A stretch of 33,455 nt of DNA from Clostridiales bacterium. Lineage in GTDB: Bacteria; Bacillota; Clostridia; Christensenellales; Pumilibacteraceae. Where the stretch lies: assembly GCA_031286385.1 (NCBI GenBank), contig JAITUJ010000006.1, positions 1-33,455 of the forward strand. Direction: 5' to 3'. The notes beneath the pieces were generated by a model that was not told the DNA's origin, searched no databases, and saw only the letters and a program-made list of their open reading frames with translations. Both the position numbers and the translations under genes were made by a program. Positions 1-33,455 of the stretch are shown here, one piece after another. Positions within the stretch are counted from its first letter, which is position 1; each line of letters opens with the position of its first letter.

Positions 1-982
1 TGAGATTAGGACAGGGGATATCTGTGCCATTGTAGGACTAAAAGACACTACGACAGGGGATACGCTATGTGATGAAAAAAAACCAATAATTTTGGAACAA
101 ATGACATTCCCAGAGCCTGTAATAAGAGTAGCAATCGAACCTAAAACAAAAGCAGGTCAAGAAAAAATGACCATGTCTCTTGTAAAACTTGCTGAGGAAG
201 ACCCTACTTTTAAAACATACACAGATGTTGAGACAGGTCAGACTATCATTGCTGGAATGGGCGAACTCCACTTAGAAATTATTGTAGATAGAATGCTTAG
301 GGAGTTTAAAGTAGAAGCAAATGTAGGTAAGCCTCAAGTAGCTTACAGAGAAGCTATAAAGACTTCTGTAGAGGCAGAAGGTAAGTATATCCGTCAATCT
401 GGCGGTAAAGGTCAATACGGTCATTGTAAAATTAAGATGGAACCTTTGCCACCAGGTTCGGGGTATGAGTTTGTAGATAAGACAGTGGGGGGAAGTATCC
501 CAAAAGAATATATACCGGCAATAGATAACGGCATCAAGGAAGCTAAAATGTCAGGAGTTCTAGCAGGGTACGAAACGGTTGATTTTAGGGTGACGGTGTA
601 TGACGGCAGTTTTCACGACGTAGATAGTAGTGAAATGGCTTTTAAAATAGCTGGTTCTATGGCCTTTAAAGAGGCAATGAGAAAAGCGAATCCTATCATT
701 ATGGAACCTATCATGAAAGTTGAGATAGAGTTGCCTGATGAATATCTAGGTGATGTTATGGGAAATGTGTCAAGCAGGCGTGGCAATTTGCTGGGTGTAG
801 AACTTATCAATGGAAGTCAAACTGTAAAAGCCGAAATACCGCTGTCAGAAATGTTTGGATACTCTACTGATTTGAGATCACGCACACAAGGTCGGGGGAC
901 ATACAGTATGCACTTTGGGCATTATTATGAAGTTCCAAAGAGTGTAAGTGAAAAAATTGTAGGGGATAGATCTAAAAAGTGA
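1..982 (+). CDS. fusA: Elongation factor G, C-terminal part (5' end outside window)
   Basis: EF-G is the GTPase that drives ribosomal translocation. The window opens inside the gene: reading from base 2 the frame is open without a start and ends at TGA 980-982, leaving about 326 residues. What is present matches the end of domain II and domains III, IV and V of the family, including the stretch [52 protein letters not shown] and the C-terminal [14 protein letters not shown]. The G domain lies upstream of the window. The gene is followed after 115 nt by a small zinc-ribbon gene and then tuf, so it belongs to the classical str cluster, where rpsL and rpsG would be expected upstream. No anomaly is visible in the part seen. 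Confidence 0.98.
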
Positions 983-1097
983 TTTTAATGACTTTATTTA
1001 AAAGTTTTATATAGCATATCATATTGTATATAAGTAATTTTAGATGAGTTAAGTTAAAAGTTTTTAAATGTGGTAGAAACCAAGAGGAGATAAATTT

Positions 1098-1301
1098 ATG
1101 GAAATAGTAAAAAGAGGCGATTATGCTCGCATAACTTACTGCGATAATTGTGGTTCTCAATTGAAGTATACTCGTGATGACATTTATTCTGATGTTATAA
1201 ACGACCACTATGACAATGTAAATATAAGGTACAATATTCGGTTTGTACTATGTCCAGAATGTCGCAAGCGTATAATTTTGGACAAAGATTTTACTGTGTA
1301 A
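1098..1301 (+). CDS. Small CxxC-CxxC zinc-ribbon-like protein (67 aa), paralogue of the one at 31133
   Basis: The product is 67 residues with two Cys pairs, C15-x2-C18 and C52-x2-C55, the usual layout of a structural zinc site. A clear Shine-Dalgarno (AGAGGAGA) precedes the ATG. It lies between fusA and tuf and has no obvious promoter of its own, so co-transcription with fusA is likely. Its N-terminal half aligns with the 82-aa protein at 31133: both begin M-x-I-x3-G, then C-x2-C-x-S-x-L-x-Y-x3-DD, and later C-P-x-C. No named family is recognised. From the context I infer a translation-related or RNA-binding role. Functional confidence is low; that it is a gene is well supported. Confidence 0.82.
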   Translation: MEIVKRGDYARITYCDNCGSQLKYTRDDIYSDVINDHYDNVNIRYNIRFVLCPECRKRIILDKDFTV

Positions 1302-1603
1302 ATGAAAGAGTGTTTACTGTGTACTAAAAATATTTGTATGTGAGATAATTTGCTAATTTAGGGTTTACTTATATTTGTATGTTGCCCTAGCTGTTATATC
1401 TTTAAGAATCACATATTTTTTAAAAAAACTACTCGCTTTTGTTGAATAGCAGAGTACACTCTTTTAATGTTAATAGAGCAATTTAAAAGTTTTGTTTGGC
1501 AAAATTGCAAAAAATGCTTGCAAGTTTTTTAAAATTGTGTTATCATATATCAAATGCAACCCTAAGACAGGGCGGTTAGAGAAATTTTTAGGAGAATAAT
1601 TAA
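1302..1603 (+). other. Intergenic region before tuf, with short repeats
   Basis: No coding region is supported here. A 12-nt direct repeat (ATATTTGTATGT) occurs at 1330-1341 and 1371-1382. AAAGAGTGT at 1305-1313 is inverted at 1456-1464. The tuf promoter lies at 1518-1546. No convincing intrinsic terminator for the fusA transcript is seen. Confidence 0.5.
1518..1546 (+). promoter_or_regulatory. Probable tuf promoter
   Basis: TTGCAA (1518-1523) is followed after 17 nt by TATCAT (1541-1546), which gives a leader of about 50 nt before tuf. This would let EF-Tu be transcribed independently of fusA. Confidence 0.6.
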
Positions 1604-2806
1604 ATGGCAAAGGCAAAATTTGACCGTAGTAAGCCGCATGTCAATGTGGGAACAATAGGACACGTTGACCATGGCAAGACTACTTTGACAGCAAGCTTGG
1701 CTACCGTTTTGGCAGCAAAGGGCTTGGCAAAAAAGATGAACTATGCAGACATAGACAAAGCACCAGAGGAAAAAGCACGGGGTATTACTATTAATACTGC
1801 CCATGTTGAATATGAAAGTGCAAATCGTCACTATGCCCATGTAGATTGTCCAGGACACGCTGACTATGTTAAAAACATGATTACTGGTGCAGCTCAAATG
1901 GATGGCGCAATACTGGTAGTTTCAGCTAGTGATGGTCCAATGCCACAAACTAGAGAACACATATTGCTTGCTAGACAAGTAGGTGTTCCAAAGATTGTTG
2001 TATTTTTAAATAAAGTTGACTTAGTAGATGACCCTGAATTGTTGGAACTAGTGGAAATGGAAGTTCGTGAGTTGTTGACTTCTTATCAGTTCCCTGGTGA
2101 TGATACCCCAATCATAAAAGGGTCTGCACAAAAAGCATTGGATGCAGCAAATGCAGGTAAAGCAGAAGACCCTGCTTGTGCTCCAATAATGGAGTTGGTG
2201 GCAGCACTAGACAGTTTTATACCTCAACCTAAGAGAGATACGGATAAACCTTTCTTGATGCCGGTAGAAGATGTCTTTACAATATCCGGTCGTGGTACTG
2301 TTGCAACGGGTAAAGTAGACAGAGGAATAATAAAAGTACAAGATAAAGTAGAAATTGTAGGATTGCGTGCGACGACAGAAACTACTGTAACCGGTGTTGA
2401 GATGTTTAGGAAGTCGCTTGAATTTGCACAAGCAGGTGACAATGCAGGTTTGTTGTTGCGTGGTGTTGACAGAAAAGATATTGAGAGAGGGCAGGTTTTG
2501 GCCGCTCCAAAGTCAATTACTCCACATACAGATTTTGAAGCTGAAATTTATGTTTTGAAACAAGCAGAGGGTGGACGACATACGCCTTTCTTCAATGGTT
2601 ATAGACCGCAGTTCTATTTTAGAACGACAGATGTTACAGGAACAATTGAGTTGCCAAAAGGTGTAGAAATGGTTATGCCAGGTGACAATATAGGTATAAC
2701 TGTGAAATTAATAGCGCCTATCGCAGCAGAAAAAGGATTGCGTTTTGCAGTGAGAGAGGGTGGCAGAACAGTAGGATCTGGTGTAATATCAAAAATATTG
2801 AAGTAA
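1604..2806 (+). CDS. tuf: Elongation factor Tu
   Basis: EF-Tu is the GTPase that delivers aminoacyl-tRNA to the ribosome. At 400 residues it has the normal length. The G-domain motifs are intact: GHVDHGKT at 19-26, DCPGH at 81-85 and NKVD at 136-139. They are followed by the two beta-barrel domains, with [19 protein letters not shown] and GGRHTPF. An SD (TAGGAG) sits 8-9 nt before the ATG. The gene has its own promoter and lies 302 nt after the zinc-ribbon gene. Unlike many genomes, where the S10 cluster follows tuf directly, about 16.9 kb of other genes separate it from rpsJ here. Confidence 0.99.
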
Positions 2807-2810
2807 AGAA

Positions 2811-2850
2811 GTAAAAATGAGCAGATATTATCTCTCATTTTTATTTTTTT
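2811..2850 (+). terminator. Probable intrinsic terminator of tuf
   Basis: AAAAATGAG (2813-2821) pairs perfectly with CTCATTTTT (2834-2842) across a 12-nt loop. It is followed by a T-rich run to 2850 and lies a few bases after the tuf stop. The stem is AT-rich, so it may be only partly efficient. Confidence 0.6.
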
Positions 2851-2943
2851 ACTTAGTGGTTGTAAAAAGTATAACAGTGAATCTGAATCTAAATAGCTGT
2901 CTATTATGTTATTGCTTTGCAGATTCGTATTCATTTAAAGACA

Positions 2944-3016
2944 GCTAAAATTACCTATAATTTTTTGTGGTCTTGCAGTGAAATGCAAGGCCATTTTTAT
3001 TGTAGGTAATTTTAGC
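2944..3016 (+). repeat. Nested perfect inverted repeat (hairpin within hairpin)
   Basis: GCTAAAATTACCTA (2944-2957) is exactly inverted as TAGGTAATTTTAGC (3003-3016). Inside it, TGGTCTTGCA (2968-2977) pairs with TGCAAGGCCA (2984-2993) with one G-U pair and a 6-nt loop, followed by TTTTTATT. The inner stem plus T run is a plausible terminator. The outer 14-bp repeat is unusual and resembles terminal repeats of a small palindromic element. The rest of 2851-3104 shows no gene. Confidence 0.7.
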
Positions 3017-3104
3017 GCCAACTTAAAGAATATTTAAATATTTTTAAATTGGTAAATTGATAAAAATTTTTTATAAAGTTGTAAAAAACATGACAAATTA
3101 ACAG

Positions 3105-3133
3105 TTGACAAATACTGTAAGTAGTGTTATATT
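3105..3133 (+). promoter_or_regulatory. Strong promoter for the 3184 gene
   Basis: A perfect -35 TTGACA (3105-3110), a 17-nt spacer and TATATT (3128-3133). It sits about 50 nt before the chosen ATG and rules out an earlier GTG start at 3124. Confidence 0.75.
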
Positions 3134-3183
3134 GTACTCATAAAAAGTATTTTAATGTGGAAAAAACGGCAAAAGGAGAATTT

Positions 3184-4077
3184 ATGATGACAAATTTAGA
3201 ACAAAAAAATAGTTTGAATGCGTCAGCAAAGCGACACTCAATCTATGCAAAGCTAACTGTGTTTATATTAGCTTTGGTATTGCCAGTGTCTACGGTTATG
3301 ATAGCTAATTTACAGACAAAGTATGCTAAATTGCCAGTAGTAAATATGCAAACGCAGATTGCGTACAATCATCAAAAAATGCATCAAGCCAATCGGGCGT
3401 ATTTGAGTGGCTTGCAAGCAGAGTTTTACAGTGATGATAAGATGAGTAGGATAAATCCAGATGGTGTACAAGCACAAGACATGTTTGACCTTGGATTTTC
3501 TGTGCTAGACATGTTGGAGGCTGACAGGGACAATCAAGAGGTGTTTGATTACTTTTTTGAACACTTGTCAGCAGATATGCAACAGGAGATGCTGACACTA
3601 TTGCAAGCGTTGTTTGGCAACAGAGATGACAGTCAAGTTGGTGATGGTCAAACAACTAGTGATACAGTGAGAGGTGCAACTGCTAGGGGCTGGTACAATA
3701 CTCATCTAGTCATTGCAATGGATATTGGGTATGCAACAGGTACACTAGCAGGTTGGCTAATAGGAGTTTACCTTGCATATTGTTTTAGTCCAATTATTGC
3801 CGCTTTGGGCATAGTAGGCTTGATAGGTGTTGCTGTGTTGGCTGCCATTGTGGGGACAGTTGTGGAGTTGATAATCAATGACATTGTGTATAAGTGGTCT
3901 GGGATAATACCCAAGTTTAGACAAGTGCTGTTTACAATTGGAATTTGGTGGTTGTGGGGTGGTGGGGATACGGACATCAACTTGATTGACATATTGCTAC
4001 TTGTAGTGGCTGGCATAGGTGGCCAGATAAAACCAGGGTCTAGACCGTCCGGAGTGCCCGCTCCTACATTTGCTTAG
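3184..4077 (+). CDS. Membrane or secreted protein of unknown function (297 aa)
   Basis: I do not recognise this family. The ATG at 3184 (or 3187) follows AAGGAG at 3173-3178. The protein has a hydrophobic N-terminal segment at about residues 24-44, which could be a signal peptide or anchor. A soluble acidic stretch follows, rich in D/E/Q, roughly 55-160. Then comes a long hydrophobic, glycine-rich block from about 180 to 235 and another hydrophobic stretch near 250-280 with a WWLWGGG motif. The tail is short and Pro/Gly-rich. The gene has its own strong promoter and is followed after 3 nt by another membrane protein gene, suggesting one operon. Glycine-spaced helices suggest packing or oligomerisation in the membrane, but no function can be assigned. 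Confidence 0.75.
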   Translation: MMTNLEQKNSLNASAKRHSIYAKLTVFILALVLPVSTVMIANLQTKYAKLPVVNMQTQIAYNHQKMHQANRAYLSGLQAEFYSDDKMSRINPDGVQAQDMFDLGFSVLDMLEADRDNQEVFDYFFEHLSADMQQEMLTLLQALFGNRDDSQVGDGQTTSDTVRGATARGWYNTHLVIAMDIGYATGTLAGWLIGVYLAYCFSPIIAALGIVGLIGVAVLAAIVGTVVELIINDIVYKWSGIIPKFRQVLFTIGIWWLWGGGDTDINLIDILLLVVAGIGGQIKPGSRPSGVPAPTFA

Positions 4078-4080
4078 CGT

Positions 4081-4566
4081 ATGTTTGATGTATTTGAAGG
4101 ATATGACAACCCACGCTTTAAAGAGCGTGGGTTGTTGATAAGTAAGATAGTAAAGCTTGAAAAGCTAATAAAGCTTATATGCTTTTGTCACAGTTTGTTT
4201 ACTTTTATGATTGCCACAATTTCACTTGTTGTCAAGTATATTTTGTCTATATTGTATGCGTACGACTTTCTTTTATTGGAAGCATATATCGTTGTTTTTA
4301 ATATATCGGGCATATTACTGTACATGCTTTTTGGTAAATATAAATTTAAAAATAGATCTAAATTGTATACCATCATATATTGTTTGGAAGTTTTAAACTT
4401 GATAGTAGTAGTACTCATATTTGGTATTCAGCTTGACAAAATATTTGAGTACAAAGATTATGTATTTGCTAGTTTGTTTATGTTAGTTTGGGTTGCAGTT
4501 TTGTCTGTAAATTTTATTATTTTGTTGTTAAAGATAACAAAAAGAAAATTACACGAATTGCAATGA
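4081..4566 (+). CDS. Multi-pass membrane protein of unknown function (161 aa)
   Basis: This protein of 161 residues has about four predicted membrane segments, roughly residues 37-58, 65-85, 100-120 and 128-150, separated by short Lys-rich loops. It starts 3 nt after the preceding stop, and no clear SD lies before the ATG, so translation may be coupled. The first 28 codons contain a perfect 11-bp hairpin (4107-4134). They recur in decayed form at 4595, where the residue pattern M-x-D-x2-EGYDN-x-R is kept. The N-terminal soluble part is about 30 residues. No family is recognised. It could start at a later ATG (about 4208) if the repeated segment is non-coding. Confidence 0.6.
   Translation: MFDVFEGYDNPRFKERGLLISKIVKLEKLIKLICFCHSLFTFMIATISLVVKYILSILYAYDFLLLEAYIVVFNISGILLYMLFGKYKFKNRSKLYTIIYCLEVLNLIVVVLIFGIQLDKIFEYKDYVFASLFMLVWVAVLSVNFIILLLKITKRKLHELQ
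4107..4134 (+). repeat. Perfect 11-bp hairpin in the 5' end of the 4081 gene
   Basis: CAACCCACGCT (4107-4117) and AGCGTGGGTTG (4124-4134) are exact inverted copies with a 6-nt loop. It is GC-rich against an AT-rich background. No T tract follows, so it is not a standard terminator. The second copy of this region (4622-4650) keeps only an imperfect version. Confidence 0.75.
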
Positions 4567-4594
4567 TGTGTACAAGATAAATAGAGATTTCTTG

Positions 4595-4708
4595 ATGTCT
4601 GATTTATTGGAGGGATATGATAACTCACGCTCTTTAAAGTGTGGAGTTGTCGGTGAGCAAAATAGTAAAGCTGAAAACCTTTTGGTTTTCTCCTCAAACT
4701 ATTACTAG
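4595..4708 (+). pseudogene. Decayed partial copy of the 5' end of the 4081 gene
   Basis: Bases 4595-4680 align with 4081-4165 over about 85 nt. Codons MSDLLEGYDNSR correspond to MFDVFEGYDNPR, with synonymous changes in the Glu and Asp codons. A 2-nt insertion then a compensating deletion follow, and a 1-nt deletion near AAAGCT shifts the frame. The open frame ends at TAG 4706-4708 after 37 codons and has no membrane segment. I read this as a relic of a duplicated gene; a functional 37-aa peptide is less likely. It lies just upstream of the convergent tRNA-Thr. Confidence 0.5.
4673..4690. terminator. Small hairpin between the gene relic and the tRNA
   Basis: GAAAACC (4673-4679) and GGTTTTC (4684-4690) pair across a TTTT loop. 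It lies between convergent units and could serve as a weak terminator for either strand. No long T run follows. Confidence 0.3.
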
Positions 4709-4730
4709 AAGATGATTAAATCAAAAAATT

Positions 4731-4806
4731 TGGAGCTATTACCGGGATTTGAACCCGGGACCTCGTCCTTACCAAGGACGTGCTCTACCTGCTGAGCCAT
4801 AATAGC
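4731..4806 (-). tRNA. tRNA-Thr (anticodon GGT), CCA encoded
   Basis: Read on the minus strand, the 7-bp acceptor stem GCTATTA/TAATAGC, a D arm with GGCTCAGC-AGGTAGAGC, the anticodon stem CGTCC/GGACG with loop TTGGTAA, and the T arm CCGGG-TTCAAAT-CCCGG form a full cloverleaf. The anticodon GGT reads threonine codons ACC and ACU. The discriminator base is T and the 3' CCA is encoded (4731-4733). It is a lone tRNA, oriented opposite to the neighbouring genes. Confidence 0.96.
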
Positions 4807-4821
4807 ATAGTACTCAACAGT

Positions 4822-4851
4822 AGAATAACACATAAGGCATCACAATGTCAA
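4822..4851 (-). promoter_or_regulatory. Promoter of tRNA-Thr
   Basis: On the minus strand TTGACA (4846-4851) and TATTCT (4822-4827) are 18 nt apart and end about 15 nt before the tRNA 5' end. Confidence 0.6.
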
Positions 4852-5122
4852 TTGTATCACCCATAATATACAAAAACATTTTAAAAACTTAAAGATAAAT
4901 TGAGTTAAATTGACTAATTGATTTTGCTACTGGTTTATAAACAAGTTTATACCCGTCAAAAATATAAAATTTTGTTGACAACCAGTCAACTCTATAAAAA
5001 TAATAGAAACATTGTCACAATTTATCTTAGCAATAGAATGCTTTATTCGTATTTTATTATTTTTATTAAAACTGAAAAACTTATATTACATTGAACGCTT
5101 GTTGTTTTTTTTTTTTTTTTTC
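4852..5122. other. Gene-free AT-rich region between tRNA-Thr and ftsH
   Basis: No gene is supported here. GTTGAC (4974-4979) is inverted as GTCAAC (4985-4990), overlapping a possible TTGACA (4975-4980) with AATAAT at 4999-5004, a weak second promoter/operator candidate. A run of 17 T occupies 5105-5121, directly upstream of the ftsH promoter. Confidence 0.4.
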
Positions 5123-5151
5123 TTGCTAAAAAAAAGAATATGTGATATAAT
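5123..5151 (+). promoter_or_regulatory. ftsH promoter with extended -10
   Basis: TTGCTA (5123-5128), a 17-nt spacer, and TATAAT (5146-5151) preceded by TG-A, an extended -10. The 17-T run immediately upstream may act as an UP-like or curved element. The leader is about 85 nt. Confidence 0.75.
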
Positions 5152-5241
5152 AATAGGGTATTAGAAGATACTATAATGGTTTAAAGTTTGTGAAAGGCAC
5201 TTGAATTTTACAAACTGTAAGTTGTTGTATGGAGGTTTTGT

Positions 5242-7269
5242 TTGAAGAATAGTGTAAAAGGCCTAATAGGCATAATTATTGCTTTGGCTATTATTTTGAG
5301 CTTTGCTTTTTACTTTATAATAAATATTGATAAAGCAAAGACAATTTCGGTTACCCAATTTGAAGACGAATTGAGGGCGAATAATGTGCAAAGTGTTAGC
5401 ATATCCAATGATACAATAAGAGTTTTAAAAAGGGGTAGTGATATAAAACCTGCCAATTTTCCTAGTAGTGCAGATTGGGTGTTCAATGGGCGTGAAAGTG
5501 ATATTTCTGCAATCATTATGGAACACAACGAAACTGAATGGAAAGTGCTCATAACTAAATTAGATGGGAAGCCTGACAGTGATGGATTTAACTTTAATGA
5601 ATGGTATGACAGTCTTAGTGATACAAACAAGGAAGAGTGGAATACAGAATGGAGTAAGGTGCGCGTAGACAGGACGCTAAATGACAGGTACCAAACGAGT
5701 ATTTGGCAAATTATACTCAACTTTTTACCAATAATTTTATTGATTGTGTTTGCTTTCTTTATTTTTAGAATGATGTCAAAATCGAATAACTCTGCAATGA
5801 ATTTTGGCAAGACGCAAGCACAAATGTCAACCAGCACTAAGGTGCATTTTAGCGACGTAGCTGGTGCAGAAGAAGAAAAAGAAGAACTAAAAGAAATTGT
5901 TGATTTTTTAAAGAGTCCGTCTAAATTTACAGCCGTTGGTGCTAGAATACCAAAGGGCGTGTTGTTGGTAGGTCCTCCTGGTACAGGTAAAACGCTGTTT
6001 GCAAAGGCAGTAGCAGGTGAAGCGAATGTTCCGTTTTTTAGTATATCAGGTTCTGATTTTGTGGAAATGTTTGTAGGTGTAGGTGCATCTCGTGTGCGTG
6101 ATTTGTTTGAACAAGCAAAGCGCAATATGCCTTGTATTATTTTCATAGATGAGATTGATGCTGTGGGTAGGCAGAGAGGAGCTGGCTTGGGTGGAGGACA
6201 CGATGAGAGAGAGCAGACTCTCAATCAGTTGCTTGTGCACATGGATGGTTTTGTATCCAATGAAGGTATCATTGTTATGGCAGCAACGAACAGAGCAGAT
6301 GTCCTTGATCCAGCTTTATTGAGACCAGGTAGGTTTGATAGGCAGATTTATGTGCATATACCTGACGTGCGAGGCAGAGAAGCAATATTTATGGTGCACA
6401 GCCGCAACAAACCTATGAGCAAAGATATTGAGTTTAAAGTATTGGCAAGGTTGACTAGCGGTTTTAGTGGTGCTGATATAGAAAATTTGTTGAATGAGGC
6501 TGCTATACTGTGTGCAAGAGATTCTCGTACACAGATAAATATGCGAGATATTTACGAAGGCATTAACAAAGTAGTTTTGGGTCCACAGAAGAAGTCGCGC
6601 TTGGTTACAGAGATGGACAAGCGTAACACAGCTTATCATGAAGCAGGTCATGCCATTGTAGCGAGAAGTTTGCCAGAATGTGACCCTGTTCATGAAGTGA
6701 GTATTATTCCTCGTGGACAAGCTGCTGGTTATACCATGATGCGTCCAGACAATGATGATAATGACTATACTATAAACAAGCTGACGGCTCAAATTGCCAT
6801 GGCAATGGGCGGAAGAGCTGCTGAAGAATTGGTTATACATGACTATTCGGCAGGCGCTGCTGGTGACATAAAGACTGTTACAAATATTGCGAAAAAGATG
6901 GTGACAGAGTGGGGTATGTCAAAAGAGGTTGGACCAGTTTTCTATGGAAACAGTGGAGAAGTCTTTTTGGGTCGAGATTATTCTGCTACACATTCTAATA
7001 CTAGTGAGGCAGTTACAGGTAAAATTGATGCAGAAGTTCGCCGCTTGATAGAAGAAGGACATCAAACTGCTTTGCGTATATTGACAGAAAAACGAGCGAT
7101 TATGGACAATATGGCAAGAGTTTTGATTGAGAGAGAAACAATTTATACAGAAGAAGTCGCTATGTTGATGGAAGGAAAAAACTGGTCTACTGTGGTAGAA
7201 CATATTGACAGTAAGGTTGGCAGTCGCAGTGCTTTTAGTTCGGTTGTAGTTCCGCCAGCAAGCAACTAA
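5242..7269 (+). CDS. ftsH: ATP-dependent zinc metalloprotease FtsH
   Basis: FtsH is the membrane AAA+ protease that degrades misassembled membrane proteins and selected regulators. At 675 residues the layout is complete. TM1 lies at about 7-28, an external domain at 30-150 and TM2 at about 154-175. The AAA domain has Walker A GPPGTGKT (244-251), pore motif FVGVGA (277-282), Walker [10 protein letters not shown] (299-307) and RPGRFDR (361-367). The protease domain has the zinc motif HEAGH (466-470) and the third ligand Asp near 542. The start is TTG at 5242, supported by GGAGG at 5231-5235 with 6-nt spacing; no in-frame ATG near it is better. It has its own extended -10 promoter. Nothing in the catalytic residues looks damaged. 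Confidence 0.98.
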
Positions 7270-7339
7270 TTGATTTTTTGGTTAAAAATTGTATGAGAGT
7301 CTATATATTTAATACAGTTTTAATTTCAAACTTTTTATT

Positions 7340-8008
7340 ATGAATGCAAAAAAAATAACAATGATAATTGCAAGTGCTTTGCTTGTGCTTGTTCTCATAG
7401 GTATTTGTGTGCTAACCTTTATAAGGCAAAGTTTTTTGTACGAATTGCCAGGTGAGTTTATATCTGTAGAAATATTTGCAGATGGAGAGAACAAAGAGCG
7501 CGCAATGCCAAATTTGTATAGAGATTACACCAATGATGAGTTTTCAAAACAAAACTTTGGGCTTTTTGAAGATGCAATGAGAGACACTAGATTTAGACTA
7601 ATTATAGGTGCTGTTCAAGGTAAATTTATGACGAGCCCAAAGTTTGTAAAAGACAGTGATGGTGAAAGAGAAAAACTTGGATTTGTTGAATGGAGTGATT
7701 TAAAATCTCCATCAAATCATTTTATGGTCAATTTAAGTTGGGGTTTTGGAAATTTTCAGAATATCAAAATTGAGGGAGAGCAACTGACTTTTGATAGGTT
7801 GACATTTATGGTAAGTGACACAAATGATCAAGTTGTAGCTGTGAGGGCTTACGCTTACAGTTTTGAATACTTTATGTCTGGAACAGACCCCAATGATTCT
7901 AGTATCATTTATGAAGAAGAAGACAGATATGTTTATCCATTTGACTTCTTTGCGAACACTACTGGTTTGTACAGGACAATACAAGATTTAGTAAGTCAAC
8001 AAATTTAG
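7340..8008 (+). CDS. Unknown protein with N-terminal membrane anchor (222 aa)
   Basis: The protein has one strong hydrophobic segment at about residues 7-28 after a Lys-rich start, then about 190 residues of mixed, probably extracytoplasmic, sequence. No cysteine follows the hydrophobic segment in a lipobox context, so I read it as a signal anchor and not a lipoprotein. No family is recognised. It lies 70 nt after ftsH and 47 nt before eno in the same direction. No clear Shine-Dalgarno precedes the ATG, which is unusual against its neighbours, so the start is uncertain though the reading frame itself is convincing. Confidence 0.72.
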   Translation: MNAKKITMIIASALLVLVLIGICVLTFIRQSFLYELPGEFISVEIFADGENKERAMPNLYRDYTNDEFSKQNFGLFEDAMRDTRFRLIIGAVQGKFMTSPKFVKDSDGEREKLGFVEWSDLKSPSNHFMVNLSWGFGNFQNIKIEGEQLTFDRLTFMVSDTNDQVVAVRAYAYSFEYFMSGTDPNDSSIIYEEEDRYVYPFDFFANTTGLYRTIQDLVSQQI

Positions 8009-8055
8009 AAACAAACAAAGCTAAGGAAAATGATTAAAATATGGGAGTGAATATT

Positions 8056-9327
8056 ATGAAAATAATGCAAGTTAAAGCTGCAGAGGTACTAGATAGCAGA
8101 GGCAATCCTACTGTTTTGTGTGAGGTATTTGCAGGTGACAGTGAGATTCCATCCAGTTATGGTATGGCAATTGTGCCAAGTGGCGCTAGTACTGGTGAAT
8201 TTGAAGCCATTGAGTTGAGAGATGGCGATAATAAAAGGTTTAATGGTAAAGGCGTGCTTAAAGCTGTCAACAATATAAATTCTACAATAGCAGAAAAATT
8301 AATAGGAATAGAGGTATCTTCACAAACAGAAATTGACCAGATTTTGATAACGCTTGATGGAACAGATAATAAGGCAGTTTTGGGTGCAAATGCCATATTG
8401 GCTGTGTCGTTAGCTTGTGCTAGATGTGCAGCGCTTTTAAATGGACAAGAGCCTTATCAATATTTAGCTAATTTATTTGGTAGCGATTTAGTGGATAATA
8501 AAATTGGCGTTGATTTGCCTTTGCCAATGATGAACATAATAAATGGCGGTGCACACGCAGATAACAACTTGGACATACAAGAATTTATGATTCAACCTTG
8601 TGGAGCTGCAAGTATTTGCGAGGCTGTTAGAATGGGTGCAGAAGTGTTTCATGCTTTGAAATCAATTTTACAGTCAAAAAAGTTGGTCACTGGTGTGGGT
8701 GATGAAGGCGGTTTTGCCCCTAGTTTGCAATCCAATAGAGAAGGTTTGGAATTGTGTGTGGAGGCTGTAATGAAGGCTGGTTATAAAATGGGTTCTGACT
8801 TTAAGCTGTGTTTGGATGTCGCTGCAAGTGAGTTTTTTGACAAAAAAACTAAAAAGTATAACTTTGATGGCAAACAGATGTCTACGGAACAAATGATAGA
8901 TTACTATCAAAACCTAACGCGAGATTTTGATATAGCGTCAATAGAAGATGGTCTAGATCAAAATGATTGGGATGGATATGTTTCTTTAACTAAAAAGCTT
9001 GGTAAAAAAGTTCAAATTGTCGGTGATGACTTTTTTTGTACAAATCCTACACGCCTAAAAGATGGTATAGCAAAAAATGCTTGTAATGCAATTTTAATCA
9101 AGCTAAATCAAATTGGCTCTTTGACAGAAACGTTGGACTGTATTCGCATTGCTCATGCTGCTGGATACAAGACAATTATATCACATAGAAGTGGGGAGAG
9201 TGAAGATACAACGATAGCAGATTTAGCCGTTGCAGTAAAAGCCGGTCAAATAAAAACAGGTTCGTTGAGTAGGACAGATAGAGTGGCAAAGTACAATAGA
9301 TTGATGATGATAGAGAGAATGTTATAA
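8056..9327 (+). CDS. eno: Enolase
   Basis: Enolase converts 2-phosphoglycerate to phosphoenolpyruvate in glycolysis. The product is 423 residues, normal for the family. Visible motifs are [10 protein letters not shown] near the N-terminus, GDEGGFAP, the Mg ligands in [16 protein letters not shown] and VGDDFF, the catalytic Lys in [10 protein letters not shown], and the signature [10 protein letters not shown] with [12 protein letters not shown] near the C-terminus. I chose ATG 8056, because GGGAGTG at 8043-8049 is a good SD for it; the ATG at 8041 overlaps that SD. It is probably followed by the terminator at 9606-9640. All catalytic residues appear intact. Confidence 0.98.
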
Positions 9328-9396
9328 TATATACAGAATGTTGCGATGTTATCAAAATATATTTTAAAGGAACTCAATCGTGTATAGAAGTGTATA

Positions 9397-9572
9397 TTGA
9401 GAAGAGTCTTTGAGTTTATCGGCTATATTTTTAACTGCATGGTTGGTATATTTACTTCAATGTTTGGTGACAGAAATAGAGAAAGGAAAGATGTTCTTGT
9501 TGGCATTATTGGTTGGATAGTGTTTTAGTAGTAATATTTTTGACTTTCTATCTATATTATTCATCGCATTAG
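9397..9572 (+). pseudogene. Frameshifted relic of a small membrane protein
   Basis: From a TTG at 9397 the frame reads about 43 codons with a hydrophobic segment, includes FGDRNRERKD, and stops at TAG 9526-9528. In the frame that opens at the TTTT run (9523-9526) the hydrophobic stretch continues (LVVIFLTFYLYY) to TAG 9570-9572. Restoring one T would join the two into one uninterrupted hydrophobic helix, which is why I read a single-base deletion. No SD is present. It may be a chance ORF, but the match of hydrophobicity across the break argues for decay. Confidence 0.38.
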
Positions 9573-9605
9573 GCAAAAATGGTAAAAATAATAAATACAC
9601 ATTTT

Positions 9606-9640
9606 ATAAAAGTCATCACATATAATTTGATGACTTTTAT
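9606..9640. terminator. Intrinsic terminator after eno
   Basis: ATAAAAGTCATCA (9606-9618) and TGATGACTTTTAT (9628-9640) form a perfect 13-bp stem with a 9-nt loop. The stem provides a short T run in either direction. The surrounding 9328-9711 contains only the gene relic, this hairpin and the next promoter. Confidence 0.7.
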
Positions 9641-9641
9641 C

Positions 9642-9671
9642 TTGACAAATTCTAGACAGATAAAGTATAGT
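9642..9671 (+). promoter_or_regulatory. Promoter of the 9712 gene
   Basis: TTGACA (9642-9647), an 18-nt spacer, then TATAGT (9666-9671), about 40 nt before the ATG. Confidence 0.6.
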
Positions 9672-9711
9672 CATATTAGGAAATAGATTACAAGAGTAGG
9701 GTATTGTATAT

Positions 9712-10041
9712 ATGAGTAATGAAATATTAGAACTTAAAGGAATTCTCTCTACTAACGATGGCATTACTATTAAAAAGAGAAGTAAGAGTGTTATTATTAC
9801 GATAGATAATATAAAATCATTAGTTTATACAAAAGCCACTGAGATTGATAGTTTTAGTAGTAGGGTTATAGATGGTGTTTTATCGGGTGGTTTGCCGTCT
9901 GAGAGTAATCCATTTGCTGGTAAATTGTGCATAGATTTAAAAAAAAGAAAAGGCTTGCGTAAATTTTATATTATAAAACTTAAATTTGAGTACGTTTCTA
10001 AATTGCCTAGTGGCTTGATAGCATTGCTAAAAGTTCGTTAG
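9712..10041 (+). CDS. Unknown 109-aa protein, possibly PH-like fold
   Basis: A 109-residue soluble protein with alternating hydrophobic and charged residues that suggests mostly beta strands followed by a C-terminal helix. This pattern recalls bacterial PH-like domains, but I see no diagnostic motif. A central Ser/Gly-rich loop (about 46-68) may be flexible. It has its own promoter. The SD is weak (AGGGTA about 10 nt upstream). It sits in a region of accessory character between eno and a minus-strand GTPase pair. Confidence 0.55.
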   Translation: MSNEILELKGILSTNDGITIKKRSKSVIITIDNIKSLVYTKATEIDSFSSRVIDGVLSGGLPSESNPFAGKLCIDLKKRKGLRKFYIIKLKFEYVSKLPSGLIALLKVR

Positions 10042-10293
10042 CAGTATATATAGTAATCATCGGTATTTACTCCAAACGCGCTAGCAACTATCGTGATACT
10101 ACTACGACACAGATGTCAGATGTACTTACTATTTAAAGACTTGCTGTATCTGGCGCTATGCAGATGGTATTTTGGGTGGAATATTAAGTATATGGCATGA
10201 TATCACATATTTTTATTCAAACTACATAACATACAGATAAAAATCTAAGTAGAGTACTTTGTAATTAGGGAAGTGTAGCACCAATTTCCTTTT
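10042..10293. other. Gene-free stretch
   Basis: No open frame of useful length and no recognisable RNA gene was found in either strand. It separates the 9712 gene from the convergent GTPase operon. Confidence 0.4.
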
Positions 10294-10324
10294 AAAAAAA
10301 GTCAGTCACAATGTTGTGACTGAC
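10294..10324 (-). terminator. Intrinsic terminator of the minus-strand GTPase operon
   Basis: On the minus strand GTCAGTCACAA pairs with TTGTGACTGAC (10301-10324) and is followed by seven T (10300-10294). This is the strongest terminator in the window and lies about 100 nt beyond the stop of the 10428 gene. Confidence 0.85.
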
Positions 10325-10345
10325 CAAACAAAAAGGGAGGGTTTT

Positions 10346-10395
10346 GCATAAACCAAGGGGTAGGTTTATGCTATATATATAATGGGTGGGGGAAC
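10346..10395. repeat. Further hairpins in the 3' region of the GTPase operon
   Basis: GCATAAACC (10346-10354) and GGTTTATGC (10363-10371) pair with an 8-nt loop. TGGGT and ACCCA around 10383-10398 form a second short stem around a G run. With the terminator this makes a structured stretch of about 100 nt between the last stop codon and the transcript end. Confidence 0.55.
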
Positions 10396-10427
10396 CCAAT
10401 TATACCGAAATTTATTAAGCGTATACG

Positions 10428-11258
10428 CTATACATGAGCAACATCAGGCTCAATTACATTGGAATCTGATTGTTCTTTGCTTTGATTCTTATATTTTGGC
10501 TTTGAATTTGAAAACCACAAAAATCCAGATTTACGAATAGTCCCAATGTTTATGCTACTTTGTCCTTTAAAGAAAGCTTTTGAATTGAAATCAGTACTAA
10601 AATTAAATTCTTTATCCATTTCTCCGTGGAGTACAGCATGTACAAGAGCATAAAACAGTGTCTCTTCATCATATTCACTTATTTTCAACAGATCCTTTCT
10701 ATCAGACTTGATGTCTTGCAAAAATTTTCTGCAATTTTTGATGTTTAAGTGAGGACTTTGACTTTGCTGTGGTTTTGCAAGTTGTACAATATGTTCTCTT
10801 GTCGTTGCTGCACTGCGTGGTCTGTCCCAAAATGGAGCAATTTCACTTTCAAAGTTCTTCAACAGACTTTTGGCTGTAATGTCTAAAAAAGTATTGTCTG
10901 CAATCAAACTACCACTTTTTTTGTCCCAATACATTCCTATGGCTGCCTCAGTGGGATAATCACCTTCGCCAGCTTCCATCGTGCTGTGGTCTCCACCACG
11001 CCTGCGCATTGCATACCTTTTATCTACTACGCCCTTTTTTGCATAGTCAAATATACTAGCATAGATTCCAAAAGCCAAGAACTCTTTGGTATTGGAAATA
11101 AAAAAGAAATTTTTATCACCATTCTTGGTATTATGGTGTTGTATGATATATCCGTACACACCATTTTTAAACTTTGTCCAGTTTGCATCGACTGGCGGCC
11201 CTTGCAAATGTGAGAAGTCTTTATTAAAAGTTGGAGCAAAAAGTAAATTATATAACAT
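10428..11258 (-). CDS. Unknown partner protein of the GTPase (276 aa)
   Basis: I do not recognise a family. The chosen ATG (11258) overlaps the GTPase stop by 11 nt and has GAAGG about 8 nt upstream; a TTG at 11273 would add five residues. The protein is soluble and mixed alpha/beta in look. Its N-terminal part has GPPVDANW and a run of aromatic and Gly residues (YGYIIQHH, FFFISN). The middle has RRRGGD and the end is charged and Ser/Gln-rich. The tight overlap means translational coupling and probably a physical or functional partnership with the GTPase, for example as regulator or effector. That role is inference from context only. Confidence 0.72.
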   Translation of the reverse strand: MLYNLLFAPTFNKDFSHLQGPPVDANWTKFKNGVYGYIIQHHNTKNGDKNFFFISNTKEFLAFGIYASIFDYAKKGVVDKRYAMRRRGGDHSTMEAGEGDYPTEAAIGMYWDKKSGSLIADNTFLDITAKSLLKNFESEIAPFWDRPRSAATTREHIVQLAKPQQSQSPHLNIKNCRKFLQDIKSDRKDLLKISEYDEETLFYALVHAVLHGEMDKEFNFSTDFNSKAFFKGQSSINIGTIRKSGFLWFSNSKPKYKNQSKEQSDSNVIEPDVAHV

Positions 11259-12012
11259 GAGGCATGCCTTCAAATTCTAGAATGTTTCGTAATACATATG
11301 CAAAAGTTTTACCACAAGACCAGTCATCGGCGTCACCTCTTACATCAGTTGAGTTTACAAAAGCAAAAGGGACTTCACTATTTCTAGCTGAAATAATTTC
11401 TGCGACTTTTGATTTTATAGAATCGTGAACTCTGTCGTGCATGCTAAATACTATGTGAGTGCTTACACCTTTGGATTTTTTTAAATGTGCTATTGCATCC
11501 ACAAGAGTGTTTAATTGATTTGTCATTTGAACCAATTTTTCATCATCTCTCAAAGTTCCTAAAAAGTCAGCACAGCTAAACAAAAGTATAACGCCGCTAG
11601 GGTGAGTTTCTGATTCACCTGACGCATAGCTTTCAAATAGTGAATTGAAAATGTCCAAATTTTGGGTTATGTCTGCACTAGCAGATTCTGATAGAAATGC
11701 TTCCTCTGTCAAACCACCTGGAGTGTCAGTTACAACAAATATAGGCCATTCTGGGTTAGTAGCCCACCCACCTATCAAACCTTTTTTGTGTTGTACGCAA
11801 ATAGCGGTCTTGTTTACCAACCTAGTATTGCCAACAGATTGTCCAGATTTAATCTTCTTTACATTCTGTTTTTGCTGTACGCGGTCATTTGCATCCATAA
11901 TATGCAATCTCTTACCACTTAACGCTTTGTTAATTTGAGCTATTGCAGTCGTCCAGTATGTCGTTTTGCCTGCGTCAAATTTACCAAGTAATAATACTTC
12001 TTTTTCTTCCAT
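11248..12012 (-). CDS. P-loop GTPase of the TRAFAC type, conflict-system-like
   Basis: The 254-residue product starts with a beta strand and a P-loop G-K-F-D-A-G-K-T-T (10-18). It then has VVTDTPGG (93-100) as the G3/Walker B element and a strand VILLFSCADF (141-150). A degenerate G4-like SMHDR lies at 190-194 in place of NKxD, and FVNSTDVRG at 218-226 is a possible G5. This layout fits small TRAFAC GTPases found in paired bacterial modules, some described as conflict systems. I cannot name the subfamily. AAAGGAG lies about 10 nt before the ATG. The operon has a consensus promoter and a strong terminator of its own and is oriented against all surrounding genes, typical of an acquired cassette. 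Confidence 0.8.
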   Translation of the reverse strand: MEEKEVLLLGKFDAGKTTYWTTAIAQINKALSGKRLHIMDANDRVQQKQNVKKIKSGQSVGNTRLVNKTAICVQHKKGLIGGWATNPEWPIFVVTDTPGGLTEEAFLSESASADITQNLDIFNSLFESYASGESETHPSGVILLFSCADFLGTLRDDEKLVQMTNQLNTLVDAIAHLKKSKGVSTHIVFSMHDRVHDSIKSKVAEIISARNSEVPFAFVNSTDVRGDADDWSCGKTFAYVLRNILEFEGMPHVI

Positions 12013-12105
12013 TTTGTTTAATCTCCTTTAATATATACTTTTATATAAGTAAACACAGTTAAGTCAAAGCACTAAATTACTTGACTACAATAAAAGTGTA
12101 TATTT

Positions 12106-12134
12106 ATTATATAACATTTTACAAAGCTTGTCAA
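12106..12134 (-). promoter_or_regulatory. Consensus promoter of the GTPase operon
   Basis: On the minus strand a perfect TTGACA (12129-12134) and a perfect TATAAT (12106-12111) are 17 nt apart. ACTTGAC around the -35 is inverted as GTCAAGT near 12078-12084, a possible operator flanking the promoter. Such a strong promoter usually implies repression or high basal need. Confidence 0.85.
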
Positions 12135-12179
12135 GTGTTTTTTGTAGTTTATTTATATACTATTTACAAATTATTCATA

Positions 12180-12206
12180 AATAACCTAAAAAACAACTAG
12201 GTTATT
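12180..12206. repeat. 9-bp inverted repeat between divergent promoters
   Basis: AATAACCTA (12180-12188) and TAGGTTATT (12198-12206) pair with a 9-nt loop. It lies between the two divergent promoters and could be an operator or a remnant. The remainder of 12135-12325 has no gene. Confidence 0.45.
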
Positions 12207-12325
12207 GCTTTGGTTATTGCATCGTCTTAAAAATTCTGCCAATATATATATACTGTCTATTATAAGTGTTTTTTATGCAACGCTGACATCAATTGCCTAA
12301 AATTTGGTAATACAGCTTAAAGTAT

Positions 12326-12354
12326 TTGACAATAATCAAAAAAAATGTTACAAT
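12326..12354 (+). promoter_or_regulatory. Promoter of the carA-like / carB-dapF / pyrG operon
   Basis: TTGACA (12326-12331), a 17-nt spacer and TACAAT (12349-12354). This leaves a leader of about 205 nt that contains a terminator. Confidence 0.75.
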
Positions 12355-12372
12355 AGAATTGAAGCTTTTTGG

Positions 12373-12490
12373 AGTTTGTGAACATGGAATTATAACAATG
12401 CCTTTTATTGGATTATTCTTATTTTGTCACAGTTAAATTCACATTTTTATAGAACTAACAAACTGACAAAAAGTTGAGTTTGTTTTTTTA
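12373..12490 (+). promoter_or_regulatory. Leader attenuator with mutually exclusive hairpins
   Basis: AACAAACT (12457-12464) and AGTTTGTT (12477-12484) followed by T to 12489 form an intrinsic terminator 77 nt before the gene. An earlier AGTTTGT (12373-12379) is identical to its 3' arm and could pair with ACAAACT (12458-12464), preventing termination. TGTGAA (12377-12382) overlaps that arm and can pair with TTCACA (12438-12443), which would block the antiterminator. A short ORF (ATG 12400, 12 codons) lies in the leader without a clear SD. The sensed ligand or factor is unknown; no PyrR-binding consensus is seen. Confidence 0.55.
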
Positions 12491-12566
12491 TGGTTTTAAT
12501 ATAACAGAGCTTAATCAATTTAGTTTAACTTCAATCAACTAATTCATTAGCTTTGGGGAGGTAAAT

Positions 12567-13604
12567 GTGTATAAGTACAATGCAACTTTAAAGTTATCAG
12601 ATGGTAGCACTTTTAAAGGATTTGGTGCAGGATTTATGCAAAACACTGGTGAAAAAGAAATCGTCTTTCATACCAACAATGTTGGAATTGTTCAAGTTGT
12701 TACAGATCCATGTAATGCGGGACAAATTATCGTGCAGACTTTTCCGATGATTGGTGACATAATCAATGCTCACAGCGAAGTTGAAAGTGATGATTATGTT
12801 GCTAGTGGGTATATACTAAAAACTCTCAATCACTTTACAAAAAATCAATGCAAAGTTGAATTTGATGAATTTTTAAAAAGTAAAGGTATTCCTTGCATTA
12901 CTGGCATAGATACAAGGGCACTGACGAATAAGATTAGAGAGTCAACGGTCAAGATAACTGGCAAAATTATTTTTGATAATCCTACAACATTTGCTTTGGC
13001 AAGAAATCTGATGGGTAAACTTAGTCAGTTTACTATTGGTGAAGGACCCATCAATGTAGCTCTTGTCAATCTTGGTATGAAGAATAGTACTAAAAATATT
13101 TTGTTAAAGTACGCTACCTTAAATGTTTTTAATGCTGACGTTGACTACAATAAAATAATGGCAGTTAAGCCACAAGCTATCGTGATCAGTGAAGGTCCTG
13201 GAACGCCATCAAGCCAAAAACTTGCAATTAATTTGGTAAAAGCAAATTTGGCGACAAAAGTCCCTGTGCCAATGTTGGGGTTGGGACTTGGTGCAAATAT
13301 TCTGGCTTTGGGTCATGGATTTAAAGTTGTCAGACTGCCCGTTGGGCACCATGGAAATCAAGCAATAAGAAAAATTTCTACTGGTAAAATATATCAAGTA
13401 GCAAGCAATAGCAATATGACTGTTTCCCAAAAAAGTATAACTCACGCTGCTAAAATCAGTTATCAAAATATTTGTGACAATTCTATTGTAGGACTAAATT
13501 ACAAGAAATCAAAGAGTATGGGTTTTGATTTCTTTGCCCAAAATCAAGCTGACAGTGACTGTTTAAGTTTTATATGGGATGAATTTTTTGGAGGAATAAA
13601 TTAA
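12567..13604 (+). CDS. carA: Carbamoyl-phosphate synthase small subunit homologue, glutaminase triad lost
   Basis: CarA normally hydrolyses glutamine and passes ammonia to CarB. The 345-residue protein keeps the family architecture: an N-terminal domain with GIDTRALTNKIRE (113-125) and a class I GATase fold with SEGPGTP (208-214). The catalytic residues are gone. Where CarA has G-x-C-x-G-H-Q there is G-L-G-L-G-A-N, so Cys becomes Gly240. The His of QNH is Ser282. In the final HPE motif the residues are Lys-Lys-Ser (313-315). The frame is nevertheless open over its whole length. The start has GGGGAGG about 5-7 nt upstream and uses GTG 12567 by frame. The stop overlaps the next ATG by one base. 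I infer a pseudoenzyme; a glutamine-dependent function is not plausible. Confidence 0.9.
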   Translation: MYKYNATLKLSDGSTFKGFGAGFMQNTGEKEIVFHTNNVGIVQVVTDPCNAGQIIVQTFPMIGDIINAHSEVESDDYVASGYILKTLNHFTKNQCKVEFDEFLKSKGIPCITGIDTRALTNKIRESTVKITGKIIFDNPTTFALARNLMGKLSQFTIGEGPINVALVNLGMKNSTKNILLKYATLNVFNADVDYNKIMAVKPQAIVISEGPGTPSSQKLAINLVKANLATKVPVPMLGLGLGANILALGHGFKVVRLPVGHHGNQAIRKISTGKIYQVASNSNMTVSQKSITHAAKISYQNICDNSIVGLNYKKSKSMGFDFFAQNQADSDCLSFIWDEFFGGIN

Positions 13605-16600
13605 TGCCACTAAATAGACATATAAAGAGAGTTTTAATTTTTGTTGAAGACGAATTTGACTGTTATTTAAAACAGGCGTGTACAGTGTTTAGAGATTGTG
13701 GAATTAAAGTTGTATTGGTAAGTCCAAACCCAAGTTTAACAGCAACAGTGAAGACAATGGCAGAAAAGATTTATTTTGAACCTGTCACTTTGGAAAATAT
13801 TCAACGCATTATTATAAAAGAACAGCCTGACAGTATATTAAATTTGTTTTGGGGAGAAAGGTTGATGTCTATCTGTATGCAGATGTCAGACAGTGGCTTT
13901 TTAAAAGACAATAATATAAAGTTGTTGGGTACTGAACAGTCAAAAAATGAAAAGATAAACGCGCTGTCAAATTTGACAGAGGATTTTAAAGAAGTTGAAT
14001 TTTTATTGTTGCGTGATAAGTTAGGCAATGCTTTGATGGTATCCAGCTCGGAAAAAGTCGTACCCTCACTACAAAAAAGCAATTCAATCGTAGTGTATCC
14101 GTCAATCAGTTTGTCTAAGCAAGTGAGTGATGCTTTAAAACAAAAGTCACTAGATTTGATGCACGACATGGAAATTGTAGGTGTTTGTAGTGTTGAGTTT
14201 GCAATAAATAAAAATAACTTTGAATTTGAGATAAAAAAAATAAGACCCAATTTGACGATGTCAAATATATATGCCGGTAAAGTTTTTGGGTACCCTATAA
14301 TAGAAGTGTCCATAAAATTGTCATTGGGATTTCATCTTGAAGAGATAAAAAATAAAATTACAGGCAATTGTGCGTGTATACAGCCTAATGTTGATTATTT
14401 GGCGCTAAAACTTTTCTCAGAAGAGAACGGAAATATTGTGACGATTGCTCATAGCTTTGAAGCTACTTTAATGAAAGCATTGAGAGGGGTCAACAGCGAT
14501 TTGCATACTCTAAATTTGCCAAAATTACAAAATTTAAGTGATGATGAACTTTTAAATTTATTAGAAGAACAAAGTGACCAAAGTATTTATTTGTGTTTTG
14601 AAGCTTTAAATAGAAATGTTGATGTTGAGATTTTAGCACACAAAACAAAAATTGATAAAGTATTTTTGTGTTGCATGCGCAACATTGTTGACATGCAATC
14701 AGAATTGACTAAAATAGAAGGGGACAAAACTGAAATTTATCAGCGAGCTAAAAAGATGGGGTTCTCTGATGACATCATTGATAAATTTGCTGGTGTCAAT
14801 TTTAGTCATGCTATAAAAAAACTAAATTCAAATTTTGGTTATACTTATCACGAAATTGACTCCTGTGCTGGTGAATATAAATCAAATTCATTGTGTTTTT
14901 ATAGTGAATGGAGCGATGCTTGTAGTAGTGCAATTGCACAAGATAAGTCACAATCAAAAGACAAGATAGTTTTATTGGCACCCAATCAAGTAGTCAACGG
15001 GAAACATGACTATTGTTCAAATTATTGCTTTGAACAAGCTGTCAGAATACTAAAAGATTTAGGTTATCAGATTTGCTCTGTCGGAAATAATTTGTTGTCA
15101 CTATTTACTGAAAGTGATGCTCCACATAAAATGTACACAGAGTCACTGTGCATAGAAGATATAATGGGTGTAATAAACAAAGAAAAACCAACTGGTGTAA
15201 TGATACCATTTGGGGGAGAACACGCAAATACAATAGCCCAAAAATTGTCCAGAAATGGTGTAAAGGTTTTGGGTACTAGTACAGACAGTGTTGATTTAGT
15301 TTGGGACTCTGTTCGTTTTTTTCAAAGTTTGCATTCTTTGGGTATAGATTATACTGATTTAAATGAAAATTACAATGTTGTAAAAGATAAATTTATCAGT
15401 GTAGACGCCATTACAGACGGCAATGAAGTTTTAATACTGGGATTTTTGCAACACAGCAGCTTTTCGGAATATGGTAATAGTCAAAAAATTATGATTTATC
15501 CATCGAGCAGTATAAATGATGAAGTTGCTCAACAAATTTTATCTATTTCAAAAAAAATTGTCAAACATTTAAAGTGTAAAGGATTGTTTCAGCTTTGTGT
15601 CTTAATAAAGGGGCAGGAAGTATTTGTTCAAAATTTAATACTAGGAGCTAGCAACAATATTCCATTTTTGTCAAAAGCATTGGAATTGCCAGTGTTTGAA
15701 TTGGCAATAAAAGCTATGACAGGGAAAAAATGGACAGATGTAAATTTTGGTGTAGAGTATTTGCCTTATATTGCTGACAAAGTGGCTTATTTACAAGAGA
15801 GTCAAGCATTTGGAATAGGCAAAACTGTCCGTGAGGCTGTACTAAAAGCGATGTTAGCAACGGACTGTGATGACGTTTTGCAGAATCACTTTGACACGAA
15901 TAATACTAAACTCATAACATTAAATGACATGCGTAAATCAAAACAAGAGTTAAGGTTTGTAAAAATGCATGGGGTTGGTAATGATTATGTGTTTGTGGAT
16001 TGTCGCAGAAAAGAATTGGATTCGGTGCAAAATTTGGCGGTTGAGTTGTCCAATAGGCACTTTGGCATTGGAAGTGATGGGCTAGTTTTGATATTAAAGT
16101 CAAATTCAGCAGATGCAAAAATGTGTATGTACAACGCAGATGGTTCAGAAGGCTCTATGTGTGGCAATGCTATCCGATGTATTGCAAAGTACTTGTTTGA
16201 TAGTGGCAGTGTTAAAAAAACTACAATGAGTATTGAAACGGCTTCCATGATTTGTCAAGTTAAGTTAATACTGTCAAGAGGAAAAGCCATTGGTGCAAAA
16301 GTGACATTGGAAAGTCCAAAAGTTGTGGAAAAAAGAAAAATAATCATTGAAGATATTGAGAAAGATGTCGTGTTTGTCAATGTAGGCAATGACCATTGTG
16401 TTCATTTTGTTCCTAATTTGAGTGTAATTGAGTTTGGAAAAAGAGCGCCACTTTATCAAAACCATCCGGATTTTATGGATAAACCCAATGTAGAATTTGT
16501 GCAGATAATCAGTAAATCTGAGATTAGTATTAGAGTTTTTGAAAGAGGCAGTGGGGAAACACTAGCTTGTGGGTCTGGTGCCTGTGCGGCTGTTGTAGCA

Positions 16601-16744
16601 GCAGTAAGCCAGGGGATGTGTCAAATGGATTCAGAAATAACGGTCAATCTGTTGGGTGGAGTATTAACGGTTAACTACAATGAGCAAAATATTCTACTCA
16701 CTGGTGAGTGTTGCACTGTATTTAGTGGAATAATGGAAATTTAA
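13604..16744 (+). CDS. dapF: Fusion: degenerate CarB (1-775) plus diaminopimelate epimerase DapF (782-1046)
   Basis: The first 775 residues follow CarB through both halves, for example MGFSDDIIDKFAGV (385-398), the linker IDSCAGEY (418-425) and EKPTGVMIPFGGEHA (527-541). The ATP-grasp ligands are lost. Aligning on SKA/GYP, the E-x-N-P-R motif becomes K-I-R-P-N (212-216) in the first half and N-L-I-L-G (677-681) in the second. The N-terminal glycine-rich loop is missing and the allosteric MGS domain is absent. DapF follows in the same frame: KMHGVGNDYV (787-796), MYNADGSEGSMCGNAIRC with catalytic Cys853, and ERGSGETLACGSGACA with catalytic Cys989. DapF isomerises LL- to meso-diaminopimelate for peptidoglycan and lysine. 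No SD precedes an internal DapF start (ATG 15929 is the best candidate). GGAGG precedes the gene's own ATG. Confidence 0.9.
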   Translation: MPLNRHIKRVLIFVEDEFDCYLKQACTVFRDCGIKVVLVSPNPSLTATVKTMAEKIYFEPVTLENIQRIIIKEQPDSILNLFWGERLMSICMQMSDSGFLKDNNIKLLGTEQSKNEKINALSNLTEDFKEVEFLLLRDKLGNALMVSSSEKVVPSLQKSNSIVVYPSISLSKQVSDALKQKSLDLMHDMEIVGVCSVEFAINKNNFEFEIKKIRPNLTMSNIYAGKVFGYPIIEVSIKLSLGFHLEEIKNKITGNCACIQPNVDYLALKLFSEENGNIVTIAHSFEATLMKALRGVNSDLHTLNLPKLQNLSDDELLNLLEEQSDQSIYLCFEALNRNVDVEILAHKTKIDKVFLCCMRNIVDMQSELTKIEGDKTEIYQRAKKMGFSDDIIDKFAGVNFSHAIKKLNSNFGYTYHEIDSCAGEYKSNSLCFYSEWSDACSSAIAQDKSQSKDKIVLLAPNQVVNGKHDYCSNYCFEQAVRILKDLGYQICSVGNNLLSLFTESDAPHKMYTESLCIEDIMGVINKEKPTGVMIPFGGEHANTIAQKLSRNGVKVLGTSTDSVDLVWDSVRFFQSLHSLGIDYTDLNENYNVVKDKFISVDAITDGNEVLILGFLQHSSFSEYGNSQKIMIYPSSSINDEVAQQILSISKKIVKHLKCKGLFQLCVLIKGQEVFVQNLILGASNNIPFLSKALELPVFELAIKAMTGKKWTDVNFGVEYLPYIADKVAYLQESQAFGIGKTVREAVLKAMLATDCDDVLQNHFDTNNTKLITLNDMRKSKQELRFVKMHGVGNDYVFVDCRRKELDSVQNLAVELSNRHFGIGSDGLVLILKSNSADAKMCMYNADGSEGSMCGNAIRCIAKYLFDSGSVKKTTMSIETASMICQVKLILSRGKAIGAKVTLESPKVVEKRKIIIEDIEKDVVFVNVGNDHCVHFVPNLSVIEFGKRAPLYQNHPDFMDKPNVEFVQIISKSEISIRVFERGSGETLACGSGACAAVVAAVSQGMCQMDSEITVNLLGGVLTVNYNEQNILLTGECCTVFSGIMEI

Positions 16745-16803
16745 TGTTTGGTTTAATAGCTTATATAAAATAATAGATAAATTTAGTAAAAGAGGGTGTA
16801 CAA

Positions 16804-18405
16804 ATGAGCAAACATATTTTTATTACCGGTGGTGTAGCTTCGGGTATTGGCAAAGGGATAACCTCTGCTTCATTGGGTAGATTATTGAAATCACGCAATT
16901 TAAAAGTAGTTGCACAAAAGTTGGATCCATATCTAAATGCCGATCCAGGTTTGCTTAACCCTTTGGAGCATGGAGAGGTGTTCGTATTAGATGATGGTAC
17001 AGAGGCTGATTTGGACTTGGGGCACTATGAAAGGTTTATAGATGAAAACTTGACCAGTTTTAGTACAACTACAAGTGGTAAAGTTTACTGTGATATGTTG
17101 ATAGCAGAAAAGACTGGAAAGTTTAATGGAATCACAATACAAGTTATACCACATGTAACAGATGAAACTAAGAAAATAGTTTATGACTGCGCTAAAAAAA
17201 GTAAAGCCGATGTTGTTATTACAGAGATAGGTGGTACAGTAGGTGATCTGGAAAGCCAAGCTTTTATAGAAGCAGCAAGGCAGATAAGTATTGAAAAACC
17301 AAATGATTGCCTATTTATACATGTTTCTCTTGTGCCATTTTTAAAGTTAAGTAGCGAGTATAAGACAAAACCCACACAGCACAGTGTTAAGATGTTACAG
17401 TCTATGGGAATTAGACCAGATATAATAGTGACTAGAAGTGATGAAAAAATGGATCAAGTTTCATTGGATAAAATCTCAAAGTTCTGTTATGTTCAAAAAG
17501 ACTGTGTAGTGCAAAACTACAATGTAAATCACCTGTATGAAATACCATTAATACTGCATAATGGAGGACTAGATTCCGTTGTAGTTAGACAATTAAAGTT
17601 GAAATGTTCAGCACCAAACTTGACTGAATGGCAAAGGGTCGTGGACAGTATTAAGACACTTGATGGAGCCGTTAATGTTGCATTAGTTGGTAAATATGTA
17701 GCCCTGCAAGATTCTTACTTGTCCGAAGTCGAAGCACTGTCCCATGCAGGGTTTGCTTGTGGTAAAAAAATACGCATTAAATGGGTGGATAGCAACACTC
17801 TAAATGAGGAAAATGCCAGTGTGCTATTGGGTGATTGTGCAGGTGTTTTGGTTCCTGGTGCATTTGGAAGTAGAGGTATAGACGGTTTGATTGTGGCTTG
17901 TAAGTATGCAAGAGAGCATAATATACCATATTTAGGATTGAGCATGGGTATGCAAGTAGCCTGTATAGAGTTTGCTAAAAATGTTTGTGGTCTAAAAAAT
18001 GCTACGAGTACTGAGTTTGAAAAAGACACAAAAGTACCCGTTGTGCACTTGATGAGTAATTTAAATGTGCGTACCAAAGATGGTTCAATGCGTATTGGAG
18101 CGTATGACTGCACATTGTTAAAAGACAGTAAAATTTCTAAACTCTATCAAAGTCTAGATATTAGTGAAAGGCATCGCAATCGCTATGAGATAAATTTTGA
18201 CTTTATAAAAACTCTAACAGACAGTGGATTGACGATTAGTGGCAGAAGTGTAATAGGCAGTTTTGTAGAAAGCATAGAAAATCCAGCTTGTGATTTTTTT
18301 ATTGCAGTACAGTACCATCCACAGTTCAAATCTCGTCCGAATAGAGCGCATCCGTTATTTAAAGGTTTTGTAGAAGCTATGATGGGGAAACCATTCAACA
18401 ACTAA
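16804..18405 (+). CDS. pyrG: CTP synthase with inactivated glutaminase domain
   Basis: PyrG aminates UTP to CTP. The 533-residue protein has an intact synthase domain: GGVASGIGKGI (9-19), DPYLNADPG (41-49), DDGTEADLDLGHYERF (63-78) and TEIGGTVGDLES (140-151). In the C-terminal GATase domain the nucleophile motif is G-L-S-M-G-M-Q, so Cys is Ser380. The last motif reads YHPQ (504-507), keeping His505 but with Gln507 in place of Glu. The oxyanion loop has PGAFG in place of PGGFG. In E. coli, mutation of this Cys abolishes glutamine use but leaves ammonia-dependent activity. I infer an ammonia-only enzyme. It lies 59 nt after the CarB-DapF gene with SD GAGGG, so it is probably in the same operon. 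Confidence 0.95.
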   Translation: MSKHIFITGGVASGIGKGITSASLGRLLKSRNLKVVAQKLDPYLNADPGLLNPLEHGEVFVLDDGTEADLDLGHYERFIDENLTSFSTTTSGKVYCDMLIAEKTGKFNGITIQVIPHVTDETKKIVYDCAKKSKADVVITEIGGTVGDLESQAFIEAARQISIEKPNDCLFIHVSLVPFLKLSSEYKTKPTQHSVKMLQSMGIRPDIIVTRSDEKMDQVSLDKISKFCYVQKDCVVQNYNVNHLYEIPLILHNGGLDSVVVRQLKLKCSAPNLTEWQRVVDSIKTLDGAVNVALVGKYVALQDSYLSEVEALSHAGFACGKKIRIKWVDSNTLNEENASVLLGDCAGVLVPGAFGSRGIDGLIVACKYAREHNIPYLGLSMGMQVACIEFAKNVCGLKNATSTEFEKDTKVPVVHLMSNLNVRTKDGSMRIGAYDCTLLKDSKISKLYQSLDISERHRNRYEINFDFIKTLTDSGLTISGRSVIGSFVESIENPACDFFIAVQYHPQFKSRPNRAHPLFKGFVEAMMGKPFNN

Positions 18406-18496
18406 CCCATTAGAGTTAAATGTAAAATATGTTTTCTTGGTTTTAGCATGAGCCACAATATATATAAATTTATTTGTTGCATTACAGTTTATAAAT

Positions 18497-18525
18497 TTGA
18501 CCATTTTAAAAAATTGTAGTATAAT
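18497..18525 (+). promoter_or_regulatory. Promoter of the 18550 gene
   Basis: TTGACC (18497-18502), a 17-nt spacer and TATAAT (18520-18525), 24 nt before the ATG. Confidence 0.7.
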
Positions 18526-18549
18526 AGTGTAAGTTTTATAGGAGATATT

Positions 18550-19131
18550 ATGTCACAAAATGTTCAAAATACAAGCTTGGTAAGAGGGGAGCGAACACTA
18601 CAAAAATTGTCAATGCAACAAATTGTTCAAGCTTTTGACAGTGTAATACAGAAAGCAAAAAATCAATCGGTTGCTTTACCAAAAAATAATAGTGCAAAAT
18701 CAAAGTTGTACTTTGCTGCTCCTTGGTTTAACGAGTTAGAAGAGCTTATATACAAAAAATGTCAGTGTATATTTGACGCTGTGAGCTTAAAGTCAAAGTA
18801 TGAAGTGTTTTGGCCAAAGGATAATGTGTACGATACTCCAAATGAAGCTTTTTTAGCAGATGTCAGAGAAATAAAAAGTGCTGAAATTATTTTGGCACTA
18901 GTGACCACACTAGATGTCGGTACCGCTTGGGAAATAGGTTATGCGTATGCTCTGAACAAAAAAATTGTATTGTTAGGCTTTGATGAAAGTTGTTTGATGT
19001 CACACATCAACATTATGTTGGGGTTTTCTGCTGATTTCATTACAATTGAAAGTTTGCAAAAGTTATTAGTGGGTACAATAGAACAAAAAGATTTCATCAA
19101 AATAGACAACACTTGGCAAGGTAAGCAATAG
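18550..19131 (+). CDS. Nucleoside 2-deoxyribosyltransferase-like protein
   Basis: The 193-residue product has an N-terminal extension of about 50 residues and then a domain that fits the nucleoside 2-deoxyribosyltransferase family: KLYFAAPWF (52-60) as the first strand and loop, an Asp in FLADVREIKSAEI, and DVGTAWEIGYAYAL, whose Glu is the expected nucleophile, followed by KKIVLLGF. These enzymes move deoxyribose between bases in nucleoside salvage; related proteins hydrolyse modified or damaged nucleotides. SD is TAGGAGAT. It follows pyrG and fits a salvage context. The following 95-aa gene begins 2 nt after its stop. Specificity for purine or pyrimidine cannot be read from the sequence. Confidence 0.8.
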   Translation: MSQNVQNTSLVRGERTLQKLSMQQIVQAFDSVIQKAKNQSVALPKNNSAKSKLYFAAPWFNELEELIYKKCQCIFDAVSLKSKYEVFWPKDNVYDTPNEAFLADVREIKSAEIILALVTTLDVGTAWEIGYAYALNKKIVLLGFDESCLMSHINIMLGFSADFITIESLQKLLVGTIEQKDFIKIDNTWQGKQ

Positions 19132-19133
19132 TC

Positions 19134-19421
19134 ATGAAGCTAGATAAAAATGACAAAGTAAATAGAGCGGAAAAAATTTTGGGACACAAGCTGTCAGTAG
19201 CTTTCAACAATGCTCAGTCAGACAGAGAAAAGCTAGCTGCAATATATGTGTTTGGTGTCAAATGGGCTAAAGAATTTGAACAACATAGTGTAGATACCCA
19301 ACTTCTTTTACAGTACTCAAAAATTGGAGCTCATCATTACAGTGATTTACAAATGGGCATACTGTTGTCAAAATACTTGGTAGATAAGGATAAAATAAAA
19401 AAGCTTCTAAGCTTTTTTTAA
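19134..19421 (+). CDS. Unknown 95-aa protein coupled to the deoxyribosyltransferase gene
   Basis: A 95-residue, mostly helical, Lys- and Leu-rich soluble protein. No family is recognised. It begins 2 nt after the preceding stop, so the two are almost certainly co-translated. Its last codons form the upstream arm of the terminator that ends the operon. It may be a partner of the deoxyribosyltransferase-like enzyme, an inference from spacing alone. Confidence 0.65.
   Translation: MKLDKNDKVNRAEKILGHKLSVAFNNAQSDREKLAAIYVFGVKWAKEFEQHSVDTQLLLQYSKIGAHHYSDLQMGILLSKYLVDKDKIKKLLSFF
19397..19420 (+). terminator. Intrinsic terminator overlapping the stop codon
   Basis: AAAAAAGCTT (19397-19406) and AAGCTTTTTT (19409-19418) are complementary, so the stem and T run lie inside the last codons and the TAA of the 95-aa gene. 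Confidence 0.65.
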
Positions 19422-19568
19422 AAACATCGTAGCATGTAAAAGTTTGCTTTTTAAATTACTACTCTATAAAATGGACAAGAACAGTAACAATTCTCTTTGT
19501 GAATACAAAAAATCATAAAAAAGAACAAAAAAGGAACAATAAATATTTGTAAAATAGTCATAAAATAG

Positions 19569-19597
19569 TTGACATAGTTTTTGTTTTGTAGTAGAAT
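19569..19597 (+). promoter_or_regulatory. Promoter of the S10 cluster
   Basis: TTGACA (19569-19574), a 17-nt spacer and TAGAAT (19592-19597). Confidence 0.7.
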
Positions 19598-19606
19598 AAA
19601 TAAGCT

Positions 19607-19644
19607 TGCCAAAAGAGGGTTTATTTGTTTTAAACTATTTGGCA
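19607..19644 (+). promoter_or_regulatory. Leader hairpin of the S10 cluster
   Basis: TGCCAAA (19607-19613) pairs with TTTGGCA (19638-19644), with an inner stem GTTTA/TAAAC (19619-19635). In E. coli an S10 leader structure mediates L4 autoregulation. This structure is different in sequence, so any such role is inference. Confidence 0.4.
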
Positions 19645-19673
19645 CACACGATACAGTTGTTGGAGTAAAAAAT

Positions 19674-19982
19674 ATGGCAGGTCAAAAAATTAGAATAAAG
19701 TTGAAAGCGTATGATCATGACTTAATTGACAGTAGTGCGGCAAGAATTGTAGAGACTGCAAAGCGCACGGGAACAAAAGTGAGTGGTCCAATACCTTTAC
19801 CTACTGATCGTGAAATTGTCACAATATTGCGTGCAGTGCACAAGTATAAAGATGCGAGAGAATCTTTTGAGATGCGTACACATAAGAGGGTGATAGATAT
19901 TTACGCTCCTTCGGCTAAAACTGTAGACAGTTTGATGAAGTTGGATTTGCCTGCCGGTGTTGACATACAAATTAAATTGTAA
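19674..19982 (+). CDS. rpsJ: Ribosomal protein S10
   Basis: A small-subunit protein, also a partner of NusB in antitermination. It has 102 residues, the normal length. Family landmarks are RIRLKAYDH-like [15 protein letters not shown] at the N-terminus, [17 protein letters not shown] and the C-terminal [13 protein letters not shown]. The start is ATG 19674, preceded by GGAG at 9-nt distance; the frame is open further upstream, but that stretch overlaps the promoter. First gene of the S10 cluster. A 26-nt AT palindrome (19980-20005) follows the stop. Confidence 0.97.
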
Positions 19983-20005
19983 AAGTAAAATAAATTTTAC
20001 TTTTA
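19980..20005. repeat. AT-rich palindrome after rpsJ
   Basis: TAAAAGTAAAAT (19980-19991) and ATTTTACTTTTA (19994-20005) are exact inverted copies. Nearly all pairs are A-T, so as a terminator it would be weak; it may modulate rpsJ/rplC read-through. Confidence 0.45.
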
Positions 20006-20059
20006 TTTGTGATTTTATCTTTAAATGTGCTTTTTTAAGTGCATGACAAATTAACTACT

Positions 20060-20683
20060 ATGAAAGCAATCATTGGAAAAAAACTGGGTATGACCCAAAT
20101 ATTTGACGAAAAAGGGAAAGTTATTCCTGTCACTGCTGTATTGGCGGGGCCTATGACTGTAGTGCAAAAAAAGACTGCAGAGCGTGACGGTTATGAGTCT
20201 GTTCAGTGTGCTTTTGATGATGCTAAGGCTGTTTCAAAACCATTGCAAGGTCATTTTAAAAAAGCGGGAGTCACACCAAAGAGAGTGTTGATGGAGTTTG
20301 ATTTGGACAACTATGCTGACATAAATGTAGGGCATCAAGTAAAATGTGATGTGTTTAGTGTTGGAGATGTGGTAGATGTAAGCGGGAATACAAAGGGCAG
20401 GGGGTTTACTGGTTCCATCAAGCGTTGGAATCATCACAGACTAAAAATGACTCACGGTACAGGTCCGACGCATAGAAGTTTGGGTAGTACAGGAAGTAAC
20501 AGTGACCCTTCTAAAGTTATCAAAGGGTTAAGAATGGCCGGTCAGTATGGTAATGAAAAGGTTACTATTCAAAACTTGCAAGTTGTAAAAGTTGATGTGG
20601 AGCGCAATGTCTTGTTGATAAGGGGAGCCGTCCCTGGTCCAAAGGGAGCTTATGTTACAGTGGCAAGTGCAGTCAAGGTCTAA
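20060..20683 (+). CDS. rplC: Ribosomal protein L3
   Basis: An early-assembly large-subunit protein near the peptidyl transferase centre. It has 207 residues, typical. It starts MKAIIGKKLGMTQIF and contains the family stretch GRGFTGSIKRWNHHRLKMTHG and the conserved RMAGQYG. I chose ATG 20060 by homology; a GTG at 20039 would add seven unrelated residues. No Shine-Dalgarno precedes either start, unlike rpsJ. After the stop, TTGGGAAA occurs twice (about 20706 and 20722) before rplD. Confidence 0.96.
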   Translation: MKAIIGKKLGMTQIFDEKGKVIPVTAVLAGPMTVVQKKTAERDGYESVQCAFDDAKAVSKPLQGHFKKAGVTPKRVLMEFDLDNYADINVGHQVKCDVFSVGDVVDVSGNTKGRGFTGSIKRWNHHRLKMTHGTGPTHRSLGSTGSNSDPSKVIKGLRMAGQYGNEKVTIQNLQVVKVDVERNVLLIRGAVPGPKGAYVTVASAVKV

Positions 20684-20740
20684 ATAAAAATGTTTGCATT
20701 TGTATCTTGGGAAAAATACAAGTTTGGGAAAGCAATATAA

Positions 20741-21373
20741 ATGAAAGTAAAAATTTACAAGCAAAGCGGGCAAGAGTCTGGCGAATGTACACTAGACCAG
20801 AGTGTTTGGGGAAATGAGTACAATCAATTTCTGATACATCAAGTGGTAGTAGCGCAAATGGCAAATTCTAGGCAAGGTACAAAATCATCTTTAACAAGAG
20901 ATGAAGTCAGGGGTGGTGGTAAAAAACCATGGAGACAAAAAGGTACTGGTAGAGCACGGCAAGGTAGTATACGCTCTCCGCAGTGGACTGGTGGTGGTGT
21001 AGTCTTTGCCCCAAAACCTAGGGATTTTGGTAAAAAAGTCAATAAGCAAGCTAAAACGGTAGCATTGAAAAGTGCTTTGTCGCAGTTGGTTGCAGAAAAC
21101 CGTCTGATAGTTTTGGATAATCTCGTGTTCAAACAAAATAAGACGAGAGAAATGGTAAAAGTGCTAAACGCATTTAAGACCAAGTCTGCGTTGGTATTGT
21201 TGACAGAGGGGCAAGCTTTGGTTGCTCGTGCTTGTGGCAACATTCAAAAGGTCACTCCGTTGCCCGTCAATCAAATAAATTTGTACGATATACTCTCTCA
21301 TGACAAGTGTATGCTCACTGCGGATGCTGTCAAGTTGATAGAAAAAGTATATGGGGAGGGGCAGGTTAAATGA
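20741..21373 (+). CDS. rplD: Ribosomal protein L4
   Basis: A large-subunit protein that lines the exit tunnel; in some bacteria it regulates the S10 operon. It has 210 residues. The tunnel-loop region is recognisable as GGGKKPWRQKGTGRARQGS followed by PQWTGGGVVFAPKPRD. The SD is weak (GGGAAAG about 11 nt upstream). The stop TGA overlaps the ATG of rplW (ATGA), indicating coupling. Confidence 0.97.
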   Translation: MKVKIYKQSGQESGECTLDQSVWGNEYNQFLIHQVVVAQMANSRQGTKSSLTRDEVRGGGKKPWRQKGTGRARQGSIRSPQWTGGGVVFAPKPRDFGKKVNKQAKTVALKSALSQLVAENRLIVLDNLVFKQNKTREMVKVLNAFKTKSALVLLTEGQALVARACGNIQKVTPLPVNQINLYDILSHDKCMLTADAVKLIEKVYGEGQVK

Positions 21374-21663
21374 CAGCGCATGATGTAATCAAAAGACCAA
21401 TTTTGAGTGAAAAATCTTTAGTTGGTGTGGAAAATAAAAAGTATGTATTTGAAGTTGACTTGCATTCTACAAAGTTACAGATAAGAGCAGCTGTAGAGGA
21501 ATTGTTTGATGGTGCAAAAGTTGAAAGCGTTCACACAGTGAGAGTGAGTGGTAAGTATAAGCGACAGGGAAAAAATAGTGGTTACACTAGTGATTATAAA
21601 AAGGCAATTGTTCAATTGACAAAAAAGAGCAAAAGTATCACTTTCTTTGACAGTTTAAATTGA
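21370..21663 (+). CDS. rplW: Ribosomal protein L23
   Basis: This protein sits at the exit-tunnel rim and binds trigger factor and SRP. It has 97 residues, normal. It begins MTAHDVIKRPILSEKS and contains KYVFEVD and the KIxxAVEELF-like QIRAAVEELF, typical of the family. The ATG overlaps the rplD stop. GGGGAGGGG upstream is a strong SD. A hairpin lies in the 67-nt gap before rplB. Confidence 0.96.
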   Translation: MTAHDVIKRPILSEKSLVGVENKKYVFEVDLHSTKLQIRAAVEELFDGAKVESVHTVRVSGKYKRQGKNSGYTSDYKKAIVQLTKKSKSITFFDSLN

Positions 21664-21690
21664 TATCAAAATTTAAAATAAATTGATTTT

Positions 21691-21714
21691 GCATGGGGCT
21701 TTGGTTCCCTATGC
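21691..21714 (+). promoter_or_regulatory. Hairpin upstream of rplB
   Basis: GCATGGGG (21691-21698) pairs with CCCTATGC (21707-21714), with one G-U pair and an 8-nt loop, ending 16 nt before the rplB ATG. No T run follows, so it is not a terminator. It may be an RNA-processing site or a translational regulator. Confidence 0.5.
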
Positions 21715-21730
21715 TATGTAAAGAAAACTT

Positions 21731-22558
21731 ATGGCGGTAAAAAGATTTAAACCCAAAACTCCTGGTACAAGACATATGACGGTATCGTCATATGAGGAGA
21801 TAACAACAAGTGTCCCAGAATATAGCTTGACTGAGAGTATCAGCAGAGGCGGTGGACGCAACAATACTGGTAGAATAACTGTTCGTCACATTGGTGGTGG
21901 TAATAGAAGGTTGTACCGTATTGTTGATTTTAAACGCAACAAGTTTGATATACCAGCAAAAGTTGCTACGATAGAGTATGACCCAAATAGAAGTGCTTAT
22001 ATAGCTTTGTTGAATTATGTTGATGGTGAGAAGCGTTATATTTTGGCTCCGTTAGGTCTAAAAGTTGGTGATACGGTGCTTTCAGGTGCTTCTGCAGATA
22101 TTAAAGTTGGCAACTGCTTGGCTTTGAGTGCTATCCCGGTAGGTACTTTTGTACACAATATTGAGATGCAACCAGGTCGTGGAGGGCAGATAGCAAAGGC
22201 TGCTGGCATGGCAGCACAGTTGATGGCAAAAGAAGGGAACTATGCGACACTAAGGCTACCTAGTGGTGAAATGCGTATGATATTTGCTCAATGCAGGGCA
22301 ACCATTGGTCAGGTAGGTAATTTGGACCATGAGTTGGTATCCATAGGTAAGGCTGGTAGAAAACGGCATATGGGTGTAAAACCTACTGTGAGAGGTTCGG
22401 TAATGAATCCATGTGATCACCCTCACGGAGGTGGTGAGGGTAAGTCGCCTGTAGGTAGACCAGGGCCAGTAAGTCCGTGGGGTAAACCTACGCTTGGATA
22501 CAAGACACGCAAAAAACGCAATACGACAGATAAGTTTATTGTAACTAGAAGAAAATAG
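21731..22558 (+). CDS. rplB: Ribosomal protein L2
   Basis: L2 is needed for subunit association and peptidyl transferase assembly. It has 275 residues, normal. Motifs: [28 protein letters not shown], and the signature DHPHGGGEG with [15 protein letters not shown] near the C-terminus, including the conserved His. The SD is weak (AAAGAAA) and the upstream hairpin is close. It is followed by a 128-nt gap before rpsS, long for this operon type. Confidence 0.97.
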
Positions 22559-22686
22559 TGAAAAATTATTTTTATTAAAATGGGTACTTTAATTGTTGGA
22601 AATTAGTTCAGCTTTTTAAAGCAGTGTGAATCAGGATTTTCAGTTTTATTATTTATGACTATTAAAGATATGGTATAAGGAAGCGT

Positions 22687-22962
22687 ATGAGTAGAAGTCT
22701 TAAAAAGGGACCTTTTGTGCAAGAGCGTTTATTTAAAAGAGTAACGAGCATGGCACAAGGTGACAAAAAAATTATAAAGACATGGTCAAGGTCATCTACA
22801 ATATTCCCAGAGTTTGTAGGATTTACTATTGCCGTGCATGATGGCAAAAAACATGTTCCTGTGTACTGCACAGAGGATATGGTTGGTCACAAGTTAGGTG
22901 AATTTGCACCAACGCGTACTTTTAGGGGTCATAGCGGTGATAAAAAGACAGGAGCAAAATAA
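22687..22962 (+). CDS. rpsS: Ribosomal protein S19
   Basis: A 30S head protein that contacts the A-site tRNA and S13. It has 91 residues, normal. It begins [11 protein letters not shown], with [22 protein letters not shown] and the C-terminal [14 protein letters not shown], all conserved. SD AAGGAAG. It ends 2 nt before rplV. Confidence 0.97.
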
Positions 22963-22964
22963 CA

Positions 22965-23612
22965 ATGGCAACGCGATTTAAACAAAAAGCTTTACAGCTG
23001 TCAAACAACCGTGATAAGCGTCCGACAGCACATGCTAGATATGTTAGAATATCCCCATACAAAGTCAGAACTGTGTTGGGTGTAGTTAGGGGTAAGCCAG
23101 TTAATCAGGCTTTGGCACTGTTGACAAATATGCCACGGGGTGCAAGTGAAGTTGTATTTAAGGTTATCAGTAGTGCAGTAGCAAATGCTGAAAATAATTT
23201 GAATCTTGTTAGAGATGATCTATTTGTCGCAGAAATTTTTGCTTCACAAGGGTCGCACCTAAAACGAATGGTACCTAAAGCCAAAGGTAGTTCGGGTAGT
23301 ATATTAAAGCGAACTAGTCACATTACTGTAAAACTTGATGAAATAAATGATACACAGTTAAAGGTAACAAAAGTTGACGAGAATGCTGGTGCAACAAAGC
23401 CAAGAACATCTGTTAAAAAGGGAACTCCAAAAACTGTAAAGAAGCAACCTACAAAAAAGGTTGGTAAAACGGTTGGAGCTAAAAAGTCTACTAAGACTGT
23501 AAAAGCTGACACCAGCATAAATGGAACAAAAAAAGAAGTAGTTAAACCAAAAGCAAAGAAAAACGACGCAAGCGCTATATCTAAGGAGACTGACAATGGG
23601 TCAAAAGGTTAA
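22965..23612 (+). CDS. rplV: Ribosomal protein L22 with long lysine-rich C-terminal tail
   Basis: The core, residues 1 to about 128, matches L22, a tunnel protein: [27 protein letters not shown] and the beta-hairpin region with [21 protein letters not shown]. Normal length is about 110-115, but this protein has 215 residues. The extra 87 are Lys-, Thr- and Val-rich low complexity (for example [18 protein letters not shown]). GGAG lies 10 nt before the ATG. The tail overlaps rpsC by 17 nt, so the last codons include the rpsC SD and start. Confidence 0.95.
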
Positions 23613-24828
23613 TCCACACGGACTGCGTGTAGGCGTGATAAAAGGCTGGGACGCTGTATGGTACGCTCAAAAAAAAGATTTCAGCAAGATTTTGATAGAG
23701 GACTATAAAATTAGAGAGTTTATCAAAAAAAAGTATTATGCATTTGGTATTAGTAGAGTAACTATAGAGCGGGCACAAGGTAAATGTATTATAAATATTT
23801 TCACATCAAAGCCAGGTATGATTATTGGTCAAAAAGGTGCTGGAATTGAACTACTGAAAAAAGAATTGTTAAAATTTATTAGCAAAGATGTCACCATAAA
23901 TGTCAATATCTTAGAAATAAAGCAGCCTGACAAAGATGCTACCTTAGTTGCAGAAAGCGTAGCTATGCAGTTGGAAAAGCGTTCATCTTTTAGGCGAACC
24001 ATGAAGCAAGCTATGTCAAGAGTGATGCGTAGTGGTGCAAAAGGTGTAAAAATTATGGTGTCAGGTAGATTGGATGGGGCGGAAATAGCCAGAAGTGAGC
24101 ATTACCATGAGGGGAGCATACCTTTGCAGACGCTTAGAGCAGACATAGATTATGGTGTGGCAAATGCTCATACAACATTTGGAGTAATCGGTGTTAAAGT
24201 TTGGATATACAAAGGAGAGATTTTAGGTAAAAATACGGGCACTAACACTAATTTTAAAGAACAGTCGCATTCAAAATTTGACAGAAATAGAAGTGACAAT
24301 GAAAGAACAAATGTTAGAGATAAAGTTCCATCAGATGTAAAACGCAGTGGTTTGCAAACTAAACAGAGAGAAAATCAAGATAATAAACAAAATATTAAAG
24401 TTCAGGTGAAACCTCAAACAAGCGATAAGGATACGGCAGACGTAGTTGCAAGCAAAGAGCAAGCAGTTCAGAAAAAGGACACCGTGAAAACTACCAGTAA
24501 GGATAGCGGTAAGGGTGTGGCAGACGTAGTTGCAAGCAAAGAGCAAGCAGTTCAGAAAAAGGACACCGTGAAAACTGCCAGTAAGGATGGCGATAAGGGT
24601 GCGATAGATGTAGCTGCAAGCAAAGAGCAAGCAGTTCAGAAAAAGGACACCGTGAAAACTGTCAGTAAGGATAGCGATAAGGGTGTGGCAGACGTAGTTA
24701 CAAGCAAAGAGCAAGCAGTTCAGAAAAAGGAAGCCGTAAAAACTGCTAGTAAAGTGCAAGTGAAAGAAAAAAAAGAGCCTGTAAAAAAGGAAATGGTTAA
24801 AAAAGATAAAGAAACAAAACCAAAGTAA
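23596..24828 (+). CDS. rpsC: Ribosomal protein S3 with repeat-bearing C-terminal extension
   Basis: S3 is a 30S head protein near the mRNA entry channel. The core, about residues 1-215, is normal: [11 protein letters not shown], a KH domain with IIGQKGAG, and [13 protein letters not shown] near the end. The normal family length is about 210-240, but this protein has 410 residues. The extension contains four 28-residue repeats of [19 protein letters not shown] plus SKDSxKGV, then a Lys/Glu-rich end. AAGGAG is 7 nt before the ATG, inside the rplV 3' end. Confidence 0.95.
24436..24771 (+). repeat. Four tandem 84-nt in-frame repeats in rpsC
   Basis: Units start at 24436, 24520, 24604 and 24688, each exactly 84 nt (28 codons). 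The first three are nearly identical in DNA, while the fourth diverges at its 3' end. Low third-codon divergence points to recent tandem duplication. Confidence 0.95.
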
Positions 24829-24865
24829 GTAAATATTCAAAATACAAAATAGAAGGAACAAAACA

Positions 24866-25339
24866 ATGCCATTGATACCAAACAAAGTTAAGAGACGTCG
24901 TGTTCATAGAGGGCGTATGAAAGGCAAGGCCAATAGAGGTAACCAGATTGCATATGGTGAGTTTGGACTTGTTGCTTTGTCACCAGCGTGGATAACAAGT
25001 AATCAGATTGAGGCTGCCCGTATTGCAATGACGAGATACATCAAAAGAGGTGGAAAAGTTTGGATAGATATTTTTCCACATAAGCCTATTACAAAAAAGC
25101 CAGCTGAAACTCGCATGGGTAGTGGTAAAGGTAGTGTAGAATATTGGGTAGCTGTTGTAAAACCTGGCAGGGTAATGTTTGAGATGGCAGGAGTAAGTGA
25201 AGAGATTGCGAGAGAAGCTATGCGTTTGGCTAGTCATAAGTTGCCTTGCAAATGTAAATTTGTTCTAAAAGGTAACGAAGATGTAAAAGCAGGTGCAGAA
25301 AGTATTGTTCAATCAAGGGAGGTAGCAAATGAAGCCTAA
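24866..25339 (+). CDS. rplP: Ribosomal protein L16
   Basis: L16 lies at the A-site/5S interface and helps organise tRNA binding. It has 157 residues, about 12-20 more than usual because of a short C-terminal tail. It begins [20 protein letters not shown] and contains [39 protein letters not shown] and [11 protein letters not shown], all family signatures. SD AAGGA 8 nt upstream. It overlaps rpmC by 11 nt. Confidence 0.97.
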
Positions 25340-25529
25340 GGATATAAGAGAGATGACAGACGCAGAAATAAGGGCAAAGTTGAAAGACCTTAAAGGTGAG
25401 TTATTTAATCTTCGGTTTAGTTTGTCAACGGGTCAGTTGACCAATCCAATGCAACTAGTTAACTGCAAAAAAGATATAGCAAGAGTAAAGACCATTATCA
25501 AAGAAAGAGAGGTATCAAAAGCACAGTAA
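25329..25529 (+). CDS. rpmC: Ribosomal protein L29
   Basis: A small helical-hairpin protein near the exit tunnel. It has 66 residues, normal. It begins [14 protein letters not shown] and contains [16 protein letters not shown], the hallmark. SD GGGAGG lies inside the rplP 3' end. Strong coupling with rplP. Confidence 0.96.
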
Positions 25530-25603
25530 ATGTAAATTATTGAACATGCAATATTTAATTTGTGATGTTGACAATATTTTATCAATTGTGTTTAGGTGTT
25601 TTT

Positions 25604-25894
25604 ATGGAAAATAAACAACAAGCAAGCGCAGCAACATCAGTCATTCGCAACAAACGTAAAGTTAGGCAAGGAATTGTGGTGTCTGATAAAATGGATAAAA
25701 CCATAGTTGTGTTGGTGCAAGGTAAGGTTAAGCACCCTCTGTACAAAAAGACTATAAATAGGTCTAAAAAGTTTAAGACACATGATGAGCAAAATGAGTG
25801 TGGAGTGGGCGATACAGTAGAAATTATAGAGACTCGCAAGCTTAGCAAAGATAAGTGCTGGCGTCTAAATAAAATTGTAGAAAAAGCAAAATAG
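25604..25894 (+). CDS. rpsQ: Ribosomal protein S17
   Basis: A primary 16S rRNA binder of the OB-fold type. It has 96 residues from ATG 25604, with an N-terminal extension of about 17 residues over the usual start near RNKRKVRQG. Motifs: [14 protein letters not shown] and [15 protein letters not shown]. The SD is weak (AGGTG). An earlier ATG (25562) would add 14 hydrophobic residues, which looks unlikely for this family. Confidence 0.94.
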
Positions 25895-25961
25895 ATTATC
25901 ATTTTTTACTAGGACATTGCACAATAAGTTTTAAATAAGCTTAATAAAATAGACAAGTTTT

Positions 25962-25989
25962 TGTACATTGCTTATAAAAGCAATGTGCA
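25962..25989 (+). promoter_or_regulatory. Hairpin upstream of rplN
   Basis: A perfect 9-bp stem ACATTGCTT/AAGCAATGT (25965-25973, 25978-25986) around ATAA, extended to 12 bp by TGT/GCA with one G-U pair. It ends about 5 nt before the rplN SD. It may be a processing site or translational control element; no T run follows. Confidence 0.6.
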
Positions 25990-26001
25990 TATGGAGAAGT
26001 T

Positions 26002-26370
26002 ATGATACAACCACAAAGTTATCTTAAAGCTGCTGACAACACCGGAGCAAAGGAAATTATGTGCATCAGAGTTTTGGGCGGTTCTTTTAGGCATAGTGGC
26101 AACATTGGTGATGTCATTATTGCGTCTGTTAAATCAGCAAGCACTGGTGGTTTAGTTAAAAAAGGTGATGTAGTGAGAGCGGTAATCGTTCGTACAAACA
26201 AAGGAATCATGCGGGAAGATGGTTCTCATATCAAGTTTGATGACAATGCTGCTGTAATCATTGATACCAACAAACAACCACGAGGGACGCGTATTTTTGG
26301 GCCAATTGCAAGAGAGCTTAGAGAGAAAGACTATATGAAAATAATTTCCTTAGCTCCTGAAGTAATATAA
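26002..26370 (+). CDS. rplN: Ribosomal protein L14
   Basis: L14 contributes to an intersubunit bridge and is the RsfS target. It has 122 residues, normal. It begins [27 protein letters not shown] and ends with [15 protein letters not shown] and [11 protein letters not shown], all conserved. SD is GGAG with 5-nt spacing. First gene of the spc-type part. Confidence 0.97.
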
Positions 26371-26423
26371 ATTTTGAAATGTTTGTGCTTTTGAAACGGT
26401 AAAAAGTGCACGAGGATGAAAAT

Positions 26424-26840
26424 ATGAATACATTACATGTTAAACGCGGTGACACAGTTGTAGTCTTGTCAGGAAAGGAAAAAGGTAAGACAGGGAGAAT
26501 TTTAGCTTGCAATCCTTCTGATTTTAGGGTGCAAGTGGAAGAGGTAAACCTTATAACCCGTCATAAAAAAGCTAAAAATGCACAAAACACTGGTGGTAGA
26601 TTGCAAGATGCAGGTTTTATTCACAGTAGCAATGTTCAAATTGTCTGTCCTTCTTGTAATAAACCTACGAGAGTAGCCAATAAAGTTGTGAGTGATGTAA
26701 AAGTCAGGAGTTGCAAGCATTGCAGTGCTAGTCTTGACGATAAAAAAGTTGAAAAGAAAGCTAAGAAAAAAGAAAAAGATACAGTAAAAAAACAAGATAA
26801 AAAGTCTGATAAATCTGTGAAAAAAAATGACAAAAATTAA
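26424..26840 (+). CDS. rplX: Ribosomal protein L24 with zinc-type Cys pairs and Lys-rich tail
   Basis: L24 initiates 50S assembly. Of 138 residues, 1 to about 103 form the family core with a KOW motif: HVKRGDTVVVLSGKEKGKTG. C75-C78 and C97-C100 form two CxxC pairs. The last 35 residues are Lys-rich low complexity. ATG 26424 has GAGG (26412-26415) at 8 nt; an upstream GTG at 26406 is not needed. It is followed after 31 nt by rplE, which starts with similar Lys-rich sequence. Confidence 0.95.
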   Translation: MNTLHVKRGDTVVVLSGKEKGKTGRILACNPSDFRVQVEEVNLITRHKKAKNAQNTGGRLQDAGFIHSSNVQIVCPSCNKPTRVANKVVSDVKVRSCKHCSASLDDKKVEKKAKKKEKDTVKKQDKKSDKSVKKNDKN

Positions 26841-26871
26841 TTAGACCTTTAAGGTCAATGGAGTTGTGAAA

Positions 26872-28254
26872 ATGGCAGACAAAAAGGATCAGGTGGATAA
26901 AAAACCTACCGATACTAAAAACGCAAAAACTGTGGTAAAAAAAGTAGCAGACAAATCTGCAGAAAAGAAGTTGGCTAAGCCCAAAAATGTCGAAAAAAAA
27001 GTAGACATAAAAAAGCAGGATAAAGAGTCTAGTCAATTGCCTAAACAAGCCAAGGTTGATAAAGTAAAAAAAGAAATCAACGCTGGCAGTGTTGAAAAGC
27101 AAGCAAAGGTTATTGCTAAAAAAAGTGTAAAAAAGTCGGAAAAAGTTGATGCGGAAAAGAAAACTCAAAAACTTGACAAAACAGTCGCAGTTAAAGAAAA
27201 TGTTGCAAATGCAGTTAAGGCTACTAAGACCACAAAAGTTGCATTAGTAAAGAAGGAATCTGCAAAAAAAGTACTAGAAAAAGTAGTTTCTGTCAATGAT
27301 ATAAAACAGGTTAAGCCCAAAAAACAAGAAACTACGGAAAATATTAAAAGTACGAATGTTAAGGCAAAATCCAAGGTTCAACAAGAAACTGCAATGGTAC
27401 AACCTAAAACGGCTACTGTGCAGAAAGTAGATTCAAAAATTGCTGTGAAAAAGTTTGATACAAAAGATGATGTAAAAGACAAAGACAATGCAAATCTGAA
27501 AAAACTGACTAAAAGTGAAAAAGATATTGTATCAAAAACTGGTGATATTGTTCTTGATAAGAAAGTTGAGACTGCAAAAAAAACAGATGTAGTGCTTGAC
27601 AAAAAGATTGAAGTTAACACTGTTGAAAAGAAAAATGAAAAAGCAACAGAGGTTGATAAGAAAATTGCAGATAGTGCTCCGTTAAAGGTAGTTTTAAAGC
27701 CAAAGGAAAAGCGCGGTAGGTTGAAAAGAAGGTATGTTGGAGAGATTCTACCTGCTTTGCAAAAAGAATTGGGTTATAAAAATCCTTTTCAAGTGCCTCG
27801 CTTAAATAAAATTATACTAAACATGAGGCTTGGTGATATCAAAGACAACTCTAAATCCATTCAGGCGGCAATTGGCGAATTGTCATCTATTGCAGGTCAA
27901 AAGGCCGTAGCTACAAAAGCCAAAAAGTCTGTTGCAAATTTTAAGGTTCGTGAAAATCAAATCATAGGTGCAAAGGTGACTTTGAGGGGTGCAAATTGTT
28001 ATGAGTTTTTTGACAAGTTAGTTTCCATTGTTTTGCCTCGTGTTAGAGATTTTAGAGGTGTATCTGACAAGTCTTTTGATGGAAGAGGTAACTATGCGAT
28101 GGGAGTGAAAGAGCACTTGATTTTTCCTGAGATTAGTTATGAGCTTGTAGAAAAAGTGAGAGGTATGGATATTTCTATTGTGACTACAGCAAAAAATGAC
28201 CATGATGCAAAGATTTTCTTGACAAAGATGGGTATGCCATTTGTAAAAAGATAG
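26872..28254 (+). CDS. rplE: Ribosomal protein L5 with about 280-residue lysine-rich N-terminal extension
   Basis: L5 binds 5S rRNA and contacts the P-site tRNA. The C-terminal 180 residues or so are a full L5: [45 protein letters not shown] and [15 protein letters not shown]. Before it lie about 280 residues of Lys/Asp/Glu/Val low complexity without Cys or Trp, with short repeats such as LDKKVE/LDKKIE. The open frame continues without break into the core. ATG 26872 has GGAG at 8 nt. An internal start near the core (around 27720) has AAGGAAAAG but no ATG well placed, so I keep the long form. Confidence 0.92.
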
Positions 28255-28318
28255 TTGTTTGTTGAGTTGTGAGTCAAATATTTGTGACAATTGTTTTAAG
28301 TTTTAAGAGGGTTTAAAT

Positions 28319-28504
28319 ATGGCTAAAAAGGCAATGATAAACAAGCAGCGTAAGCCTGCAAAATTTTCTACTCGTAATTATTCGCGTTGTAATGTTTGTG
28401 GACGACCACATTCTGTATTAAAAAAATATGGAATTTGTAGAATCTGTTTTAGAAACATGGCATATCGCGGTGAGATACCAGGGATTAGAAAGTCAAGTTG
28501 GTAG
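28319..28504 (+). CDS. rpsN: Ribosomal protein S14, zinc type
   Basis: The small zinc-binding form (61 residues) with C24-x2-C27 and C40-x2-C43, followed by the conserved [19 protein letters not shown]14 sits in the 30S head. GAGGG gives a good SD. An 8-bp stem, GGTAGTTT (28500-28507)/AAACTACC (28528-28535), spans the stop. Confidence 0.97.
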
Positions 28505-28606
28505 TTTGTAGCTTTGATTTTAAGTGAAAACTACCCTAGAAGACATTTTAAAAAATATTATGATACAAAAAATATGGCGTTTAGTCCAAAAGGAGTGCTA
28601 ATAATT

Positions 28607-29005
28607 ATGGTAGTAACTGATCCAATAGCAGATTTGCTAACAAGAATACGCAATGCGTTGACAGCAAAGCATGATGGATGCGTGGTTCCGCATTCTAAAA
28701 TAAAATTATCTATCGTAGAAATACTCAAAGAAGAGGGCTATATAGCAGATTATCAAGTTGTTGAACAAGGTTCTTTTAAAAGTATTCATATCAAGTTTAA
28801 ATATGGTAAGAAATACGAGAGAGTAATAACTAATTTGAAGAGAATAAGCAAACCTGGCTTGCGTGTTTATTGTGGTCATGAAGAGTTGCCAAAAGTACTT
28901 GATGGTTTGGGTGTTGCAATTATCTCTACATCAAAGGGAGTAATGTGTGATCGTACAGCGCGCAGTCGCAAAGTCGGTGGTGAAGTACTCTGTTATGTTT
29001 GGTAA
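28607..29005 (+). CDS. rpsH: Ribosomal protein S8
   Basis: S8 is a 16S-binding protein and, in E. coli, the autoregulator of the spc operon. It has 132 residues, normal, from ATG 28607. It starts with [14 protein letters not shown] and ends with [33 protein letters not shown] lies 11 nt upstream; the frame extends upstream but that part is unlike S8. The 102-nt gap before it contains the stem noted at rpsN. Confidence 0.96.
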
Positions 29006-29096
29006 ATAAATGAATAAAATACTCAACTAAATAATTTTATTTTTGTGAGCATTTAATTGGTTTATATTTATATTTGCAATATACATGTGAGGTTTT

Positions 29097-29639
29097 ATGT
29101 CAAGAGTAGGAAGACAAATTATTACTGTGCCTGATAAGGTACAGGTTGTGTATCAAAACAATTTGGTGACTGTAACGGGACCTTTGGGAGTTTTAAGTCA
29201 GGAGATAGCTTCAAGGCATATTGATGTCAAAGTTGAGGGTAATACTGTATCCGTAGTCAGAAGTAGAGAAGAAAAAGCTACAAAAGCTATGCACGGACTT
29301 TACAGAGTGTTAATCAACAATATGATTCAAGGCGTGGTAAAACCTTTTAGTAAGACTTTGATTGTAAATGGAGTAGGTTATAAAACTGCTGTAAATGGCA
29401 ATAAATTGACGATGAATATCGGGTATAGTCACCCTGTTGAAATTGTAGCGCCAAAAGGTATAACCATAGTTTGTGTTACTCCAACGGAAATTAAAGTTGA
29501 AGGTATATCTAAACAGTTGGTGGGTGCTGTGTCAGCGAATATCAAAGCTGCAAAACCAGTAGAGCCGTATCACTTGTATGGCATAAGGTACAGCACAGAG
29601 CAACTGGTAAAAAAAGAGGGCAAAACAGCCGGCAAATAG
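29097..29639 (+). CDS. rplF: Ribosomal protein L6
   Basis: L6 lies near the factor-binding site of the 50S. It has 180 residues, normal. It begins MSRVGRQIITVPDKVQV and contains KTLIVNGVGYK, LTMNIGYSHPV and the C-terminal GAVSANIKAAKPVEPYHLYGIRY. GAGG is only about 4 nt before the ATG. Confidence 0.97.
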   Translation: MSRVGRQIITVPDKVQVVYQNNLVTVTGPLGVLSQEIASRHIDVKVEGNTVSVVRSREEKATKAMHGLYRVLINNMIQGVVKPFSKTLIVNGVGYKTAVNGNKLTMNIGYSHPVEIVAPKGITIVCVTPTEIKVEGISKQLVGAVSANIKAAKPVEPYHLYGIRYSTEQLVKKEGKTAGK

Positions 29640-29752
29640 TTTTTTTGCTTTTGTGAAACTGTGTATTTTTTTAATTTAAATTGCGGAGGTTGATACTGAT
29701 TGTTAAATATTTGAGTAGATGATAGTTGATTTGTCAGTAGCAAAAGTTGGTT

Positions 29753-30112
29753 ATGATAACATTAGTAGATAAAAATCAAAATAGAATAAAACGCAGATTG
29801 CGTATTAGAGAGAAGGTTTCTGGCACAAAAACAGCACCTCGTTTGAGTATTTTCAGAAGTAGTCAGCATATCTATGCTCAAATTATCGATGATATTGCTG
29901 GTAAAACGCTTGTGGCTAGTAGTACTGTGGCAAAAGGTATTAAACTGTCTGGTACAAAATCGGATGAAGCAGTTCTAGTAGGTAAGGATATTGCAAAAAG
30001 AGCATTGGATAAAGGTATCAAAAAGGTTGTCTTTGACAGAGGTGGATATATCTATACAGGGCGCGTGAAGTCGCTAGCAGAGGGTGCAAGACAAGCTGGT
30101 TTGCAATTTTAG
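29753..30112 (+). CDS. rplR: Ribosomal protein L18
   Basis: L18 binds 5S rRNA together with L5. It has 119 residues. Motifs: [31 protein letters not shown] and [26 protein letters not shown]. No Shine-Dalgarno is visible before ATG 29753 or the TTG at 29747. A GGAGG at about 29685 serves no visible in-frame start. The 107-nt gap before it is long for this operon. Confidence 0.96.
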
Positions 30113-30198
30113 TATTGTTGTTTAATTACGAATATAAGTTTTATTTAACTTTAACAATTTAATGCATTTGTGAAAGCAATGTGTGGGGTTATTATATT

Positions 30199-30720
30199 AT
30201 GGCAAGAGAAAGAAGAGATGATTCTAAATTTGAGAAGCCTGATGACGGTATCAAAACAAAATTGGTAGCAGTCAACAGAATTACAAAGGTTGTAAAAGGT
30301 GGTCGGACCATGCGTTTTAGTGCCTTAGTGGTTGCAGGTGATGGTAAAGGTAGTGTGGGTATAGGGATGGCAAAGGCACAAGAAGTGCCTGATGCTATAC
30401 GCAAAGCAGAGCAACAAGCAAGACGCAATATGACGGAAATTAGTATGGTTGGAGATACAATTCCCCATCGCATCTATGGTAAATTTAGCAAAGGATATGT
30501 TTTGTTGATGCCGGCTAAGGAAGGTACCGGAGTTATTGCTGGTGGCTCTGTGCGTGCTGTTGTTGAGTTGGCTGGGATTAAAAATATCACAACTAAGAGT
30601 TATGGCAGTAGAAATCCGATAAATGTTGTAAAAGCAGTTTTTGAAGGATTAAAGTCACTGAGAACGCCTGAAAAGATAGCCTCTTTGCGCGGCAAGGCTG
30701 TCCATGAAATATTGTCGTGA
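30199..30720 (+). CDS. rpsE: Ribosomal protein S5
   Basis: S5 works in decoding fidelity and mRNA helicase function. It has 173 residues, normal. Motifs: [32 protein letters not shown] and [19 protein letters not shown]-like [19 protein letters not shown], with [13 protein letters not shown] at the end. I chose ATG 30199; GTG 30181 would add six residues without family support. SD is GGGG-like. Confidence 0.97.
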
Positions 30721-30841
30721 TTTTTAAAAATCTATTCAGTTCATTCGCTTGTATGTTTTGTATTTTATATCAAATTTTATTCAATGCAAACTTAAAAATT
30801 TATTTTTGTGCGCTGTACTTTGCAGTGTAATTGGAAGTTTT

Positions 30842-31072
30842 ATGAAAGAACAAGTTAAAAAAGATGGGACAAAAAAGCCTAAATCAGAAAAAAAGAGTAG
30901 TGCTAAAATTAAAATAACATTGACAAAAGGTGTCAATGGTTCTTTGGTCGCGCACAAACGCACAGTACAAGCTTTGGGTTTAAAGAAGATTGGTCAAACT
31001 GTGGAGCATGATGACAATAAGGCTATTAGGGGAATGATTTTTACTGTTCAGCATTTAATAAAAGTTGAATGA
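30842..31072 (+). CDS. rpmD: Ribosomal protein L30 with short Lys-rich N-terminal extension
   Basis: Of 76 residues, the last 56 or so match L30: KIKITLTKGVNGS, HKRTVQALGLKKIGQTVEH and AIRGMIFTVQHLIKV. About 18 Lys-rich residues precede this core, again the tail style of neighbouring r-proteins. GGAAG lies upstream of ATG 30842. The 121-nt gap before it shows no gene. Confidence 0.93.
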   Translation: MKEQVKKDGTKKPKSEKKSSAKIKITLTKGVNGSLVAHKRTVQALGLKKIGQTVEHDDNKAIRGMIFTVQHLIKVE

Positions 31073-31132
31073 GTAAATATAAGTTTTTTGTTACTAAACT
31101 TAATATAGTTTAAATATTTGTAGGGGGAGATT

Positions 31133-31381
31133 ATGAAAATAATATCACAAGGGTCAGTATGGCCAAAGAGAGAAACATGTTTGCACTGTCGTTCTGTATT
31201 GGAATATGGGAAAGATGATGTCAGACAAGATTTTGAGGGCAGTGAGCTTTACATTAAATGTCCTATTTGCGGAAGACATGAACAAGTTTTTCAGCATTGG
31301 GGTGTAAATGAGGCTCCATCTAGTGAATCATTGAGAGGACAAGTTTTGTCTAATGAATTCACGTACTTGTCAATAGAGTAG
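31133..31381 (+). CDS. Small CxxC-CxxC zinc-ribbon-like protein (82 aa), paralogue of the one at 1098
   Basis: The protein has C16-x2-C19 and C43-x2-C46 and is 82 residues. It shares with the 67-aa protein at 1098 an N-terminal M-x-I-x3-G, an R/T before the first Cys, C-x2-C-x-S-x-L-x-Y-x3-DD, and a C-P-x-C second knuckle. It adds a C-terminal part of about 35 residues without Cys. SD AGGGGGAGA is strong. It sits between rpmD and rplO, where these genes are normally adjacent, so it is an insertion into the spc cluster. The role is unknown; a translation link is inferred from location. Confidence 0.85.
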   Translation: MKIISQGSVWPKRETCLHCRSVLEYGKDDVRQDFEGSELYIKCPICGRHEQVFQHWGVNEAPSSESLRGQVLSNEFTYLSIE

Positions 31382-31437
31382 TCCTCGTTTGTATTTTTAG
31401 TTAGTATCTGTAAGTTTACTTTTTTGGAGTTTTTATT

Positions 31438-31974
31438 ATGAGTATGAAGATTGGTCAAATATCGCCTGCACCAGGTAGTCACACAAAAGGCAAGCGTTTG
31501 GGTAGAGGAGTGGGTAGCGGTTTGGGTAAAACTAGTGGTAAGGGACACAAGGGACAGTGGGCACGCAGTGGAGGCGGTGTGCGTATTGGTTTTGAAGGTG
31601 GTCAAATGCCTTTATATCGACGCATTCCAAAATCTGGATTTGACAATATTCCATTTAAAAAGGTTTACTCAACTGTAAATGTGAGCTCGTTAGAAAAGCT
31701 AGAAGACGGCACAAAAGTGGATGCAAAAACTTTAAAAGAGTGTGGAATATTGAGAAAGATAGAGCCTTATGGTTTAAAAATTTTGGGTGACGGTAAGTTG
31801 ACTAAGAAGTTGGAAGTAACTGCTGCTAAGTTTACCAAAGGAGCAGAAAACGCTATTAAAAAAGCTGGTGGTAAAGTGCACTTAATAAAAGTAGAACACT
31901 GGTACAATAGCGCTCAGTCACGCAAAAATGATAGAAATTCACAAAGTAAAAGTAAAACAAAAAAAGAAAAGTAA
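31438..31974 (+). CDS. rplO: Ribosomal protein L15, C-terminally extended
   Basis: A late-assembly 50S protein. The start [14 protein letters not shown] is followed by the Gly/Lys/Arg-rich region [20 protein letters not shown] and [15 protein letters not shown], typical of the family. The C-terminal part [17 protein letters not shown] is conserved too. It has 178 residues against about 145-150 usual; the last 30 or so are Ser/Lys-rich. GGAG lies 8 nt before ATG 31438. Confidence 0.95.
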
Positions 31975-32185
31975 GCGTTTTTGCAGTATTTGCAAGGTTG
32001 ATTTTGTCATTTACCAACACAAGTAAAATACAGTTTAAAAATTTTTTTGACTGAATTAGGTAGATGTTTATAAATTCAAGACATGTATTGCTGTGATGCT
32101 TTTTATAATTAATTTGTTTTAGTATAAAAAATGCGATTTTTTGTCATTTTAATTTTGTTTTTATAAAAATTGAGTAAACTTTTAG
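31975..32185. other. Gene-free region between rplO and the secY promoter
   Basis: No open frame or RNA gene is supported. TTGCA and TGCAA at about 31982-31996 form a short stem but lack a T run of terminator strength. Confidence 0.4.
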
Positions 32186-32214
32186 TTGCAAATTTTATTT
32201 TATTGTGTTATAAT
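32186..32214 (+). promoter_or_regulatory. secY promoter with extended -10
   Basis: TTGCAA (32186-32191), a 17-nt spacer and TATAAT (32209-32214) preceded by TG-T. It is followed by AGGGTAT, a string also found just after the ftsH -10. The leader is about 100 nt. Confidence 0.75.
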
Positions 32215-32318
32215 AGGGTATCTCTGTAAAATTTTGTTTTGCAATGCTATAAATTTTATCGTTCTTTTCCAAATTTTTGCTAGATAAAGATTTTTTAATT
32301 TAAGTATATGGGGAGAAA

Positions 32319-33455
32319 ATGTTTCAAACATTAGTCAATTCATTTAAGAACAAAGATGTGCGGACCAAGATTTTTTTGACCTTGTTTCTGCTTCTTGTGT
32401 ACCGCATAGGCTCTTGGTTGCCTGTGCCTGGTATATCATCCGAAGTGTATCAATCTGCAACGGGTGATACTTTTTTGGGTTTGTTAAATGCTATCACGGG
32501 TAATGCGCTCAAAAATGGTGCGATTTTGGCAATAGGTATTTCTCCCTATATAAACGCATCTATAATAATTCAACTATTGAGTGTTGCTATCCCTGCATTG
32601 GAACGTTTGAGTAAGCGCGGTGAGGAAGGTAGAGATAAGATTACTCAAATTACACGATACTTTACTTTGTTTTTGGCGTTTGCACAGGCTTTGGGAATTG
32701 TAATAAGTTGGTCAAACAACAGCGGAATTGATACGACAGTATTTGGAGAAAAGACTCCCGAATGGTTGATATGCGGATTTGTTGTTGTCATTTTGGTATG
32801 TGGTACTGCCTTTACTATGTGGTTGGGTGAAAAGATAACGGAAATTGGCGTTGGAAATGGTATTAGCTTGTTGATTTTTACAGGTATCATATCTACAGGA
32901 GGCATTGCAATTGTCAGTTTGTTCAGAAGAATGGCCGAAGGTGGAGAAGAGGGTACCTTTGCTTTTTTTGAACTGATAGGTTTCTTACTGTTGGTAGTAG
33001 CTATATTCTTGTTGGTTGTTTTTGTGGATTTAGCGGTCAGAAAAGTGCCTATACAGTATGCAAAACAGATAAAAGGGCGCAAGCAGTACGGAGGTCAAAG
33101 TACTCATATTCCCATAAAAATAAATGCAAGTGGAGTATTGCCTATTATTTTTGCTACGGCTTTGGTGACTTTCCCTCAATTAATGATGTCAACATTTTGG
33201 TCTGGCGGAGCATTTTATCAAGGCTATATGCGTTGGATGGGACCTGGTGAGCCAATATACTATATCATTGTAGGTCTTTTGATTTTTGGTTTCTCTTATT
33301 TTTATGCACAAATTCAGTTCAATCCAGAAGAGGTTGCACGCAATATTCAGACATATGGTGGTTTTGTTCCAGGAATAAGGCCAGGTAAGCCTACTGCTGA
33401 TTATTTAGGAAGGATAAGCAAGCGGTTGACATTTTTTGGTGCAGTATTTTTGACA
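32319..33455 (+). CDS. secY: Protein translocase subunit SecY (3' end outside window)
   Basis: SecY is the channel of the Sec translocon. From ATG 32319, with GGGGAGA directly upstream, 379 codons are open to the last base of the window. Visible motifs are VYRIGSWLPVPGI (TM1 region), NGAILAIGISPYINASIIIQLL (TM2/plug), ISLLIFTGII, KINASGVLPIIFA, and GFVPGIRPGKPT with KRLTFFGAVFL in the C-terminal region. About 45-60 residues are missing. Usually adk and map follow. Unlike many operons where it simply follows rplO, it has a promoter of its own 344 nt downstream of rplO. Confidence 0.98.
   Translation, partial: MFQTLVNSFKNKDVRTKIFLTLFLLLVYRIGSWLPVPGISSEVYQSATGDTFLGLLNAITGNALKNGAILAIGISPYINASIIIQLLSVAIPALERLSKRGEEGRDKITQITRYFTLFLAFAQALGIVISWSNNSGIDTTVFGEKTPEWLICGFVVVILVCGTAFTMWLGEKITEIGVGNGISLLIFTGIISTGGIAIVSLFRRMAEGGEEGTFAFFELIGFLLLVVAIFLLVVFVDLAVRKVPIQYAKQIKGRKQYGGQSTHIPIKINASGVLPIIFATALVTFPQLMMSTFWSGGAFYQGYMRWMGPGEPIYYIIVGLLIFGFSYFYAQIQFNPEEVARNIQTYGGFVPGIRPGKPTADYLGRISKRLTFFGAVFLT

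Follow-up and report, generated by a model that had tools for sequence, protein, structure and literature searches.

Why should a gene for a CarA-like protein stay open and full length when the residues for glutamine hydrolysis have gone? This is the question raised by a locus in the window, by which we mean the whole stretch of 33,455 nucleotides analyzed here. An earlier note, made from the letters only, had proposed that such an intact frame with a dead active site was under selection for something other than glutamine hydrolysis. That picture was incomplete, having missed an apparently dead CarB, the fusion of this CarB to DapF and the absence of pyrimidine genes. With these three facts in hand, the question becomes why the remnants of a whole dead synthetase persist.

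The carA-like gene and its missing catalytic triad

The features found in and before the gene are the following.

12326..12354, + strand: candidate sigma-70-like promoter, TTGACA-17-TACAAT with extended TG, 5' of carA (consensus scan)
12555..12561, + strand: Shine-Dalgarno GGGGAGG of the carA-like ORF (direct reading)
12567..13604, + strand: carA-like ORF of 345 aa, predicted to be glutaminase-dead (profile searches, alignment)
13284..13286, + strand: codon of Gly240, at the nucleophile position (E. coli C269; alignment)
13533..13541, + strand: codons of Phe323-Ala324-Gln325, replacing H353-P354-E355 of E. coli (alignment)

The ORF starts with GTG and is full length, as had been claimed, with no internal stop; the probability that 345 random codons of the same composition lack a stop is 5e-13. 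Both Pfam domains expected of a CarA were detected above their cut-offs (CPSase_sm_chain at residues 8-128 with 100 bits, and GATase at residues 180-320 with 49 bits), and the protein scored below both NCBIfam equivalog cut-offs for CarA (212 versus 221 bits, and 190.3 versus 307.35 bits, the latter for TIGR01368). The promoter candidate matches the consensus at 11 of 12 positions in a region where promoter-like sites are about as frequent as in shuffled sequence, and its assignment to carA is suggestive only.

The catalytic positions were read from an alignment in which the window protein was set against CarA of E. coli K-12 and some 40 relatives. The Cys-His-Glu triad is absent (C269 is replaced by Gly240, H353 by Phe323 and E355 by Gln325), GAN stands where other CarAs have GHQ, and the interdomain linker of about 30 residues is missing. 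The earlier note was therefore right about the loss of all three residues, about Gly240 and about GAN, and wrong in two of its three assignments, since Ser282 aligns with H312, a non-triad active-site His, and Ser315 with K345. Two escapes that it had named were also followed: no other Cys/His/Glu set was found in register in the alignment, and no second carA was found in the genome from which the window comes (assembly 87% complete).

An AlphaFold model computed from four sequences gave pLDDT values of about 80-94 over much of the amidotransferase domain, with low confidence for the N-terminal domain, and the best structural match of the modelled amidotransferase domain was E. coli CarA (1jdb_F, Z 24.7, rmsd 2.5 over 186 residues). 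The protein resembles CarA/PyrAA (E. coli 1JDB, 1C30) in its two-domain architecture, its place before carB and its predicted class I amidotransferase fold, and differs from it in the lack of triad, GHQ and linker and in its sub-equivalog scores.

A degenerate CarB fused to DapF

Directly downstream lies a single ORF of 1046 codons (13604-16744, + strand), whose ATG shares one base with the stop codon of carA (TAATG). Its parts and the gene that follows are listed here.

13590..13594, + strand: Shine-Dalgarno GGAGG of the carB-dapF ORF, within the end of carA (direct reading)
13604..15937, + strand: degenerate CarB moiety, residues 1-778 (profile searches, alignment)
13946..13981, + strand: junction of the ATP-grasp 1 deletion, residues 115-126, found in the congener too (alignment)
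15953..16744, + strand: DapF moiety, residues 784-1046 (TIGR00652, 226.6 bits versus a cut-off of 114.65)
16804..18405, + strand: CTP synthase (pyrG), intact and outside the fusion (profile searches)

Compared with E. coli CarB, the window CarB has lost most of the allosteric domain as well as residues 123-211, which takes about 85 residues out of ATP-grasp 1. At 23 positions that we take, from general knowledge of E. coli CarB, to be ATP-site residues, one is retained (E215) and the other 22 are substituted or deleted. The same positions are essentially all conserved in 30 other CarBs examined, and they are lost in both members of the genus. By these positions the window protein falls outside the definition of CarB (TIGR01369) by two ATP-grasp sites with conserved Arg, Glu, Gln and Asn residues. 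Judged by these residues, the window CarB is catalytically dead.

The C-terminal 263 residues are a different matter. They form a full-length DapF domain above the TIGR00652 cut-off, with both catalytic Cys motifs (MCGN and ACGSGA), and differ from the classical DapF, diaminopimelate epimerase, in being fused behind a CarB. This is the sole DapF found in the window genome, as is its counterpart in the congener, and it is apparently live within the fusion. A model of the whole CarB-DapF ORF, again from four sequences, had a mean pLDDT of 55 and was unreliable.

Concerning the surroundings, a gene resembling nucleoside 2-deoxyribosyltransferases follows pyrG (18550-19131, + strand), consistent with nucleoside salvage, and two overlapping genes precede carA on the opposite strand (10428-12012), without significant Pfam match, one of them with a P-loop-like start. 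The latter pair is 57% and 83% identical to its counterparts in the congener, far above the adjacent CarA. The Rfam scan gave tRNA as its sole match.

Age of the fusion and of the decay

A CarB-DapF ORF of about 1350 aa with intact CarB sites is present in many genera of the family, while the two are separate genes in other genera; on this distribution, the fusion predates the decay of CarB. Within the genus of the window two genomes were compared, that of the window and one congener (assemblies 87% and 90% complete). The congener, assembled independently, agrees with the window in gene order, fusion and losses: its CarA (334 aa) likewise has Gly at the nucleophile position, and its CarB part, reduced to about 385 aa, shows the ATP-grasp 1 deletion seen in the window. 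In both species carB-dapF has its own Shine-Dalgarno. Because the deletion coincides, parallel loss is less likely, and we infer that the synthetase had already died when the two congeners separated.

At some other loci further states were seen. In one genome (locus L151, G020:C1) the carA ORF is cut to 155 aa before a CarB-DapF fusion with intact ATP sites, and another carAB, not fused, is present in that genome (L152). Another (L148, G004:C1) has a CarA with the catalytic Cys and Gln in place of the triad His, before an intact CarB-DapF fusion. Separate dapF genes were found at L164 (G013:C16) and L165 (G016:C2); G013 has its one besides a CarB-DapF fusion, the DapF part of which, perhaps in decay, stands on a long branch (1.88).

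Pyrimidine genes

The search for pyrD was positive in 17 of 18 genera across the family and negative in both congeners, and pyrF, present in 9 of 10 other genomes tested, is likewise absent from both; given the incompleteness of the two assemblies (87% and 90%) these absences are strong hints, not proof. The genes dapA and upp are present in both genomes. One OTCase was found in the window genome and none in the congener. This OTCase is probably catabolic, making carbamoyl phosphate rather than consuming it, because it lies within an arcBCDA-like operon (L050, G000:C24, 5646-10678) that, read from its ORFs, encodes OTCase, carbamate kinase, an antiporter-like permease and arginine deiminase. 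On the same contig, an ORF at 11016-12479 has a start resembling the N-terminal part of Cas9 and runs off the contig end.

Is the dead CarA retained under selection?

Synonymous positions are saturated between the congeners, with four-fold sites 24-27% identical in carA and dapF versus 30-35% expected. Despite this, the two CarAs are 36% identical over 317 residues (blastp E 5e-69), and therefore CarA was kept. The dN/dS comparison proposed in the earlier note was carried out against this one congener with a pairwise codon model and, at saturated synonymous sites, gave an omega of 0.06 (2dlnL versus omega = 1 of 120). The essentially unalignable middle of CarB gave the same omega of 0.06, a sign of alignment bias, and codon-shuffled, realigned controls were therefore added. 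For CarA the controls had a mean 2dlnL of 27 and a maximum of 55, well below the observed value. For CarB residues 1-262 the corresponding figures were 49 versus a shuffled mean of 19 and maximum of 44, so that purifying selection on this part of CarB is weakly supported.

In order to have a reference, we considered pairs of family members with a working synthetase at equal DapF identity (55-60%), whose CarAs are 57% identical (range 49-66). The CarA of the window's genus thus evolves faster than a working CarA, yet not freely. Among the residues identical in both congeners 61 are derived and 50 ancestral, the derived features including two new Cys (C49 and C110) and the segment SQ[KR]LAINL[VI]KANL. 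Of the 71 nearly invariant columns of CarA, 38 are retained in the window and 27 in the congener.

The two lineages differ in the CarA tree as well. The end branches were 0.77 for the window and 3.43 for the congener, on a stem so long (about 2.9 changes per column) that nearby branch lengths are uncertain; in the DapF tree they were 0.65 and 0.63. As read off the two trees, the CarA/DapF branch ratio of the window is about 1.2, versus about 0.8 to 1.6 in working relatives. Relative to DapF, the window CarA would be held about as tightly as working CarAs and that of the congener loosely, its branch making strong relaxation visible in one lineage. The proposal of selection for a role other than glutaminase activity fits the comparison of the pair, in which constraint is uneven. 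Looseness of CarA coincides with a small CarB partner, a single contrast with uncertain branch lengths, which fits a structural partnership of CarA with CarB.

Glutaminase-dead CarAs in other Clostridia

We searched genomes of the order and the class with a degenerate pattern, Gly or Ser (or Arg) at the nucleophile before xGHQ. It matched in 24 of 396 order genomes and 44 of 391 class genomes, and a reversed control pattern in none. From these matches 54 loci were fetched, the remaining class matches lying outside this sample; in 27 of the loci the CarA has Gly or Ser in the place of C269, and carB comes next in nearly all of these; the other 27 contained no CarA by the filter used. In a tree of 71 CarAs, 24 of them dead, the dead state requires 15 changes (bootstrap 14-16), at least 8 of which are forced by well-supported branches. 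In one genus (g80, Cys to Ser in seven species) omega was 0.05-0.11 at dS of about 0.4-1.5, which is a clear signature of purifying selection; both g80 genomes examined carry an intact CarA besides the Cys to Ser copy. Apart from these, at L177 and L241 (G083:C58) a CarA with Ser at the nucleophile is broken into one frame of 317 aa and another of 104 aa, followed by an intact start of carB; the break is either a real frameshift or an assembly error.

Most of these loci end after ATP site 1 of CarB, so this site alone was read; the adjacent CarBs have its residues intact, two positions in G042 falling outside the reading. In a member of the window's own family (G010) both ATP sites are intact beside a dead CarA. 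Since 15 of 23 genomes checked yielded no CarA besides the dead one (the other eight having a second copy with the full triad), these Cys to Gly/Ser proteins beside an apparently intact CarB point, by extrapolation, to natural ammonia-only synthetases. Human CPS1 has Ser instead of the catalytic Cys (PMC4655335). Like the window locus, vertebrate CPS I retains an inactive glutaminase-like domain; its ATP sites still work and it produces carbamoyl phosphate, whereas the window CarB is without those sites, and the analogy suits the related Clostridia instead. A literature search that covered few subscription journals found no report of a natural glutaminase-dead bacterial CarA, nor of a CarB-DapF fusion.

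Why the remnants persist

The window CarA is the catalytically inactive vestige of a synthetase that has died and is tied, through its CarB, to an apparently live DapF. The reading that we favor, tentatively and at somewhat less than even chances, gives it a structural role for which it would have been kept, as non-catalytic partner of the CarB-DapF fusion. The locus would be the fossil of a glutamine-dependent carbamoyl-phosphate synthetase whose CarB had become fused to the sole DapF in some ancestor inside the family. Once the genus lost de novo pyrimidine synthesis, the carbamoyl phosphate of CarAB would have been unneeded, and catalysis could then have been lost through the CarA triad, both CarB ATP sites and the deletion through ATP-grasp 1. 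The fusion frame could not have gone, because DapF was required for meso-DAP. CarA would persist because it is still the docking partner of the remaining CarB, keeping it folded or soluble, and would now be a structural subunit of a DapF complex. Continued binding of CarA to CarB, this binding as the cause of its retention, and an active DapF within the fusion are all inferred.

The main rival is passive retention, which we consider unlikely though far from negligible. CarB would be dragged along as an N-terminal extension of DapF, stops or frameshifts in it removing DapF, and CarA would linger by its operon position through transcript, polarity or translational coupling, with neither protein selected. 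The in-frame shrinking of CarB (from about 1070 to 778 and 385 residues), its middle without detectable similarity between congeners, and the very long end branch of the congener CarA with its fewer nearly invariant columns all agree with this. However, with a Shine-Dalgarno of its own before carB-dapF in both species the CarA protein sequence need not be preserved, which also speaks against translational coupling as the reason for keeping it, and yet CarA similarity and omega go beyond the alignment-bias controls. Drift past saturation would not have retained so many shared derived residues.

Those derived residues, with C49, C110 and the conserved segment, together with the well-predicted amidotransferase fold, could be taken instead to mean that remodelling has given CarA a new regulatory or sensory task, for instance towards DapF or nitrogen status, with the emptied glutaminase pocket as ligand site. 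We regard this as improbable, since no conserved candidate ligand site was identified and the congener CarA evolves fast. A CPS I-like synthetase using free ammonia, as suggested for other Clostridia including G010, may have been an ancestral step, but it is very improbable in the window itself, where CarB has neither ATP site and neither pyrD nor pyrF was found. An assembly or binning artefact or recent pseudogene is scarcely credible: the source assembly is fragmented (94 contigs), but an independent assembly shares the arrangement and no stop interrupts the 345 and 1046 codons of the two frames.

Implications

The locus suggests how gene fusion can shelter a useless enzyme from loss, and it offers a natural experiment on roles of CarA apart from glutamine hydrolysis. 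A broader scenario, which we put forward as doubtful, is that Clostridia repeatedly evolved ammonia-only synthetases with an inactivated CarA as obligate structural subunit, a bacterial parallel to CPS I, and that in one genus the whole synthetase then died and its pseudo-subunits were co-opted as scaffolding for a complex with DapF. With their recurrent change, the Cys to Gly/Ser CarAs offer direct evidence, at the level of sequence, that bacteria may have a counterpart of vertebrate CPS I; if this is confirmed, annotation pipelines would overstate the glutamine-dependent synthetases of gut Clostridia.

What the first reader, a model, noticed from the sequence alone, without database searches (positions are those of the whole stretch)
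13604..16744. Fusion of a degenerate CarB to diaminopimelate epimerase
One uninterrupted frame joins a CarB-like region lacking the E-x-N-P-R ligands in both ATP-grasp halves and the MGS domain to a DapF with both catalytic Cys (853 and 989). I know of no described CarB-DapF fusion. One explanation is passive: missense decay of CarB is tolerated but frameshifts are purged because DapF is downstream. Another is that CarB became a scaffold or sensor controlling DapF and so cell-wall/lysine synthesis.
Basis: partly seen in the sequence, partly recalled or inferred. Interest (0 to 1): 0.85.

Follow-up and report, generated by a model that had tools for sequence, protein, structure and literature searches.

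The report
Dead CarB scaffold fused to DapF
In this bacterium the cell-wall enzyme DapF is the tail of a shrunken, catalytically dead carbamoyl-phosphate synthase; the fusion itself is ancient and common in its relatives, but here the dead half and its dead partner subunit still look selected, which makes it a natural experiment in how an enzyme becomes a structural part.

Summary
The 1046-aa frame (13604-16744) joins a CarB without its ATP/metal ligands or MGS domain to a complete DapF, the only dapF found in this 87%-complete genome. (1) The fusion is not unique: carA - carB::dapF (~1350 aa, intact CarB) - pyrG is shared across the order (44 of 74 family genomes have the full-length fused frame). 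No paper describing it was found. (2) What is special is the genus: its two genomes lost CPSase catalysis (CarB ligands gone; CarA Cys269 to Gly in both) together with pyrF, pyrD and PyrB. The only carbamoyltransferase left, in one genome, sits in an arginine-deiminase cluster. CarB shrank in frame to ~755 aa here and ~390 aa in the sister. Passive decay is not enough: unfused CarA is also still open in both, and second codon positions differ at 34% (CarA) and 41% (CarB) while synonymous sites are near saturation. A strong Shine-Dalgarno precedes CarB; none was found at the DapF junction. Best explanation: pseudo-CarA/pseudo-CarB is kept as an assembly scaffold of DapF (0.55). Passive decay shielded by the fusion is the main rival (0.25). 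A new sensor role is possible but unsupported.

The parts
12567..13604 (+). pseudo-CarA, 345 aa: CPSase small chain whose glutaminase triad is gone (Cys269->Gly, His353->Phe, Glu355->Gln, E. coli numbering); unfused, frame open; its TAA overlaps the ATG of the fusion (TAATG)
13590..13594 (+). Shine-Dalgarno GGAGG before the fused gene (duplex -9.3 kcal/mol); a TAGGAG site (-7.3) sits there in sister genome G348
13604..16744 (+). fused pseudo-CarB::DapF gene, 1046 aa
13604..13954 (+). pre-ATP-grasp domain of the first CarB half (residues 1-117)
13952..13984 (+). site of the in-frame deletion of the first ATP-grasp lid (profile positions 126-211 missing)
13982..15349 (+). rest of first ATP-grasp without its ligands, oligomerisation domain D3, second pre-ATP-grasp domain (residues 127-582; profile 212-677)
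15350..15388 (+). site of the in-frame deletion of the second ATP-grasp lid (profile 678-747 missing)
15389..15787 (+). rest of the second ATP-grasp without its ligands (residues 596-728; profile 748-883)
15788..15868 (+). remnant followed by the point where the MGS domain is lost (profile about 930-1042 missing)
15869..15943 (+). old junction, from the last residues of CarB into the first residues of DapF; no Shine-Dalgarno (ATG of residue 776: +2.3; 788: -3.3 kcal/mol)
15944..16741 (+). DapF, complete, catalytic Cys853 (16160-16162) and Cys989 (16568-16570)
16804..18405 (+). PyrG (CTP synthase), same operon; glutaminase nucleophile Cys->Ser (GLSMGMQ) and HPE->HPQ
18550..19131 (+). nucleoside 2-deoxyribosyltransferase-like gene, probably base salvage; context only

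Best explanation
The ancestor of the order fused carB to dapF inside a carA-carB-dapF-pyrG operon, giving a two-function protein. In the genus of this window the pyrimidine pathway was lost, so carbamoyl-phosphate synthesis had no client. CarA and CarB lost their catalytic residues, CarB shed its ATP-grasp lids and other segments in frame, and DapF stayed active. The remaining CPSase core, with pseudo-CarA bound to it, is kept as a folded N-terminal scaffold on which DapF depends for folding, assembly or stability. Shown: the fusion, the loss of catalytic residues, the absence of pathway genes in two incomplete genomes, intact DapF residues, post-split amino-acid constraint, no ribosome site at the DapF junction. 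Inferred: that DapF is active, that CarA still binds, that the product is one chain, and that DapF needs the scaffold.
For: Intact fused operon in relatives. pyrF and pyrD absent in G000 and G348 but present in all other family genomes tested. G000's only carbamoyltransferase lies with arcC, arcD and arcA; G348 has none. dapB is kept in both genomes. Pseudo-CarA is open in both members (345 and 334 aa), 36% identical; pos 1/2/3 differences 0.48/0.34/0.64 against saturation 0.71/0.72/0.68; for the CarB block 0.51/0.41/0.65. Four-fold sites of a conserved neighbour differ at 0.57. A neutral simulation at the observed pos-3 divergence gives pos-2 about 0.64, about 10% identity and about 19 stops in CarA; observed 0.34, 36%, 0. 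The GATase domains of the two pseudo-CarAs are more alike (0.41) than either is to intact CarA (0.26-0.28), with a long shared stem. Both members keep parts of the first CarB half. The AlphaFold2 model of residues 1-762 matches CPS large chains (Z 34-41, 737-751 residues, rmsd 2.6-2.9).
Against: The two members keep different CarB segments (G000: second half, no MGS; G348: MGS, no second half or D3), so no fixed scaffold beyond part of half A is conserved. Evolution is much faster than in intact CarB. Fifteen family genomes have a free-standing DapF (one of them also has a fused copy), so DapF as such does not need CarB. The structure model was built from an alignment of CarB homologues and leans to that fold; its DapF half is unreliable (no useful alignment). 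Only two genomes of the genus were available, both incomplete (87% and 90%).
Confidence: 0.55

Rival explanations
1. Passive decay shielded by the fusion: CPSase is useless, missense changes and in-frame deletions accumulate, and only frameshifts and stops are purged because they would remove DapF. CarA stays open only because stops there would uncouple or dampen translation of the fusion.
For: CarB lost different segments in the two members, by in-frame deletions only. CarA stop and CarB start overlap or lie 8 bases apart. Branches are long.
Against: Second-position and amino-acid constraint after the split in both pseudo-CarA and pseudo-CarB. The dead GATase domain is the better conserved part of CarA (43% identity, pos-2 difference 0.27). 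The fusion has its own strong Shine-Dalgarno, so coupling is not strictly needed.
Confidence: 0.25
2. Exaptation as a sensor: the pseudo-CPSase binds a ligand (nucleotide, arginine or ornithine, carbamate) and tunes DapF, and so cell-wall or lysine synthesis.
For: Constraint on pseudo-CarA and pseudo-CarB; derived conservation of the pseudo-GATase domain.
Against: MGS, the known allosteric domain, is lost in G000 and kept in G348. In G000 both ATP-grasp lids and nearly all ATP/metal ligands tested are gone. No conserved ligand pocket was identified.
Confidence: 0.1
3. DapF is made separately, from an internal start or by proteolysis, and the CarB part is a relic leader.
For: In-frame ATG at residue 776 and in many relatives at the same place; weak site at ATG 750 (-5.6, poor spacing); in G348 a TTG at residue 383 with -5.2.
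Against: No Shine-Dalgarno at the junction in G000 and no consistent one in relatives; G348 lacks the junction ATG; strong sites stand at carA, carB and pyrG.
Confidence: 0.08
4. Assembly or annotation artefact.
For: None found.
Against: Same junction and operon in many separately assembled genomes, one of them a reduced version in the same genus.
Confidence: 0.02

Closest known systems
Intact CarB::DapF fusions of the same order (G112, G334, G117 and others)
   Same: Same operon (carA, fused gene, and in most loci read pyrG), near end-to-end junction of CarB and DapF, orthologous DapF
   Different: There CarB is full length (~1070 aa) with all ligands and MGS; here it is cut to ~755 aa and dead
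Carbamoyl-phosphate synthase CarA/CarB (E. coli; PDB 1jdb, 1bxr)
   Same: Domain order and predicted core fold
   Different: No ExNPR ligands, no lids, no MGS, no CarA glutaminase triad: cannot be a working CPSase
Pseudo-dihydroorotase of Pseudomonas aeruginosa ATCase (PMC7053772)
   Same: A dead pyrimidine-pathway enzyme kept because its active partner needs it for assembly (works like)
   Different: Separate chains in the same pathway; here the pseudoenzyme is fused to an enzyme of another pathway
Bifunctional DapF/glutamate racemase of Chlamydia trachomatis (PMC5885031; NCBIfam NF038284)
   Same: A DapF with an added role in a reduced bacterium
   Different: Two activities of one DapF domain, no fusion; this protein scores 119 bits against a cut-off of 350

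Membership tests
Diaminopimelate epimerase (DapF, TIGR00652/PF01678) | Score above the curated cut-off over the whole domain | tested here: met
   226.6 against 114.65 bits; PF01678 twice, 167.4 against 34.7
Diaminopimelate epimerase (DapF, TIGR00652/PF01678) | Two catalytic cysteines in MCGN and ACGxG contexts | tested here: met
   Cys853 and Cys989; aligned with solved DapF chains
Diaminopimelate epimerase (DapF, TIGR00652/PF01678) | Epimerase activity | not testable with these tools
   needs an assay
Carbamoyl-phosphate synthase large chain (CarB, TIGR01369) | Score above the equivalog cut-off | tested here: not met
   411.8 against 1027 bits: homologous, but not a CarB equivalog
Carbamoyl-phosphate synthase large chain (CarB, TIGR01369) | ExNPR metal/ATP ligands in both ATP-grasp halves | tested here: not met
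   K/R/N and N/I/G in place of E/N/R
Carbamoyl-phosphate synthase large chain (CarB, TIGR01369) | ATP-grasp lids and MGS domain present | tested here: not met
   profile positions 126-211, 678-747 and the MGS missing
Glutamine-dependent CPSase small chain (CarA, TIGR01368) | Cys-His-Glu triad of the glutaminase | tested here: not met
   Cys269 Gly in both genomes; His353/Glu355 replaced or lost
CarB::DapF fusion of this order | DapF follows the CarB C-terminus in one frame, downstream of carA | tested here: met
Structural pseudoenzyme needed by its partner (pDHO-ATCase type) | Partner enzyme needs the dead protein | not testable with these tools
   needs expression of DapF with and without the N-terminal part

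The most novel reading that the evidence does not exclude
A dead CPSase complex (pseudo-CarA plus pseudo-CarB) was turned into a regulator that senses a nucleotide or arginine-type ligand and sets DapF activity, coupling cell-wall synthesis to nucleotide or nitrogen supply in a pyrimidine auxotroph.
Probability: 0.1. Interest if true: 0.85.

Novelty: new variant of a known kind. Interest (0 to 1): 0.55.

Why it matters
An order-wide fusion of a pyrimidine/arginine enzyme with a cell-wall enzyme seems not to have been described, and its biochemical reason is unknown. The genus of this window removes CPSase activity while keeping parts of the fused body and its partner, so it separates the catalytic from the structural role of a fused enzyme. 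It also makes a general question testable: does a fusion entrench a dead domain because its partner needs it, or only because frameshifts are purged?

Tried and rejected
Internal DapF start: no Shine-Dalgarno at the junction of G000. Second dapF or carB in the genome: none found; the other ATP-grasp hits are single-domain frames of 431 and 379 aa. CarB remnants upstream of free-standing dapF in eight relatives: none found. A MAFFT placement of G348 CarB was unreliable, so a profile of intact fusions was used. Some DapF and PyrG extractions failed on regular expressions or strand and were repeated (redone in 33 and 45). The DapF tree did not settle whether free-standing DapFs arose by fission or replacement. 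Literature searches for a CarB-DapF fusion and for a CPSase pseudoenzyme found no such report.

Full report
Observation. The window holds one frame, 13604-16744, of 1046 aa. Pfam and NCBIfam read it as the pre-ATP-grasp, part of the ATP-grasp and the oligomerisation domains of CarB, followed by a complete DapF. The score is far below the CarB equivalog cut-off (411.8 against 1027 bits) and well above the DapF cut-off (226.6 against 114.65). No other dapF was found in the genome, which is 1.37 Mb in 94 contigs and 87% complete.

The fusion is old and shared. In the order (297 genomes searched) many genomes have DapF in frames of about 1350 aa together with CarB. In the window's family, 44 of 74 genomes have a DapF match in a full-length frame of 1347-1385 aa, and several more run off a contig end (counted from the list). 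In the 20 loci read from relatives the fused frame is intact (about 1350 aa; one runs off its contig) in all but the same-genus genome G348, where it is 666 aa; carA lies upstream in nearly all and pyrG next to it in most. CarB ends and DapF begins almost end to end, with the junction NTELVDIN.MR..KQ.L.FIKM. Across the phylum sample, 18 of 398 genomes align over almost all of the 240 junction residues in frames of 1314-1389 aa. This excludes an assembly error. Papers naming such a fusion were not found. I recall automatic names such as 'multifunctional fusion protein' in public databases, but could not check this.

What is special is the genus. Against a profile of intact fusions, the window protein keeps positions 1-125, 212-677, 748-883 and 1043-1346; the only other genome of the genus (G348, 666 aa) keeps 25-88, 245-356 and 947-1346. 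In the window protein the gaps remove the corresponding segment, the ATP-binding lid, of both homologous halves, and the MGS domain. E299/N301/R303 and E841/N843/R845 (E. coli numbering) are K/R/N and N/I/G; H243 and H788 are also lost. CarA, upstream and unfused, has Gly for catalytic Cys269 in both genomes and lacks the His and Glu of the triad.

Why CPSase became dispensable. PyrF and PyrD are absent from both genus members and present in all other family genomes tested. The window genome keeps one carbamoyltransferase, inside an argF-arcC-arcD-arcA cluster, that is, the arginine deiminase pathway, which makes carbamoyl phosphate rather than using it; G348 has none. Both genomes are incomplete, but joint absence in both of genes found in every comparison genome makes loss by far the likelier reading. 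dapB is present in both, so the DAP pathway is probably in use.

Decay or selection. Between the two members synonymous sites are near saturation: four-fold sites of an 82%-identical neighbouring gene differ at 0.57, those of PyrG at 0.58. In pseudo-CarA the three codon positions differ at 0.48/0.34/0.64 with saturation at 0.71/0.72/0.68; in the shared pseudo-CarB block 0.51/0.41/0.65; in DapF 0.33/0.26/0.61. A neutral simulation reaching the observed third-position divergence gives second-position differences of about 0.64, about 10% amino-acid identity and about 19 stops in CarA; observed are 0.34, 36% and none. The loss of catalysis predates the split: both have Cys269 to Gly, and the two GATase domains share a long stem (1.45, support 0.999) and are more alike (0.41) than either is to intact CarA (0.26-0.28). 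So a dead CarA, not fused to anything, was under amino-acid constraint. Caveats: only two genomes, saturated synonymous sites, a possible long-branch effect on the stem, and one other relative (G335) that lost the same Cys on its own, so parallel loss is possible.

One product. Predicted Shine-Dalgarno duplexes are -12.0 kcal/mol at carA, -9.3 at the fusion start and -6.3 at pyrG, but +2.3 and -3.3 at the in-frame ATGs at the DapF junction; a weaker, badly spaced site lies at ATG 750 (-5.6). In G348 the junction ATG is gone, though a TTG with -5.2 exists. A single chain is the simplest reading but is not proved.

Structure. With an 11-sequence alignment (ten homologues, nine of them CarB), AlphaFold2 gave mean pLDDT 63.8 and pTM 0.62; most of residues 1-750 are at 70-90, while the DapF part, nearly without an alignment, is poor. 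Residues 1-762 align with human CPS1 and E. coli CarB over 737-751 residues at 2.6-2.9 A, Z 34-41. The alignment biases the model towards CarB; it shows that a lid-less core is compatible with the fold, not that it folds.

Mechanism. I take the pseudo-CarA/pseudo-CarB complex to be a structural body for DapF. From established knowledge of CPSase, ammonia passes from CarA into the carboxyphosphate (first) half of CarB; parts of that half are what both members keep, which fits a retained CarA docking surface (inference). A dead pyrimidine enzyme needed by an active partner is known: the pseudo-dihydroorotase of P. aeruginosa is inactive but required for ATCase activity and stabilises the complex by about 30 deg C (PMC7053772). 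Passive shielding remains the main rival, since the two members keep different CarB pieces.

Verdict. A real, one-chain (by frame) pseudo-CarB::DapF; an old fusion with a new, dead variant; a scaffold role likely but unproved.

Noticed in passing
window 16804-18405; L104: The CTP synthase PyrG of both genus members has lost its glutaminase nucleophile (Cys->Ser here, Cys->Gly in G348) and HPE has become HPQ/QPQ; it may use free ammonia. The only two class-I glutaminase domains found in each genome (CarA, PyrG) are thus both dead, and no GuaA-type match was listed.
   Followed up: partly
L106 (G112 second pyrG): Several family genomes carry a second PyrG; the one read, in G112, has a degenerate glutaminase site (GLGAQ, RPE) beside the intact operon PyrG.
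   Followed up: no
L081 (G335 carA, 1168-2244): CarA with Cys269->Gly, His353->Gln, Glu355->Gly beside a full-length CarB::DapF: possibly an ammonia-dependent CPSase that arose on its own.
   Followed up: no
window 10428-12012 (minus strand): Two divergently transcribed genes without Pfam or NCBIfam match, one with a P-loop (GKFDAGKT), next to carA in both genus members; 83% and 57% identical between them.
   Followed up: partly
G315, G317, G055, G076, G210 (L107, L108, L112-L114): Relatives with free-standing dapF directly before pyrG and a separate CarB elsewhere; several of these CarBs are only about 50-60% identical to the fused type, suggesting replacement of the CarB part or fission of the fusion.
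   Followed up: partly
families f20 and f29: Many nearly complete genomes of 0.8-1.7 Mb in the order with no match at all to the fusion, that is, apparently without CarB and DapF.
   Followed up: no
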